64,000 nucleotides of DNA. It comes from Verrucomicrobiales bacterium. GTDB lineage: Bacteria > Verrucomicrobiota > Verrucomicrobiia > Verrucomicrobiales > V1-33. The notes beneath the pieces were generated by a model, which worked only from the letters and a program-made list of their open reading frames with translations, did no database searches and was not told the DNA's origin. Both the position numbers and the translations under genes were made by a program. Positions 1 through 64,000 of the stretch are shown piece after piece (position 1 is the first letter of the stretch; each line of letters opens with the position of its first letter). Location: NCBI GenBank assembly GCA_028293125.1, contig JAQGPJ010000010.1:1-64000 (forward strand). Direction: 5' to 3'.

Positions 1-121
1 ATATGACAAGTGCTTGCATTGGTCGAAATACCATGTATGCAGGTGTTGGACGTTCAGAAAAACCTGTCACATCCCTTTCAATGCCAGCTTTCGGCATCCC
101 CGTTCGGCTTGGAATTTGAAA
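1..121. other. edge sequence beyond the leucine-rich-repeat gene
   Basis: No gene is visible here. On the minus strand this is the sequence just past the stop codon of the leucine-rich-repeat gene. Translated past that stop it does not continue the FG-GAP repeat pattern, so the gene is not simply interrupted by one nonsense change. Confidence 0.4.
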
Positions 122-3100
122 CTAAGCGGGATTGACGCCGGGATTGCTGCTGGTTTCCCCCACAGCCCCGACGACGACGGTATCGCCGTCAATGGCGACC
201 GAGCCGCCGAAGATATCACCATTTTTGGAATTGGCGCCTGTCAGGCGTGCTTGGTGGCTCCAGCCTGTGTCGGATTTCACAAAGATATGGACAGCCCCTT
301 TGACAATGGTGTCCGGGAGATCCCTTTCATAAGGTGCGCCAACAACAACTGTATCTCCGGAAACCGCGATGCTTTTTCCGAAGGAGGCAGTCTGCCCGGT
401 TTGAGATGCTTTCAGATAGGCGCTCTGGGCCAGTTGCAGCGGTGTCAAAGCTGTTCCCCGGAGATTTAAATGGAAAGGCAGGCCACCCGCCAGATTGTTA
501 ACGACGTTGACCACGGCGTTTTCTGGGCCGGGACCCACAGGCCGGAAGGTCACAGTGAAAGTGGCGGGGGTCCATGGAGCCACCATACCGGACGGAGACA
601 CGGCGCTTACGGAGAAAGTCGGTGAGCCGCCCTCCTCAAGGGAAACCGCAAAGCTCTGCGGAGTACTTCCGGTGTTCAGAATGGAGAAAGAAATGGCAGG
701 GGCACCGGGAATCAACGCTTCGAAAGTCTGCGTGCTGTCATGGGGAAGCAGTGCGCCCCCTTTCAAGAGAATAAACAGAGGTTCGGATTCGGTAAGGAGA
801 ATGGAGGGAACCCCCTGCCAAAGCGGAAAAGTGAATCCGGTGCGGCCGGGCAGAACAACAATGGTCAATTCCTGAGAAGGTTTTGGAAACGCCTCCATGC
901 CCGCCGACGGGGCGTTGCCCTCGAATGTGATGCAGACCAAACTGGTGCAGGCGGAAAAGGTCCCGGCACCGATGGAGGTGACACTGGCGGGAATGGTGAT
1001 GCCGGCAAGGCTGCTGCATCCGTAAAACGCGTAGTCCTCCAAAATGGTGACCGTATTGGCGATGGAGATACTGGTGAGACTGGTGCAGCCACGGAAGACA
1101 CCAGGCCCGATGGACGTCAATCCGCCAAGGATTGAAATTCTGACCAAACCTGTGCAGTCGGCAAAGGTGTCGGTTCCAATGGAGGTGATGCTGCCGGGGA
1201 TAGTTAGGCTGGTCAGGCCGGTGCAGCCGTAGAAGGCACCGATGCCAATGGAGGTGACGCTGTCCGGTATGGAGATGCTGGTCAGGCTGGTGCAGCCCGA
1301 GAAGGCACTGTCCCCGATGGCGGTGACACCGGCGGGAAAAGTGATGCTGGTCAGACTGGCGCAGTTCGAGAAGGCGGATACACTGATGGCAGTGACACTG
1401 TTAGGAATGGAAATGATCAGTAGCCCGCATCCGCTGAAGGCGTGTGCCCCAACGGATGTCACACTCTCTGGAATTATGACACTGGCAAGATGGACGCAAT
1501 CACGGAATGCACTTTCCTCAATAGCGGTGACACTGCCAGGAATCGTAATACCGGTCAGTCCGGAGTTGTGGAAGGCGTAATACCCGATGGTGGTGACCGT
1601 GTCGGGAATGTTAATGATTGTCAGGTTGGTGCAGCCGTAAAAAATTCCAGCATCAAGGGATTTGATATTCCTGGGGAGCAAAATGCCGGTGAGGCTGGTG
1701 CAGCCGGAAAAAGTTCCGCCTCCCAAGGAAGTGATTTCCGCAGGAAGGGATATACCGCGCAGGCTGGAACAATTCAGAAAGGCGGTGTTACCAATGGAGG
1801 TGACGCTTTCCGGGATGGAGAGGGCAGTCAGTGACAGGCAGTTTTGAAAAGCACTGTTTCCAATGGACACAAGCCCCGGCGGAAAGATGATGTCCACGAG
1901 GCTTGAACAGTCGAAAAATGTGGCATCCTCTATAATAAGAACGCTATTGGGGATAGTAATCCGCGCCAGTTTGGCGCAGCCGGAAAAAACCTTTGTCCCG
2001 ATGGATTTAATATTTTGGGAAAGATTGGCACTGAGGAGGCTGGAGCAGCCTGAAAAGATTTCAATTCCAACCGCAGTGACTTTTTCAGGAATGGTGACAC
2101 CGGTGAGAGCGGTGCAGCCCCTGAAAGCGGAATCCCCGATGAAGATGACGCTGTCCGGTATGGCAATGCCAGCCAGGTCGGTGCATTCCAGAAAGGCATC
2201 CCTTCCAATCGAAGTGACGCCGTCAGGAATGGAGACCTCCGTCAGTTTGAAACATCGGCTGAAAGCGTTCGCTCCGATTGAGGTGAGATCCTTGGGGAGA
2301 TGGATGCCGGTCATGGCAACGCACAGGTCGAACGATCCTTCACCGATGGAGACGACACCAGAGGGAATGGAGACATCGCTCAGACTGGTGCACCACATAA
2401 AGGCGGAATCCCCGATTGAGGTGACGCCGGCAGGGATAGAAACCGCAGTTAGATTGGGGCAATACATGAAAACGCTTTTTCCAATGGAGGTGAGACCTGC
2501 CGGAAGGCTGACGCTAGTCATGCCGCATTTATAAAACGCTGAATCCCCAATGAAGGTGACCGTGTCGGGAATGGTGATGCTGCCAAGGCCGGCGCAATCG
2601 GAAAAAGCGCCGGCTCCAATGGAGATGACGCCGGCGGGGATGGAGACAGCCGTCAGATGGAGGCAGAAACTGAAGGCGTAATTTCCGATCGAAACCAGAC
2701 CGGAAGGAATATTTAGATTTGTTATTCCGCAGTAGGCGAAAGCGGAGTCGCCCATGAAGCTGAGGCTTGAGGGCAACTGGATGTCAGCTGTTCCGCAGCC
2801 TCGAAAAGCCGAGTCCCCAATGGAAGTGACACTGTCCGGAATATGGATTTCGGCTATGATTCCGCAGCCATCGAAAGCGGAGTCCCCTATGGAGGTGACG
2901 CTGTCAGGAAGCGTCACCTGGGTCAGGCTCATGCATAACTTGAACGTTGCTTTCTCAATGGATTTGACTTTACCCGGAATGCTGATGCTGGTCAGGTAGA
3001 TGCAGCCGGAGAAGGCTCCCTCCTCAATGGAGGTGACACTGGCGGGAATGTTGATGCCGGCCAAGCCCACACAGTGGCTGAAGGCTCCGGCTCCAATCGA

Positions 3101-3325
3101 GGTGACCGGCAATCCTCGGATGCTTTCGGGGATATCCAGATAAAAGGATTCTCCCGGACCGCTGGTGATGGTGACGGATTTCCCATCCGTTTTATAGTTG
3201 AAAACGCCATATTTCTCCGCCAGAGCGCAGGGGACGCAGAGAGTAAGGAAAACGAAAAATGCCGTTGCATTCCTGATACGGAAAAATCTTCGCAAAAACT
3301 CAATGGATGATAAAACGCGGCGCAT
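122..3325 (-). CDS. BspA-type leucine-rich-repeat surface protein with choice-of-anchor and truncated FG-GAP domains
   Basis: The protein has 1067 residues. The N-terminus is a signal peptide: a basic start, the hydrophobic stretch ATAFFVFLTLCVPCALA and cleavage before EKYG. From about residue 50 to 800 it is built of roughly thirty 23-residue repeats of the type SIPDSVTSIGDSAFSGCTSL, the LRR_5/BspA family of extracellular binding and adhesion proteins. An Ig-like choice-of-anchor module follows (about 850-970, TFTVTFRPVGPG). The C-terminus then has two FG-GAP beta-propeller strands (SFGKSIAVSGDTVVVGAP and FGGSVAIDGDTVVVGAV). In relatives these repeats run on with a GAAYVFVRSG-type segment; here the protein stops at SSNPGVNPA in mid-repeat. 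It is probably exported and perhaps cell-wall or matrix associated, and the propeller domain is probably truncated. The precise ligand cannot be told. Confidence 0.85.
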   Translation of the reverse strand: MRRVLSSIEFLRRFFRIRNATAFFVFLTLCVPCALAEKYGVFNYKTDGKSVTITSGPGESFYLDIPESIRGLPVTSIGAGAFSHCVGLAGINIPASVTSIEEGAFSGCIYLTSISIPGKVKSIEKATFKLCMSLTQVTLPDSVTSIGDSAFDGCGIIAEIHIPDSVTSIGDSAFRGCGTADIQLPSSLSFMGDSAFAYCGITNLNIPSGLVSIGNYAFSFCLHLTAVSIPAGVISIGAGAFSDCAGLGSITIPDTVTFIGDSAFYKCGMTSVSLPAGLTSIGKSVFMYCPNLTAVSIPAGVTSIGDSAFMWCTSLSDVSIPSGVVSIGEGSFDLCVAMTGIHLPKDLTSIGANAFSRCFKLTEVSIPDGVTSIGRDAFLECTDLAGIAIPDSVIFIGDSAFRGCTALTGVTIPEKVTAVGIEIFSGCSSLLSANLSQNIKSIGTKVFSGCAKLARITIPNSVLIIEDATFFDCSSLVDIIFPPGLVSIGNSAFQNCLSLTALSIPESVTSIGNTAFLNCSSLRGISLPAEITSLGGGTFSGCTSLTGILLPRNIKSLDAGIFYGCTNLTIINIPDTVTTIGYYAFHNSGLTGITIPGSVTAIEESAFRDCVHLASVIIPESVTSVGAHAFSGCGLLIISIPNSVTAISVSAFSNCASLTSITFPAGVTAIGDSAFSGCTSLTSISIPDSVTSIGIGAFYGCTGLTSLTIPGSITSIGTDTFADCTGLVRISILGGLTSIGPGVFRGCTSLTSISIANTVTILEDYAFYGCSSLAGITIPASVTSIGAGTFSACTSLVCITFEGNAPSAGMEAFPKPSQELTIVVLPGRTGFTFPLWQGVPSILLTESEPLFILLKGGALLPHDSTQTFEALIPGAPAISFSILNTGSTPQSFAVSLEEGGSPTFSVSAVSPSGMVAPWTPATFTVTFRPVGPGPENAVVNVVNNLAGGLPFHLNLRGTALTPLQLAQSAYLKASQTGQTASFGKSIAVSGDTVVVGAPYERDLPDTIVKGAVHIFVKSDTGWSHQARLTGANSKNGDIFGGSVAIDGDTVVVGAVGETSSNPGVNPA

Positions 3326-3562
3326 GAGGTGAAGGAATGATGACAGGGTGAAAAATCGGAGGACCGTTTCCGGATATTTAGCGAAAAAAGCTTACAGTAA
3401 ACGAGGGTGAGGATGGCGCGGACTTCCTGTTCAATCAAGTTCAAAAGGGCAGCATGGCATGGACGTTTGGAATGCCAAAAGTAGGCAGTGATCTAAACGC
3501 ATTTTCGCGTCCCTAGTCCGGCGTCCGGCGATGCTTCGCCAAGTTTCATTCGTCGGTCACGG

Positions 3563-3913
3563 ATGATTATTCAATTCATGAATGATATAGTGAAAAGCTA
3601 TGAAATTTACAATGGGTCTCATGATCTGGAGCACAAATACCGGGTGCGCGAACAAAGCCACGCCTTCCTGAAAATCGGCGGGAACTTCTACCGCGCTAAT
3701 GAGATCTGGAGAATCAGGGCCCGAAAGTGCCGCAGTGATCCCGATGAGGAAACGCTGATGACCCGCAACTTCGCCCTGCTCAAATATGAGCCGAAGAAAT
3801 TTCTGACCGTCAGTCCGGGACAAGAAAACCGTCACGCTTCGCGCTCTCTGAAAAACAAAAAGAACGGCCCTGCGGGTGCCACAGGGCAAACGCGGGGCCG
3901 TGATGGGCCGTGA
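3563..3913 (+). CDS. doubtful hypothetical protein
   Basis: An open frame of 116 codons starts at ATG. Codons from about 3628 to 3820 have the high third-position GC of real genes in this window, but the first 20 codons are AT-rich. The last 25 codons read through the antiporter-type terminator copy at 3851-3901. I recognise no family. The opposite strand is also open here (3557-3889), so this may be a gene fragment inside the graveyard that extends to 4.3 kb rather than a working gene. Confidence 0.2.
3851..3901 (-). terminator. Rho-independent terminator (copy of the antiporter terminator)
   Basis: Read on the minus strand, the arm ACGGCCCCGCG pairs with CGCAGGGCCGT (11 bp with one wobble pair). 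It is followed by TTCTTTTTGTTTTTC. It ends the remnant at 3931-4020 and resembles the terminator at 9587-9632 in stem sequence, loop and U-tract. Confidence 0.75.
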
Positions 3914-3930
3914 CTCAGGCCGCCGGGGAC

Positions 3931-4020
3931 CTAACCAGCCGTCGAAGACTGTTGTTCAGGCTTCGTCTCCGGAGCGGGAACCGGGGTCAAAATCTGTTCC
4001 GTGGCCGGTGTGGGAGTGGC
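3931..4020 (-). pseudogene. 3'-end remnant of a duplicated CPA2 antiporter gene
   Basis: On the minus strand this encodes [17 protein letters not shown] then [12 protein letters not shown] and a stop. That is nearly the tail of the intact antiporter at 9663-11480, which ends TSTPATEQPLTLAPAP, EPKPENQSPAAG. DNA similarity continues past the stop into the terminator and breaks abruptly at about 4018, where metE homology on the other strand begins. Only about 30 codons of the antiporter remain, so this is a fossil of a duplicated or rearranged copy. Confidence 0.8.
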
Positions 4021-4313
4021 GCGGTGCGGGAGGAGGTGCTGGATCGGGAGTCCGCCGGCTGGGCCATCATTCAGATCGATGAGGCCGCCCTGCGCGAGGG
4101 CATGCCGCTGCGGGCGAAGGATCAGGACGCCTATCTGCAATGGGCCTTGGACGCCTTCCGCCTCTGCACCGCCGGGGTGGGCAAGAGACGCGGATCCACA
4201 CCCGCATGTGCTACAGCGAATTCAAGTGAATCCTGCCGGCCATTGCGCGGATGGATGCGGATGGGATCACCATCGGGACCACGCGCTCGGCCATGGCCCT
4301 GCAGCAGGAGCGT
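4021..4313 (+). pseudogene. metE: decayed fragment of metE (cobalamin-independent methionine synthase)
   Basis: The plus strand encodes [20 protein letters not shown], then [20 protein letters not shown] and [11 protein letters not shown]. This matches the C-terminal catalytic barrel of MetE (E. coli has IIQIDEPALREGLPLRR and DAYLQWGVEAFR). At about 4180 the frame shifts by one and continues as [14 protein letters not shown], the zinc-binding segment (IHTHMCYCEF in E. coli). Here the second His is Arg. A TGA stop at 4227-4229 interrupts the frame, which then resumes as [20 protein letters not shown]. One frameshift, one stop, one lost metal ligand and missing ends make it non-functional. It lies directly between the antiporter remnant and the operators of the BlaI gene. 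Confidence 0.88.
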
Positions 4314-4371
4314 TAAAAAAGTAACGGAAAATCTTGCATGCCGCCGGAGTATGCGTTAAAAAAGTAACGGA
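4310..4371 (+). promoter_or_regulatory. twin BlaI-type operator dyads
   Basis: The 19-mer GCGTTAAAAAAGTAACGGA occurs at 4310-4328 and again, identical, at 4353-4371. The centre-to-centre distance is 43 bp, about four helical turns. Each contains the inverted repeat CGTTA / TAACG around a 7-base A-rich spacer, a dyad of the size bound by BlaI/MecI winged-helix dimers. The second copy ends 15 bp before the start codon of the BlaI-family gene, so autorepression of the downstream pair is the natural reading. Confidence 0.7.
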
Positions 4372-4386
4372 TAGCCCGAAACCACC

Positions 4387-4770
4387 ATGCCCGACCCCAC
4401 CGAACTCAGCCGTCGCGAACGCCAGATTATGGACGCCGTCTTTTCCTTGGGAGAGGCGACCGTGAATCAGGTCGTTGAAACCATCCCCGATCCGCCCACG
4501 CCGATGGCGGTCCGCAGAATGATGCACATCCTGGAGGAGAAGGAGTATCTCAAACGTCGCGGCGCGGGCCGGGAAGTGGTGTATCTGCCACGGGAAGCCA
4601 AAGCACGGGCCGGACAGAGCGCACTGCAGCGCGTTCTGGAGACGTTCTTTGGGGGATCGCTGGAGGAGGCGCTGGCCTCGCATCTGGTGGCGCGCAGGGA
4701 CGCGATGACATCCGCCGAGCGCGATCGGCTGGTGTCCCTGATCCAAAAGGCCAGAAAGGAGGGCCGGTAG
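4387..4770 (+). CDS. BlaI/MecI/CopY-family transcriptional repressor
   Basis: The protein has 127 residues, the usual family size. The N-terminal winged helix is clear: LSRRERQIMDAVFSLGEATV, VNQVVETI, then the recognition region MAVRRMMHILEEKEYLKRR and the wing GREVVYLP. The C-terminal helices (QSALQRVLETFFGGSLEEAL) form the dimer interface. Family members repress their own operon until a partner M56 membrane peptidase triggers their cleavage. The partner gene follows after one base, and two identical dyads lie upstream. The signal is unknown; there is no beta-lactamase in the window, so it need not be antibiotic resistance. Confidence 0.92.
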   Translation: MPDPTELSRRERQIMDAVFSLGEATVNQVVETIPDPPTPMAVRRMMHILEEKEYLKRRGAGREVVYLPREAKARAGQSALQRVLETFFGGSLEEALASHLVARRDAMTSAERDRLVSLIQKARKEGR

Positions 4771-4771
4771 G

Positions 4772-7700
4772 ATGAGCCGGTATCTGATTTCCTTGGCGGC
4801 TTTCAGCGCCATGCTGCCGCTGATGGTCGATTCCGCGCTGAAGGGGACGGTGCTGCTGGCGGCGGCGGGTCTGGTGGCGTTGTTGTTTCACAAGGCCTCG
4901 GCGGCGGCGCGGCATCTGGTGTGGCTGGTCGCGGTGGTGGCGCTGCTGGTGGTTCCTCTGTTGTCCGTGGCCTTGCCGCAATGGCGGGTGCTCCCAGGCT
5001 GGGCGGCGGTGCCGGTGGCGCGGGATGTGGTGGCTGCCCCGCGACCGGCTGCGGAAATTCTTACTAATGCGGAAAACAGGGCCGATGGGATCAGTAGGAC
5101 TAATGGGCCTTATGCTTCCACTCAGGAGGAGCATTCCGGAAAGGCTGGCAGCCTTGCCGCCGCGGAGAGTGCGGCAAAGGCCGCGGGTATCGCCGGTCCG
5201 CTGGAGACGCGGGCCGTGTCCCCTTTGAAGTCAGGGGATCCGCCATGGCGGGCATGGCTTCCATTGGCGTGGCTTGCCGGTTTTTCACTCTTGGGAATCC
5301 GCCTGCTGGCCGCGCATTGGCTGGTGCGGCGGGCTGTCCGCGGATGCCGCCTGTTGGAAAAAAATTCAGTCTCCGATGAGCGGATTGCGAATGCCTTCGC
5401 GGCTGCCGGTGAGCGGATCGGGCTCCGCCGGCGGGTGACTCTGCTGGTGGATGGGAAGCGCACCATTCCCGTGGTGTGGGGTGTTATCCGGCCCTGCCTG
5501 CTGCTTCCCGCTGAAGCGCTGGATTGGGACAGCCGCCAGCTGCGTTCAGTGCTCCTGCACGAACTCGCGCACCTGAAACGCCGCGACCCTCTGGCGCAGT
5601 GGCTGACCCAGGCCGCCTGCGCGCTGCACTGGTGGAATCCGCTGGTCTGGCTGGCCGCCTGGCGGCTGCATGTGGAACGGGAACGCGCCTGCGACGACAT
5701 GGTGCTCGCCACCGGTGTGCGGCCCTCCGACTACGCCGGGCATCTCCTGCATGTGGCCTCACAGCTTTCTCCCGCCCGCTGGACCTCCGCCTGCGGTCTC
5801 GCCATGGCGCGGAAATCCTCATTGGAAGGCCGCCTCGCAGCCGTGCTCAGCGGAACGCGGAACCGCCGCGGGGTGACGCGGCTGCTCACCACAGCGGCGG
5901 TGCTGCTGGGTTGCGCGGTGGCCATTCCGCTTGCCATGCTCCAGGCGGCGCCGGCTCCTGAATCAAAATCCCGGGGAACGGAAAAGGGCCGGGCGCAGGA
6001 TGAACTTTTCGCGCCGCCCTCCGCCTCATCCCTGCCAAAGCACGAATACGCCCAGTCCCTTCTGCGGAAATGGCAGGCGCGGGCGCGGACGGATGGAAAA
6101 ATCCCCGGCGCGCTCATCGGCCATGTGGCGGAGCAGGTGGAGAATTTCATCAGGCAATATCCCGATGAGGCCGGCACCCCGAAACTCGCGGAGTTGCGCG
6201 GGCGGTTCGATGTGTCACGCGACTGGACACTGGCGGAGGCGGTGGCGCTGCTGGATGACGTGTGCGCCATTTCCACGGCTCCGGTGAGCTGGACCAATCT
6301 TCCGATGGAGTTCAATGACTATAACAGCGTGAAGCCGGGCAAGCCGCTGCCTGACACCTCCGCGGGCGCGGCCTGGGGGGTGCCCGGCGCGAACGGACTG
6401 CGGGCCGCGTGGGTGCTGGAGCCGATTTGCCCCGAAGTGCGGGCGGGCACGGTGCTGAAGGCGCGGGTGCTCTTTCACAATGCGGGCAGGGAGCCGGTCA
6501 TTTTCCGCACGGAGACATGGCACCAGTCCGACCCTCACGTGGCGCGCGACGCCAATGGCGCGGAGATCAAAGTGACGGGTACGTTTAACACCGGTCTCAC
6601 GCCGCTGGCGGTTTACCGGCTTTCGCCAGGGCAATATTGCGAGGTCGGCGGGCACGGCATCGCGGTCGGCGAGGGGAAATACTTGGATGAGTTCAGCACG
6701 GGCGGCGTGGGAGCGGTCATTGAGGCGAAGGCCGGCGATGAGGTCGCCCTGACGCACACGGTGGATGCCGCGGCGGGCATCAGCTTCTCCCGGCCTGACG
6801 ATCCGAAGGATCCTGAGGGTCTGTGGAGGCGGCAGGTCACTGATCGAGTCGCGGAGGAAGCCCCGCTGCCTGCGGCGAAGGCGGATCGGGAGCAGCTCAT
6901 CCGCCGCGTGATGCTGGATCTCACCGGTGTGGAGCCGGCGGTGGATGCGGTGGCCGCATTCACATCCGACGGTGATGCCGGTGCGCTGGACCGGCTGGTC
7001 GAACGCATCCTCACCGGGCCGCGGGTCGAGCCGTGGACAGGCAAGCTGCCGACGGGCGTGACGAAATTCCGCGTGGCCGCCGCCGATCCTGACGCTGCAA
7101 AGGCCCCGCGCACCGCGGTGGCTCCCGGACGCTATGTGCTCGGCGAAAATGCGCACCTGCAGGTGACGCGGATCACAACCGCTGACGGCGGGCAAACGAA
7201 CAAGGCGCGGATCCTCTTCCTCCCGTCCGGCCCAAAACCCTCCGAAACCGCGCAACCCACGCCCTATGACATCGACCTCCCCGATTCCGATGCCGCGTAT
7301 GCGTTCGTATGGGAACGGGACGCGAACAGCCTGTGGGTCACTGAAATCAGAGAAGACGGGCGCGGGCCGGGGAAGGTTACTCTCCGGGCGTTCGACTTTT
7401 CGAATCCGGCGGATGTGAAACTCACCCATGGGAGCGGCAGCGGGAACGGCGGTGAGTGGTCATGGGGAAAGGTGATGCCAGCGGCGTTTCAGCGGCCCGT
7501 GCTGGAGGCACTGGGGGAGAGAGGCAAACGGCTGCGTGATTTCCTCCCGTCGGAGCCTGCCAGGAGGATCGATCGCGCGAAGCTGGAAGGGGCTTGGGCC
7601 GGTGAGGCGGATGGCGTTAGGGTGGACTTGCAATTCCTATGGCTTTCCGAGCACCGGCAGGCGGGATGGACGGTGAGGCGGAACGGTTCCAATATCACTG

Positions 7701-9511
7701 CGGACATGTCCGTTGTCATTGAGCCGGACGGTGGCACGGCGAAACTCATCTTCCGCAAAGGTCTGGAATTTGAGGCCACGCAGGGACGCCTGACGCCTGG
7801 GGAGGAAGGTGCGCTGTTGCTGGAAATCATCCCAAATCCGAACGCGGGCGCTCCCGGATACCCGGCGGCGAAAAGAATCGTGCTCCATCGGAATCCGGAC
7901 GCCCCATCGGCTAGGACCACAGCGGAGGTAGGACCAGGACCAGCGTCGGAGACGGGCGTGATGCTCAAGCCCGCCACGGAGCAAAAGCTGAAATGGGGCG
8001 AGGGAGTGAACGGATTGCAAATGGCCCTGGCTTGGCCGCCCTCGCTGGGAGAGCCCGGGCTGGGCAACGCGCCGGAGTTTTATCTGGTGGTGCGGAATGT
8101 CTCGAAAGCGGCGGTGCATTTCAAGGCGGACGCGGATTCGCCGAATCCGCGCCGGCTGCAGATCCGAAAGAATGGTCACCCTTTGTCAGCCATTGGGGAC
8201 GCAGTGCCGATACCGGGGGACTGGGTGCTGCAGCCTGGGCGGGCGGCCTTCGTGCGGCTGTTCCATGTTGAGGAAAAACAGGGGGATGGCAGCACCACCA
8301 GTTCGGTGATCGAGGCCGATATCCGCGCCTTCCCGCAATACAGCATGACCGCCGAAATGACCATCGCCGCCGCCCCGGCCGGGGTTTGGACGGGCAGGCT
8401 CATGACCGGTGAGACGCGTGGCTGCATGGACGTGACTCCGCCGCGGAGCCAGGCGGCGCGGGATCTTTTGAAATCGTGGGAAACCGCGAGGCGCACCGAC
8501 GGCGGGATTCCAGGAGCGCTGATCGGAAGGCTCGCGGAAAGTGTCGGGCAATTCATCCAATATAACCCCGCCTGGGAGACCGTCCCCCGGCTGGAAAAGC
8601 TGCTGGCGCGCTTTGACAGTTCGCATGATTGGAGCGGCGAGGACGCGGTGAGGTTGCTGGATGAGCTCGCCGCGCTGCAGGAGTCTCCGGTCGAAATGGC
8701 GCTCGACCGGGAAAATCAGGAGGTCATCCGGACTGGCGCTCCGCTGCCGCCGGAGCTGGCGGACGCGCCATGGGGTGAACCGTCGGCGGATGGTTTGCGG
8801 CTCGCCTGGCTGCTGGAGCCCAATGGGCGGGGGCACCGGATCGGCACGGCCCTGAAAGCGCGCTGCCTCATTCATAATTCGGGCCGGGAGCCGGTAGTCC
8901 TCCGCGCGCGGACATGGAACCAGCCGGAGCACAGAGCGGTGGACGCGAAGGGCGCGGAAATCAAAACGCCATCCACCGCATGGATGACGCGCGGTCTGCT
9001 GCTGACCTACCGGCTGGCACCTGGCGAATTCATCGAACAGGCGGGACCGGGCATCGGCGTGGGTCCGATGGGGAAACCCGATGACTGGAATGACACCCGC
9101 GTCGGGACTTGGATTGAGGCCATGCCAGGAGACGATGTCACCCTATCCACGGCGGCGGTGGCTCTGCGTGATGGGAATCAGAAACCGGAATCCGGCGGTG
9201 GGGAGGACTGGTGGCGGGACTGCATCCAAGCCCGCCTGTCACGTCACCTGCCATTCCCGGCGGAGGCCAAGGCCCGGGAGCGCCTGCTTTACAGGATCGC
9301 CATGGAACTGTTTGGAACGCCGGTCAGCACGGAGATAAACGGGGCATTTGACGCCGACACCTCGCAGTCGGCCCTGAATTCCCTGACAAAATTGCTGATG
9401 GAACGTCCCGGCCAGAAAGCATTTGAGGGAACACTGACTTCCGGGGTGACAAAATTCCGGGTCCTGGCACCCGCTGTGAGTGCGGCTGGAGCAGGTCCGG
9501 TGCCGAAGTAG
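4772..9511 (+). CDS. M56-family (BlaR1-like) membrane metallopeptidase with duplicated C-terminal module
   Basis: The protein has 1579 residues, against about 600 for classical BlaR1. Residues 1-400 are the M56 unit: paired membrane segments near the start, a third near 165-185, the zinc motif LLHELAHLKRRDP at about 263, the downstream WWNPLVW and ERACDD, and a last membrane segment near 375-395 (LLTTAAVLLGCAVAIPLAML). The penicillin-sensor domain of BlaR1 is absent. Instead there are two related copies of a module, about 429-767 and 1231-1560. Each begins W-x-ARRTDG-x-IPGALIG, continues with LRAAWVLEP and REPV, and ends SGVTKFRV. Between them lie beta-rich segments. The C-terminus stops soon after the second copy. 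It probably senses an envelope signal and relieves BlaI repression. The ligand of the repeats is unknown. Confidence 0.85.
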   Translation: MSRYLISLAAFSAMLPLMVDSALKGTVLLAAAGLVALLFHKASAAARHLVWLVAVVALLVVPLLSVALPQWRVLPGWAAVPVARDVVAAPRPAAEILTNAENRADGISRTNGPYASTQEEHSGKAGSLAAAESAAKAAGIAGPLETRAVSPLKSGDPPWRAWLPLAWLAGFSLLGIRLLAAHWLVRRAVRGCRLLEKNSVSDERIANAFAAAGERIGLRRRVTLLVDGKRTIPVVWGVIRPCLLLPAEALDWDSRQLRSVLLHELAHLKRRDPLAQWLTQAACALHWWNPLVWLAAWRLHVERERACDDMVLATGVRPSDYAGHLLHVASQLSPARWTSACGLAMARKSSLEGRLAAVLSGTRNRRGVTRLLTTAAVLLGCAVAIPLAMLQAAPAPESKSRGTEKGRAQDELFAPPSASSLPKHEYAQSLLRKWQARARTDGKIPGALIGHVAEQVENFIRQYPDEAGTPKLAELRGRFDVSRDWTLAEAVALLDDVCAISTAPVSWTNLPMEFNDYNSVKPGKPLPDTSAGAAWGVPGANGLRAAWVLEPICPEVRAGTVLKARVLFHNAGREPVIFRTETWHQSDPHVARDANGAEIKVTGTFNTGLTPLAVYRLSPGQYCEVGGHGIAVGEGKYLDEFSTGGVGAVIEAKAGDEVALTHTVDAAAGISFSRPDDPKDPEGLWRRQVTDRVAEEAPLPAAKADREQLIRRVMLDLTGVEPAVDAVAAFTSDGDAGALDRLVERILTGPRVEPWTGKLPTGVTKFRVAAADPDAAKAPRTAVAPGRYVLGENAHLQVTRITTADGGQTNKARILFLPSGPKPSETAQPTPYDIDLPDSDAAYAFVWERDANSLWVTEIREDGRGPGKVTLRAFDFSNPADVKLTHGSGSGNGGEWSWGKVMPAAFQRPVLEALGERGKRLRDFLPSEPARRIDRAKLEGAWAGEADGVRVDLQFLWLSEHRQAGWTVRRNGSNITADMSVVIEPDGGTAKLIFRKGLEFEATQGRLTPGEEGALLLEIIPNPNAGAPGYPAAKRIVLHRNPDAPSARTTAEVGPGPASETGVMLKPATEQKLKWGEGVNGLQMALAWPPSLGEPGLGNAPEFYLVVRNVSKAAVHFKADADSPNPRRLQIRKNGHPLSAIGDAVPIPGDWVLQPGRAAFVRLFHVEEKQGDGSTTSSVIEADIRAFPQYSMTAEMTIAAAPAGVWTGRLMTGETRGCMDVTPPRSQAARDLLKSWETARRTDGGIPGALIGRLAESVGQFIQYNPAWETVPRLEKLLARFDSSHDWSGEDAVRLLDELAALQESPVEMALDRENQEVIRTGAPLPPELADAPWGEPSADGLRLAWLLEPNGRGHRIGTALKARCLIHNSGREPVVLRARTWNQPEHRAVDAKGAEIKTPSTAWMTRGLLLTYRLAPGEFIEQAGPGIGVGPMGKPDDWNDTRVGTWIEAMPGDDVTLSTAAVALRDGNQKPESGGGEDWWRDCIQARLSRHLPFPAEAKARERLLYRIAMELFGTPVSTEINGAFDADTSQSALNSLTKLLMERPGQKAFEGTLTSGVTKFRVLAPAVSAAGAGPVPK

Positions 9512-9586
9512 TCCGGATCCGCCGGAATACACTCCATCCCAGCCATTCCCGCAGCGCCCAAAAACTTTCATACTCAACCGTTTCTG

Positions 9587-9632
9587 AAAAACAGAACGGC
9601 CCCGCGGATGCCGTCGGGCGAACGCGGGACCG
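9587..9632 (-). terminator. Rho-independent terminator of the antiporter gene
   Basis: On the minus strand the arms CGGTCCCGCG and CGCGGGGCCG pair with one bulge and are followed by TTCTGTTTTTC. It lies about 30 bp beyond the antiporter stop codon. A near copy is at 3851-3901. Confidence 0.75.
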
Positions 9633-9662
9633 GGACTGGCCGCAGCTTGGACAGCGCGCAGC

Positions 9663-11480
9663 CTAACCAGCCGCCGGAGATTGGTTTTCAGGCTTCGGCT
9701 CCGGAGCGGGAGCCAGGGTCAAAGGCTGTTCCGTGGCCGGTGTGGAAGTGGCGGCGGCGAAGAACTCGCGGCGGATACGATCGCTCTCGCGGTCGATCTG
9801 CTCGGGGGTGGCGCTGAGTTTCTCCATCAGGAACTCGGTCATGGAGAGGGCCACCTCGCCCTCGCCGGAGAAAACGCTGTCGGCCCCGGCTTTGGTCAGG
9901 GCGTGGGCTTCGCGGAGATAGGCGGTGCGGGCGAGGATCCGGATGCGGGGATTGATCCGGCGGACTTCCTGAATGAGGTCCCTGGCCTCCATGCCGGAGG
10001 AGCTGAGGATCAGGGCCTGGGCACTGGCGACACCGGCCTGCTTGAGGGTTTCGGGGTGGGCGGCATCGCCATAGAAGGCGGTGACGCCCTCCGACTTCAG
10101 CTGCTGCACAGTGTCGAGATTCATCTCCACCACCACGGGATTAATGCCGTTGCCGCGCAGGAGCCGCACCATGGTCCGTCCCACGGGGCCGTAGCCCACG
10201 ATGATGGCATGGTGCTCGGCATCCGTGTCCGGGCTGTGATCCGCTCCCGCCGCGCCGGTCCGCTCCCGCCACCGGGCGCCAAAGGGCTTTTTGAGAATCC
10301 AGCGCTCCAGCGGGACCACTCCCCGGTAGAGCAGCGGAGTGAGCGTGATGGAGATAATGGCCGTGACCACCAGCGCATTGAACGCCTCACTCGAAAGAAC
10401 CCCCAGATTGCGTCCCATGGTGCCCACGATGAAGGAGAACTCGCCGATCTGGGAGAGTACCGCGCCCACCGCCAGGGCCGTGTGCAGGGGATGGCCAAGG
10501 GCCACGGTGATCAGGATGGCGGCCAGCGGTTTGCCGATCAGCACAATGCCCAGGGTGATCAGGATCAGGCCCGGATTCGCCAGCATGGCCTGGTAATCGA
10601 AGAGCATGCCCACGGAGACAAAAAACAGCACTGCGAAGGCGTCCTTCATGGGCAGCGCGTCCGTGGCGGCGCGGGTGCTGAATTCCGAGCGGGCCACGAC
10701 CATGCCGGCGAGGAAGGCGCCCAGTTCCATGGAAACGCCGAACAGCTTGGTTGCCCCCACCGCGATCCCCAAGGCGATCACCAGCACCGCAAGCGTGAAC
10801 AATTCCCGCGAGCCGGTCCGAGCGATGTAGGACAGCATGCGGGGAATGACCCAGCCGCCGACGATGAAGGTGAAGGCCACCAGCGCGCAGATTTTCACCG
10901 TCGTCCAGCCCAGCGCCAGCAGGAGCCCTCCGCCGCCACCGCCCGATTCCCCGGAGGCCGCGGGGCTGAACACCGCCGGCAGCAGCACGAGGACAAACAC
11001 CGTGAACAAATCCTCCACCACCAGCCAGCCGATGGCGATGTGGCCCACCTTGGTGTGCAGGTGGTTGTTGTCCACCAGCACGCGGGTCAGGACCACTGTG
11101 CTGGCCACGGCGATGGCCATGCCGAAGACCGCGCCCTCCGCCCAGGTCCAGCCCATGGAGCGCATGATGATCATGGACAGACCGGTGGCGGCGGCGCTCT
11201 GAACCACCGCTCCGGGAATGGCGATTTTTTTGACGGCCAGCAGCTCCTTGAAATGGAAGTGCAGACCCACCCCGAACATCAGCAGAATGACGCCTATCTC
11301 CGCCATTTCCTTGGCAAGATCCTTGTGGGCCACAAAGCCGGGAGTGTTCGGGCTCACCAGAATACCCGCCAGCAAATAGCCGACAATGGGAGACAGGCCG
11401 ATTTTCCGGGTCAGCAGGCCGAAGGCGAGGGCGGCCGCCAAGCCGCCGGTTAGAGTGAGGATGAGGTCGAGGTGATTCAT
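9663..11480 (-). CDS. CPA2-family monovalent cation/proton antiporter with TrkA-N domain (Kef/YbaL type)
   Basis: The first 390 residues hold about twelve membrane segments, starting MNHLDLILTLTGGLAAALAF, with the family motif GYLLAGILVSPNTPG and the antiporter core FGVGLHFHFKEL. A cytoplasmic Rossmann domain follows (HAIIVGYGPVGRTMVRLL, about residue 425) that in this family binds NAD(H) and gates transport. The family exports K+ or Na+ in exchange for protons. A start 15 codons upstream is possible, but those codons are polar and arginine-rich and the membrane domain begins at the chosen ATG. The C-terminal tail is low-complexity (TPATEQPLTLAPAPEPKPE) and is duplicated as a fossil at 3931-4020. 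An 740-bp spacer with heptamer repeats lies upstream. Confidence 0.9.
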   Translation of the reverse strand: MNHLDLILTLTGGLAAALAFGLLTRKIGLSPIVGYLLAGILVSPNTPGFVAHKDLAKEMAEIGVILLMFGVGLHFHFKELLAVKKIAIPGAVVQSAAATGLSMIIMRSMGWTWAEGAVFGMAIAVASTVVLTRVLVDNNHLHTKVGHIAIGWLVVEDLFTVFVLVLLPAVFSPAASGESGGGGGGLLLALGWTTVKICALVAFTFIVGGWVIPRMLSYIARTGSRELFTLAVLVIALGIAVGATKLFGVSMELGAFLAGMVVARSEFSTRAATDALPMKDAFAVLFFVSVGMLFDYQAMLANPGLILITLGIVLIGKPLAAILITVALGHPLHTALAVGAVLSQIGEFSFIVGTMGRNLGVLSSEAFNALVVTAIISITLTPLLYRGVVPLERWILKKPFGARWRERTGAAGADHSPDTDAEHHAIIVGYGPVGRTMVRLLRGNGINPVVVEMNLDTVQQLKSEGVTAFYGDAAHPETLKQAGVASAQALILSSSGMEARDLIQEVRRINPRIRILARTAYLREAHALTKAGADSVFSGEGEVALSMTEFLMEKLSATPEQIDRESDRIRREFFAAATSTPATEQPLTLAPAPEPKPENQSPAAG

Positions 11481-11679
11481 GCCAGGAGGGGGATGAAAAA
11501 GGCGGAGACGCAGATTAACCCTCATTCATCATGACACCAGAAATTCCCGGCAAAAACTACCTTCGCCTGTGGCGGACAGATCATAAGGCCGGGATCCCCA
11601 TCGTTGACCGTGAGAAGGGCTCGACGAAACTTGCATGGTTGTTCAGGGGGTGGGCTGAAGCTGATACACGGAGCCCGCC

Positions 11680-11979
11680 GGTCTCACCGGTCTCAGGGTC
11701 GGTCTCAGATAAAAAACTGATAATGAACAGATTAAGTGGGTGAGACCGGTGCTCCTGGCACCCTGACCTATAGGCTGCGTAAAATATTTTTTTCTTTTAA
11801 ATTTTTTCCCTCAAAAGGAAAAACCTAACTGGTCTCACCGGTCTCACCCAATTCAAGTCATTGATGGTTAATAAGTTAAGTGAGACCGACCCCTGCGGAA
11901 AGCCGGTCTCAAAGTCGGTCTCACCGGTCTCACCCGGTCTCAGCAGACAGGAACGGAACTGAGGGTCACCTCTGAGACC
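11680..11979. repeat. cluster of twelve GGTCTCA heptamers
   Basis: GGTCTCA occurs on the plus strand at 11680, 11689, 11701, 11831, 11840, 11905, 11917, 11926 and 11936. Its complement TGAGACC occurs at 11741, 11881 and 11973. Several copies form tandem 9-mers GGTCTCACC. The arms TGGGTGAGACCGG (11737-11749) and CCGGTCTCACCCA (11838-11850) are a perfect 13-bp inverted repeat enclosing an AT-rich tract (11782-11820). The cluster occupies most of the 11481-12217 spacer, upstream of the antiporter gene and downstream of prc. No coding frame is convincing. Iteron-like binding sites or a non-autonomous repeat element are both possible. Confidence 0.85.
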
Positions 11980-12120
11980 GCCTGGCGCTTTTCCGAAGAT
12001 CACCTGCGCCCCCTTGGAAAAGCAGCCCCTTTTGGCAGCACCGGCGGGATCTCCGGGCGGAACGATTCCATTCATGCTGAAAATGCCGGATACCCCAAGT
12101 TTGAAGGGGCAAAACAGGAA

Positions 12121-12161
12121 CGCCGGACTGCCTGCCTTTTATGGCAGGAAACAGTCCGGCG
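12121..12161 (-). terminator. terminator of prc
   Basis: The arms CGCCGGACTG and CAGTCCGGCG pair perfectly, and inside them CCTGCC pairs with GGCAGG. Minus-strand sequence after the hairpin is TTCCTGTTTTG. It lies about 60 bp past the prc stop codon. Confidence 0.7.
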
Positions 12162-12217
12162 TGAGATTCCTGTGGAGGCGCCCCGCGGAGCGGGGCCGCT
12201 TCCGGCAACAAGGTGGG

Positions 12218-14581
12218 TCAGTCCCGTTTGGCGGTGTTCTTGGGAGCCTGGGTGGTGAGCTCAATCAGATCGCGGACGACCTGCAGCGTCTCCGCCTTCA
12301 CCGGCTCAATGCCGTGAGGAAAGGTTTCCTCGTCATCCGCAGTGGTGGTGGGATCGCCCTCACCGTCGTCCGGGCTAAGGCGTGCTTCGGGTTTGGCATC
12401 CTTTTTGACTTGGGCGTCCGTCTTCAGCGTGGCCTCGCCCAGGGTGTCGAGAGTGAGCGGGAACACCGTGTAGGGATCTCCGGTTTTATTGGCCTCGGCG
12501 ATGCGGGTTTTGCGCTCCTGCTTCTGTTTGAAGAAAGTGGCCTCGGTGGCGGTGTCCTCTGCAATCCGGTCATTCTCGTTCAGGGACAGAGTGTTCTTTT
12601 TAATGATGTCGTGCGTGCGGGTGACGTAGTCGGTGATGTATTTGAACTCCGGGTTGGCAGTCACGCGGGCCTCGCTGCGGGATTTCAGATCCGCAATCGG
12701 CAGGGGATTGGTGGGAGCCATGTCAAACTTCATGGTCTTGATGACATCGTAGGGAAGGGGATCCTTGAGGAAGGACTCCCCGACCTCCATGGCGTCGTAG
12801 CGGGAGGGAAGCACCACATCGGCGGCCACCCCTTTGTGCTGGGTGGACCAACCATTGATGCGGTAGAACTTCTGGATGGTGACCTTCAGACTGCCGGCGC
12901 GGTCATGCTCGCTGAAGAGCGGCATCTGATCGGCTACGGGCAGAATCGTCTGCACCGTGCCTTTGCCGAAGGTAGTTTTGTCCCCGACGACCACGGCGCG
13001 GCCGTAATCCTGAAGGGCAGCGGCGCAGATTTCGGAGGCGGAGGCGCTGGCGCGATCCGTGACGACCACCAGAGGACCGGAGTAAACCGGTTCCGATCCG
13101 CGGGAGAAGCGGGGCTCCGTGCGGTCGCGGTTATCCCGCTGCTGGACCACGGGACCGCTTTTGATGAAGAGTCCCGACAGGCGGATGGCCTCCTCCAAAA
13201 AGCCGCCTCCATTGCCGCGCAGATCCAGCACCAGGCCGGAGATGTTCTCCTTCTGCAGGCGGTTCAGCAGCGCCCGGACGTGGCCGGTGGCGCTCATGGC
13301 CCCCCGGCGGTTCGAGTTCTCCATGTCCCCGTAGAACGACTCCAGCTGAATCCACCCGATGCGCAGGGGAGCGGCTCCGGGCTTGTTCATTTCAATCAGC
13401 TCGGCTTTGGCCAGGGTGTCCTTGATCTCCACTTTCTGGCGGACGATCCTCACCTCGCGGAACGTGGTGGGATCATCGGCGGGAATAATACGGAGCCGCA
13501 CAGTGGTGTTCTCGCTGCCACGGATCAGTTCCACGATTTTCTGGAGTTTCAGGCCGTCGAGATTTTTCAGTTCCCCCTCCGCGCCCTCACCGACTCCGGT
13601 GATCAGGTCTCCGACGTGAATGGCTCCGCTCTTGTCCGCGGGGCCGGTGGGCACCACGCGGCGGATTTCGGCGGCTCCGTCCTTCATGCCCAGTTCCGCC
13701 CCGATGCCGATGACGGACTTCTTCATTTCAATCTTGAAGCGGTCCTCCTCGGGGGCGCTGAGGTATTCCGAGTGGGGGTCGTAGGCGCTGGCAATGGCGG
13801 AGAGGAAGAAATTGGTGATGTCCTCGTCATCATACTCCTGAATGATTTTCAGGAAGCTGTCGTAGCGCTTCTGGACTTTCTGCTCCGGGGTGTCGGGCAT
13901 TTTCTCCTTGGCCTTGCCATCCTTGGCGTCCTCAAAGGGCTTGGCCTCCTCCGGTTTCAGCGGGGCGGCCTCGGTGGCGGGGGCGGGCTGGCCGGTGGCG
14001 TCCGCCTTTTTGACCTCGGCCTCCGTCTTCTCCTTCTTGCGCAGGGCAGCCAAGGAGATTTTCAGGCGCTCCTGCAGCACCTCGCGGGTGATCTGGCGTT
14101 TCCAGAGCTCATCCAACTCGGCCTCGCTGTTGGCCCAGGGGGCGTCCTTGCGGCTGATACTGGCCTCCTCCTTCGTGTTGAAGTCCAGTTTCCCGGGCTG
14201 CAGCAGCTCGCGGATTTTGGCGGCGCGGTCCTTCAGGTGCTGGGCGTAAGCCTTGAAAATCTCCTTGGCGGGATCGATTTTGTTAAGCGCGACATAGTCG
14301 TCCAGCTTTGTTTCATAGTTCGCGTGGAAGCTCTCGATCTCCGCTTTGGTGAAATAAAGCCGGTTGTAGTCGTAATAATCAATATAGTTCTGAAGGGCCT
14401 TTTTGGACAGCTCGTTGTCGAAATCCCGGCGCGAGTAGTGGTTGTCCATCAGCATGTTGACCACCGTGCCGGCCACGGCCCCAAAATCGGTCTTGTCGCT
14501 CTGGGCCCAGGAGCAGGCGGACAGCGATAGGCCCATGGTGAATGACAAAAGACGGGGGGAGAGGCGGAGGCGCAGATTCAT
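12218..14581 (-). CDS. prc: carboxy-terminal (tail-specific) protease Prc/Tsp, peptidase family S41
   Basis: The chosen start gives MNLRLRLSPRLLSFTMGLSLSACSWAQS, a signal sequence with a lipobox-like LSAC, so it may be a lipoprotein facing the periplasm. An upstream in-frame extension lacks these features. Order: Tsp N-terminal domain (YSRRDFDNELSKKALQNYID, YYDYNRLYFTKAEI), PDZ domain (IGIGAELGMKDGAAEIRRVV ... GPADKSGAIHVGDLI, about 265-350), S41 core with nucleophile region SASASEICAAAL (about 513) and general-base lysine region VVGDKTTFGKGTVQ (about 535), and the long helical C-terminal domain. The length (787 residues) is near E. coli Prc (682). It degrades or trims envelope proteins. It diverges from the MBL-fold gene, with 135 bp between. 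Confidence 0.92.
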   Translation of the reverse strand: MNLRLRLSPRLLSFTMGLSLSACSWAQSDKTDFGAVAGTVVNMLMDNHYSRRDFDNELSKKALQNYIDYYDYNRLYFTKAEIESFHANYETKLDDYVALNKIDPAKEIFKAYAQHLKDRAAKIRELLQPGKLDFNTKEEASISRKDAPWANSEAELDELWKRQITREVLQERLKISLAALRKKEKTEAEVKKADATGQPAPATEAAPLKPEEAKPFEDAKDGKAKEKMPDTPEQKVQKRYDSFLKIIQEYDDEDITNFFLSAIASAYDPHSEYLSAPEEDRFKIEMKKSVIGIGAELGMKDGAAEIRRVVPTGPADKSGAIHVGDLITGVGEGAEGELKNLDGLKLQKIVELIRGSENTTVRLRIIPADDPTTFREVRIVRQKVEIKDTLAKAELIEMNKPGAAPLRIGWIQLESFYGDMENSNRRGAMSATGHVRALLNRLQKENISGLVLDLRGNGGGFLEEAIRLSGLFIKSGPVVQQRDNRDRTEPRFSRGSEPVYSGPLVVVTDRASASASEICAAALQDYGRAVVVGDKTTFGKGTVQTILPVADQMPLFSEHDRAGSLKVTIQKFYRINGWSTQHKGVAADVVLPSRYDAMEVGESFLKDPLPYDVIKTMKFDMAPTNPLPIADLKSRSEARVTANPEFKYITDYVTRTHDIIKKNTLSLNENDRIAEDTATEATFFKQKQERKTRIAEANKTGDPYTVFPLTLDTLGEATLKTDAQVKKDAKPEARLSPDDGEGDPTTTADDEETFPHGIEPVKAETLQVVRDLIELTTQAPKNTAKRD

Positions 14582-14716
14582 TTCCCGGAAATTAAGGGGT
14601 TGGCTGAGAAGTGGGAGTGGAAGGGACGCGGATAAAGCGCCGCCATCCGGAGTTTTACGCTGCAAAACATCCGGTATTGCCTTGAAAAGTCCATTACTTT
14701 CCCCAACCGGGTGCGG

Positions 14717-15358
14717 ATGACTCCTGACACCCCGCGCCTCCACACCGGCGGATTTTTCTTCACCAATGGCTGGCTGATGGGCGCTCCTGACGGAGTTGTC
14801 GCAGTGGATGCTCCGGAGGGCATGGCGGACTGGCTGGCGGGGCTGGGCGTGAAACTCAAGGCGCTGCTCCTGACACACTGGCATCTGGACCACACAGCGG
14901 ACGCCGCGCGGCTGGCACGGGAGCATGGCTGCCCGATTTATGCCTGGGGGCCGTCAACGCCGGAAGACCGGCTGGAGACACACCTGAAGCAGTGGGCCGG
15001 CATCACCTATACGGTGGAGCCGTATCCGGTGGATGTGGCCCTTGCCGGATATTTTGAGGATGAAAAGCAGCCGGGGCTGACCGTGGCGGGGCGCGCTTTC
15101 CGGCTGGAGCACGTGCCGGGGCACTCCCCGGACAGTGTGGTATTCATTGACGAGGCCGCCGGCCTGGTTTTCAGCGGGGACACTCTCATGCAGGGCGGAA
15201 TCGGCCGGAGCGATTTTCCCGGAGGCGACGGGGAGCTGCTGGTCCAGGGCATCAGGGGGAAAATTCTGACGCTTCCCGCGGACTGGCGGGTGTTCAGCGG
15301 GCATGGCCGGACAACGACGGTTGGAGCCGAGCTGCGGGGCAATTCTTTTCTGATGTGA
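14717..15358 (+). CDS. MBL-fold metallohydrolase (glyoxalase II-like)
   Basis: The metallo-beta-lactamase motif LLTHWHLDHTADAARL is at about residue 52. HVPGHSPDSVVF, LVFSGDTLMQGGIGRSDFPGG and the final VFSGHGRTTTVG supply the other metal ligands. FSGDTL, GRSDFPGG and the short length (about 213 residues) are typical of the glyoxalase II-like branch that hydrolyses thioesters, though the substrate is not fixed by the sequence. A GTG six bases upstream (14711) is an alternative start. It is divergent from prc and ends 48 bp before the HtrA gene. Confidence 0.88.
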   Translation: MTPDTPRLHTGGFFFTNGWLMGAPDGVVAVDAPEGMADWLAGLGVKLKALLLTHWHLDHTADAARLAREHGCPIYAWGPSTPEDRLETHLKQWAGITYTVEPYPVDVALAGYFEDEKQPGLTVAGRAFRLEHVPGHSPDSVVFIDEAAGLVFSGDTLMQGGIGRSDFPGGDGELLVQGIRGKILTLPADWRVFSGHGRTTTVGAELRGNSFLM

Positions 15359-15406
15359 GCGGCGGAAAGAACCTCAGCTTGCGCGGCATGGGCGGACCGT
15401 CCAGGT

Positions 15407-17011
15407 ATGGGTGATTCCTTCATGCGCGATTTTCTCATCCGGTGCTTTATTACTCTGGGCGTTTTTACCTGTTCCGCAGGAATGGTATGGCTGATACTGG
15501 AGCCCGTGCGTGACCTTTCCTCGGAAGGGGAAATGACCAGACCACCGGTGCCGCAGTCACCTCCACAGCGGGAGAATCCGGAGCCCGTGCCCGCTCCACC
15601 GCCCGCCGCGCCCGCCAACAGTTCATCCTTCGCCCCGTTGGCACCGGCTCTATCCGCCCCCGCAGCAATGCCCGCCCCGCCGCGCAATGTGCTGGCGGAG
15701 CTGAATGACGCCATGGCTTCGGTGGTCGAACGCACCCTGCCGGGCGTGGTCCGCATCTCCGTGGAGCGGACACGCACGGTCAAGCAGCCTATGCTGCTCC
15801 CCAACATGGAGCCCCGGATGCAGGCCAGACCCATCCGTGAGGAGAGTGTGGGATCGGGCACCCTGGTGTCAGCCGCCGGTGATATGATCACCAACTGGCA
15901 TGTGGTCGCGGGGGAATCCGCCAAAATCCAAGTCATGCTGCACAATGAGGACAGTTGGCGTCCGGCGTCCGTGATCGACCATGACGAAGCGCTGGACATC
16001 GCCCTTCTGCGGATCGAGTCCAAAATTCCCGGTGAAGCTTTCTCCTTCCTCTCATTCGGTGATTCGGACCTCTCCCAGCAGGCGCACATGGTGCTCGCGG
16101 TGGGCAGTCCACTGAATCTGGCGGAGACCGTGACCTTGGGGATCATCAGCAACCGTGCCCGGAGGGTGAGCGATATCCAGACCTCGTTTTTCCAAACGGA
16201 CTGCATTATCAATCCAGGGAATTCCGGTGGTCCGCTGGTCAACCTCAGCGGAGAGATCATTGGCATCAACACCCGCATGGTGGAGCCGCCGGAGCAGCCG
16301 TCAGGACAGATTTTCGGGCAGTCCTACGGTCTGGCCATTCCGTCCAATGAGGTGCAGGACGCATACGACCGCATGGTCCACAAAGGACGGGACCGCGGTT
16401 ATCTGGGCGTGAGCGTGGATGATTGGCCGGCATCCTCCTACCAGCGGAACCGGCAGCCGGAGAGCGCCGTGGTGCTGGGGGTCGAGCGCGGATCCCCGGC
16501 GGCCGCGGTGGGGCTGCGGAAGGATGATGTGATCAAATCCCTGGATGGCCTGCCGGTCCGCAGCGCCGCCGAATTTTTCCGCCGCCTGCGTAAAAAGCAG
16601 GTGGGCGAGCAGTTGGTGATTGGCATGGTGCGGGACCGGCAGGAACAGTCCCTGACCGTGCAGGTCGCCAATCTGAACACCATCTTCGCGGCTCAGCCGT
16701 TGCCGGAAAGCCATGTGGTGGCGGGGCTCAAAGTGCGGGATCTCCGCAAAGGCGAGCACGTCCGCTACCGTCTGTCGAAGCCCTTTGGCGTTCTGATCGA
16801 GGAGGTGACGGCGGAATCCCCCCTGCGCGGTCTGGTGACGGCCAATGACCTGATTCTAAGTTTGGACGACGGTCTGCGCCAGACCCGGACCGACAATGTG
16901 AAACCCTTTCTGGCGCGCATGAAGGAACTGGAGGGCACCGCCGGCCCTCTCTATCTGCATGTGGTGCGGGCCAGCGGCCAGCAGGAGCGGGTCATGTTTT
17001 CCGGAAGATAA
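15407..17011 (+). CDS. degP: HtrA/DegP-type S1C serine protease with two PDZ domains
   Basis: An N-terminal membrane anchor (FLIRCFITLGVFTCSAGMVW) is followed by a proline-rich linker (about 40-95). The trypsin-like domain has His in ITNWHVVAGES (about 164), Asp in ALDIALLRI (about 196) and Ser in NPGNSGGPLVN (about 272). Two PDZ domains follow, with YLGVSV near 330 and a second one from about 430. DegP-family proteins are envelope proteases and chaperones. With 534 residues it is slightly longer than E. coli DegP, mainly through the linker. ATG at 15422 is an alternative start. The 21-bp gap to the methyltransferase gene allows co-transcription. Confidence 0.9.
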   Translation: MGDSFMRDFLIRCFITLGVFTCSAGMVWLILEPVRDLSSEGEMTRPPVPQSPPQRENPEPVPAPPPAAPANSSSFAPLAPALSAPAAMPAPPRNVLAELNDAMASVVERTLPGVVRISVERTRTVKQPMLLPNMEPRMQARPIREESVGSGTLVSAAGDMITNWHVVAGESAKIQVMLHNEDSWRPASVIDHDEALDIALLRIESKIPGEAFSFLSFGDSDLSQQAHMVLAVGSPLNLAETVTLGIISNRARRVSDIQTSFFQTDCIINPGNSGGPLVNLSGEIIGINTRMVEPPEQPSGQIFGQSYGLAIPSNEVQDAYDRMVHKGRDRGYLGVSVDDWPASSYQRNRQPESAVVLGVERGSPAAAVGLRKDDVIKSLDGLPVRSAAEFFRRLRKKQVGEQLVIGMVRDRQEQSLTVQVANLNTIFAAQPLPESHVVAGLKVRDLRKGEHVRYRLSKPFGVLIEEVTAESPLRGLVTANDLILSLDDGLRQTRTDNVKPFLARMKELEGTAGPLYLHVVRASGQQERVMFSGR

Positions 17012-17032
17012 GATCCGGCTGAGGACTTCCGG

Positions 17033-18367
17033 ATGATGCGTCGCCAAAAAAACACCGGCTCCCAAGGGGAAAGCGTGGCCAATGCCAAACGCGGGGCGGC
17101 TGTGAAGGATCGCCCCGTCCGTTCAGTTCCAGCTCCCCCAGTCGCTGCGGTCCGCTGCCGGAGCAGGGCCGCCCTGCACCGTGAACTGCGTGCGTTCCAT
17201 GAGTTCGGGCCGGAAACCGTTCCCGGATGCCTGCTCACTCCGGAGGGTTTGGAGGTGCCGGTTTACACCAATGAGTTCTGGACCAGCCGGCAGCGGCAGG
17301 CGCATTCCCTCCATGAGATTTCCTACCGCGCCTGCTTCAAGCCGCAGTTGCCCGCCTTTTTCATCGACCGTCTGACGCGGCGCGGGGAGGTGGTTTACGA
17401 CCCCTTCATGGGCCGGGGCACCACGCTGGTGGAGGCCGCGCTGCGGGGCCGCGTGCCGTGGGGATGCGATATCAATCCAGTGAGCGCCCGGCTGGTGGCT
17501 CCCCGGCTGAATCCTCCCCGGATGCGGGATCTGGCCGCACGCCTGGCGGCCCTGCCGCTGCACACGGATGCGCCCCTGCGGGAGGATCTGCTGGTGTTTT
17601 ACCATCCGGAGGTGCTGGAGGCTCTGAGCGCCCTGCGGGATTATTTCGCCAAGCCGGAGGCGGATGCCGTGGATGCCTGGCTGCGGATGGTGGCCACCAA
17701 CCGGCTGACCGGCCACAGCAACGGTTTCTTCTCCGTTTACACCCTGCCGCCCAATCAGGCCGTCTCCGTGCAGAGCCAGCAGCGCATCAACGCCAGCCGG
17801 GAGCAGGTGCCGCCCCCGCGCGATGTCCGCCGCATTCTGGAAAAGAAAAGCGCCCAGCTGCTCAAGGATCTCAGCCTGCGGGAGCGCTCCGCTCTGGCCC
17901 GCGCCGCCGCCGGTGCCCGGCTGCTCACCGCCTCCTGTGACCACACGCCCGCGCTGCCGCCGGACAGCGTGTCCCTGGTGGTGACCTCGCCACCGTTTCT
18001 GAACGAGGTGGATTACCGGACCGACAACTGGCTGCGATGCTGGTTCCACGGTCTGGACTCGAAGGATATCCCTATCTGGCAAAGCACGCGGCTGAAGGCT
18101 TGGCGGGAGCGCATGACGGCGGTTTTCCGGGAACTGCACCGCGTGGTCAAACCGGGTGGCTGGATCGCCTTCGAGGTCGGCGAGGTGGGGCGGGGCCGCA
18201 TCCGGCTGGAGGAGACGGTGGTCCCCGCCGCCGCCGCCGCGGGACTGGTGCCGGAGCTGATCATGATCAACGTCCAGGAATTCACCAAAACCTCCCAGTG
18301 CTGGGGGGTGGACAATCAAATCCGCGGCACCAACACCAACCGCATCGTGCTGCTGCGCAAACCCTGA
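17033..18367 (+). CDS. orphan DNA amino-methyltransferase (N4-cytosine/N6-adenine type)
   Basis: The protein has 444 residues. The AdoMet-binding motif VVYDPFMGRGTTLVEAAL is at about 122, followed by PWGCDINPVSARL. The catalytic motif VVTSPPFLNEVDYR is at about 319, and KPGGWIAFEVGEV follows. The S/T-PP-F/Y tetrad marks enzymes that methylate an exocyclic amino group. The roughly 200 residues between the motifs (with the segment NRLTGHSNGFFSVYTLPPNQ) probably hold the target-recognition part. The first 60 residues are basic and disordered-looking. No restriction endonuclease gene is adjacent, so it is probably a solitary methylase. An RNA substrate cannot be excluded. Confidence 0.8.
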   Translation: MMRRQKNTGSQGESVANAKRGAAVKDRPVRSVPAPPVAAVRCRSRAALHRELRAFHEFGPETVPGCLLTPEGLEVPVYTNEFWTSRQRQAHSLHEISYRACFKPQLPAFFIDRLTRRGEVVYDPFMGRGTTLVEAALRGRVPWGCDINPVSARLVAPRLNPPRMRDLAARLAALPLHTDAPLREDLLVFYHPEVLEALSALRDYFAKPEADAVDAWLRMVATNRLTGHSNGFFSVYTLPPNQAVSVQSQQRINASREQVPPPRDVRRILEKKSAQLLKDLSLRERSALARAAAGARLLTASCDHTPALPPDSVSLVVTSPPFLNEVDYRTDNWLRCWFHGLDSKDIPIWQSTRLKAWRERMTAVFRELHRVVKPGGWIAFEVGEVGRGRIRLEETVVPAAAAAGLVPELIMINVQEFTKTSQCWGVDNQIRGTNTNRIVLLRKP

Positions 18368-18397
18368 GGTTTTTTGCCGCCGCGGATGCCCGGCCTT

Positions 18398-20125
18398 TCA
18401 CCCCTCCGCCTGCCGGAGGCTGGCGCGCCAGGCTTTCCAACCGCCGTGCGCGGTGATGTCCCGGGCACCCTCAAGGGCGAAGGGCTCGCAGAGAAAGCCC
18501 TTCACCGTGGTGCCGTCCGCGAGCTTCACGGTGCCGATCCCCATGGGGGGCGGCACCTCCGCCGTGAAGGAGCCGAAGGCGGCCGGCGTCAGGGCATACA
18601 CCTCCACCTCCAGGCCCGGACCCGTGAAGCCGGGGGTCCTGACCAGCCCCGGCTTGGGCGGTGCGGTGTTGGGCAGAGAGAAGAGGCGGTAGCCCGCGGC
18701 GGTGCGGGTGGTGGACACTTTCCGGGCTTGGCGGCTGGTGAGCTGGTGGTGCAGAGGCTCCCCGGAAAGGTGGGCCCCCACCACGGCCAGATGCACGGCA
18801 TCGGGGGGAAGAGGAGGCTGGAAAGGCTGGCCGTCCGCAAACTGCCCCGCCACCGCCGCCAGCGCGGAGTCATGGCCGGCGGGAGCCATGAAGGTGACCC
18901 CGAAAGGCCGCGGCGTGCCGGGCACGATGCCGGCGGGCACGGCGGCGGCGCAGAGGTTGAGCAGATTCACAAAATTGGTGTAGGTGCCCAGCCGGGTGTT
19001 CAGCGCCAAGGGATCAGACAGCACTTCCGCCACCGTGTAATGGGTGGGCACCGTGGGCAGGAGCAGGAGGTCCATTTTTTCCCACTCGGCGGAGGCGGCC
19101 TGGCGCAGCTCCTCCAGCCGGTAGCCGGCCTCGAAGGCATCCTGGGCGCTCCATTTCCCAGCCCCCCGGATAATGCCGGCCACTGTGGGATCCAGTCCCG
19201 GATGGTCCCCGGTGATGAAATCCCCGACCGCAGCGGCGCGTTCCGCGACCCACGGGCCGGCGTAAAGCAGACGGGCGGTGTCCGCGAAAGGTTGGTAATC
19301 AAACTCCACAATCTCCGCGCCCAGCTGCCCGGCCTTTTGCACGGCCTCCTCAAAAAGCCGCGCATAAGCCTGGTCTCCAAAAAACTCCAATTGCTCCGGA
19401 CAGGGCACTCCGATGCGCAGCCGGTCCGGAAAGCCCGGGCGGCCCGCGGGCTCCGGCCCGCCGGCATACTGAAGCACTTCGGCAGCCTCGGCGGCGGTCC
19501 AGGCGAAGATGGAGACACAGTCCAGGGATTTGCAGGCCGGAACCACGCCGGCGGTGCTGATGCGGCCGATGGACGGCTTCAGCCCCGCCAGTCCGTTGAA
19601 CGCCGCCGGCACACGCCCGGAGCCGGCGGTGTCCGTGCCCAGAGAAAAGGCGCACAGCCCGGCGGCCACCGCCACGGCGGACCCGGAGCTGCTGCCGCCG
19701 GAGATATAAGCGTCATCGGCCACGCAGCGCGGGATGCCGTAGGGCGAGCGCACGCCCACCAGCCCGGTGGCGAACTGGTCCATGTTGGTCTTGCCGATGG
19801 GCACCGCCCCCGCGGCCCGCAGCCGGGCGACGGATTCGGCATCCTTTTCCGCCACATAGGAGAACTCCGGACAGGCGGCGGTGGTGGGCCAGCCCGCCAC
19901 GTCGATATTGTCCTTCACGGCGAAGGGAATGCCGTAGAGTGGCAATGCCGGATCGTCCGGCAGCGAGGCCAGCAGATCCTCCATCCCCGGCTGCCAGATC
20001 CAAACTCCGTCATCCCCGCGCTCCGCGATACGGCGGCGGAGCTCTCCGTAAATCCGCGCAAGGGGGGTGCCCCCGGCCAGATCCGCGCGGATGCCGGCAA
20101 GGGTGACAGGATCGGAATGCTTCAT
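18398..20125 (-). CDS. atzF: allophanate hydrolase
   Basis: The amidase-signature core has the Ser-Ser-Lys elements: Lys in GIPFAVKDNIDVAGW (about 70) and the glycine/serine loop YISGGSSSGSAVAVAAG (about 142). The long C-terminal domain (about 430-575, ending with LCEPFALEGARDITAHGGW) distinguishes allophanate hydrolases from plain amidases and in the family decarboxylates the intermediate. The product split is allophanate to two ammonia and two CO2. Its start ATG overlaps the stop of the carboxylase gene by four bases (ATGA), so the two are translationally coupled. It is the last gene of the operon and converges with the methyltransferase gene. Confidence 0.93.
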   Translation of the reverse strand: MKHSDPVTLAGIRADLAGGTPLARIYGELRRRIAERGDDGVWIWQPGMEDLLASLPDDPALPLYGIPFAVKDNIDVAGWPTTAACPEFSYVAEKDAESVARLRAAGAVPIGKTNMDQFATGLVGVRSPYGIPRCVADDAYISGGSSSGSAVAVAAGLCAFSLGTDTAGSGRVPAAFNGLAGLKPSIGRISTAGVVPACKSLDCVSIFAWTAAEAAEVLQYAGGPEPAGRPGFPDRLRIGVPCPEQLEFFGDQAYARLFEEAVQKAGQLGAEIVEFDYQPFADTARLLYAGPWVAERAAAVGDFITGDHPGLDPTVAGIIRGAGKWSAQDAFEAGYRLEELRQAASAEWEKMDLLLLPTVPTHYTVAEVLSDPLALNTRLGTYTNFVNLLNLCAAAVPAGIVPGTPRPFGVTFMAPAGHDSALAAVAGQFADGQPFQPPLPPDAVHLAVVGAHLSGEPLHHQLTSRQARKVSTTRTAAGYRLFSLPNTAPPKPGLVRTPGFTGPGLEVEVYALTPAAFGSFTAEVPPPMGIGTVKLADGTTVKGFLCEPFALEGARDITAHGGWKAWRASLRQAEG

Positions 20126-23100
20126 GAGGGCTGGGGCTGGATGATGGCGACGACTTGTCCGGGCGCAACCTCGCGGCCCGGCGCGGTGTGGACGGAGACG
20201 ACCCTGCCAGCAACCGGCGTGCTGACCGTAACCTCCATTTTCATGGCCTCCAAAATAACCACCGTCCCGCCCTGAGCCACATCGGAGCCGGGCGCGGCAG
20301 TGATCTGCCAGACATTGGCGTTCATCGGGGCTTTCACCGCGAGGCAGCCTTCGGGGATGGGAATTTCATCCTCGCCGGAGGCCGGGCCGGCGTCATCGGT
20401 CCTGACCACATCCAGCCCTTTATCCCGCCACATGCGGCGCTCGGCTTGGAAGGCCTCTTCCCGGGTGGCTTTGAAGGCCGCGGCCTCTCCGGCCACCTCC
20501 TGCAGCAGGGCGCGGTATTCAGAAACGCGGAAGACGGTTTTCTCAATCCGGGGTGTGAATTTGCCACGGGGGAAGTCATCGCGCAGCTGGAGAAGCTCCT
20601 CCGCGCTGACCTCGTAAAAGCGGATCTGGTCGAAAAACTCCAGCAGCCAGGGTTTGCCGGGCGGGAAACTGCCGGTCTCCCGCCAGGCGTTCCACATCTG
20701 GATGGTGCGGCCCACGAACTGATAACCGCCGGGCCCCTCCATGCCGTAAACGCAGAGGTAGGCCCCACCGATGCCCACGCTGTTCTCCGCCGTCCAGGTG
20801 CGGGCGGGGTTGTATTTGGTGGTCACCAGCCGGTGCCGGGGATCCATGGGCACCGCCACGGGAGCGCCGAGATAGACATCGCCAAGTCCGAGCACCAAAT
20901 AGCTGGCGTCAAAGACAATGCGCTTCACCTCCTCCACACTGTCCAGCCCGTTGATGCGGCGGATGAACTCCAGATTGTCAGGACACCACGGGGCATCGGC
21001 CCGCACCCCGTGGATGTATTTCTCCACCGCCAGGCGGCAGGCGGGATCGTTCCAGGACAGTGGCAGATGAACGATGCGGGAGGGCACCTCCAGTGCATCC
21101 AGGGAAGGCAGGGAGAGGTCGGCGCTGCGGACCGTTTCGATCAGCCGCTGGCGCGGCAGCCGGCGGGAATCGAAGTGGATCTGAAGCGAGCGGATGCCGG
21201 GTGTGAGGTCAATGATGCCTTCCAGAGCGGCGGTATGCACCGCCTCCGCCAAGGCGTGGACACGCAGGCGGAGCTCGAAGTCCAGCACCAGCGGACCGTA
21301 CTCCACCAGCAGGTAATCGTCGCCGGCCTGACGGATTTTCAGTTCCGGCAGCCCCCCGCGCACGGGATCGCTGAAAATCACCGCCTGGGCCTCCGATGGC
21401 TGCAGAGGATGGACTGGCGGCGGCGGCACCAGGGTCAGGGAGTCCAGTTGCCGCTCCTGCGCGGTACGCAGGGCGGCGGCGTCGGAAGGAGCGAGAATTT
21501 TGAAGCGCACGGTGTCGCCCGGCTTCAGCTGGCCGACCTTCCACATCTCCGCCTCCGCCACGCAGGCCGGGCACACAAAACCGCCCAGGCTGGGACCATC
21601 CGGACCGAGGATGATCGGCATGTCGCCGGTGAAGTCGATGGCCCCGATGGCATAGGCGTTGTCGTGGATATTGGACGGGTGCAGCCCGGATTCGCCGCCG
21701 TCGGTGCGGGCCCACTCCGGTTTCGGTCCGATCAGCCGGACGCCGGTGCGGGAGGAGTTGAAATGGACCTTCCATGCATGACTGAAAATCACCTCCACGT
21801 CCCCGTCCGTGAAAAAATCCGGCGCGCCGTGCGGACCGTAGAGCACCCCGATTTCCCAACTGTCCGTCAGTGGCGGCCGCAGTTCTGTCAGGGCGGTTCC
21901 GGCATTGATTGCGCCCCGGGTGGCGGATTCATGGCCAGTGCCCAGCCGCAGCATGTCGCCCACCCGCAGCACGCGGCCCGAGTGACCCCCGAATCCTCCC
22001 AGGCTGAAAGTCGCCTGACTGCCCAGATAATCGGGAACATCGATCCCGCCGGCCACGGCGAGATAGGCCCGGCAGCCGGAGGCGCAGACCGCTCCGAGCC
22101 TGAGAATCTGTCCCGCCCGCACGGTGACCGGCGCGGCTGGCGGTACCGGCACACCATCCAGCGTGGCGTCCATATCCGCGCCGGTGAGACAGAGGGTGGA
22201 GCCGGTGTGGAATTTCAACGTGGCTCCCGCCATGGTCATCTCCAGACCGGCGGCGGTGGCCTCATTGCCGAGAATGCGGTTGGCCAGCCGCAGTGACCAG
22301 GCATCCATCGGCCCGCTGGGCGGCACTCCGACCGCCCAATAACCCAGCCGGCCCGGCCAGGCCTGAACGGTGGTGAAGGTGCCGGCCTCCAGCACCTCCA
22401 TGGTGCGGGATTCACAGGTCAGGGACTTCAGCGTGGAGGTGATGACGGTCCCGGCGGCAAAGGTTTCACTCCCGACGATCTGGCTGAGATATCCCAGATT
22501 GGTCTCCACCCCGCTCAGGTCGGCGGCGGTCAGCGCCTCCAGCATGGCCAGCCGGGCCTCCTCCCGCGTGGCGGCATGCACCATGATCTTGCCGAGCAGG
22601 GGATCGTAATACGGCGTGATTTCCGAACCCGCCCGCACCCAGTGGTCGCAGCGCGCATTCCGGGGCCAGACCACCCGCGTGAGTTTGCCGGTGCCGGGAC
22701 GGAAATCCCGCGCCGGATCCTCGGCATAGACACGGGCCTGGATGGAGTGGCCGACGGGTGGCCGCAGGAGGCTTTGAAAATCCAGTGTCTCCCCGGAGGC
22801 CAGACGCAGCATCCATTCCACCAGATCCACACCGAAAACCATCTCTGTGACTCCATGCTCAACCTGAAGCCGGGTGTTCACCTCCAGGAAGTAAAACCGG
22901 TCGGTGTCCGCATCGAACACAAACTCCACCGTCCCCGCGGAGCGGTAGGAAACCGCCTGCCCCAGTTTCACCGCGGCCGCCGCCAGGGCTTGACGGGTTT
23001 CCTCCGTCAGACCGGGCGCGGGGGTTTCCTCAATCACCTTCTGATTGCGGCGCTGGGCCGAGCAGTCACGCTCGCCGAGGGCCACGACCCGGCCTCGGCC

Positions 23101-23751
23101 ATCACCGAAAATCTGGACCTCCACATGCCGGGCACGCTCCACAAACTTTTCCAAAAACACCCCGCTGTCCCGGAAGTTGGCGGCCCCCAGGCGCTGCACG
23201 GCGGCGAGACCGTCCAGCAGTTCCTCCTCACTGCGGCAGAGTCTCATGCCAATGCCTCCCCCGCCCGCGGTGGCCTTGAGCATCACCGGCCAGCCCACGC
23301 GCCGGGCTTCGCGCAGCCCCTCGTCCGCGTCCGCCAGGAGACCGCTGCCCGGCAGGAGCGGCACACCGCACTGCTCCGCGATTTCCCGCGAGGTGTGCTT
23401 GAGGCCAAAGCGTCGGATCTGGTCTGCGGTAGGACCGGCGAAAGCGATGCCGGCGGCCTCGCAGGCTTCGGCGAAGGCGGCATTTTCACTGAGAAATCCA
23501 TAGCCGGGATGCACCGCCTGGACTCCTGTGCTTTGCGCCACTTCCAGGATGCGCTCCACCCGCAGATACGAATCCCGCGCGGCGGCGGGGCCGATGCAGA
23601 CCGCCTCGTCCGCATCCTCCACATGCTGCGCCAGGCGGTCGGCCTCGGAGAAGACGGCGACGGTTTGAATACCCAGCCGGCGGGCGGTGCGGATGACGCG
23701 GCAGGCAATCTCGCCCCGGTTGGCGATCAGCAGTTTGCGGATCAGTCCCAT
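20122..23751 (-). CDS. biotin-dependent guanidine/urea carboxylase, probably guanidine carboxylase
   Basis: The protein has 1209 residues. Biotin carboxylase: [19 protein letters not shown] at the start, [13 protein letters not shown], and [18 protein letters not shown]. The carboxyltransferase region follows, with two halves ([20 protein letters not shown], and [20 protein letters not shown]). A C-terminal biotin carrier domain has [11 protein letters not shown] with the biotinyl Lys near 1169. The start was set at GLIRKLL because upstream residues belong to the preceding gene. In GAIDFTGD the Asp at about residue 706 stands where yeast urea carboxylase has Asn (N1330 of the K. lactis enzyme, from memory). 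That change is reported for guanidine carboxylases. The start overlaps the upstream stop by 10 bases. Urea carboxylase remains the alternative. Confidence 0.9.
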
Positions 23752-24389
23752 ATCAGAAAGCGGAGAGGGGTTGGGTTCCAGCCGTTGCATGGATTGTTCA
23801 GCTGGGGACAGCAGGACACCAGCGCCACCACATCGCGCTCGGCCTGCATCTCCACATAGGTGCCCGCCGAGCCCACGCCGTCGGCGAAGAACAGTCCGCC
23901 CTCCGGCGTGACCGGGACGTTCATGAAGAAATTGATGTTGTGCGTGATATCCGCCTTGGAGGCCCCCCGGCCCCACTTGATCAGCTGGAGCATGAAGGTG
24001 TCCCGGCAGGCGTGCATCCAGCGCTTGTCCAGGGAGTAGCGCACCTGGTTGGACTCCGTGGCGCAGGCTCCGCCGATGGTGTCGTGGCGGCCACAGGTGT
24101 CGGCGGTAATGGTCAGAAGGGTGTCGCCCTCCGAGGAGATCAGATGAGTGCCCGTGGTCAGGTAAAGCGCTCCCTGCCGGCGGATGGTGCTCTGCGCGCA
24201 GTAGCGGTTGGAGAAGTCGGCGGCGTCGTAGAACAGGGTGTCGGCGGCCTGGGTGCCCTCGATATCCAGGATGCGGAAGGTCTGGCCGGCTTTGATCAGG
24301 TGCATCCAGCCATCCCCGGCGCCGATGGTGTGATCCACAATGGCTTGGCCGGGGGAAAACGGACTTTCGTGGTATTTCAGGGTGCTCAT
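23742..24389 (-). CDS. DUF1989 protein, carboxyguanidine deiminase subunit (urea carboxylase-associated protein 2)
   Basis: The protein has 215 residues with the family marks [50 protein letters not shown] and [17 protein letters not shown]. Pairs of these proteins were long called urea carboxylase-associated proteins 1 and 2. In guanidine-using bacteria the pair is now known as CgdA/CgdB, which hydrolyse carboxyguanidine to allophanate and ammonia. Conserved Cys and His residues ([13 protein letters not shown]) suit metal binding. It overlaps the gene before it by 4 bases and the carboxylase after it by 10, as expected for a coupled pathway operon. Confidence 0.88.
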
Positions 24390-25111
24390 GGGTCGGAGGA
24401 AGGATGGGCCAGGAAGCGTTCGGTCAGGGCCAGACTGCGGGCGTTCTCCCGGCGGAAGGTGCGGCAGAAGTCATCAGCGGCGGGTGGGCCGCCCTGAAGC
24501 AGGGTGAGCAGCAGAGGCTTCGGCGCATAGGCCGGATCCGGATCCATCGGATGCTGGCAGGTGGTGATCACCACGATGAGGTCCATCTCTGCCCGCAGCT
24601 CCACGAGGGAGCCGGTGGCGGAATGGTCCGGATGGAACGCCAGCCCTCCCTCCTCATCGGCGTCCAGCCGGGAGAAGAAGTTGACATTGGCGTGCAGATC
24701 CCGGGGGCTCAGGCCATGCTTGCCGGCCTCCACGAGGAAATTGTCACGGGCGTTCCGGTGCCAGTCATTGCGGGCCTCCTGATAGGTTTTGGCTCCGTAT
24801 TTGGCCAGAGTTTCGACGGCATTGGCATGTCCGCCGAGGGGATCGTGCCATCCCGCGGTGTCAGTGATGATGGAGGCCAGGGCGCGGCCCATGTCGCTCA
24901 TGAGGATGTGGCCGCGCGTCAGTTTGGCGGTGTGCTGGGCTTTCAGAGTGTCCGGCAGGTTCAGGCGGTCGGACGGCTGGGCGAAGTTCCACATCATCAG
25001 GCCGGCGTTGACGCCACCCTCCAAATCCGTCAGGCGCAGCACGCTGTGCCGCCGGACCACAGCGGACCAGAGGCCGCCTCCGGACAGGTGTTCTTCATAA
25101 AGGAGGGTCAT
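24386..25111 (-). CDS. DUF1989 protein, carboxyguanidine deiminase subunit (urea carboxylase-associated protein 1)
   Basis: Chosen start ATG at 25111 ([19 protein letters not shown]); the 32 codons upstream have no family similarity, and AGGAGG is not seen before either start. The protein has 241 residues with [53 protein letters not shown] and [19 protein letters not shown]. It is paralogous to the next gene (WHDPLGG against RHDTIGG, NVNFF against NINFF), fitting a two-subunit deiminase. It sits between the ABC transporter ATPase and its partner, and its stop overlaps the partner's start by 4 bases. Confidence 0.88.
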
Positions 25112-25184
25112 GGGTATATGCGGAATTTTGATTTTTGTATGAAGATTGAAAAGCGGAAATCCACAGAAAAGAAACCGCGGGGTT

Positions 25185-26084
25185 TCACTCCACCTCGTCG
25201 GCCACACGGGTCATGCGGGCCATGGGCAGAAAGTCGGGCTCGTCGATGTCTGCCGACGCGGGCGGATGGATCAGAGCCTCCAGCCGCGCCTTGACGGCCA
25301 GAAACTCCGGGCTTGGAAACTGTGCCGCCGAGCGTGGGCGGGGCACAGGGTTTTCAATGATCTCGCGGAGGCCGCCGGGATGGGTGCCCAGGACCACAAT
25401 GCGGTCGGAGAGGTGAATGGCCTCGTCCAGATCGTGGGTGATAAAGAGAATGGTGATGTCCACCTTCCTCCAGATTTGGAGCAGATAGCCCTGCATGCGG
25501 GTGCGCGTCTGGGCGTCCAGCGCGCCGAAGGGCTCATCCATGATGAGGATGCGCGGCTCATTGGCGAGGGCGCGGGCGATGGCCACACGCTGTTTCATGC
25601 CGCCGGAAAGCTGGTGCGGATACGCGTTCTCAAAATTCCCCAGCCCCACCATGTGAATCCACGTGCGGGCGTTCTCCTCGGCGGTGATGGTGCTCTGGCC
25701 CTTCAGCTTCAGGCCGAACATGACATTGGCCTTCACGGTCAGCCACGGGAAAAGTGTGTAGCCCTGGAAGACCATGCCGCGGTCGGGTCCGGGTCCGGTG
25801 ACTTCCTTGCCATTGAGCCGGATGACCCCGCCGGTGGCCTCATCCAGGCCGGCGGCGATGCGCAGGAAGGTGCTTTTGCCGCAGCCGGAAGGACCGATGA
25901 CGGTGATGAACTCCCGGCGGTGGATGTCGAGGTCCAGTCCCTCGAACACCGTGTGCATGCGGTCTCCGGTGGGAAAGGACTTGGTCAGACCGCGCACCTC
26001 CAGGATGACAGGCCGCTCTTTGATCCTGGCGAAGCGGGCGGCGGTTTCCGGAGACTGCCGGAGGTAGGCGGCGGGATCAATCAT
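25185..26084 (-). CDS. ABC transporter ATP-binding protein (nitrate/taurine type)
   Basis: It carries Walker A (GPSGCGKST), Q-loop ([11 protein letters not shown]), signature ([15 protein letters not shown]), Walker B with DEPFGALD, and the H-loop (THDLDEA). The 299-residue length and the FPW segment are typical of importers for nitrate, taurine and similar small solutes. Its start overlaps the permease stop by 8 bases. A 73-bp gap separates it from the first DUF1989 gene. It powers the import system of the guanidine operon. Confidence 0.92.
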
Positions 26085-27153
26085 GCTGCGGAAGCGGTGA
26101 GGGTTCGGAGGAGAGTGCGGGTGTTGGTGCCGCCGCTATGGGTGCCGCCGGGAACTTCCGGTTTAGAAACCGGCGGATCACGCCCCCGCCGCTTTTGGAG
26201 CCAGGCTGGCGCTGCCAGGGGAAAATCCAGCGGCCGGTCCAAGCCAGAAGAAGATCCGTCACCAGGCCGATGATTCCGATCATGATGATCGCGGCGAAGA
26301 CATTGTCGAACTGCCGGTAGCGCGCCTGCTGGCTGATGAACCAGGTGATGCCCGAGGTGGTGCCGATGACCTCGGAAACAATCAGATAGGTCCAGGCCCA
26401 GCCCAGCAGAATCCGCATGTCCTTGTAGATATCCGGAAGGGATGCCGGGATGATGATTTTGGTCACCAGCTGGCGGTGATTGGCCCCGAGGGTCTGCGCG
26501 GCCTCAATGAGGGCGGGGTCGGTCTTGCGCACGGTGTTGGCAATGACCAGCACCTGCTGGAAAAATGTGCCGATGAAAATGATGGCGATCTTCGGGGCAT
26601 CATAAATGCCCAGCACCGCCACGCAGAGCGTTCCGAAAGCGGGGGCCGGCAAATAGCGGAAGAACTCGATGAAAGGCTCGATGAGCCGCGAGAAGAACCG
26701 GAAGGCCCCGCACAGAATGCCCAGCGGCACCCCAATGAGCGAGGACAGGAAAAAGCCCCAAAAAACCACTTTGATGCTGTGCCACAGGCTTTCGTGCAGC
26801 CACGGTTGACCGGGCAGACGAGGCTCAGTGGTGAAAGCGGTATGAAAGGCTTTGAAAACCTCATCCGGAGCGGGAAGATACACCGGATTGACCCGGTGGC
26901 CGGTGGCGGGCTGGAGACCCTGGGCCACGGCGGCGGCGTTCTCGCGCTCAAAATCCTGGCGGGGCAGCGTGTCGCCCGGCGAAAGAACCTCCACCTCCCC
27001 TGAATCCTCGACCAGGACCTGAGGATGCCACAGCCACGGGAGGTAGCTGACCGCGCACCACAGCGCGAGCGGCAGGAGGAACGAGGCCAGCACCAGCCCG
27101 GCGCGCCGCTTGGGAGGCAGCTCCTGCTTCAGTCCGAAAAAATCCCGCTTCAT
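26077..27153 (-). CDS. ABC transporter permease (nitrate/taurine type)
   Basis: The protein has 358 residues with an N-terminal membrane segment (LVLASFLLPLALWCAVSYL), a periplasmic insert and then five or so membrane segments. The coupling motif that touches the ATPase is visible: EAAQTLGANHRQLVTKIIIP. The TauC/SsuC-like core runs from about 125 to 320. A proline/alanine-rich cytoplasmic tail is extra. It belongs to the same importer as its neighbours. Confidence 0.9.
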   Translation of the reverse strand: MKRDFFGLKQELPPKRRAGLVLASFLLPLALWCAVSYLPWLWHPQVLVEDSGEVEVLSPGDTLPRQDFERENAAAVAQGLQPATGHRVNPVYLPAPDEVFKAFHTAFTTEPRLPGQPWLHESLWHSIKVVFWGFFLSSLIGVPLGILCGAFRFFSRLIEPFIEFFRYLPAPAFGTLCVAVLGIYDAPKIAIIFIGTFFQQVLVIANTVRKTDPALIEAAQTLGANHRQLVTKIIIPASLPDIYKDMRILLGWAWTYLIVSEVIGTTSGITWFISQQARYRQFDNVFAAIIMIGIIGLVTDLLLAWTGRWIFPWQRQPGSKSGGGVIRRFLNRKFPAAPIAAAPTPALSSEPSPLPQHD

Positions 27154-27203
27154 CCGCTGGTGGGTTCTGCTGCCGGTCGTGGTGGGAAATGCGACGGAGG
27201 GCA

Positions 27204-27237
27204 GGGAGGCCCGGCCTGAGTGGCTGGCCGGGCTCCC
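27204..27237 (-). promoter_or_regulatory. intercistronic stem-loop between binding-protein and permease genes
   Basis: GGGAGCCCGGCC and GGCCGGGCCTCCC face each other around a 9-base loop, with a one-base mismatch. No U-tract follows on the minus strand. Such stems usually protect the upstream message or attenuate read-through, which would let the binding protein be made in excess over the membrane components. Confidence 0.55.
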
Positions 27238-27253
27238 TTTCCTCTCCGGATGA

Positions 27254-28237
27254 TTACTTCTTAAGTCCCATCACAATGCTAGGGGCGATATAGTTTTCCG
27301 CCTTCTGGCTTTCCTTGTAAACTTTGTTATCGAGGCTGAACTTGTTGGAGACCGCCAAGGAGGCGTAGAGGGAATCGAGACCGGGGCCTTTTTTCAGCGC
27401 TTTCTGGGCCTCCGCCAAGGTGAGCAGCTTGGTGCCGGGAAGGTTCTTTTTATAAACGCTGTCCTTCACGCCGACTTTGGCGGCCATGATTTTGATGGCG
27501 TCGTCCTGGGTTTTGGGGTCCAGAATGTAGTCCACGCAGCGGTAGTAAACCTTCACATATTTTTCCCAGTCGGCCTTGCGCTGGGACAGGCTGGTGGGGC
27601 TGACGGCCAGCACATCGTAGATCAGGCCGGGGGCGTCGGCGGAGGTGAAAAGAGCTTTGGAGCCGGAGACGGCGTCCAGCGCCTGGCCGGAAACCGGATA
27701 CCACGCGCCGATGGCGGAGACCTGGCCGCTGGCCAGCACCTGCGGGGTTTCGTTGGTGGCGGTGTTGAGCAGGGTGATGTCGGACTGCTTCATGCCGTTT
27801 TTCTCCAAAGCCTTCAGCATCAGCAGGTGCTCCACCAGAGTGAGCTCCAGTCCGACTTTCTGGCCCTTGAGATCCTTGATGGAGTTCACTCCGGGCTTGC
27901 CGATGATCATGTCGTTGCCGTTCGAGTAATCCAGCACCGCGATGAACTTGCTGCGGGCTCCGTTGGCTCCGGCCACCATGGCGTCGGCGGCCACCACGGT
28001 CACGGCGTCCACCTTGCCGGCGGAGAAGGCGTCGATGGAGGGCAGGTAGTCGAACCAGAGGAGTTCCACCTCAATGCCGGCCTCCTTGAACCAGCCTTTC
28101 TGTTTGGCGACTTCGATGAGCGTGAAGCCGGGCCAGTCGGAGTAGGCGACCTTGAGCGGTTCGGCGGCAAGGGCACGGAGGGAGCCGGCCAGACAGAGCG
28201 CGGCGGCGAGGAGGGCGGAGAGCTTGTGTTTCAGCAT
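27254..28237 (-). CDS. ABC transporter substrate-binding protein (NitT/TauT family)
   Basis: The start was set at MLKHKLSALLAAALCLAGSLRALAA, a clean signal peptide cut before EPLKVAYSDWPGF. The protein has 327 residues. The fold marks are KVAYSDWPGFTLIEVAKQKG, WFKEAGIEVELLWFDY, LKGQKVGLELTLVEHLL and DAVTVVAADAMVAG. Family members bind small nitrogen or sulfur solutes. The operon suggests guanidine, or a guanidine-yielding compound. It is the first gene of the minus-strand operon, and its promoter region holds a large dyad (28312-28332) shared with the divergent NikR-like gene. Confidence 0.9.
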   Translation of the reverse strand: MLKHKLSALLAAALCLAGSLRALAAEPLKVAYSDWPGFTLIEVAKQKGWFKEAGIEVELLWFDYLPSIDAFSAGKVDAVTVVAADAMVAGANGARSKFIAVLDYSNGNDMIIGKPGVNSIKDLKGQKVGLELTLVEHLLMLKALEKNGMKQSDITLLNTATNETPQVLASGQVSAIGAWYPVSGQALDAVSGSKALFTSADAPGLIYDVLAVSPTSLSQRKADWEKYVKVYYRCVDYILDPKTQDDAIKIMAAKVGVKDSVYKKNLPGTKLLTLAEAQKALKKGPGLDSLYASLAVSNKFSLDNKVYKESQKAENYIAPSIVMGLKK

Positions 28238-28311
28238 GGCGGGAAGTGGTGAGCTGACACCCGGAAAAGCAGGCCCTGTGCCACGGGCCGGCGGAGAGTA
28301 AGACGAATTTA

Positions 28312-28332
28312 CGGTTTTGTATGACAGAACCG
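28312..28332. promoter_or_regulatory. 21-bp operator-like dyad between the transporter operon and the NikR-like gene
   Basis: The left arm CGGTTTTGT and right arm ACAGAACCG are inverted repeats with one mismatch in nine, around the spacer ATG. It lies 75 bp before the binding-protein start on one side and 46 bp before the regulator start on the other. The core TGTATGACA includes GTATGA, the half-site of E. coli NikR, but no TCATAC partner at the E. coli spacing is present. Confidence 0.65.
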
Positions 28333-28377
28333 CCGCCGTCCATTGACGCCCCGCGCGGATTGTGACAGGGGACCGGC

Positions 28378-28836
28378 ATGTCAAAGAAACAGGCTGTTTC
28401 CCCTCCCGCCTCCCGTGGCGCCGCCTGCCGGGTGACGCTGAGCCTGCCCGCCGGCGTGACCCGCCAGCTGGATGAGCTGGTGGCCGCCGGCATTCACTCC
28501 AACCGCTCACAGGCCGCCGCCAAGCTGCTGGCCGGAGCCCTCATCGGCGGTGCCCGGCCGACGGGCCATCAGGTGCTGGCGGGCACCGTGACCCTGACCT
28601 ACCGGCACGACAAACGCGGGGTGGAGGCCACCCTGGCCAAAATCCAGCACACCTGGCTGAAGGAGGTGGTGAGCAGCCAGCGGGTCCACCTTTCCCGCGG
28701 CCAGACACTGGAGGTGATCCTGCTGCAGGCTCCCGGTCCGGTGCTCCGACGCATCGCCGACGAGCTGATCGCCTGCAAGGGCGTGGAGAACGGCCAGCTT
28801 TACATCTGTTCGGAGGTCCTGCCGCCACTGCATTGA
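28378..28836 (+). CDS. NikR-like ribbon-helix-helix regulator lacking part of the nickel site
   Basis: The protein has 152 residues. The N-terminal ribbon-helix-helix is RVTLSLPAGVTRQLDELVAA, then SNRSQAAAKLL. The C-terminal ACT-like ligand domain has GTVTLTYRHDKRGVEATLAK, IQHTWLKEVV and LEVILLQAP. E. coli NikR binds Ni2+ through His76, His87, His89 and Cys95. By alignment the counterparts here are His91, Arg102, His104 and Thr110, so two ligands are gone. It is divergent from the guanidine-type operon across 140 bp that hold a 21-bp dyad. I infer that it controls that operon with a signal other than tight nickel binding. A 16-residue N-terminal extension precedes the usual start. Confidence 0.82.
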   Translation: MSKKQAVSPPASRGAACRVTLSLPAGVTRQLDELVAAGIHSNRSQAAAKLLAGALIGGARPTGHQVLAGTVTLTYRHDKRGVEATLAKIQHTWLKEVVSSQRVHLSRGQTLEVILLQAPGPVLRRIADELIACKGVENGQLYICSEVLPPLH

Positions 28837-28890
28837 ACCCGAGGCGGAGGACCAAAGCCGCCGCGCGGGTCCGGCGGAGGGTGGATTTTA

Positions 28891-31800
28891 TCAGGCGTTG
28901 TCCACCGGCCCGGAATCCAAGGCCGCCGGCTCCGGATCCGCAGGGACCGCAGCCGGGAAGGGGGCGGGGGTGGTGCCGCCGGAGGCGCTGATTTGGCGCT
29001 GGATGGCACTGAGGAGTTTCTCCATTTCCTGATCCGCATGGTGCCACCAGTCGGTGGACCAGATGCGGTGCAGCGTCCAGCCCAGTCCCTCCAGGATCAG
29101 CTGGCGGAGCTTGTCGCGGTCACGCGCGGTGGCGGCGCGGTGGTAGGTGGCGCCGTCGCATTCCACGCCGAGAAGATAGCGGCCCGGAGCCGCGGGATCC
29201 ACCACCGCCAGATCCAGGCGGTAGCCGGAGCAGCCCACCTGATGATGGACCTCGTAACCATGGCTCCGCAGCCGGTCGGCCACCATGCGCTCGAATTCCG
29301 AATCCGGCTCCGCCACAGCGCTGGCCAGGGTGGCGGATGTCAGGGCGCGGGGGCCGCGCTCGGCGTAATCCAGGAAGTATTTCAAATCCTGCACCCCGCG
29401 GGACCGGGTGCGGGTGAGGTCGATCTGATCGGCCCGCAGCCCGCTGAAGACCAGCACCTCGTGCTTGGCGCGGGTGATGGCCACATTCAGCCGCCGCTCG
29501 CCGCCGTCGCGGTTGAGCGGTCCGAAGTTCATGCTCACGCGTCCGCTTTCATCCGGTCCATAACAGATGGAGAACAGGATCACATCCCGCTCGTCGCCCT
29601 GCACGTTCTCAAGGTTTTTCACAAAAACCGGCTCTCCCTCCACGGGCGGTTTATCGCCGAAGTGATGCTCGATTTCCGGATACTGGCGGCGCTCCTCGTC
29701 CAGCAGGTTTTCCACCAGATTCTGCTGGGCCTGGCTGAAGGTCACCACGCCGAAAGACCGGAGAGGGCCGACGGGATCCCGCAGCCGGGCGCTCAGTTCC
29801 TTCACCAGGGCTTCGGCCTCGCGGCGGTTGGTGCGGGATTTTCCCTTGTCATAGCGGGCCTCCGGGAGATGGCGGAACCGCACGCCGCCGTTGAGGGTAT
29901 CGGGGCCGGGGAAGGTCAGCAACTGGTTGTCGTAATATTGCCGGTTGCTGAAGGCGATCAGCCCCTCATGGCGGCTGCGGTAGTGCCACTGGAGCCGTTT
30001 GTGGCGGAGACCATTGCCCATCAGCTCATCCAGAATGCTTTCAAGGTCCCGGTGCTCCGCCGGCGCGGTGCCCTCCTCGTCATCCGGATCGCCGCCGCCG
30101 CCGCCGAAGAAGTTGGTGGGGGGCAGCTGTTTGGGATCGCCGACCACGATCAGCTGCGAACCGCGGGCGATGGCCCCGATGGCATCCCACACGGGAATCT
30201 GGGAGGCCTCGTCAAAAATCACCACGTCAAAATTCCGGTGCGAGGCTTCGAGATACTGCGCCACGGACAGCGGGCTCATCAGCACGCAGGGTTTCAGCCG
30301 GGGCAGCAGGGAGGGGATGCGGCTCAGAAGCTGCCTTACCGGGATGTGCCGGGCGCGCTTGCCGATCTCCTTCCGCAGCAGGCCGATCTCCGCGTCGGGA
30401 ATGCCCTCAATGCCCTGCTGCTCCCGGGGAATGCCGGCGGAGAGGCGCGAGTGAATGAGGTCGCGGGAGAGGGTGGCCAGCGTGGTGTCCAAGCTGCGGA
30501 AACGCTCGATGCGGGCCGCATGCTCCGCGCCGAAGAAATCCCGCAGTGCGGGTTCGGTGTCCATCACCGCAAACAGGAAGGCCCGCCGGAAGCTGCGCTC
30601 GAAAAGCTCCGGGACGTCCACAGCGGGGACCGCCGCCGTAGCGGATTCAATACGGTTCACCACCGGTCCCAGATGCAGGGCCAACGCCTCCTGGCGGGCT
30701 TTCTGCCAGGAGCACCACTCGCGGACCCGGGGCCAGGCGGCTGTCAGGGCATCGGCCTGCGCGGTCACCGCGCCCAAGTGGTCCGACGCGCCATTGATGC
30801 TTTTGCGGTCCAGCCGGACCTCCTGCGAGAAGGTGTCCAAGGCACGGGTCACATCCAGCCAGGCGGTGCGGAAAGCTGTCAGGCGGTCACCGATGGAGGT
30901 GCCGGCGGCAAGGACGGCAGGGCCCTCGTTGAAAAGATCCGCCAGCAGGCGGCGCAGCCGGCCGGGCCATGCGGAATCGTCGCCGGCCAGTGCCTGGATG
31001 CGGGAGTGCAGGGTTTCGCCCCAGGCGCGGGCTTGGGCCAGGGAGTCCGCCTGGGGTTCGCCGTTTTTCCAAAGCTGGCCCAGACAGGCCTGGGCGGCGG
31101 GGGCGGCGGCGGTCAGTTTGTCATTGATGGCCAGGAGACGGGGCGCGCCCTCCAGGAACCGGGCCAGGACACCTCCGGTGGCGGTGAAATGATCGGTCTG
31201 CCCATCCGGTGACGGCGGCTGGAGCGCGGCCTCGCGGAAAAAGGCGGCGCGGGCCTCCTCAAAGTCGTCAAAGGCGGTGCGGAAACCGGTTAGCAGCCGG
31301 CCGGCGGGAGTTCCCGGACCGTAACCCGCCGGCCCCAAAGGGAGAACCTCGGCCAGGATGCCGCGCATCCGCAGCAGCCAGGCGTTGTCGCCGGAGGCCA
31401 GCAGCGCCAGGCGGTCATGCAGCACCCGGCCCCACTCCCGCACCCGGAGCAGCGAGTGAGCCTCCGGCTCGCCGCCCTTCCACGCCTTGCCCAGCAGGGA
31501 TTCCGCCTGGGCGCAGACCGTGGCCAGGCCGCGCTGAATGCCGCGGAGACGCAGAGCGGTGGTCAGGGTGCCGCCCATGGCGTCCACCGAGGGGTCTCCG
31601 GCCGTGCTCCGGGCGGTGCGCAGCTGCCGGCGGAGAAAACCCGTGCTGAGGAAGCGGGGCAGAAACCACCCGGTGCGGGCGGTCCGGCACTTCTGTTCCA
31701 GCAGATCGAGATCGAGGGCCAGCAGAGCCTTTTCATCATAAGCGTCGCCGGCCAGCCGGGACCGCAGCTCCTCCCGCTCCTCCGCCAGGGTGGTCCATTG

Positions 31801-34800
31801 CTGGAGATCGCCTGACCATTCCTGCCAAGGGGCCACCGCCAGCCGGCTGCCGGCGGTCACAGGGGTCAGAAGACTGTCTGTCAGGGCTGACAATGCCGTG
31901 AGACTGGCTTGGGAGATCAGTGGCGTGGCGGTGCCGAGCCAGCGGCGCAGCGCCTGTGTGGCCTCCGCCGCTTTGGTGCGGAGGGTCTCCAGATCACGGG
32001 CCCGCTGGAACAGTCCGGCGGCCTCCGCCGCGCTCCACGACTCCGCAGGAACGGTGGCGCCCTCATCCGTCAGCGCGGGGAGCAGCTGGCGCACCGCTGT
32101 CCGCAGGGTGGCCCGCTCCTTCACCAGAGCGGTCCAGCCATCCACCAAGGCCGAAACCTCATGCCACGGAGATGTGATGAAGCCGCCGGCCACGGGCTCC
32201 GGAGCCAGCAGGCTTTCCACCAGCCGCAGCAGGTGGTTCAGCGCGGCGCGCGTGGGCGCGCCCGGAAACTGCAGCCAGTCACGGAGGCCGGCGCTGGCGG
32301 ACTGGGCGGCTAGGGCTTTGGTTTTGAGTCCCTGGATCCTGCCCAGCGTGCCTTCGGCCCAGCCAGGGGACCAATCCGCCCACGCGAGTGGGGAAAGCGG
32401 ATGCTCCGCCAAGGGAATCAGCGGCCTGGACCGCTCCTGCAGCACATGGCAGAGGTGGCGGGCCTGATCCAGTGTCTCCGGAGTGGTTTCCAGAATGGCC
32501 GGCCACTCTTCCAGCCGCACCGTGTCCTCCTCCCGGCGGGGCAGCAGGTAATCCAGGCAGTGATAAGCCGTCAGGCGGCAGGGATATAAAGAATGAAGCG
32601 TGCGCGTGTAGGTGTTGAGCACCGCGCGCAGACGCTCCAGTTCCGAGGCGCGCCGTTCCCAGTCAGTGTGCTCATCGTTCAGACGCACCTTCAGACTGCG
32701 GCTGAACTGGCTCAGCACCTCCGCCTTGCCGGTTTTGTTGGAGTGCAGCTCCAGACAGAACGGCTCCAGTCCGTCCTCCCGCAGCCGGCGGTGCACCACG
32801 TCCAGGGCGGCGCGTTTCTCGGCCACGAAGAGAACCCGCTTCCCCTGCGACAGGCAGTGGGCGATGATGTTGGCGATGGTCTGGGATTTACCGGTGCCGG
32901 GCGGCCCCTCAAGGACAAAGTCGTGTCCCGCGGCGGCGGCCATGACAGCAGCCAGCTGGGAAGAGTCGGCGCTGCGGGTGCAGTGAATCTCACGGGGATG
33001 GAATTGGTCGTCCAGCTGGCGCGGCTCAATGTCGCCGGGGGGATTCGGAAAGGTTTTGCCGGCACCGTGAATCAGGTGGTTGACGATGCGGTTGCGGGTC
33101 AGATCCTCCAGCCGGTCGGTCAGATCCTTCCAAAGCAGGAACTTGGTGAAGGAGAACTGTCCCAGCCAGACTTCGGACTTCACCTCCCAGCCGGGCATAT
33201 CCCGGACGGCGTCGCGGAAAATCTGAAGCACCCGTGCGGCATCGATGCCCTGGTCATCCTCGGGCAGGGGATCCAGACCGGGGATGTCCTTGCGGAAATC
33301 CTGCCGCAGCATCTCCATCAGCGTGACATTCAGCCGGGCCTCCTCGTCCAGCCGGCGCAGGGAAAAGCCCTCCAGCACCGACTTCCGCCGCAGCTCCACC
33401 GGCACCAGCAGCAGCGGCGCCTGATACGGGCGGTCGCTGAACTCCGTCTCCCGCCACTCCAGAATGCCCACCGCCGCGAACAGGGTGTTGCTGCCGTTCT
33501 CATCCAGGGCGTTGCGGGCGGCGCGGTAAAGCTCAGTCAGGCGCGGGCCGTGCTCGGTCTCTTCCAGATGCGTGTGCAGGCGGCCATGGAGAAGCTCATC
33601 GCGCAGGTGGTCCGCCAAGGCGTCCGTCCGCTGCTGCAGGGTGTCCAGGGCAGCGCTGCGCGGATCCTCCGGACTCATCACACGCGGTCTGGGCAGCAGC
33701 GACAGCTCCCGCTCACCGGCCAGGGCGTCCTCCACCTTCTCCGGCTCGGCGGACATGATGCGGATGGTGGCTTTGGTCTCCCGCAGATTCAGCAGGCGGT
33801 TGCGCAGGCTGAGGTCCAGGAGACGGCTTTTCCAAAGATCGATGCGGCTGCCCGCTTTGGCCTGGCCATCGGCGGACGGAACAGTCAGGGAATCGGCGAA
33901 CTCCCGGCTGCCGAGGCCCGCCGCGCCGGTGCGGTTCCTTTCCGGACCGGACGCCCCGCCGCTTTCCGGAAGCTCCTGGCCAGGAATGGGCAGGGGGCGG
34001 ATGCCCGCGCGGCGGGCTGCGCGGACATCCAGCGCCACCCGGAAGGGCAAAGCGGTCCGGAGGTGCGGTTTGGCCGCCTGCTCGGCGTCGTTGAGATTGC
34101 CCGGTGTGTCCCAAGTGGTGCACGTGGCCTCGAAAACAGTGATGAGCGCCTCATTCTCCAGCTTGCGGATATGCTGGAGATCATCGCCGGCCGGTTGGGG
34201 CAGAGAGCGCTCCTCCAGCCAGCAGCCCGCATAGGCGTGTCCCTCGTGGATCAGCACCAGCGGCCGCAGACCCGCCTGCTCGCAGCAGGCGGCGGACAGC
34301 AGCGCCAGATCCAGACAGGTGCCGAACCTCTGGCTGACGATGTCCGAAGGGAAGCGGACCTTCTGACCGGTGTTTTCAAAACTGGCCGGCGGATTGATGT
34401 AGCGGATGCCGAGCCCGGAGATGGCTTTGTGGATGGCGGCAACCTGCTCCCAGGCACGCCTGCGGCTGCGGTCCTGATACCCATTGATGGCGGACCGTCC
34501 GGTGGATTCCTGAAGAATCTCCGAGGCTTGGCCGAGAATGCCCATCACCGCCGGATCATTGGGCGTCACGAAGGCCGCCAGAATCTCCGGCAGGGCTGTC
34601 AGTCCGCACCATTCATTCCTCGCCAGCAGGGAAACGGGCTCGGTCAGAGACTGCACGGTCCGCCCATCCTCCTCCAGGAGCTCCACTTTCAGCCAGCCGC
34701 TGACCTTTTCATTCAGGCCGGCGAAAAAATCGTGGCTCATTTTCAGATTCACGGGAGCCTGCCGGAATTCCCCGTCCGGAGCGATGGACTGGAGGCGGAT

Positions 34801-35013
34801 TTCGGCCGGGGTGGCGAAAGCCGGCTCCGTGCTGACCCGCAGCACAAGGTTCCGGCGGGGGACGGCGTCGTTTTTCAAATGCAGCTCCTTGATCACCGGC
34901 ACGGCATTCTGCTGGAACGCGTAGTTGGTGGAGTGGTCGTGGCTGATGGTGAGCGCCGGCACCGTCGGGGAGGATTCCTCGGGATAAAAGGCGTGCACGG
35001 GTTCGGACATCAT
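28891..35013 (-). CDS. DUF4011-helicase-Vsr protein (Hhe-like anti-phage defence)
   Basis: The protein has 2040 residues. An N-terminal region includes a transglutaminase-like segment with FGTCLDLALLSAACCEQAGL and HEGHAYAGCW (about 230-265). DUF4011 begins near 394 (WKSRLLDLSLRNRLLNLRET). The superfamily 1 helicase has Walker A EGPPGTGKSQTIANIIA (about 707), a long helical insert (about 850-1500), then VIFDEASQIPVWDA and VVGDPKQLPPT (about 1600) and the RecA2 motifs (VQGDERDVILFS, NVAITRAKHEVLVF). A C-terminal Vsr/DUF559-type nuclease domain follows (about 1900-2000: YRLDLAVVDP, LGVECDGATYH). This architecture matches the single-gene Hhe defence system as I recall it from Gao and colleagues (2020). 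A second Met at 35010 is an alternative start. Confidence 0.88.
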   Translation of the reverse strand: MMSEPVHAFYPEESSPTVPALTISHDHSTNYAFQQNAVPVIKELHLKNDAVPRRNLVLRVSTEPAFATPAEIRLQSIAPDGEFRQAPVNLKMSHDFFAGLNEKVSGWLKVELLEEDGRTVQSLTEPVSLLARNEWCGLTALPEILAAFVTPNDPAVMGILGQASEILQESTGRSAINGYQDRSRRRAWEQVAAIHKAISGLGIRYINPPASFENTGQKVRFPSDIVSQRFGTCLDLALLSAACCEQAGLRPLVLIHEGHAYAGCWLEERSLPQPAGDDLQHIRKLENEALITVFEATCTTWDTPGNLNDAEQAAKPHLRTALPFRVALDVRAARRAGIRPLPIPGQELPESGGASGPERNRTGAAGLGSREFADSLTVPSADGQAKAGSRIDLWKSRLLDLSLRNRLLNLRETKATIRIMSAEPEKVEDALAGERELSLLPRPRVMSPEDPRSAALDTLQQRTDALADHLRDELLHGRLHTHLEETEHGPRLTELYRAARNALDENGSNTLFAAVGILEWRETEFSDRPYQAPLLLVPVELRRKSVLEGFSLRRLDEEARLNVTLMEMLRQDFRKDIPGLDPLPEDDQGIDAARVLQIFRDAVRDMPGWEVKSEVWLGQFSFTKFLLWKDLTDRLEDLTRNRIVNHLIHGAGKTFPNPPGDIEPRQLDDQFHPREIHCTRSADSSQLAAVMAAAAGHDFVLEGPPGTGKSQTIANIIAHCLSQGKRVLFVAEKRAALDVVHRRLREDGLEPFCLELHSNKTGKAEVLSQFSRSLKVRLNDEHTDWERRASELERLRAVLNTYTRTLHSLYPCRLTAYHCLDYLLPRREEDTVRLEEWPAILETTPETLDQARHLCHVLQERSRPLIPLAEHPLSPLAWADWSPGWAEGTLGRIQGLKTKALAAQSASAGLRDWLQFPGAPTRAALNHLLRLVESLLAPEPVAGGFITSPWHEVSALVDGWTALVKERATLRTAVRQLLPALTDEGATVPAESWSAAEAAGLFQRARDLETLRTKAAEATQALRRWLGTATPLISQASLTALSALTDSLLTPVTAGSRLAVAPWQEWSGDLQQWTTLAEEREELRSRLAGDAYDEKALLALDLDLLEQKCRTARTGWFLPRFLSTGFLRRQLRTARSTAGDPSVDAMGGTLTTALRLRGIQRGLATVCAQAESLLGKAWKGGEPEAHSLLRVREWGRVLHDRLALLASGDNAWLLRMRGILAEVLPLGPAGYGPGTPAGRLLTGFRTAFDDFEEARAAFFREAALQPPSPDGQTDHFTATGGVLARFLEGAPRLLAINDKLTAAAPAAQACLGQLWKNGEPQADSLAQARAWGETLHSRIQALAGDDSAWPGRLRRLLADLFNEGPAVLAAGTSIGDRLTAFRTAWLDVTRALDTFSQEVRLDRKSINGASDHLGAVTAQADALTAAWPRVREWCSWQKARQEALALHLGPVVNRIESATAAVPAVDVPELFERSFRRAFLFAVMDTEPALRDFFGAEHAARIERFRSLDTTLATLSRDLIHSRLSAGIPREQQGIEGIPDAEIGLLRKEIGKRARHIPVRQLLSRIPSLLPRLKPCVLMSPLSVAQYLEASHRNFDVVIFDEASQIPVWDAIGAIARGSQLIVVGDPKQLPPTNFFGGGGGDPDDEEGTAPAEHRDLESILDELMGNGLRHKRLQWHYRSRHEGLIAFSNRQYYDNQLLTFPGPDTLNGGVRFRHLPEARYDKGKSRTNRREAEALVKELSARLRDPVGPLRSFGVVTFSQAQQNLVENLLDEERRQYPEIEHHFGDKPPVEGEPVFVKNLENVQGDERDVILFSICYGPDESGRVSMNFGPLNRDGGERRLNVAITRAKHEVLVFSGLRADQIDLTRTRSRGVQDLKYFLDYAERGPRALTSATLASAVAEPDSEFERMVADRLRSHGYEVHHQVGCSGYRLDLAVVDPAAPGRYLLGVECDGATYHRAATARDRDKLRQLILEGLGWTLHRIWSTDWWHHADQEMEKLLSAIQRQISASGGTTPAPFPAAVPADPEPAALDSGPVDNA

Positions 35014-35633
35014 AATTCGGAAGGGCTGGGCTGGAGAAGGGAGCGTTCCCAGGCGGACGGATGCCCGTCAAAGGGGCACAGCCCGGGAGAGGCGGCAGGG
35101 ATGCTGGACAATAACACACCTATTGGAAAAGAGAAGCCTGCACTGAATTGCGGCAGGAAAGTTCCGCACCGGATTCAGGCATTTTCATCATCCCGACTGC
35201 CTGACGTCCAGGGCCGAACAGCGGCTGCCCCGGCAATTTAGTCAGGAATTGTTTATAGATTCCGATGGTTTAACTGTTTGGGGTTCTCCCGCCGGTCAGT
35301 CAGCAGCCCGGAGGGGCCGGCGGCATTCCATGGATCCTGCCTGCCAGGCGAGCCGGCTCCGGAATCTTAATTTGATTTTATTATGTTAGTACATAATTTG
35401 TTGATAGTCAACGAATTAAGATTTAGGATTGATTACAGAAACTCGTTCATTATGAATGAACTATCAATTAATTGCCAAAGGCGGATTAAGACAGCAGGTT
35501 GTGTCGATAATGGTGCCCCGATGTTGTAATGCCCGGGTTGGGCGGTCTTCCGGAGGGCGGCTGCGGTTCCAGTGCATGCGGCAGCGCCTCCGGCGGGCCG
35601 GGCTTCGGGGAAATCCCTTCAGGGGCAGGTTTT
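35014..35633. other. 620-bp spacer between the LexA-like and Hhe-like genes
   Basis: No convincing gene. The middle (35360-35480) is markedly AT-rich in a GC-rich chromosome and holds the promoter and dyads described separately. The part nearer the helicase gene (35014-35360) would be a long untranslated leader if that promoter is used; on the minus strand it contains only very short frames. Confidence 0.5.
35380..35461 (-). promoter_or_regulatory. sigma70-type promoter with three palindromes, facing the helicase gene
   Basis: On the minus strand TTGACT (35406-35411) and TAACAT (35383-35388) are 17 bp apart, a good -35/-10 pair. Three dyads overlap or adjoin it. ATTATGT / ACATAAT (35380-35397, 4-bp spacer) covers the -10. 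GTTGA / TCAAC (35400-35412, 3-bp spacer) covers the -35. GTTCATT / AATGAAC (35445-35461, 3-bp spacer) lies just upstream. All arms are perfect. Tight repression is the likely purpose. Confidence 0.65.
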
Positions 35634-36182
35634 TCAGCCGATGACCGGGCGGATGAGCATGCGGAAAACGCCGTGCACCGGAGCCGTGTGCTCCGGGGTG
35701 TAGGTGCTCAGCGCATATTTTCCATCAATCACACCGGCAACGACTTCCCCTGGCTGCGGAGGGGTCTGGCGCTCCATGACCACAACATCGCCCGCCAGAA
35801 TGTTGCGGTTTTTCATGCTGTCGTTCAGCATACGCACGGCGAAATGGCGGGGTGGACCGGGCGCGGGCTCGGTGGAGGTTTCCACAAAAATGACTTCGCC
35901 GGAATGGGGCTGGTCCATACCGGCCACCGCCTCCTGCAGCAGAGGAATGCTCATCAGCCGCCTGCGGGCGGGGCCGATCAGCCGCAGCGACCGGGCGGCG
36001 CGTTTGCGCGGCTCCAGCATGCCCTTGCGCCGCAGGGCGGTCACATGCTCCTGGGCGGCGCTGGGACTGCTCCAGCCAAAATGCTCCGCGATCTCCCGCA
36101 GCGTCGGAGGCATCTGATTGGTGTCCGCCCGCGAGCGGATGAAATCGAGCACTTCCTTTTGGCGGCTGGTGACGGTTTTCAT
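35634..36182 (-). CDS. LexA-like repressor with altered catalytic dyad
   Basis: The protein has 182 residues. The N-terminal winged helix matches LexA (TSRQKEVLDFIRSRADTNQM, PPTLREIAEHFGWSSPSAAQ, EHVTALRRKGML). The C-terminal S24 domain has a possible cleavage bond Ala87-Gly88 (EAVAGMD) and the nucleophile Ser122 in LNDSMKNRNILAGD. At the place of the catalytic lysine (TVKRL in E. coli LexA) the sequence is YALSTY, with Ser159 encoded by AGC. Self-cleavage by the normal Ser-Lys dyad therefore looks impossible. No TGTTC-N4-GAACA box, the published verrucomicrobial LexA site, is visible upstream. It precedes the helicase gene on the same strand and may regulate it rather than the SOS response. 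Confidence 0.85.
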   Translation of the reverse strand: MKTVTSRQKEVLDFIRSRADTNQMPPTLREIAEHFGWSSPSAAQEHVTALRRKGMLEPRKRAARSLRLIGPARRRLMSIPLLQEAVAGMDQPHSGEVIFVETSTEPAPGPPRHFAVRMLNDSMKNRNILAGDVVVMERQTPPQPGEVVAGVIDGKYALSTYTPEHTAPVHGVFRMLIRPVIG

Positions 36183-36292
36183 GTGTTGGTTGGGAGGCCT
36201 TACAGAAGCACGGAACATACCGCGCACAGATTATTTTTCATCACTACAGCCATACGGCGGACACTTACAAGGACTTTTCCATTGTTTCAAAC

Positions 36293-36318
36293 CTGTCAAT
36301 GACTTAAAACACTGTCAA
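36293..36318 (-). promoter_or_regulatory. paired TTGACAG elements upstream of the LexA-like gene
   Basis: TTGACAG occurs twice on the minus strand (36312-36318 and 36293-36299), 19 bp apart, in an AT-rich stretch about 120 bp before the LexA-like start codon. Either copy could be a -35 element, but no good -10 hexamer is placed at 16-18 bp, so the promoter assignment is weak. Confidence 0.35.
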
Positions 36319-36437
36319 ACCGGACCTATAGGTATTTTAGAACATTGCGGTTTCTGTAAGGTTAGCCCGAAAATTTTAAAGAAATTTTCATACTGTGCCC
36401 GCCCCCGTGAATTTTCCTGGATTCCCAAGCCATTGCT

Positions 36438-37076
36438 TCAGGGCCGGTGAAGCAGCTGGACAGCCCCTTGCCACACCGCATGCAGGGACAGCAGCAGGAG
36501 CCCGGCTCCGAAGAGACCGGTAAGCACGCGTTGGCTTCGGTTCCAGAGCCGCCGCACCCGGCGGTGCTGCAGCGCCAGCACAAACAGGGACCAGAAAAAA
36601 AGAGCCTGGCCGATCACGATGCCGAACAGTGCCAGCTTCCGGTCCGTTCCCGCCTGGGGGCCCAGCCACTGCAGCACCATGCCTCCCAGGAAGATCATGG
36701 CCTTCACATTGCTCAGATTAGTTAACAGTCCTTGGAGAAAAGCCTGCCGGTCCGGCAATGGCAGCACCGCGCCCTCCCCGGCGGTGCCTCCCGTCATGGA
36801 GGAGACGGATTTCAGCAGGGAGACCGCCAGACGCGTCAGCCACAGCCCCCCCATCACGAGAAGCAGCGGATAGATCACCGGATGACTCTGAATGGCCGCG
36901 CCCAGCCCTACGAGGACGATGATGAGGTGCACGCTCAGGCCGCAGGCGATCCCGGCCACGGTCCACAGACCGGCCCGCGCGGGATGCCGCAGGGAATTCC
37001 GCAGCAGCAGCAGCATGTCCGGTCCTGGCGAAAACTGCGCCAGCAGCATGATCAGACTCAGAGATGAATAAGTCAC
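36438..37076 (-). CDS. LysE/RhtB-family amino-acid exporter
   Basis: The protein has 212 residues and about six membrane segments. The N-terminal family signature is present: LLAQFSPGPDMLLLLRNSL, followed by GLWTVAGIACGLSVHLIIVL. Near the middle FLQGLLTNLSNVKAMIFLGG matches the conserved GFLTNLLNPKA-type motif, with Ser-Val in place of Asn-Pro. Family members export basic or neutral amino acids and homoserine lactones. The substrate cannot be deduced. A 210-bp spacer separates it from the LexA-like gene downstream. Confidence 0.88.
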   Translation of the reverse strand: MTYSSLSLIMLLAQFSPGPDMLLLLRNSLRHPARAGLWTVAGIACGLSVHLIIVLVGLGAAIQSHPVIYPLLLVMGGLWLTRLAVSLLKSVSSMTGGTAGEGAVLPLPDRQAFLQGLLTNLSNVKAMIFLGGMVLQWLGPQAGTDRKLALFGIVIGQALFFWSLFVLALQHRRVRRLWNRSQRVLTGLFGAGLLLLSLHAVWQGAVQLLHRP

Positions 37077-37228
37077 CCGGCGGTTTTCACCTGCCCGGCG
37101 TGCCTGCGCAAGGGGGATGCGGCTCCGCCACCGGTCATGACCCCCGGAATGCGGAACGCCGCTTCCCGGATCAGGAAACGGCGTTGGCGGCGGACGGTGG
37201 GAATTCCAACAGGGACAAGGGGGCCGAG

Positions 37229-38110
37229 TCAGGCTTGGGAGGGCACAGGGAAGCCGGGGAACAGGCGGTTGGGCTGCGCGGGCTCCTCGTCGTCGAGGAA
37301 GTCCATGTCATCATCGTCGGGCTCAAGATCCATTTGGGGAACGGCCATACGGGTGGTGAGTTTTTGGAATTGGCTGTATTCGATGAGTTCAAAGCGGCCC
37401 TCGGGTGTCTCGCCGATAGCGGTGAGGCTCTCCACCCAGTCGCCGGAGTTGAGGTAATGAATGCCGTCGATCATCTTGTCGGCGGGAGTGTGGATGTGGC
37501 CGCAGATGATGCCGCTGCAGCCGCGGTCCTCCGCGAATTTCTTCAGCGCCTCCTCATAGCGGCCCACGGCGTTCACGGCCCCCTTCACCCGGGCTTTGAT
37601 GGCCCGGCTGATGGAGTAGTACTCCAGTCCCCGCAGCCGCCGCGTCCAGTTGTAGAAGCGGTTGATCATGAGGAGCATGGAATAGCTGAAGCTGCCCAGC
37701 AGGGCCAGCCACCGGAAATGAGTCGTCACCGCGTCGAAGGCGTCGCCATGCACGCAGACATACCGTCCGGAGGGGGATTCGTGGATATATTCATTGGCCA
37801 GCAGGATGCGGTCGAAGCGCAGCGGCAGGACTTTCCAGAGGAAGTCGTCGTGATTGCCCCGCAGATAGACCACCTCCGTGCCGTGCTTCTCCGCCTTTTT
37901 CAGGACGAGGCGGAAGAAGCGGGTGTGCTCGGCTGTCCAGCGGCCCCATTTGCGGAGGTGCCAGCCGTCCACGATGTCACCGTTGAGGATAAGCTTGTCG
38001 CAGTCGATGTGGCGCAGGAAGTGGTTCACCTGCGAGATTTTGCAGTCCGTGAACCCGAGATGCACGTCGGAGATGATGACCGTGCGGTAGCGGATTTTTT
38101 TCTTTTTCAT
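37229..38110 (-). CDS. LpxH-like UDP-2,3-diacylglucosamine diphosphatase / metallophosphoesterase
   Basis: Start ATG at 38110 (MKKKKIRYRTVIISDVHLGF); the longer open frame upstream overlaps the glycosyltransferase gene and has no family match. Metallophosphoesterase motifs: SDVHLG, NGDIVDGW, RGNHDDF, VHGDAFD and CGHIHTP. The protein has 293 residues, longer than E. coli LpxH (240), with an acidic tail (PDDDDMDFLDDEE). Proteins of this subfamily are often encoded beside a group 1 glycosyltransferase, as here, and may act on an undecaprenyl- or lipid-linked sugar rather than lipid A. Confidence 0.85.
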   Translation of the reverse strand: MKKKKIRYRTVIISDVHLGFTDCKISQVNHFLRHIDCDKLILNGDIVDGWHLRKWGRWTAEHTRFFRLVLKKAEKHGTEVVYLRGNHDDFLWKVLPLRFDRILLANEYIHESPSGRYVCVHGDAFDAVTTHFRWLALLGSFSYSMLLMINRFYNWTRRLRGLEYYSISRAIKARVKGAVNAVGRYEEALKKFAEDRGCSGIICGHIHTPADKMIDGIHYLNSGDWVESLTAIGETPEGRFELIEYSQFQKLTTRMAVPQMDLEPDDDDMDFLDDEEPAQPNRLFPGFPVPSQA

Positions 38111-38210
38111 AGGTGGAGATCGGAAAGGGAAATACCCGGCCCTCCCTCCCGGATCAGGGAGGGGCGGCGTCCGGTTGTCCGGTCTGCCCTGGCCCGGTCC
38201 GTTGCGGACA

Positions 38211-39362
38211 TCAGGCGGCCAGAGGAAGGCCGGGACCTGTGGCGGCGCGGTGCAGATGGCCGGCGAAGGATTCGGTGATGCGTTCCCAGGAAAGCGGGCG
38301 GACCGTGCAGCAGGCGGCCTCCGCCGTCTGCGGCCAGCGGCGGCGCTCCCGCAGCGCGCGGAAAACCTGGCGCTGGAAGGCATCGCCCGACTCCTGGCAG
38401 GCCGCGTAGCCATTGATGCCCGGCTCCACAAACCGTCGCGAGGCCGCAAGGTGGTGGCTGACGGTGACCACTCCGCTGGCCATGGCCTCCAGCAGCACAT
38501 TGCCGAAGGTTTCCGTGAGACTGGGGAAAAGCAGCAGATCCGAGGAGGCATAGGCCGCGGCCAGATCCAGGCCGGTCAGGAAGCCGGTGAACCGCGCCCC
38601 GGGGTGGCGCGCCTCCCACTCCGCCCGCTGCGGGCCGTCGCCCACAATGACCAGTTTGGTGCCAGGCGTCTGCCTCCGGGCGGTTTCCCACGATTCAAAC
38701 ACCGGGGCCAGATTCTTCTCCGCCGCCAGTCGTCCCACATAAAGCATCACCAGATCCGCCGGTCCCGCGCCCCAGTGCCGGCGCAGCGCCCAGTCGCGCC
38801 GCACGGGATGGAACAGATCGGTGTCAACGCCGCGCTCCAGAATCTCCAGATTCCGGAATCCCCTTGCGGCCAGCTGCCGCCGTGTCTCCTCCGTGGGCAC
38901 CAGCGTGCAGCGCGTGGCGTTGTGCAGGCGGCGCAGATAGCGCACCAGCACCGGCTGCAGCAGGCCCAGCCGGTAACCGGAGAGATATTGGGGAAAATGA
39001 GTGTGGTAGCCGCTCACCACGGGAATGCCCAGGCTGTGGGCCGCGTGCATGGCGGAGATGCCCAGCATGCCCTCCGTGGCCACATAAAGGGCCTCCGGCC
39101 TCCACTGCGCCCAGCGCCGTTTCAGAAACACCGGCCGGGGCAGCCCCAGCCGGGCGAAGGGATAGCGGGGAAGAGGGAAGCCGGGCACACACACCTCGCG
39201 GAAACCGTCGGAGAATCCGGTCCCGCCTGATTCATTCAGTCCCGGATGGATAACCTCCACCTCGTGTCCCCGGGCGATAAGCCCGGCAGCCAGCCGCTCC
39301 AGCGTCATGGCAACGCCGTTGATGTCGGGCGGGAAAGTGTCACTTACAATGGCAGTCTTCAT
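38211..39362 (-). CDS. group 1 (GT4) glycosyltransferase
   Basis: The protein has 383 residues. The N-terminal half has TAIVSDTFPPDINGVAMTLE with the acceptor-side glycine loop, and GYHTHFPQYLSGYRLG. The donor half has LMLYVGRLAAEKNLAPVFES, LVIVGDGPQRAEWE and the E-x7-E-like motif PSLTETFGNVLLEAMASG. It resembles the alpha-mannosyltransferases encoded next to LpxH-like phosphoesterases. The 100-bp gap to that gene allows one transcript. The role is probably in glycolipid or envelope polysaccharide synthesis. Confidence 0.88.
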   Translation of the reverse strand: MKTAIVSDTFPPDINGVAMTLERLAAGLIARGHEVEVIHPGLNESGGTGFSDGFREVCVPGFPLPRYPFARLGLPRPVFLKRRWAQWRPEALYVATEGMLGISAMHAAHSLGIPVVSGYHTHFPQYLSGYRLGLLQPVLVRYLRRLHNATRCTLVPTEETRRQLAARGFRNLEILERGVDTDLFHPVRRDWALRRHWGAGPADLVMLYVGRLAAEKNLAPVFESWETARRQTPGTKLVIVGDGPQRAEWEARHPGARFTGFLTGLDLAAAYASSDLLLFPSLTETFGNVLLEAMASGVVTVSHHLAASRRFVEPGINGYAACQESGDAFQRQVFRALRERRRWPQTAEAACCTVRPLSWERITESFAGHLHRAATGPGLPLAA

Positions 39363-39565
39363 GCGGATCGCATTTCACACCAGTGTAGCGCCCTGCAGCT
39401 GCCCGCGGCCATCGGGGCTGTGTGCCTTTCCTGTCACCTGTCCTAACCGTCAGGCCGCCATGCGCGGCGGCTGGTGACGGCCATCCGTGGAAACCGCATG
39501 GCGGGCGGACTCCGGCAGGCCATCGCCTTTGCCGGACCGTGCTGAAAAGCCCCGCGGTGCGGTTC

Positions 39566-40495
39566 TCAGACTTTGGTCCCCGCCGCCGCCAGCGCCTCCT
39601 GCGCCAGAGCCAAAGCGCCCAGCAGTCCGGACCGCGTGCCCAGGCCGGGAGCCACCAGCCAGTTTTCCAAGCCGCCGGCGAGCACTGGATGAGCCAGATA
39701 GTGGTTCACCAGAGCCGCGCATTTGGCGCGCACCCGCGGCAGCAGGTGGTTGTTTTGCGTTACTCCTCCGCCAATGATGCAGCGTTCAGGGGAGAGGGTC
39801 ATCAGAAAATTGACACAGGCGCAGGCCAGATAGTGGGCCTCCATCTCCCACGCCCCATGGTCCGGCGGCAGCGTGGACGCCTTCACCCCCCACCGTTTTT
39901 CCATCGCCGGCCCGTTGGCCATGCCCTCCAGACAGTCGCCATGCCAGGGGCACACCCCTTCGAAAGTGTCCCCCGCCGCGCGCGGAATGCGCAGATGCCC
40001 CATTTCCGGATGCAGCAGCCCGTGCAGAGGGCGGCCCCGCACCAGGGCACCGCCGCCGATGCCGGTCCCGACCGTCAGATAAAGCAGGGTGCCGCATCCC
40101 TGGCCGGCACCCCAGCGCCATTCCCCCAGAGCGGCGGCATTCACGTCCGTATCGAATCCCATGGGCACCGGAAACACCCGGCGCAGCGCTCCCAGCACAT
40201 CGGTGTTGGCCCACAGCGGTTTGGGGGTGGTGGTGATGTATCCGTAGTCCGCCGCTGCGGGATTGACCCCGGCGGGTCCGAAGGTGCCGACGCCGATGGC
40301 CGCCAATTTGCCGTGCCGCGACTCCGCTTCCTGAAACCATGCGGTCACTTTTGCCAGGATTTCCGAGGAGGGCGTGCTCCGGGTGTCGGTCTCGATTCTC
40401 GTGGTCTCCCTCATGTCCTCCGGCCCGGTGCCGACACCGAGCACAAATTTGGTGCCGCCGGCTTCGATTGCTCCAAAAAGCGGGGATGGGAACAT
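39566..40495 (-). CDS. ROK-family sugar kinase, probably fructokinase
   Basis: The protein has 309 residues. The phosphate-binding motif is FGAIEAGGTKFVLGVG. The ROK signature region is LYLTVGTGIGGGALVRGRPL, LHGLLHPEMGHLRI. The zinc motif CPWHGDCLEGMANGPA follows (C-x-x-H-x-x-C). The EAGGTK start and CPWHGDC site are characteristic of YdhR/GmuE-type fructokinases that phosphorylate fructose (some also mannose). It is monocistronic, with spacers of 203 and 292 bp on either side. Confidence 0.88.
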   Translation of the reverse strand: MFPSPLFGAIEAGGTKFVLGVGTGPEDMRETTRIETDTRSTPSSEILAKVTAWFQEAESRHGKLAAIGVGTFGPAGVNPAAADYGYITTTPKPLWANTDVLGALRRVFPVPMGFDTDVNAAALGEWRWGAGQGCGTLLYLTVGTGIGGGALVRGRPLHGLLHPEMGHLRIPRAAGDTFEGVCPWHGDCLEGMANGPAMEKRWGVKASTLPPDHGAWEMEAHYLACACVNFLMTLSPERCIIGGGVTQNNHLLPRVRAKCAALVNHYLAHPVLAGGLENWLVAPGLGTRSGLLGALALAQEALAAAGTKV

Positions 40496-40697
40496 AAGGG
40501 AAAAAGGATGAGGCGGGATGGATGGGGGAGGGCAAACCGGCTGATGGAAACCAGCCCGGGAAGAGTGCAGATGGGCACAAAAAGCCGTCAGGATTCAAGA
40601 AAAAATCGGATCATCGCGAAAAATCATGAGTTCGGCCCGGCAGCGGGTCCCTCCGCCGGACTCCGCCCGGCGCATGGGCGCCAGGGATTGAGGGGGC

Positions 40698-40734
40698 AAA
40701 AAGAATCCCCCGGCATGGATATGCCGGAGGATTC
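40698..40734 (-). terminator. Rho-independent terminator of metK
   Basis: On the minus strand GAATCC-T-CCGGCAT pairs with ATGCCGG-G-GGATTC around a 4-base loop and TTTTTG follows. It lies about 54 bp past the metK stop codon and is the strongest terminator in this region. Confidence 0.88.
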
Positions 40735-40787
40735 CGCAGTTTGGCTGGATGGTGCCAAAATGGTTGGCCGGATCTGCCGGCCCCGGC

Positions 40788-41960
<1,173 letters not shown>

Positions 41961-42040
41961 GAACGGGCGGTTTGGATCAGTGGAAGGAATGAGGCGTCCA
42001 GGACTTCCTTCCGGGGGGGAAGGGAACGTATGAACGCATC

Positions 42041-42060
42041 AGGATATGTTGATATATCCT
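42041..42060. promoter_or_regulatory. AGGATAT/ATATCCT dyad upstream of metK
   Basis: Perfect 7-bp arms AGGATAT and ATATCCT enclose GTTGAT. The site lies 81 bp before the metK start and 94 bp before the divergent xylanase gene start. ATAT-rich dyads of this kind are used by ArsR-family methionine-cycle regulators such as SahR in proteobacteria, so metK is the more likely target. Confidence 0.55.
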
Positions 42061-42153
42061 TGCCGGAGAGATGGGGTCAATGGGGAAATCGGGGACTTAA
42101 TGTGGAAAAATCGCCATTCCCGGCGGGGCAGGGTGTGCTCCATTAGGCCCGTT

Positions 42154-43965
42154 ATGCGAAAAACCGGGATCCTTTTCTGCTGCCTCCTGCTGGGGTGGGT
42201 GTTTGTGTGGCCCGTCAGCGGGTCCACTTTGCCTGAGGGGGGGCGCGAGATGCTGTCCAACCCGGAGGTGAAGGCGTATGTGAGCCGCATGCCGGAGGGC
42301 AGCGGTTCCGCGGAGACGGTGCCAGTCGCAGGCAAGCCGTTTGGGCGGGTGCAGCGCGTGATCATTCCCCGGCGTCCCGACCGTCTCTGGGACATCGGAG
42401 CACGGGCGCTGCTCTCGGGGGCCATGCTGGAAGGGGACACAGGGGTGGTCACTTTTGAGGCCCGCGCCCTGCCATTGCCCGGTCAGGCACCCGGCGAGGC
42501 GACGGCGGAGGCGGCCGTGATGCTGGAGGAGGTCCTGCCGCCCAGCTACCCGAAGGCGGCACAGATGGGATTCCGGTGCGGGCCGGAGTGGCGGACCTAT
42601 TATCTGCCTTTCCGCACAGACCGTCCGTTGGCGGAGGGAAAGGGCACCCTGGTGTTCCATCTCGGTCTTGAGGCCCAGGCGCTGGAGTTCGGACCGGTTC
42701 AGGTGCTCAATTACGGCCGCGCCATCGCGCTTAAGGATCTTCCCCGCACCACCGCCACCTATCCCGGGCGCGACGCTGATGCTCCTTGGCGGAAGGAGGC
42801 CTTGGAGCGCATCTCCAAACTGCGCACCGGACCGCTGACCGTGAGCGTCAGGGACGCCGTCGGGCATCCCGTGCCCGGAGCCCAGGTGAAGGTGCGCCAA
42901 GTCCGCAGTGCTTTCGGGTTCGGCTCGGCAGTCACCGCGCAAATGCTCACCGCCGGGGGGCCGGATGGCGACCGCTACCGGAAGGTGGTCAGCGACACCT
43001 TCAGCCGGGTGGTGTTCGAGAACGACATGAAAATGGAGTTCTGGGAGGAGTCACTGGCCAACGCCTCCGATGCGCCTTTCCGGTGGGACAGAACCCAGGA
43101 GGCCTGTGACTGGCTGAAAAAACAGGATATTGGCATCCGGGGACACTATCTCTGCTGGGCACCGTGGGAGCCATGGTCCGAAAGCCTGCGCGGCGGGCCG
43201 GAGAAAATCAAAAAACGCATCCTGGACCACATCCCCCGCGTGGCCCGGGAGGTTGGCGGCCGCGTGATGGAGTGGGATGCCATCAACCATCTCGCGGGCT
43301 GGGACAAAAACATCGATGAGGTCACCGGTCTGGATTTTTACAGCGAGGTCATGCGCGCCTGCCGCGCCGCCACCAAACTGCCCCTGTGGGTGAATGAGGA
43401 CCAGGTATTCCGGCCCGGACGCCAGCAGGAGGACTATTATATCCGTATTCAGAAACTCATCGCCGACGGCTGCAAACCCGACGGCATCGGCAATCAGGCT
43501 CACTTCGACAGCTCCTATCTGCCTGCGCCCCAGCACATGTTGGCGGTGAGCGACCGATTCGCCGCCCTGGTGCCGGCGCTGGAGATCACGGAATTCGACG
43601 TGGTGAGCGGCGGCGACGAGCAGCTGGAGGCGGACTTTCTGCGGGACTGCCTGATCCTGTGCTACAGCCATCAGGCCTACACCGGCTTTCTGATCTGGGG
43701 ATTCTGGGAGGGCGCACACTGGAAGCCCGAAGCCGCGCTCTGGCGGAAGGACTGGTCCGAAAAGCCGGCGGCGGCGGTGTGGCGCGGTCTGGTGAGCGGC
43801 CAGTGGACCACGACGGCGGAGGGAGTCAGCAATACGGAGGGTGCCTGGACAGTCAGTGCCCACTTCGGCATTTATGAAATCACCGCCAGCGCCAACGGTA
43901 AAACCAGAACCGTCCGCGTGCCGTTTGTCCGGGACGCCCCGGCGCTGGTGGTGGAGCTGCCCTGA
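42154..43965 (+). CDS. secreted GH10 xylanase-like protein with altered acid/base residue
   Basis: Start ATG at 42154 gives the signal peptide MRKTGILFCCLLLGWVFVWP, cut after VSGS. The mature part has an N-terminal carbohydrate-binding-like beta domain (about 60-200) and a small Ig-like strand pair (TVSVRDAVGHPVPGAQVKVR). The GH10 barrel follows (AFGFGSAVTAQML, ENDMKMEFWE, IRGHYLCWAPWEPW). The nucleophile Glu480 is in LEITEFDVV. The acid/base Glu of the usual WDVVNE is His379 here (EWDAINHLAG). GH10 enzymes cut beta-1,4-xylan. With this change activity may be weak, use another residue or be absent. It is the first of four plus-strand genes for exported or membrane proteins. Confidence 0.87.
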   Translation: MRKTGILFCCLLLGWVFVWPVSGSTLPEGGREMLSNPEVKAYVSRMPEGSGSAETVPVAGKPFGRVQRVIIPRRPDRLWDIGARALLSGAMLEGDTGVVTFEARALPLPGQAPGEATAEAAVMLEEVLPPSYPKAAQMGFRCGPEWRTYYLPFRTDRPLAEGKGTLVFHLGLEAQALEFGPVQVLNYGRAIALKDLPRTTATYPGRDADAPWRKEALERISKLRTGPLTVSVRDAVGHPVPGAQVKVRQVRSAFGFGSAVTAQMLTAGGPDGDRYRKVVSDTFSRVVFENDMKMEFWEESLANASDAPFRWDRTQEACDWLKKQDIGIRGHYLCWAPWEPWSESLRGGPEKIKKRILDHIPRVAREVGGRVMEWDAINHLAGWDKNIDEVTGLDFYSEVMRACRAATKLPLWVNEDQVFRPGRQQEDYYIRIQKLIADGCKPDGIGNQAHFDSSYLPAPQHMLAVSDRFAALVPALEITEFDVVSGGDEQLEADFLRDCLILCYSHQAYTGFLIWGFWEGAHWKPEAALWRKDWSEKPAAAVWRGLVSGQWTTTAEGVSNTEGAWTVSAHFGIYEITASANGKTRTVRVPFVRDAPALVVELP

Positions 43966-44024
43966 CGGAGCGGGATTTTTCCGGGCCTTGGCAAACCCCC
44001 GGGAATGAGGGAGGGTGGGGAGCT

Positions 44025-44864
44025 ATGAGCACTCCGCCACCCATTCCGCCGGATGAGCCGAACTTCCCGCCGGTGCCTCCGCCGGCTCCGCCATCCTATG
44101 TCCCGGCCCCGCCGCCCTATGATCCCTCGGTGGTGTCACCGAAGTCCAGCATGGGCAAAGGGACCAAAACACTGCTGTTTGGCTGCCTGGGCCTCGTGGC
44201 GGTGATGCTGCTGGCCGTGGTGTTCATTGGCAAATGGGCATGGGAGAAAGTGAAACCCATCGCGGAGAACCCCGCGCAGTTCGTGGCTGAACAGATCGTC
44301 AAGGCCCACCCCGAACTTGAAACGGTGAGCGTGGACAAAAGCACGCATTCCATCACCTTCAGGGACAAGGCCAGCGGCGAGGTGCTGACAGCCAGACTGG
44401 ACAAGGTGCAGAATGGCAACTTCATTCTGACCAAGTCCGACGGCACCGAGGTTGAGCTGGGTCCCCAAGGATTCAGAATGAAGGGTCAGGGAGGCTTTCA
44501 GGCCACTCTTGGAGGAGGAGAGGCTGTCCCCCTGCCGGACTGGGTCCCTCCTTATCCGGGACCGCACACGGTGGCGCTGTCCACCAGGCAGGAAAGCAAT
44601 GGATCCATCCAAGGGGTCCGCACGATACTCACCACGGATGATGTCCCCACCGCCAGAGCCGGCTATTTGAAAGCGCTGGAGGATGCCGGGTACACCCTGC
44701 ATGAAAACGGTGACCTCTCCGTTGATGGCCGCCAGGCGGTGAATTTGAAGGCTGGCAAAACCACGGGGCAAGGTTTGGCGCGGACCATCGTCATCGCCAT
44801 CACGGATTTGGAGGGCAAAACCCAAGTGGGTTTGAATTACGATCAGTCCACGGCGGAAAAATAG
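44025..44864 (+). CDS. proline-rich single-pass membrane protein of unknown function
   Basis: The protein has 279 residues and I do not recognise it. The first 40 are proline-rich (PPPIPPDEPNFPPVPPPAPP). One membrane segment follows at about 48-68 (LLFGCLGLVAVMLLAVVFIG), then KWAWEKVKP. The rest is soluble: a beta-rich part (SITFRDKASGEVLTARLD, GNFILTKSDGTEVELGPQGF) and a C-terminal ferredoxin-like part (TARAGYLKALEDAGYTLHEN, ARTIVIAITDLEGKTQVGL). The orientation is probably N-terminus inside, with the sensor-like domain outside. Coding quality is good and the gene lies 59 bp after the xylanase gene. Confidence 0.8.
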   Translation: MSTPPPIPPDEPNFPPVPPPAPPSYVPAPPPYDPSVVSPKSSMGKGTKTLLFGCLGLVAVMLLAVVFIGKWAWEKVKPIAENPAQFVAEQIVKAHPELETVSVDKSTHSITFRDKASGEVLTARLDKVQNGNFILTKSDGTEVELGPQGFRMKGQGGFQATLGGGEAVPLPDWVPPYPGPHTVALSTRQESNGSIQGVRTILTTDDVPTARAGYLKALEDAGYTLHENGDLSVDGRQAVNLKAGKTTGQGLARTIVIAITDLEGKTQVGLNYDQSTAEK

Positions 44865-44972
44865 ATTTGTCCGGAATCCAAGGGGCAGGTCTTTGAAAAT
44901 AAGACTGTATTCCCCGGATTACGGTCATATGAGGATTTGCGGAATCAGGCATCCGCACCCACGATCGGGCCC

Positions 44973-46079
44973 GTGAAAACAACCGCACTGCTTCTCCTGG
45001 TGTCGGCCTCCCCCCTCGCGGCGGCGGGCAATGAATCGGATTTTCTCGGCGACTGGCGGAACAAAATGCGGGATATCGTGCCCCGCGGCTACATCTGCTC
45101 CCATACAGATGCCGCTCCGGGGATTGATGGAAAGCTGGATGACGCCGCCTGGGCGAAGGCTCCGTGGACGGAGGACTTTGTGGACATCGAGGGCGATGCC
45201 AAACCAAAGCCCAAATACCGGACACGGGCCAAAATGCTGTGGGATGAGACCTATTTCTACATCGCCGCGGAGATGGAGTCGCCCCATGTCTGGGCCACCC
45301 TGACCCAGCACGACTCCGTGATTTTCGCGAACCCGGATTTTGAGGTCTTCATCGACCCCGACGCGGACTCGCAGAAATACTATGAGTTCGAAATGAACGC
45401 CCTGAACACAGGGTGGGATCTTTTTATGCCCAAGCCCTACAAAGACGGAGGCGGGGCGGACAACAGCTGGGAGATCCCCGGTCTGAAAACCGGAGCCCAT
45501 GTGCGCGGCACGCTGAACGATCCCTCCGACACCGACAGCGGCTGGGATGTGGAGATCGCCATTCCGTGGAAAGTGCTGGCGGAGCATTCCAAACAGGCGG
45601 CCCCGCCGCGGGAGGGCGATCAGTGGCGTGTGGGTTTCTCCCATGTGGACTGGCAGGTCACGGTGAAGGATGGCAAATACGTCAAAGTGCCCGGCCAGCC
45701 TGAGTACAACTGGATCTGGTCGGCGCAGGGGGTCATCGACATGCACCGGCCGGAGCGCTGGGGTTATGTGCAGTTCACCCGCCAGCCTGCGGAAAGCGTG
45801 AAGCTGGTTCCCGACGCCACCCGTCCGGCACGGGACATGCTGCAGGAGGTCGCCTACGCCCAGAAGGATTTCTCCAGACGCCAAGGCCGCTGGGCCGCCT
45901 CGCTGGAGGAGCTGGGCCTGACGCCCGCAGCCTCGGAGCTGGTGACCAAACCGGTGCTGAAGCTGACGCCCGCGGGCTTTGAGTGCACGGTGGCGCTCCG
46001 CCTTCCCGAGCCCGCCCCGCCCCAGCTCTGGCGGATCGATCAGGACTGCCGTGTGGTTCCCGTCCAGCCGGAAAAATAA
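44973..46079 (+). CDS. secreted family 9-like carbohydrate-binding protein
   Basis: Start GTG at 44973 is chosen because it opens a clean signal peptide (MKTTALLLLVSASPLAAAG); the frame is open 12 codons further up but without an ATG. The CBM9-like domain is clear: SHTDAAPGIDGKLDDAAWAK, AKMLWDETYFYIAAEMESPH, DFEVFIDPDADSQKYYEFE, and GWDVEIAIPWKVLAEH. The C-terminal 80 residues are an added helical segment (SFDLQEVAYAQKDFSRRQ-like: MLQEVAYAQKDFSRRQGRW). Family members bind sugar ends or act in polysaccharide uptake. It overlaps nothing and ends 6 bp before the next gene, so the two are probably co-translated. Confidence 0.85.
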   Translation: MKTTALLLLVSASPLAAAGNESDFLGDWRNKMRDIVPRGYICSHTDAAPGIDGKLDDAAWAKAPWTEDFVDIEGDAKPKPKYRTRAKMLWDETYFYIAAEMESPHVWATLTQHDSVIFANPDFEVFIDPDADSQKYYEFEMNALNTGWDLFMPKPYKDGGGADNSWEIPGLKTGAHVRGTLNDPSDTDSGWDVEIAIPWKVLAEHSKQAAPPREGDQWRVGFSHVDWQVTVKDGKYVKVPGQPEYNWIWSAQGVIDMHRPERWGYVQFTRQPAESVKLVPDATRPARDMLQEVAYAQKDFSRRQGRWAASLEELGLTPAASELVTKPVLKLTPAGFECTVALRLPEPAPPQLWRIDQDCRVVPVQPEK

Positions 46080-46085
46080 ACTGTT

Positions 46086-48536
46086 ATGAAAATCACCCGC
46101 TCCCTTGTCGCCGCAGCGCTGCTTCTGCCCGCCGCCGTTCACGGCGCGGAGGACCCGCCGTCCCCGCCCGTGCCCGCCGCTCCTCCCGCCCCGCCGGCTC
46201 CCCCGGTGCCGGCCACCATCGCAGCGCGGTGGTGGCCGGACTCCGTGCAGGCCGCGCTGGAGCCCGCCGGGGACAACCGCGCGGAGATTGTCCGGGCTCT
46301 GACAGAGGCGCCGGAGGCCCATCGCGACGGCATGAAGTTCCTGGTTGAGAACATGCCCGCCGTGGACCTGCGCTCGCTGAAGACGGATTTCCTGCTGGAG
46401 CAGGTGGCGCTGGGCTACGAGGCCCTGTCCCAGGCTCCCTGGGGAAAGGATATTCCCGTGGAGGTGTTCCTGAACGACATTCTGCCCTACGCCAGCCTGA
46501 ATGAGAAGCGCGACGGCAGCCGCCGGAAACTCCGCGAACTGTCCCTTCCGCTGGTGAAGGACTGCAAATCACCGGGCGAGGCCGGTGCCACCCTCAACCG
46601 CCGGCTGTTTGAGATCACCAACGTTAAATACTCCACCAAGCGCAAAAAGCCCGATCAGAGCCCGTCCGAAACCCTGTCCACCGGCCTGGCGACCTGCACG
46701 GGGCTTTCCATCATGCTGGTCGACGCCTGCCGCGCCGTGGGGGTCCCGGCGCGCATCGCCGGCACGCCCATGTGGACGAACCTGCGGGGCAATCACACGT
46801 GGGTGGAGATCTGGGATAAAAAATGGCATTTCACCGGTGCCTGCGAGCCCGATGAGAAGGGGCTCGACCGGGGCTGGTTCGCGGGGGATGCCTCCAAGGC
46901 CCTGGCCAATGTGCCGGAGCACGCCATCTACGCCAGCAGTTTCAAAAAAACCGGCACCTCCTTTCCGCTGATCTGGGATGAGACCCTGGACTGGGTGAGC
47001 GCCGTCAACGTGACCGACCGCTACACCGCCGGGGACAAGCCCGCCGCTCCTGCCGGCAAGTTGCAGCTGCTGGTCCGGGTGCTGGCGAAGGCCGGCGGTC
47101 CGCGGGTGGCGGCCAAAGTGTCGGTGAGTGACCCCTCGGACGCCGCTTTCCGTCAGGAGGGCACGAGCCGGGATGAAACTGCGGATCTGAACAATATTCT
47201 GCCCGTTCCCGTGGAGCGTGGCCATTCCTACACCGTGACTGTGGAACTGGACGGCAAAACGGTCAAAAAGGATGTTCATACCACTGATGAACCGGAACAG
47301 ACGGTGACCATCACCCTTGGGGACGGAGCCCCGGTGCCGCCCCAGGAGGCTTCAGCCAAAGCCTTGGGGGAACTGAAAACCTGGCTGGCACTGGACCGCG
47401 ATCAGCGTTCGGCCCCGGGCGGCAACGCCTTCGCCAGTGTGCCACTGACCAGAAGCGACGCCGCGGCGGCCCAGGAGGCGCTCTGGCAGGACCACGCCAA
47501 AATGATCCGCGAAACCCAGGCGGAGGCCATGAAGTCCAAGGTCATTGAAATCGCCGGCAAACGGATGCCCTTCGAAACCGTCGATTTCCCCGGAAAGGAC
47601 GGCGTGCCCGCCGGAGGGCGCAGTCTCTTCATCTCCATGCACGGCGGCGGAGGGGCCCCTCCGGAGGTCAACACCTCCCAGTGGCGCAATCAGATCAAAC
47701 TGGCCCAGGGCTACAAGCCGGCGGAGGGCCTTTATGTGGCTCCGCGGGCTCCCACAGACACTTGGAATCTCTGGCATGAGGCGCACATCGACGGCCTGTT
47801 CGAACGGCTGATCCAGAACCTCATCGTGCTGGAAAAGGTGAATCCCGACCGTGTTTACCTCATGGGCTACTCCGCCGGGGGCGATGGTGTGTACCAGCTG
47901 GCTCCCCGCATGGCCGATCACCTGGCGGCGGCGTCCATGATGGCCGGGCATCCCAACGAGGCCTCGCCGGTCAGTCTGCGGAATCTTCCCTTCGCCATTC
48001 AGGTGGGGGCCAATGACGGTGCCTACAACCGGAACCGGGTGGCCGTGGAGTGGGGTGAAAAACTCGACGCCCTGCGTGCTGCCGACGCCGGGGGATATGA
48101 GCACTTCACCGATCTTCCCGCCGGCAAGGGGCACTGGATGGGCATGGAGGACCGCAAGGCCATTCCCTGGATGGAGAAATTCACCCGCCAGCCGCTGCCG
48201 GATAAAATCGTCTGGTATCAGGACGATGTCACCCACGACCGCTTTTACTGGATCGCGGTGCCTGCCGGCAAAGGTGCCAAAGGCACGGAGATCACCGCTT
48301 CCCGTTCCGGGCAGACCGTGACGCTGAATTCAAAGGATGTGCCGGAGGCCACGGTTCTGTTCAACGATGCCCTGGTGGACCTCGACCAGCCTGTGACCGT
48401 GGAGACCGGTGGCAAAGTGCTTTTCACCGGTCCGGTGCCGCGCACCATCTCCGTTCTCCGCCAGACTTTGGTGGAGCGCGGGGATCCCCGTCTGGTCTTC
48501 AGCGGCTCCGTCACTGTCAAACTGGCCGGGGCCTGA
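46086..48536 (+). CDS. secreted transglutaminase-like / alpha-beta-hydrolase fusion protein
   Basis: The protein has 816 residues. A signal peptide (MKITRSLVAAALLLPAAVHG) is followed by a proline-rich linker. The transglutaminase-like domain (about 90-300) has Cys in LATCTGLSIMLVDACRAVGV and His in NHTWVEIWDKKWHFTGACEP. A short Ig-like part follows (about 330-420). The alpha/beta-hydrolase domain runs from about 500 to 710: the oxyanion region SLFISMHGGGGAPP, nucleophile elbow VYLMGYSAGGDGVYQLAP, Asp in VGANDGAYN and His in GKGHWMG, as in PHB-depolymerase-like esterases. An acyl-sugar esterase that works with the neighbouring xylanase is my inference. The fusion itself is unusual. Confidence 0.85.
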   Translation: MKITRSLVAAALLLPAAVHGAEDPPSPPVPAAPPAPPAPPVPATIAARWWPDSVQAALEPAGDNRAEIVRALTEAPEAHRDGMKFLVENMPAVDLRSLKTDFLLEQVALGYEALSQAPWGKDIPVEVFLNDILPYASLNEKRDGSRRKLRELSLPLVKDCKSPGEAGATLNRRLFEITNVKYSTKRKKPDQSPSETLSTGLATCTGLSIMLVDACRAVGVPARIAGTPMWTNLRGNHTWVEIWDKKWHFTGACEPDEKGLDRGWFAGDASKALANVPEHAIYASSFKKTGTSFPLIWDETLDWVSAVNVTDRYTAGDKPAAPAGKLQLLVRVLAKAGGPRVAAKVSVSDPSDAAFRQEGTSRDETADLNNILPVPVERGHSYTVTVELDGKTVKKDVHTTDEPEQTVTITLGDGAPVPPQEASAKALGELKTWLALDRDQRSAPGGNAFASVPLTRSDAAAAQEALWQDHAKMIRETQAEAMKSKVIEIAGKRMPFETVDFPGKDGVPAGGRSLFISMHGGGGAPPEVNTSQWRNQIKLAQGYKPAEGLYVAPRAPTDTWNLWHEAHIDGLFERLIQNLIVLEKVNPDRVYLMGYSAGGDGVYQLAPRMADHLAAASMMAGHPNEASPVSLRNLPFAIQVGANDGAYNRNRVAVEWGEKLDALRAADAGGYEHFTDLPAGKGHWMGMEDRKAIPWMEKFTRQPLPDKIVWYQDDVTHDRFYWIAVPAGKGAKGTEITASRSGQTVTLNSKDVPEATVLFNDALVDLDQPVTVETGGKVLFTGPVPRTISVLRQTLVERGDPRLVFSGSVTVKLAGA

Positions 48537-48556
48537 TCCGTCCGCCGGTTTGTGAT

Positions 48557-48584
48557 CGGAAACCGGGTGAATCACCCCGTTTCC
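48557..48584 (+). terminator. stem-loop after the transglutaminase-esterase gene
   Basis: GGAAACCGGGTG and CACCCCGTTTCC pair over 12 positions with one mismatch around a 3-base loop, 20 bp past the stop codon. There is no U-tract, so it may be a message-stabilising or factor-assisted end rather than a Rho-independent terminator. Confidence 0.5.
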
Positions 48585-48669
48585 GGCGCGGTACGGCGGG
48601 ATAGGGCCCAGCGCTGGAAAATCCCATCGGGGAAAAGCCGCCGGAGCCTGCGGATTTCCGGTTTCGCGG

Positions 48670-48734
48670 GGAAGGAAACGGACTGAGGATACGGGCTTTC
48701 CCGATTTCCCCAGCCCGTTTCCTTTCCCTTTTTT
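48670..48734 (+). promoter_or_regulatory. terminator-like hairpin abutting the miaB start
   Basis: GGAAACGG (48674-48681) pairs with CCGTTTCC (48715-48722), extended by GGAA with TTCC across one bulge. The U-tract CCCTTTTTT ends three bases before the miaB ATG. The loop is 33 bases. It could end upstream transcription or act as an attenuator for miaB. Confidence 0.55.
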
Positions 48735-48737
48735 GCC

Positions 48738-50138
<1,401 letters not shown>

Positions 50139-51512
50139 CGGATTTTCATGGCCAGCGAGGCTCCCGCCATCAGCGGCAGCCAGAAGAGCAGCGGCTCAAA
50201 CAGCGGGATCGTGGTCATCAGGGCCAGCGTGTGGCCGTCAAAGCAGAGAGAGACGCAGCCCATGGCCAGCAGTGCCAGCCAGCGCGCATCCAGTCCGCTT
50301 TTGGCCAGCCAGGCGCATTGCCGGGCACCGGCATATAAAAGAATGCCCAGCAGCGCCAGTCCGACGATGCCGCCATGGAATCCGGTGCTGATGAAGGCCC
50401 CATGCGGGTGGGGGGCCAGCCAGACCAGCTCACCGGGCAGTGTGTTGTCCCGCGCCCAGAAACCACGGCCGAAAATGACCTCCACCACTCCCTCAATGCG
50501 GCTCCACAACTCCTTGTAGAGGGCGAAGCGCCCGCTGTCCGACCGCGCGATCAGGCTGCCAGCGGGGGTTTCCGCACCCAGGGGCGTGCCGACGACCAGG
50601 TTGGGAATGGCTTTGGGCAGCAGGGAGGAAAGATTCTGAAATGTCCAGCCAGCCACCGCGATCACCGTCAGCGCAGGGCTCCAGCGCAGTACCGGACGGG
50701 TGGCTATGAGCACAAGAACGCCTGCTCCCATACCCAGGATGGCACCCCGGGTCTGTGTCAGGAAAACCGCCCCGCTGAGAATAGCGAGCGCCCCCAGCAG
50801 CAGGCCGCGTTCGCGGGCCGCCTCCGTCTGGGTGAAGGAGGCGGCGGCGGCCACGGCGGCAAAGGCCCACAGAAGACCACTGTTCACTGTATAAAGGCCA
50901 TCCCCGCAGTAGGGAATCACATTCTCCAGTCGGTCCAGCGCCACACTTTTGCCCCAACTGCCATAATACACCGGAATACTGACAAGGGCGGCCAGCACAC
51001 CGGTGCCGATGGCGCCCCGCAGCATCCAGTTCAGCCGTGAGGGGCGGCGGGCCACCCGCCAGATGCCCGCCAGAAAGGAGGCGATGGCGGCGGCATTCAG
51101 CACCGCCCCCATGCGCGGGAGCCAGTCACCCGGCACGTCCCGGAACATTCCGCTCCACATCCAACCAAGAAAGATAACGGCCAGCAGCAGCACCCGCCGG
51201 GATTTGGTGTCCGGCAGCGTGAAAAGTGCTGTGCCCCGGATGAAGGCCACCCCGGTCCACAGCAGAACCCAGCACTGGGTCGTCCACTGCAGGGGCATGA
51301 CAAACATCAGCAGCGGAACCGTGGCCGCACCGAACCCGTGAGGGTCCCATTTCATGAATTGCCATGCTTCCCGGAACCAGGAAAGTGGGCGTCCAGCAGG
51401 GAGGGAGGCGGGGGGCATTGACGGATACCCATTTTTGGTTCATGGATTAGTCCAATGCAAGGGGACATCCAGCCGGCACCCGCGACCGTAATGGGCGTTG
51501 GGAATTTCCCCG

Positions 51513-51947
51513 TCAGACGAAGCGGATACCATAGCGCCCGCAGATTTCGCCGACTTTGGCGAAGTCCGGCGGGCCTGCCGGCAAGGCGCTCAGCTCCGCG
51601 AACATGGCTTCAATTCCCGACGGGGACGCCCAGACCAGCGCCCGGTTGCGCCCGGGGCCGAGCGTTTTGTAACCGTGCGCCAGGCCGCGCGGCAGATAGG
51701 CGGTGACACCCGGACCGGCGGTGACGGTCCGACCGGCGGTCTGGAATTCAAACTCGCCCTCCAGCACGTGGAAGGTTTCGTCCTCGTGGTCGTGGATATG
51801 CGGCGGCACGCCCATCCCGGCGGGGTCGTCCAGCTCCATCAGGGCGAAACTGCCACCCGAGGCGGAACCGGAGACTTTGACGGACACTTTGTTGCCGAGC
51901 ACGTTCAACGTCACGCCTTCGCCGGCGGGGATGATGGAGGCATTCAT
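51513..51947 (-). CDS. cupin-domain protein
   Basis: The protein has 144 residues forming one beta-barrel cupin. Motif 1 is PPHIHDHEDETFHVLEGEFE, giving two His and one Glu as metal ligands. Motif 2 is YLPRGLAHGYKTLGP with a further His. It resembles the small quercetin-dioxygenase-like cupins that bind Fe, Mn or Ni. The substrate is unknown. A helical C-terminus (PSGIEAMFAELSALPAGPPD) is typical of the same group. It is probably monocistronic. Confidence 0.88.
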   Translation of the reverse strand: MNASIIPAGEGVTLNVLGNKVSVKVSGSASGGSFALMELDDPAGMGVPPHIHDHEDETFHVLEGEFEFQTAGRTVTAGPGVTAYLPRGLAHGYKTLGPGRNRALVWASPSGIEAMFAELSALPAGPPDFAKVGEICGRYGIRFV

Positions 51948-52077
51948 GAATGAGCGACGGATGGATGAATGGATGGAGCGGAAAGGGGAAGGGACTGTGA
52001 AAAGGAGGAAGAGCCGGGGAAAGGAAGATCCATGGGTGTGTCTGATGAAAGGAGGAAATGCTCCTGGAAAATAAATA

Positions 52078-52650
52078 TTATTTTTGGAGGGGGATTTCCT
52101 GTTCAGTCGATACGGCCTTCGGCGGTCCGGGCATCACCGGCTCCATGACCATATAGGGAGTGGCGGGGGCGGTGCCCGGAGGCAGCGCGGGGGGCATGAC
52201 CGATCCCGTGACCGGCAGACTGCGGATGTAGGCGTGCAGGGCCGTGAGGTCCCCGTCCGTCATGGCGTGCAGGCTGGCCCATGGCATGGGAGGCAGGCCC
52301 TCGCGGCTGCGGACCATGCGGATCCAGACCTCCGCCTCCGGGAAAGCGGCGAGATGCTGGCGCAGATTCGAGCCATAGGTTGTGCCCCACGGCCCCTGCC
52401 AGCCCACCGGCACCCCTTTCAGCCACTCGCTTTCCGGCACTTTGGTCCCCATCTGCATGAACCCCGGGGTATGGCAGTCATTGCAGCCAGCGGTGGCGAC
52501 CAGGTATTTGCCCCGGGCGATGGGGTCGGGAGCGGAAAAAGGAGCGGCGTCCGCTTTGACAGCAGGCTGCCAAAGCGGTTGGGACAGGCTCAGGATGGCG
52601 ATCAGCACTCCCGAGCAGGAAAGGAACAGAAAGAAGGAATTGAATCTCAT
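52078..52650 (-). CDS. membrane-anchored or secreted c-type cytochrome
   Basis: The N-terminal hydrophobic stretch (NSFFLFLSCSGVLIAILSLS) acts as signal or anchor. The haem site is VATAGCNDCHTPGFM (CxxCH, about residue 56), and the axial Met is probably in GLPPMPWASL. The spacing ARGKYLVATAGCNDCHTPG ... MTDGDLTALHAYIRSLPV is that of class I diheme-dehydrogenase-associated cytochromes, but with a single haem. The tail is proline-rich. The partner dehydrogenase is not in the window. Confidence 0.88.
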   Translation of the reverse strand: MRFNSFFLFLSCSGVLIAILSLSQPLWQPAVKADAAPFSAPDPIARGKYLVATAGCNDCHTPGFMQMGTKVPESEWLKGVPVGWQGPWGTTYGSNLRQHLAAFPEAEVWIRMVRSREGLPPMPWASLHAMTDGDLTALHAYIRSLPVTGSVMPPALPPGTAPATPYMVMEPVMPGPPKAVSTEQEIPLQK

Positions 52651-52817
52651 GCAGGGGCCTTATCCGCACAGAGGGGGCATGGCATTGCAGGGGACCCGTT
52701 TTTTATGCTTCCTTTTTGTCCGCCTTCCGGAACGGCTGTATGACGGGATTTGCCGTTCCTGGCTTTCAGCGGAGGACAAACTGCGGATCGAAGCCTGCCA
52801 TTGGTTGGCTCCCCGGT

Positions 52818-55313
52818 TTATTGGCCCAGCGTCATAAAAATGCTCCGCACATTCATCAGTGGCTGGCCGGCCTCCATGAGGGCGGGTTCCAGCCACAGAC
52901 GCCAGGTGCCGGGATGGGGAATCTGGAATTTGCCACTCTCCGCAGGCAGGAAATCCTCATTGGACGGCGTGAAGCGGACCGGGATCTCCCTCTGGCTGCC
53001 GGCGAGGCGGATGCGGAACGAGCGGGCGGTCCGCAGGCTGCTGCTTTGGAGAACCCGGATCTCCACGCTGCCGGCCTGGGGGATGTTCAAATCCCACGCC
53101 AGCCGGCTTTGAGGATTTTTCCAATTGCTGACACTGCGGGAGGTGGCGGAATAATAGGCGTCCTGATCCGCCGCCAGGATCACCGCTTTGGCGGCATCCA
53201 ACGTATTTTCTCCCGGTGTGGGCGTGACGGCATTGGACTGGAGCGCGGCGATGGCTTTCGCGGCCTGCTCCGCGGGATCGGCCCACGCGGGATCGGCGGC
53301 AAGCTCCCGGGCATAGGATGCGGCCTCCGGCGCGGCACTGGATCCCAGAGCGGTGGCGAAGGAGGCACGGTTTTTCGCGGAGGACACCAAGGGGGCGGCT
53401 TTGCGCAGGCTGGCGGTGAGATCCCCGCCGTTCCAGGCGGAGATGCGCGGAGCCAGCAGAAGAAAGGCGTCGAGCAGGGTCTCCCGGTCCGAGGCTGAGG
53501 ATGAGGCGGCGGCGAGCAGGGTCTCAGCGGTGGAGGGCTGTGGTGACTCCCAGACGGGCAGGATGGCGAGGGCGTTGGTGCGACGGTCGCCGGGGGTCGC
53601 CAGCTCCGTGTCCAACGCCGCGGTGGCGGTCGGATCGCCGGTGACGGCCAGCAGGCGCAGCAGTTCCGCCTTTACGACGGTGTCCGCCGGGCCCAAGGCC
53701 TCAATAAGAGGCTTGGCGCGTTCGCTGCCGGAGACTCCGGCATTCCGGTTCATGGCGCTGGCGGCAGCTTGGAGAACCAGTTTGCGGTCGCCGGGGGACG
53801 TGACTTTGGGCAGCAGCCGCAGCAGGGGTGGCAGATCCGCCGCCTCCGCGGCTTTGTTCAGGGCCTCGAGGGCGGCGGTGCGGACGGTGCCGGATTCCGC
53901 ACCCGCGATTCTCAGCAGCTGCGTCCGGCCTTCCGGAGAGGGATGGTCCGCCACCGCCTGTATCAGCAGCAGGCGGCCTGGTCCGGCGGCATTGCTGGTG
54001 GAGAGTTCGCCAGCCACCGCCGCGCCCAGAGGCGAACCGGACATGGTTTTCAGAAGGGTGCCGGCTTTGGCTGCGTCGGCTCCCCCTTCGCGGATGGCTT
54101 GAAGGAGCAGAGTCCAGTTCTCCGGGGTATTGGCCGGGGAGGGGGAATCGAGAACCGCCTGAAGCGCCTGTGCGGAGGAGGGGGCGGCTGTTTTTGACTG
54201 GCTGAGATACCACACCAGCGCCCCGCCGGCGGCGGCCAGAACAATCAGGATGATCCACAGCCCGGTGTTGCTCTTTTTCCGGCCTGTCCTTCTGGCGGCG
54301 GGCCGGCTGCTGCGGGCGGCGGCGCTGGTGCCCTGCAGCTGCTGGGTGGCTTTGCCGCCGCTGGGCAGGCGTTGGGTAGCGCTGCCGGGCCGGATGACCG
54401 TGGTGGCGCTGCCGCCGGGACCGGTGCCCCGGCCCACGATCCTTACCACCGGACCGACCGGCACCGCCGGCTGCGGTGTGGGGTTTTTGATACCCGAGGT
54501 CTGGGCACGGAAATACTCCAGAGCGGTCTGCGCATCCGGCGGACGGTCGTCCATGTCGCGGCTGATCAGCCACATCACCCAGTCCGCCATCCAGATGGGC
54601 AGATCGGGCCGGGCCTGAACCAGATGCACCACATGGTGCTGGAGGTGGCTCACCATCACCTCCGGCCCTGTCTGGCCGTCGAAGGGCGCTTTGGAGGTCA
54701 GGATCTGATAGAAGATGCAGCCCAGGGAATACATGTCCGTCCGTGCGTCCAGTGGCAGGCGCTCGAACTGCTCGGGGGCCATGAAGTAGATCGTGCCCAT
54801 GATCCCATCCTCCTGGTCCTCCGTCTGCCGGGTGGCGGTGACGGAGAATTTGGCGAGGCCGAAATCGAGAATTTTGATCTGGAACTTGCCGCTGGCCAGC
54901 CAGATGACCATCAGGTTCCCCGGCTTCAAATCCCGGTGCACCAGCCCCAGCGCCTGGGCGGCGATCATTCCCTCCAGGCTCTGGATGACGACTTCCCGGA
55001 AATCCTCCACCGGCAAGGGACCCCGTTCGACCACTTGGTCCAGGGTCTCGCCTTTTAGGAACTCCATCACCACAAAAGGCCCCTGCTCATCGGTGCCCAC
55101 ATCGTAGATGGTGACGATGTTCGGGTGCTGGAGCGATGAAAGGGTGCGGGCCTCGCGGATCAGGTCCTGATGCAGGGCCTCGGCGTTTCCGGTCTCCGGC
55201 GGGCGCACCCGCTTCACCGCCACATCACGGTCGAGCTGGGTGTCAGTGGCCAGATAGACATCACCAAGGCCTCCCTGACCGATTTTTTCTTTAACGACAT
55301 AGCGCTGGGACAT
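52818..55313 (-). CDS. Ser/Thr protein kinase with helical-repeat and beta-rich extracytoplasmic domains
   Basis: Start ATG at 55313 opens MSQRYVVKEKIGQGGLGDVY; the 33 codons upstream are unrelated. Kinase motifs: AVKRV, LVHRDLKPGNLMV, DFGLAKFS, MAPEQFERL (residues 1-270). A basic linker leads to one membrane segment (LWIILIVLAAAGGALVWYL, about 375). Outside are HEAT-like helical repeats (LLRIAGAESGTVRTAALEAL, LPPLLRLLPK and further units, about 420-690) and a C-terminal beta domain (AYYSATSRSVSNWKNPQSRL, PVRFTPSNEDFLPA), the DUF5077/carbohydrate-binding type. The outer part probably senses an envelope or sugar signal. No phosphatase or obvious substrate gene is adjacent. Confidence 0.9.
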   Translation of the reverse strand: MSQRYVVKEKIGQGGLGDVYLATDTQLDRDVAVKRVRPPETGNAEALHQDLIREARTLSSLQHPNIVTIYDVGTDEQGPFVVMEFLKGETLDQVVERGPLPVEDFREVVIQSLEGMIAAQALGLVHRDLKPGNLMVIWLASGKFQIKILDFGLAKFSVTATRQTEDQEDGIMGTIYFMAPEQFERLPLDARTDMYSLGCIFYQILTSKAPFDGQTGPEVMVSHLQHHVVHLVQARPDLPIWMADWVMWLISRDMDDRPPDAQTALEYFRAQTSGIKNPTPQPAVPVGPVVRIVGRGTGPGGSATTVIRPGSATQRLPSGGKATQQLQGTSAAARSSRPAARRTGRKKSNTGLWIILIVLAAAGGALVWYLSQSKTAAPSSAQALQAVLDSPSPANTPENWTLLLQAIREGGADAAKAGTLLKTMSGSPLGAAVAGELSTSNAAGPGRLLLIQAVADHPSPEGRTQLLRIAGAESGTVRTAALEALNKAAEAADLPPLLRLLPKVTSPGDRKLVLQAAASAMNRNAGVSGSERAKPLIEALGPADTVVKAELLRLLAVTGDPTATAALDTELATPGDRRTNALAILPVWESPQPSTAETLLAAASSSASDRETLLDAFLLLAPRISAWNGGDLTASLRKAAPLVSSAKNRASFATALGSSAAPEAASYARELAADPAWADPAEQAAKAIAALQSNAVTPTPGENTLDAAKAVILAADQDAYYSATSRSVSNWKNPQSRLAWDLNIPQAGSVEIRVLQSSSLRTARSFRIRLAGSQREIPVRFTPSNEDFLPAESGKFQIPHPGTWRLWLEPALMEAGQPLMNVRSIFMTLGQ

Positions 55314-55769
55314 GCGGGCGGGGAGATGATCGGTCGGAGCAGAGCGGAGTGAAGGGGGCGGCAGCAGGGAAAATGCTTCTGTTTTGTTACGGGAGAAGGG
55401 CCCGGACGGCAAATATATTCGCGCTTAAAGGGGGGGCGGACCGCCCGGCAGCGGAAAAACCGGAGGTTTGGCGGGTTTTTGCGGGGAATTGACGGCTGCT
55501 TGCGCGCTGCGGAGACCGCAAACAAAAAACGCAAACCTTCAGCACCGGAAAGGAAGCGGAGGAGGCCTGCGGTGGGTTATAATGGGTCATGAGAGTCACT
55601 CAGACGGCCAGCTAGCCGGCCAACGCTCTCCTGACACTGTTTTCCATCAACAGATTCCGGTCTCCATGATTTCCCCCGCTTCCGGTCCGGCCAGGACAGT
55701 TCCTCCCGCCGGTCGCACACGCCACCTCCCGCCGTCACCGCTTTTCCCCCAACCCTGAAGACCACGCTT
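55314..55769. other. 456-bp spacer between kinase and small-protein genes
   Basis: No gene is supported. TATAAT lies at 55578-55583 on the plus strand without a good -35 partner and is the best -10 candidate for the small gene at 55770. On the minus strand TATATT near 55415 could serve the kinase gene. GCAAAC occurs twice around an A-tract near 55520. Confidence 0.4.
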
Positions 55770-55982
55770 ATGCTGCACAACAACCTCCAAAGCCGTCTGC
55801 GCCTTTCGCCCTCCCGTGTGCCCACCGAGCGTCAGGCTCTCGCTGCCCAGGAGCGGAACCGGGTAAAGGAGGCGACCCGCCGGCTGCGCACCCACGCTGA
55901 GAAGATCGCGTGGCACCTGGCGGAGATGGCGGCAGCAGCCGCCGGCACAGGAGGAAACTCCAGCCGCCCCGCGCACTCCTGA
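55770..55982 (+). CDS. small basic helical protein of unknown function
   Basis: The protein has 70 residues: a basic N-terminus (LQSRLRLSPSRVPTE), then a long amphipathic helix (RQALAAQERNRVKEATRRLR, THAEKIAWHLAEMAAAAA) and a short polar tail. Third codon positions are almost all G or C, as in the neighbouring genes. A perfect 14-bp terminator lies 88 bp past the stop on the same strand, which supports transcription. It has no recognised family. A regulatory or nucleic-acid-binding role is possible, but it could also be a spurious frame over a small RNA. Confidence 0.45.
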   Translation: MLHNNLQSRLRLSPSRVPTERQALAAQERNRVKEATRRLRTHAEKIAWHLAEMAAAAAGTGGNSSRPAHS

Positions 55983-56069
55983 TTTCCCTTTTGTCCAAGC
56001 GCTGGAAACGGTCCGGCAACCCTTTTCAACTGCCGTGTCGCGATGGGACTTGCCCGTCAGTTGAACTCC

Positions 56070-56121
56070 GTCCGGCAGCGCGGCGCTCTGGCTCCGCCCG
56101 CGCTGCCGGACATCCCTTTTT
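56070..56121 (+). terminator. strong Rho-independent terminator
   Basis: GTCCGGCAGCGCGG (56070-56083) pairs perfectly with CCGCGCTGCCGGAC (56098-56111) around a 14-base loop. ATCCCTTTTT follows. It serves a plus-strand transcript, most simply the small gene at 55770-55982. Confidence 0.85.
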
Positions 56122-56688
56122 CCGCTCCATTCCCTTCTATTCCTGCCCCCTCCCTGTCTATCAGCCCGGCAGTCCGCTTTTGCTGAATGAACGACCGCAT
56201 CCTTGTTCTCCACAGCTCCGTCACCTGAAAGTCGGAAACCGCCGCCCGGCGCATCCGGCGACCGCCGCGTGGACGCGGTTATGATCCGGTGCTGGAGAAC
56301 ATAGCCCATGTGTGAAGAGGTCCCTGCTGCCTGGATTTCGGAACGGTGCTCATCGTGACCAGCACTTTATGGCGGGGGCGGGCCTCCGGACGGCTGCGGG
56401 TCCCTCTAGATAAAGACGGCGGTGCGGAATTCCGCACTGCCCTTCTATGGATCACTGAGCCCGGCGACCCGCCGCGGTCCAGTTGGAATATGACACTCCC
56501 GCCAACCGGCTGGCCGGCACTGTCCGTGCGGCGGCCGGAGCCGGATCGCGGACCACCGCCTTGTGGGAGGGGATCCTGACTGGAGCCAAACCGGGCTGAC
56601 CCGGAGCCGGAGGCGTCTGGATGGGCTGTCTATTTGGAATAAGGATGAAGTCAGGACCCGCAGCGGCAGTCCGGTGACCCTGCGGGAG
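56122..56688. other. 567-bp spacer without a supported gene
   Basis: Short open frames exist on both strands, but none has consistent codon use or a recognisable domain. I see nothing definite between the terminator and the end of the EamA-family gene. Confidence 0.4.
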
Positions 56689-57741
56689 TCACCGGTGAAA
56701 ATGCGGTGGGGCACTTTCCTGATGGGAAGGAATGGAGGATTCAGCCTCCGTCCGGGCGGCAGTCCGGCTGGAGGCACCGGAGGCAGCCGGCGTTTTGGAT
56801 CCCTCCGCCGGCTCCTTCAGCAGGGAAACCGCCAGTCCGCCCGCCATGGACAGTATAAAACCAGCGGCTTGGAGAGCATTGACCTTTTCTCCCAGAATCA
56901 GCCACGCCAGCAGCACCGTCATGAGCGGTCCGGTGGTGCCGATGATGGCAAACCGAGCGGCTCCGGCCCGCTGAAGCCCGATGCCCATCAAATAGGATGG
57001 CAGCACAGTCCCGAAGACCGCGAGAATGGCCCCGAACCCGTAAACCTCCGCCCGCTGATGCAGCAGCGGAGCCAAGGGCCGCATGCAGGCCGCATGCAGC
57101 AGCACAAACAGGCCGGAAAACCCCACCACCCCGGAAGTAAAGACACCCGCACCGATGGAGCGCAGGAATTCCCCGCTCAGTAGGATGAACGCCGCATAGG
57201 TCAGGGCGCTGCCAAACACCAAGGCGGTCCCAAGAAGCAGTTCCCCGTGGTCCCCGCTGCGGACTCCGGCCTCACCCGCAAAGGCCACCACAATTCCCGC
57301 ATATGCCGCCAAGCAGGCCGCCAGCACCGGCAGCCGAAGCCTTGTTTTGAGAAACACCGCCGAGCCCAGGACCACGATCGAGGGGTAAGTGTAAAGAACA
57401 ATGCGCTCCAGACCCACGCTGATGCGGGCCAGCCCTGCGAAGTTCAGCACACTGGACAGGTAGTATCCCAAAAATCCCAGTCCCGCCATGGCTGCCCACT
57501 GCCTGCGTGTCAGGGGAATGGGGCGGCGGCGGGCGGCCAGAAAACCGGTCACAAGGAAAAAGGGCAGGGCGAAAGCCATGCGCAGCGCCAGCACGGTCAG
57601 CCAGTCCGCGCCGTGACGGTAGGCGCATTTGGCGAAAACGCCTTTGGAGCAGAACAGCAGGGAGGAGCCCGCGGCGATCAGCACCGTGGATATCCGCAAA
57701 CGGGAAGATGCCGGGTCAGGAACAGGAGTGGGAAATTTCAT
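56689..57741 (-). CDS. EamA/DMT-family transporter
   Basis: Start ATG at 57741 (MKFPTPVPDPASSRLRISTV). The protein has 350 residues and ten membrane segments in two five-helix repeats. The EamA signatures are LAMRMAF-type in each half (VLALRMAFALPFFLVTGF; AIIGTTGPLMTVLLAWLILG, EKVNALQAAGFILSMAGGLA). The family exports or imports small metabolites such as amino acids and nucleosides. The C-terminal 40 residues are a polar, low-complexity tail. It is divergent from the secretion ATPase gene. Confidence 0.9.
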   Translation of the reverse strand: MKFPTPVPDPASSRLRISTVLIAAGSSLLFCSKGVFAKCAYRHGADWLTVLALRMAFALPFFLVTGFLAARRRPIPLTRRQWAAMAGLGFLGYYLSSVLNFAGLARISVGLERIVLYTYPSIVVLGSAVFLKTRLRLPVLAACLAAYAGIVVAFAGEAGVRSGDHGELLLGTALVFGSALTYAAFILLSGEFLRSIGAGVFTSGVVGFSGLFVLLHAACMRPLAPLLHQRAEVYGFGAILAVFGTVLPSYLMGIGLQRAGAARFAIIGTTGPLMTVLLAWLILGEKVNALQAAGFILSMAGGLAVSLLKEPAEGSKTPAASGASSRTAARTEAESSIPSHQESAPPHFHR

Positions 57742-58151
57742 GGGAAAAATGACCTGTCGGAAAACCGGTTGTATGGAGAGGGGAGGCGCTGAAACGCCGA
57801 AGGATGAAAACAGTCCGTCAGGGCACGAAAAAACCCGCATCCTGAAAAATCGGAGGCGGGTGCGGAAAATTGGAACGGTGGGAGTTTGGAGAAACTCAGC
57901 TTCCTGACCGTGTCCAAATGCCCCCGCCGCCACGCCAGAGGCGGGTGCAAAGTCGGAAAGCGGGGACGGTCATGATCTTCAGTGACCTCCGGGGGCAGAG
58001 CATTGTCAATGGGAAGTCCGGAAATGTTGTGGTTTTCATGAAAAACCAATGCTTCCCGGCAGGAAAAATCACTTCGTTGGAAAAATATGGCACTCCAGAC
58101 TTGCGCCGTCGGTCCGCATCAGGCAAACACGGGACCGAAGGAGAATAAACT
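57742..58151. other. divergent promoter region of the EamA gene and secretion cluster
   Basis: No gene is supported. It holds a nested hairpin (58011-58057): GGGAAG pairs with CTTCCC outside, and GGTTTT with AAAACC inside. A good ribosome-binding site AAGGAG (about 58136-58141) precedes the GTG start of the secretion ATPase. No clear -35/-10 pair could be fixed. Confidence 0.45.
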
Positions 58152-59819
58152 GTGTACTCAAACGAAGAATACTTGCTCGAACTCTTGAAGGATGCCGGCT
58201 ATCTTACGCCGGACAACATCGTTCAGGCCAATTCCGCCAAACGTGGACCCCAGAGCTCGCTCGATTTTCTGATCGAACACAGGCGTGTCAGCGAGGACGT
58301 GGTCGCCCAGACTCTGGCTGTGAATGCGGGCATGGAGTTTGTGGATCTCAGCGGATTTGTGCCTGATCCCGCCATCCTGGACCTGGTGCCGGCGGAGGTG
58401 GCTGCAAAGTACACGGTCATCCCGGTGGGATTTGACCATGGCCGCCTGATTCTGGCGGTGGCGGATCCCATGGACTTCCAAGCCATGGACAGCCTGCCGC
58501 ACGTCCTCAGCACTTACCCGTTGGACTTTTACTGCGCCCAGAAGTCGCAGATTGAGCAGTTCATCACCGATGTTTACGGCGTTGAGAAGGCGAAGGAGGA
58601 AAACCGGGTTGGAGGCAGCTCGGAACGCTCCGAGGCCAGCGAGGATGATGCCCCTATCGTCCGTCTGGTGATGGACATGCTCGCGGAGGCGGTCAGCAAC
58701 CGCGCCTCGGACATCCATGTGGAGCCAATGGAGAAGCGTCTGCGTGTCCGCTACCGCATTGACGGTGTGCTGCAGGAGTCGGCCTCCCATCCGAAGCATC
58801 TGCACGCCCCCATGATCGCCCGCTTAAAGATCATGACCGGACAGATGTCCATTGACGAGCGCCGGGTGCCCCAGGACGGCCGTATTCAGGCCCGTGTCGC
58901 CGGCAAGGAAATCGACCTTCGCGTCTCCACGGTGCCAACCGCGCACGGGGAAAGCGTGGTCATGCGTATTCTGGACAAGAGCAGCATTCTGCTCGGCCTG
59001 TCCGACCTTGGCTTCTTCAGCGATGACCTGAACAACTTCAATGAACTGCTGGCACTGCCGGACGGCATTATTCTGGTGACGGGACCAACCGGATCCGGAA
59101 AAACGACCACGCTGTACGCGTGTTTGAACAATGTGAACCGTCCCGACCGCAAGATCATCACGGTTGAGGACCCGGTCGAATACACTCTTAGCGGGATCAA
59201 TCAGGTGCCGGTGCGCGAGGATGTCGGGATGAGTTTCGCATCCGCCCTGCGCTCCATGCTCCGTCAGGCGCCGAACATCATCATGATCGGGGAAATCCGT
59301 GACCCTGAGACCGCCCAGATCGCCATCAACGCGGCGCTCACGGGTCACTTGGTGCTGTCCACTCTGCACACCAATGACGCGCCGGGCGCTGTGGCCCGTA
59401 TGACCAACCTCAAGGTCAAACCCTTCCTGATCGCCACCGCTGTGCGCGCCATGATGGCCCAGCGGCTGGTGCGCAAGCTCTGCGCCGAGTGCAAAACACC
59501 GGGCGAACTGACGGAGAAGGAAATGCGCACCCTGGGGCTGGATTCCTCCCGGCTTTCGGAGGCCAAAATCATGGTCGCCAACGGCTGCGGCAAGTGCCGC
59601 ACCACCGGCTACCGCGGCCGTATGTGCATTGTGGAAATCTTCAAGGTGGACGACCAGGTCCGCCATATGATCAACCAGCAGATCTCCACGCCGCAGCTCC
59701 GCCGCCGCGCCCGTGAACTGGGCATGCGCACCCTGCGCGAGGATGCGGTGCGGAAAGTGCTCGCCGGTCTCACCACCGCCGGCGAGGCCATCGAAAGCAC
59801 CATGTCCGACTCCCACTAA
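58152..59819 (+). CDS. gspE: GspE/PilB-type secretion or pilus assembly ATPase (first copy)
   Basis: GTG start preceded by AAGGAG. The protein has 555 residues. An N-terminal T2SSE_N domain (about 1-150) leads to the catalytic core: ASDIHVEPMEKRLRVRYRID, Walker A VTGPTGSGKTTTLYA (about 312), Asp box ITVEDPVEYTL, Walker B NIIMIGEIRDPETAQIA, His box LVLSTLHTNDAPGAVARM. The zinc tetracysteine is LCAECKTP plus CGKCRTTGYRGR. These hexameric ATPases drive pseudopilus or pilus polymerisation at the inner membrane. It starts the plus-strand cluster and is followed 36 bp later by a paralogue. Confidence 0.93.
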   Translation: MYSNEEYLLELLKDAGYLTPDNIVQANSAKRGPQSSLDFLIEHRRVSEDVVAQTLAVNAGMEFVDLSGFVPDPAILDLVPAEVAAKYTVIPVGFDHGRLILAVADPMDFQAMDSLPHVLSTYPLDFYCAQKSQIEQFITDVYGVEKAKEENRVGGSSERSEASEDDAPIVRLVMDMLAEAVSNRASDIHVEPMEKRLRVRYRIDGVLQESASHPKHLHAPMIARLKIMTGQMSIDERRVPQDGRIQARVAGKEIDLRVSTVPTAHGESVVMRILDKSSILLGLSDLGFFSDDLNNFNELLALPDGIILVTGPTGSGKTTTLYACLNNVNRPDRKIITVEDPVEYTLSGINQVPVREDVGMSFASALRSMLRQAPNIIMIGEIRDPETAQIAINAALTGHLVLSTLHTNDAPGAVARMTNLKVKPFLIATAVRAMMAQRLVRKLCAECKTPGELTEKEMRTLGLDSSRLSEAKIMVANGCGKCRTTGYRGRMCIVEIFKVDDQVRHMINQQISTPQLRRRARELGMRTLREDAVRKVLAGLTTAGEAIESTMSDSH

Positions 59820-59855
59820 GCCGGGGACTGTTTCAATTTTTCAATTTTCAAAGTC

Positions 59856-61520
59856 ATGACACCCCAATTTGTCCTCGACCTCTTTTTGTCGCGCTCCCTG
59901 CTGGACGAAAACCAGGCCGCCGAGATCCTTGATGAAGTCACCACCTCCGGCAAGGATGTGAAGCGTCTGCTCGCCGATTATGGCTATGTGGAGAGCGAAG
60001 CCGATGTTTACCGCCTTGTAGCCGAGGAGCTGGGAGCGGAATACGTGGATCTCCGCCGTTATGAGCCGCCCCGTGCACTGCTGGATCTGGTGCCTGCCGC
60101 CGCCGCGCGGATGCACGGAGCCATTCCCGTGAATTACGATGAGCAGGGTGTCCATGTGGCTCTGCTGGACCCTTTGAACCCGCAGAATGCGGAGGACCTG
60201 CGGTTCGCCATCGGGAAAAACGTGGTGGTGGTGGTGGCCGACACCGACCGGGTGGAGGAACTGATCAATGTCTCCTACGCCGCCGAGGCGGAGGGCATGG
60301 AGGATATTCTTTCCGGCATCAATGTGGATCCAAAAGGCGGTGCCGTGGCGGAGGCGGAGGTCAATGCCGCCCCTATCGTCCGCTATGTGGATCTGGTGCT
60401 TTTCCAAGCCGTGAAACAGAAGGCCTCGGACATTCACTTCGAACCTTTTGAGACCGAATTCAAAATCCGCTACCGTGTTGACGGGGCGCTGCTGGAAATG
60501 GCTCCGCCCCCCGCCCATCTCGGACCGGTGATCACTTCCCGTATCAAGGTGATGGCCAATTTGAACATCGCCGAACGCCGTATTCCTCAGGACGGCCGTC
60601 TGACGAAAACCATCGGCGGCCGCGGGGTGGACATGCGGGTGAGCACCCTGCCGACCATCCACGGTGAATCCGTGGTGCTCCGGGTGCTGGACCGCTCCAG
60701 CATCAATCTGGACCTCGAAAATCTTGGCTTTGAGCCCAAGCTCTACGAGTACATCATCGAAACCGTCAGCAAGCCCAACGGCATCTTCATCGTCACCGGC
60801 CCCACCGGTGCCGGCAAAACCACCACCCTGTATGCGGCTCTGAAGAAAGTGAATCAGGTGGATTCCAAGCTTCTCACGGTGGAGGACCCGGTGGAGTATG
60901 AAATCGACGGGATTCAGCAGGTGCCGGTCAACGACGCCATCGGAGTGACCTTCCAGCGCGTGCTCCGTGCCTTCCTGCGGCAGGATCCGGACCGCATTAT
61001 GGTGGGGGAAATGCGTGACGTGGAAACCGCCACCATCGCCATTCAGGCTTCTCTCACGGGCCACTTGGTGCTCTCCACCCTGCACACCAACGACGCCCCC
61101 GGCGCCGTCACCCGTCTGATCGACATGGGCTGCGAGCCCTTCCTTGTGGCGGCCACGCTGGAGGCGGTGCTCGCCCAGCGCCTGGTGCGCACCATCTGCA
61201 AATCCTGCCGGGTGCCGTATGAGCCGAACGAGTCCATTCTCACCCAGCTGGGACTTTCCGCCCATGAGATCGGCGACAAGCATTTCTACACCGGGCGCGG
61301 CTGCGAGGACTGCGGCAGCACCGGCTATCGGGGCCGCCGCGGTCTCTACGAGCTGCTCGACATGAACGATGCCCTTAGGGACATGGTGATTGAGCGCGCG
61401 CCCTCCATCGTGCTCAAGCAGAAAGCCGTTGAACTGGGCATGACCACCCTGCGCGACGACGGCCTGCGCTGCATTTACGAAGGTTTCACCACCATTGAGG
61501 AAGTTCTCAAATACACCTGA
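59856..61520 (+). CDS. GspE/PilB-type secretion or pilus assembly ATPase (second copy)
   Basis: The protein has 554 residues with the same plan as its upstream neighbour: T2SSE_N (about 1-150), ASDIHFEPFETEFKIRYRVD, Walker A VTGPTGAGKTTTLYA (about 315), LTVEDPVEYEIDG, RIMVGEMRDVETATIA, and LVLSTLHTNDAPGAVTRL. Its zinc cysteines are ICKSCRVP and CEDCGSTGYRGR. Both copies keep all catalytic residues. Divergence between them is substantial, so the duplication is old. In this phylum several GspE paralogues often occur per genome. The two may form a mixed ring or serve extension at different steps. The retraction ATPase PilT would be shorter and lack the N-domain, so neither is PilT. Confidence 0.93.
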   Translation: MTPQFVLDLFLSRSLLDENQAAEILDEVTTSGKDVKRLLADYGYVESEADVYRLVAEELGAEYVDLRRYEPPRALLDLVPAAAARMHGAIPVNYDEQGVHVALLDPLNPQNAEDLRFAIGKNVVVVVADTDRVEELINVSYAAEAEGMEDILSGINVDPKGGAVAEAEVNAAPIVRYVDLVLFQAVKQKASDIHFEPFETEFKIRYRVDGALLEMAPPPAHLGPVITSRIKVMANLNIAERRIPQDGRLTKTIGGRGVDMRVSTLPTIHGESVVLRVLDRSSINLDLENLGFEPKLYEYIIETVSKPNGIFIVTGPTGAGKTTTLYAALKKVNQVDSKLLTVEDPVEYEIDGIQQVPVNDAIGVTFQRVLRAFLRQDPDRIMVGEMRDVETATIAIQASLTGHLVLSTLHTNDAPGAVTRLIDMGCEPFLVAATLEAVLAQRLVRTICKSCRVPYEPNESILTQLGLSAHEIGDKHFYTGRGCEDCGSTGYRGRRGLYELLDMNDALRDMVIERAPSIVLKQKAVELGMTTLRDDGLRCIYEGFTTIEEVLKYT

Positions 61521-61528
61521 TTTCACCA

Positions 61529-61582
61529 AGCCCGGCATGCGGCCTTCCGGGCTGCCGCGTTTTTCCAGTGACAAAACGCGGC
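61529..61582 (+). promoter_or_regulatory. two stem-loops between the ATPase and GspF genes
   Basis: AGCCCGG (61529-61535) pairs with CCGGGCT (61547-61553). Immediately after, GCCGCGTTTT (61554-61563) pairs with AAAACGCGGC (61573-61582). The first hairpin followed by the T-rich arm GCCGCGTTTTT resembles a terminator, and the second hairpin would sequester that T-run, so partial termination between the ATPases and gspF is possible. Confidence 0.55.
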
Positions 61583-61631
61583 GCGTCCGATATGGCCTGC
61601 ATTAATTTTCTTTCCCAAGATCAACCAGCAA

Positions 61632-62900
61632 ATGGCCAAGTTTGAATACATCGCACTGAACGCAAAAGGTGAGGAGACGGCGGGCACAGTTGACGCGGGA
61701 AACCGCGACGACGCCTCAGCCAAACTCAAAGGCATGGGACTCTTCCCGACCCAGGTCGCTCCCGAAGGGCAGCTGACCGCCGCGGTGAAGCAAAAATCCA
61801 AAATCGCCAAACGGCGGCAGGCCAGCAAGGGGCCCAAAAAGGCCAAGGGCAAGATCAAAGGCAAAAACCTGATGATATTCACCCGTCAGCTGGCCACGCT
61901 CATCGATTCGGGCCTGCCCCTGCTCCGCGGCCTGACAGTGCTGGGCAACCAGGAGCCGAATCCCGTGCTCCGCAGCACGGTCAACAGTCTGGCGGATTCC
62001 GTGCAGACCGGCTCCACCTTCTCGGAAAGCCTTGCGCAGCACCCGAAGATCTTCAACAAGCTCTACGTCAACATGGTGAAGGCCGGGGAGCTCGGCGGGG
62101 TGCTGGAACTGGTGCTCAACCGTCTGGCGGAATACCAGGAGAAGGCCCAGAAGCTGAAGAACAAGATCGTCTCCGCCATGACCTACCCGGTCATCGTGGT
62201 GGTGATCGCCATGGGCATCGTGGTCTTCCTGCTCACCTACATCGTTCCGAAATTCACGGACATCTTTGAAAGCATGGTGTCGGGCGGCAAGGATGCCATG
62301 CCCGCGCTGACCAAGGCGGTGATCGGAGCCAGTGATTTTGTGAAGGGCAATCTCCATATCATCCTTGGCGCGGGTGCTGGTCTTTGGTTCGGTTCCAAAG
62401 CCTATGCCGCCACCAAGGGCGGACGGAGAACCATCGACAAGCTGGTCCTGAAGATACCGCTTTTTGGATCCGTGCTGCTCAAAAGCTCCGTGGCGCGTTT
62501 TTCCCGCACGCTGGGAACTCTGGTCACCTCCGGGGTGCCGATTCTGCAGGCGCTGAACATCACCCGTGATACTGCCGGCAACCAAACGGTCTCTGAGGCC
62601 ATCATGAAGATTCATGATGCGGTCAAGGAAGGGGAATCCATGGTGGCCCCCATGACCGCCTCCAAAATCTTTCCGGCCATGGTGATCAGCATGGTGGAGG
62701 TGGGTGAGGAAACCGGCCAGCTGCCGGAAATGCTTCTGAAGATCGCGGATGTTTACGATGACGAGGTGGACAACTCCGTGACCGCCCTGACCTCCCTGCT
62801 GGAACCGATCATGATCGTGGTTCTGGCGGTGATTGTGGCGGTGATCGTGCTTGCCCTGTTTCAGCCGCTGATCACGGTCATCACCAAATTCCAGGCTTGA
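61632..62900 (+). CDS. gspF: GspF/PilC-family inner-membrane platform protein
   Basis: The protein has 422 residues. The N-terminus is KFEYIALNAKGEETAGTVDA, then a lysine-rich linker and two T2SSF domains: FTRQLATLIDSGLPLLRGLT (about 80-200) and FSRTLGTLVTSGVPILQALN (about 285-405). Three membrane segments are visible (PVIVVVIAMGIVVFLLTYIV; IILGAGAGLWFGSKA; IMIVVLAVIVAVIVLALFQP). It anchors the ATPase and the pseudopilin at the inner membrane. It follows the ATPases after 111 bp. Confidence 0.93.
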   Translation: MAKFEYIALNAKGEETAGTVDAGNRDDASAKLKGMGLFPTQVAPEGQLTAAVKQKSKIAKRRQASKGPKKAKGKIKGKNLMIFTRQLATLIDSGLPLLRGLTVLGNQEPNPVLRSTVNSLADSVQTGSTFSESLAQHPKIFNKLYVNMVKAGELGGVLELVLNRLAEYQEKAQKLKNKIVSAMTYPVIVVVIAMGIVVFLLTYIVPKFTDIFESMVSGGKDAMPALTKAVIGASDFVKGNLHIILGAGAGLWFGSKAYAATKGGRRTIDKLVLKIPLFGSVLLKSSVARFSRTLGTLVTSGVPILQALNITRDTAGNQTVSEAIMKIHDAVKEGESMVAPMTASKIFPAMVISMVEVGEETGQLPEMLLKIADVYDDEVDNSVTALTSLLEPIMIVVLAVIVAVIVLALFQPLITVITKFQA

Positions 62901-62922
62901 TGGCCTTCCCAAACGAAGAGGA

Positions 62923-62979
62923 TTGACTTTACAACGTATTCACAACATTCTCGGGGGCGGAATTTATTTTCCGCCCCCG
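62923..62979 (+). promoter_or_regulatory. candidate promoter and strong hairpin before the pseudopilin gene
   Basis: TTGACT (62923-62928) and CATTCT (62946-62951) are 17 bp apart, a fair -35 with a weak -10. Directly after them CGGGGGCGGAA (62952-62962) pairs perfectly with TTCCGCCCCCG (62969-62979), an 11-bp stem with a 6-base loop and only CTTTAC behind it. The hairpin may end the ATPase-gspF transcript, or protect the pilin message. Confidence 0.5.
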
Positions 62980-63005
62980 CTTTACGTCCCCAACTCACTG
63001 ACGTC

Positions 63006-63656
63006 ATGAAAATTCTCCCTTCCACCCGCCGCCCCAAGGCTTTCACGCTCGTCGAAATCCTGACCGTCATCACCATCATTGCCATGCTCGCCGCCATCGG
63101 CTTTGGCGGATTCCGGGTGGCCATCAACAAGTCCAACGCCCGCAACACCACGGCCCGCATCACGGCCATGCAGAGCAATCTGGAGGGCTACAAAAATGAT
63201 GCCGGTGAATATCCTGAACCCATGAACAAGGATTCCACGGTAACCATCAAGGATCAGACCTACACATCCGGTGGAGCTGAAATGCTTTACCAAGTGATGA
63301 GCGGGGATGGCAATAATGCCATCAAGGGGGGGACGGACGCGTCCACTGGCGCTCCGGGCTCGGCCGGCAAAGTATACTGGGAGGATATCGTGCCCCCCAG
63401 CCCCAAGGAGATCGAAGACAAAAAATCCAAGCCTTACGTCGCCGCCAGCGAAGGAGGAGCCTTCTATCTGGTCGATGGCTGGCGCAAACCTTTTCAATAC
63501 CTGAAAGCGCTCAAAAACCGCAACAAAATCATCGCCAATGCGGATGAAATGCACTCCGACGGTGACTACGAAATCTGGTCCTATGGAGCTTTGACCAAGC
63601 CTCTGGAGGATGAGGAGTCCCAAAAGGAATGGATCAGCAGCTGGGGCGGAAACTGA
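63006..63656 (+). CDS. type II secretion / type IV pilus pseudopilin (GspG-like)
   Basis: The protein has 216 residues. The prepilin signature is RPKAFTLVEILTVITIIAML, with processing after Ala and Glu at position 5 of the mature protein. The hydrophobic helix AAIGFGGFRVAI continues into NKSNARNTTARITAMQSNLEGYK. The C-terminal part has the GspG-like order of repeats ending with GEYPEP, YLVDGWRKPFQYLK and DGDYEIWSYG, residues that bind calcium or pack in major pseudopilins. It closes the secretion cluster and is followed by a terminator. Confidence 0.88.
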   Translation: MKILPSTRRPKAFTLVEILTVITIIAMLAAIGFGGFRVAINKSNARNTTARITAMQSNLEGYKNDAGEYPEPMNKDSTVTIKDQTYTSGGAEMLYQVMSGDGNNAIKGGTDASTGAPGSAGKVYWEDIVPPSPKEIEDKKSKPYVAASEGGAFYLVDGWRKPFQYLKALKNRNKIIANADEMHSDGDYEIWSYGALTKPLEDEESQKEWISSWGGN

Positions 63657-63679
63657 TGCCGGACCTGCCGGCTGCTGGC

Positions 63680-63712
63680 GGCGGGTAATTTTTCGTTGTT
63701 TCCCGCCTTTTT
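63680..63712 (+). terminator. Rho-independent terminator of the pseudopilin gene
   Basis: GGCGGG (63680-63685) pairs with CCCGCC (63702-63707) around a 16-base loop and TTTTT follows directly. It is 24 bp beyond the stop codon. Confidence 0.7.
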
Positions 63713-63911
63713 GCTGATGGAGCCAAGAGTGTTTCCGTCGCGGTTGCGACTGATTCCGGAGGAGTTCCACGCATGGTTTCTCCTCAGGAGACGTGGCCGG
63801 ATTGAAGGATTTTTAGGCGCATGTGACAGCGGGAATCTCATGGTCGGAGCACGAACCCGGCTTTGAGCGTCGGTTTGGGAATACGAAACCCTCCGCTTTC
63901 CCCTTCAGCCA

Positions 63912-64000
63912 ATGCAGCAGACAGGGTATGCCATGCGGGGCATGGCTCCCGCACCGGCGCTGGCCGGTCCTGTTGTTCCCACCGCCTCCTTTGGCCGAAG
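63912..64000 (+). CDS. possible 5' end of a gene cut by the window edge
   Basis: ATG at 63912 opens a frame that runs off the end as MQQTGYAMRGMAPAPALAGP followed by VVPTASFGR. Third positions are mostly G or C. Too short to classify. The sequence from the terminator (63713) to this point shows no other gene. Confidence 0.2.
   Translation, partial: MQQTGYAMRGMAPAPALAGPVVPTASFGR

Follow-up and report, generated by a model that had tools for sequence, protein, structure and literature searches.

The nearest described relative of the regulator analysed here is the nickel regulator NikR, whose square-planar Ni site is formed by His87, His89, Cys95 and His76' and whose operator in E. coli is GTATGA-N16-TCATAC (PMC7055735). 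Bacterial guanidine sensing is so far known through riboswitches only. Enterobacteria use guanidine-I to control the genes for the importer and CgdAB, and guanidine-II to control those for carboxylase and hydrolase; a 2025 review treats guanidine-binding transcription factors as something that future research may reveal (PMC12186494). Another RHH protein that answers a non-metal small molecule is the c-di-GMP-binding CdbA of Myxococcus xanthus; unlike the proteins considered here it has a role in nucleoid organisation, and its abstract describes no NikR_C-type sensor domain (PMC7156744). A literature search for work linking NikR with guanidine, urea carboxylase or allophanate hydrolase returned nothing relevant, with subscription papers mostly outside its coverage.

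Here we describe a clade of NikR-like proteins that resembles NikR of E. coli, H. pylori and P. horikoshii in fold, RHH domain, operator spacing and half-site, and place beside an ABC importer cluster. Unlike NikR, its members have no Cys95 and variable histidines, carry Gln in place of Lys/Arg at position 102, Glu at 81, Gln at 30 and a Pro-Pro tail, form a separate clade, and adjoin importer and enzyme genes for guanidine rather than nickel. The target genes are the same as those under guanidine-I and guanidine-II control (PMC12186494), but at the head of the operon a protein and a predicted DNA operator take the place of guanidine-I, and guanidine-II may persist downstream in Proteobacteria.

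The window analysed is a 64,000-nucleotide stretch of contig JAQGPJ010000010.1 from a Verrucomicrobiales bacterium. One gene (28378..28836, + strand) encodes a NikR-fold regulator of 152 aa with an ATG start, an RHH domain at about residues 17-60 and an ACT-like C-domain at residues 66-146. The protein matched PF08753 (NikR_C) at 70.8 bits over residues 68-142 (cut-off 22) and gave near end-to-end phmmer alignments to two NikR structures, 2bj1 from P. horikoshii (E 6e-21) and 1q5v from E. coli (E 4e-10). The AlphaFold model had a mean pLDDT of 84.8, with residues 66-146 mostly above 90, and Foldseek superimposed the C-domain model on the Ni-bound NikR C-domain 2y3y_A at 0.9 A over 82 columns (TMt 0.95). 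The matches listed by Foldseek for the window protein were all NikR; full-length TM-scores were low, probably reflecting a flexible inter-domain link. An RHH domain followed by NikR_C places the protein in NikR by fold and homology, and its scores stayed below the NCBI nikR equivalog cut-offs (87.4 against 105 for NF003381, 55 against 175 for TIGR02793). No second NikR_C match was found in the 6.5 Mb source genome. In both the phmmer and the MAFFT alignment H76, H87, H89 and C95 of E. coli correspond to H91, R102, H104 and T110, with no gaps in the ligand region of the phmmer alignment, and the window protein lacks the square-planar Ni site. It carries two marks of the clade, Q117 (in LQA here, in VQG in most members) and a C-terminal LPPLH.

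Divergent from the regulator, on the minus strand, lies an operon that begins with a NitT/TauT-type ABC importer made up of a substrate-binding protein (SBP) of NMT1/SsuA type (27254..28237; best NCBIfam match TIGR03427, under its cut-off), a permease (26077..27153) and an ATPase (25185..26084). These are followed by the carboxyguanidine deiminase subunits of CgdA type (UAAP1, 24386..25111; TIGR03425, 309.6 bits; ATG at 25111 picked by inspection) and CgdB type (UAAP2, 23742..24389; TIGR03424, 301.4 bits), a guanidine carboxylase annotated as urea carboxylase (20122..23760; TIGR02712, 1835.6 bits; Asp in GAIDF) and an allophanate hydrolase (18398..20125; TIGR02713, over its cut-off). TIGR03425, TIGR03424, TIGR02712 and TIGR02713 were all above cut-off, the combination by which we recognise a guanidine carboxylase operon. 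CgdAB is diagnostic of guanidine breakdown (Schneider et al. 2020, cited in PMC12186494), and its presence assigns the window operon to this route. The active site has Asp in guanidine carboxylases and Asn in urea carboxylases (PMC12186494). In our alignment the carboxylase motif was GAIDF in the window and GAINF in the yeast-type enzyme 3va7, and Asp was found in 96 of 97 readable carboxylases linked to the regulator clade. We take the GAIDF/GAINF column to be the published Asp/Asn position. A preliminary description of this DNA had claimed that H91 and H104 are kept while R102 and T110 replace the other two ligands, that the DNA-binding and ACT-like domains are intact, and that the gene adjoins a guanidine-type operon. 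The observation is borne out: two alignments agree on the residues, and all genes of the operon were found, with the key NCBIfam scores above cut-off.

The 140-bp divergent intergenic region holds a predicted operator, GTAAGAC-N14-GTATGAC (GTAAGACGAATTTACGGTTTTGTATGAC; 28298..28325, unstranded), with NikR spacing, 60 bp from the SBP start and 52 bp from the regulator start. Using a matrix trained without the window it scored 9.8 bits, compared with -2.3 for the next best position in the 64 kb and a maximum of 4.8 in 60 shuffles. It is the only such site in the window and is weaker than most in the clade. This operator, overlooked in the preliminary description, is the strongest evidence for what the regulator controls. 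No sigma-70-like promoter was found near it, so repression is not arguable from promoter overlap in the window. An inverted repeat, CGGTTTTGT/ACAGAACCG (28312-28332), was also considered as the operator and was dropped for the NikR-spaced motif, which recurs elsewhere.

NikR_C was found in 84 of the 384 genomes of the window's class, and gene context around these loci was determined with tblastn. Every NikR-like locus lacking Cys95 (48/48) stood in a guanidine carboxylase operon, and none of the 17 HHHC (ligand-complete) NikR loci with flanks lay beside guanidine genes. The typical operon of the 48 consists of the ABC importer, CgdAB, a carboxylase with the guanidine-type Asp and allophanate hydrolase. 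One of the 48, L057, shows carboxylase and hydrolase only, and a second copy in the same genome, L060, adjoins CgdAB; L070 is a shortened copy, and the truncated relic L072, from a genome without CgdA, was left out of the count. Among class genomes with CgdA, 47 of 55 carry the NikR variant and 8 do without. Scanning GTDB species genomes with the variant alignment gave 444 relatives. The best 80 of the 444 came from Verrucomicrobiota and many Proteobacteria, with genera including Methylovorus, Methylobacillus, Methyloversatilis, Parvibaculum, Hyphomicrobium and Curvibacter, and 65 of these best 80 had cgdA inside the fetched locus. A whole-genome search of 14 further genomes, among loci without adjacent cgdA, found cgdA elsewhere in 13. 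In one proteobacterial order four genomes scored 230-238 bits with the clade profile (A2) and other NikRs at most 116 bits. In a tree computed without the four ligand columns (123 columns, quick search, inner branching unused) the variants formed one side of a branch with SH-aLRT 98. The ligand loss in the window goes beyond chance, since a monophyletic family shows it again, together with the same gene neighbourhood. The importer is of NitT/TauT type, not NikABCDE, and the constant neighbours among the genes searched for are the guanidine genes. The preliminary description had asked whether the variant recurs beside guanidine or urea carboxylase operons, which the class loci and the wider relatives answer in the affirmative, and had named linkage to nickel genes as counting against its reading; no such linkage was seen among the genes searched for. 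Its proposal of a new use of the NikR fold gains support from sequence and context, namely the clade and its guanidine linkage.

Dyads of 5-7 bases with spacers of 0-24 were counted upstream of the importer gene with no preset motif. The top dyad in this unsupervised count was GTATTA-N16-TAATAC, and a 28-bp palindrome, GTATTAC-N14-GTAATAC, recurs with exact NikR spacing before the importer or regulator gene. Compared with the E. coli operator the spacing is the same, one base is changed per half-site, and the position is likewise upstream of target genes. The E. coli operator itself, allowing up to 3 mismatches at spacing 16, occurred in 58 of 87 regions; the corresponding numbers were 8-10 for shuffled regions and 4-27 for spacings other than 16. 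With a PWM trained on Verrucomicrobiota, 32 of the 35 regions from Proteobacteria exceeded the 99% background level, and the reverse training direction gave 20 of 37. A site of at least 9 bits was present in 116 of 128 variant loci, in most cases a short distance ahead of the gene for the regulator, the importer or CgdA, and the operator was found in none of the eight class guanidine operons lacking the regulator. Exact GTAWTAC-N14-GTAWTAC occurred in 18 of 29 whole genomes, one or two each; the exact sites whose surroundings were read were all at the importer or regulator gene, and a reversed control pattern gave zero matches in the 29 genomes. The importer lies apart from the regulator in three genomes, with some 45 kb between them on one contig in G227 and the two on separate contigs in G287 and G076. 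In G227 and G287 one site is at the regulator and a second at the distant importer gene, and by likeness to these the second site of G076 (C160) is taken as its importer site. Sites at distant importers are the best evidence that regulator and sites belong together. Some Akkermansiaceae half-sites are nearer those of E. coli (GTGTGA/GTATGA-N16-TCATAC). Similar sites also occur at some of the class's HHHC NikR loci, so the operator was probably inherited from ordinary NikR and is not unique to the clade.

From these data we consider it probable that the protein is a NikR-derived regulator of guanidine uptake and breakdown that acts through the old NikR operator and has lost nickel sensing. Taken separately, it is very likely a dedicated regulator of the guanidine operon acting through the predicted operator, and with similarly little doubt it is not nickel-responsive. 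In the mechanism we propose, the clade would have kept the NikR architecture (RHH plus ACT-like domain) and the operator geometry, with half-sites about two helical turns apart, and would have given up the nickel site. The regulator, we infer, would bind the predicted operator ahead of its own gene, of the guanidine importer genes, or of both. It would most likely act as a repressor and also control its own expression, and guanidine or a close guanidino or pathway metabolite would bind the C-terminal domain and cause operator release. The identity of the effector is held less firmly, with guanidine, or a guanidino or pathway metabolite, rated slightly more likely than not. That the whole clade is a widespread transcription factor family sensing guanidine or a guanidino compound, derived from NikR by loss of the metal site with the operator kept, we rate at about even chances.

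The arrangement of riboswitches bears on the effector. No Rfam match for guanidine-I, II or III was found in the window. A guanidine riboswitch as the regulator of the window operon was rejected, with none at gathering threshold in the window and none to E = 5 in the intergenic region. Guanidine-I was not found in the 384 class genomes, a search that scores only a small number of candidates in each genome, so that a miss is possible. In the proteobacterial order of G388, guanidine-I was present in 17 of 20 CgdA genomes. Of the three CgdA genomes lacking it, G469 and G552 carry the regulator within the operon and G493 has neither; G444 has both regulator and guanidine-I, at separate loci. In proteobacterial operons the regulator would stand where other bacteria have the guanidine-I riboswitch, and, with counts that are small, its occupation of this position suggests guanidine or a near relative as the inducer. 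Among nine proteobacterial regulator loci, six (L188:9849-9897, L162:9952-9999, L179:9874-9920, L152:9916-9962, L209:9887-9931 and L166:10307-10353) carry guanidine-II (mini-ykkC) directly ahead of the carboxylase gene, and because of this guanidine sensing is partly provided already in these loci.

A second gene module also bears on the signal. In many loci a pair encoding a creatininase-family amidohydrolase and a type III glutamine synthetase (GlnT, TIGR03105) lies between the importer and the NikR-like gene (L163:5810-7950; also L141, L178, L211, L263 and L266, and verrucomicrobial loci such as L046). Genome G388 has at this locus only the importer, the creatininase-family gene, GlnT, the regulator and the operator, with no CgdA or urea/guanidine carboxylase in the genome, and in G444 the regulator and an ABC-creatininase-GlnT module are separate from a riboswitch-run guanidine operon. 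Because the G388 module exists without guanidine genes, the effector may be a metabolite common to both modules. ACT-like folds often bind small amino acids. Instead of guanidine, the regulator could read nitrogen status in general, or a compound made by the linked amidohydrolase and glutamine synthetase (glutamine, ammonia or a gamma-glutamyl compound, for example), with the ACT-like domain as the binding site and guanidine itself read by guanidine-II. The position of the GlnT and creatininase-family genes between importer and regulator, guanidine-II before the carboxylase in the six proteobacterial loci, the separation from guanidine genes in G388 and G444, and the frequency of small amino acids as ACT-like ligands all speak for such a signal. 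However, the creatininase-GlnT module is missing beside the regulator in the window and in other verrucomicrobial loci, and in the one proteobacterial order the regulator is found in CgdA operons without guanidine-I, which is the position of an inducer sensor. We regard a nitrogen signal as possible but unlikely, and retain guanidine or a related compound as the favoured effector.

Ligand residues were compared between 119 variants and 62 HHHC NikRs; the variant set was defined by the missing Cys95, and linkage and monophyly were not so defined. Cys95 is kept in 0/119 members and is replaced by Thr (51%), Tyr (11%) or Val (10%). Position 76 (E. coli numbering) is Arg, His or Tyr, position 87 is His in 87% of the clade, and position 89 is His in 52% and otherwise mostly Leu or Gln, giving 37 ligand-residue combinations among the 119 members with none of the four positions invariant. 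Other positions are held: Gln at 102 is found in 100% of the clade, where HHHC proteins have Arg/Lys, Glu at 81 in 87% and Gln at 30 in 89%, an extra Pro-Pro motif is present at the C-terminus, and G, L and P residues elsewhere in the alignment are invariant. At the low-affinity/K+ site (Glu30, Asp34) the 89% Gln at position 30 is accompanied mostly by Glu at 34, and position 30 varies in HHHC NikRs too. The metal site thus decays in many ways while the rest is held, as expected once selection for metal binding has ceased. Near the old metal site we recognised no new pocket of invariant acidic or aromatic residues. One conserved acidic pocket that would take guanidinium was considered and rejected: position 91 is Glu in most Verrucomicrobiota and often Met, Thr or Ala in Proteobacteria, and because of this variation we make no claim for a guanidinium pocket.

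These residues also bear on whether the protein is still a metal sensor, for nickel or another metal with changed ligands, that would switch the metal-independent guanidine route against metal-dependent urease or guanidinase. Such a role would fit the lineages that keep H76, H87 and H89 (HHHY, HHHT, HHHS) and the use of the NikR operator, but Cys95 is gone in all 119 members, large subclades with the same operon and operator have Arg or Tyr at 76 and Leu or Gln at 89, and the clade has no linkage to nickel genes among the genes searched for, so we judge it improbable. Because none of the four ligand positions is conserved, a different metal at the old site appears unlikely for the clade on residue grounds, less so for the members keeping three histidines. 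A NikR that is degenerating or independent of any ligand, surviving under relaxed constraint as a remnant that binds DNA constitutively, would account for the 37 ligand combinations and for the relic L072 in a genome without the operon, but is very improbable given the fully conserved Gln at 102, the invariant G, L and P residues, the long-term linkage across two phyla, the operator kept in trans in three genomes (in G076 with the second site assigned by likeness), and the absence of CgdA from the L072 genome while a genus mate has both regulator and operon.

What appears to be new here is that a derivative of NikR has another regulon and, very probably, another ligand than NikR itself. The clade is a concrete candidate for a guanidine-responsive protein in hundreds of genomes, many of them of culturable methylotrophs, and the effector question is directly testable because culturable hosts and a defined 28-bp operator are available. 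If the favoured reading is true, this would be the first guanidine-responsive regulatory protein and a metalloregulator turned into an organic-ligand sensor within its own fold. The clade also shows how a metal sensor probably comes to change its ligand, with the DNA side kept and the metal site decaying in many ways. Proteobacterial members such as L163 exceed the NF003381 and NF002815 cut-offs and would be called NikR, so members over these equivalog cut-offs would be misnamed as nickel regulators.

Several loci showed further features. The truncated NikR-like relic L072:4495-4830 is of HHHY type and lies in genome G075, which is without CgdA; its genus mate G137 keeps gene and operon. Eight class guanidine operons (L115-L122) have no adjoining NikR-like gene, operator of this gene or recognised riboswitch, and three of them (L116, L118, L119) show the gene order carboxylase-hydrolase-CgdAB with Cys at the carboxylase Asp/Asn position. 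Genome G258 holds the two diverged NikR-like copies L057 (carboxylase/hydrolase) and L060 (CgdAB), as if the operon had split and the regulator been duplicated. Beside the guanidine operon of L033, an RF02514 (5' ureB sRNA) match falls on a likely urease alpha gene (L033:4401-4690 and neighbouring ORFs), which would probably place urease next to a urease-independent nitrogen route. In the window, the NikR-like gene is followed downstream by a gene on the minus strand (28891-35013) for a 2040-aa protein with DUF4011, SF1 helicase and MTES_1575 nuclease domains, which resembles candidate defence helicase-nucleases.
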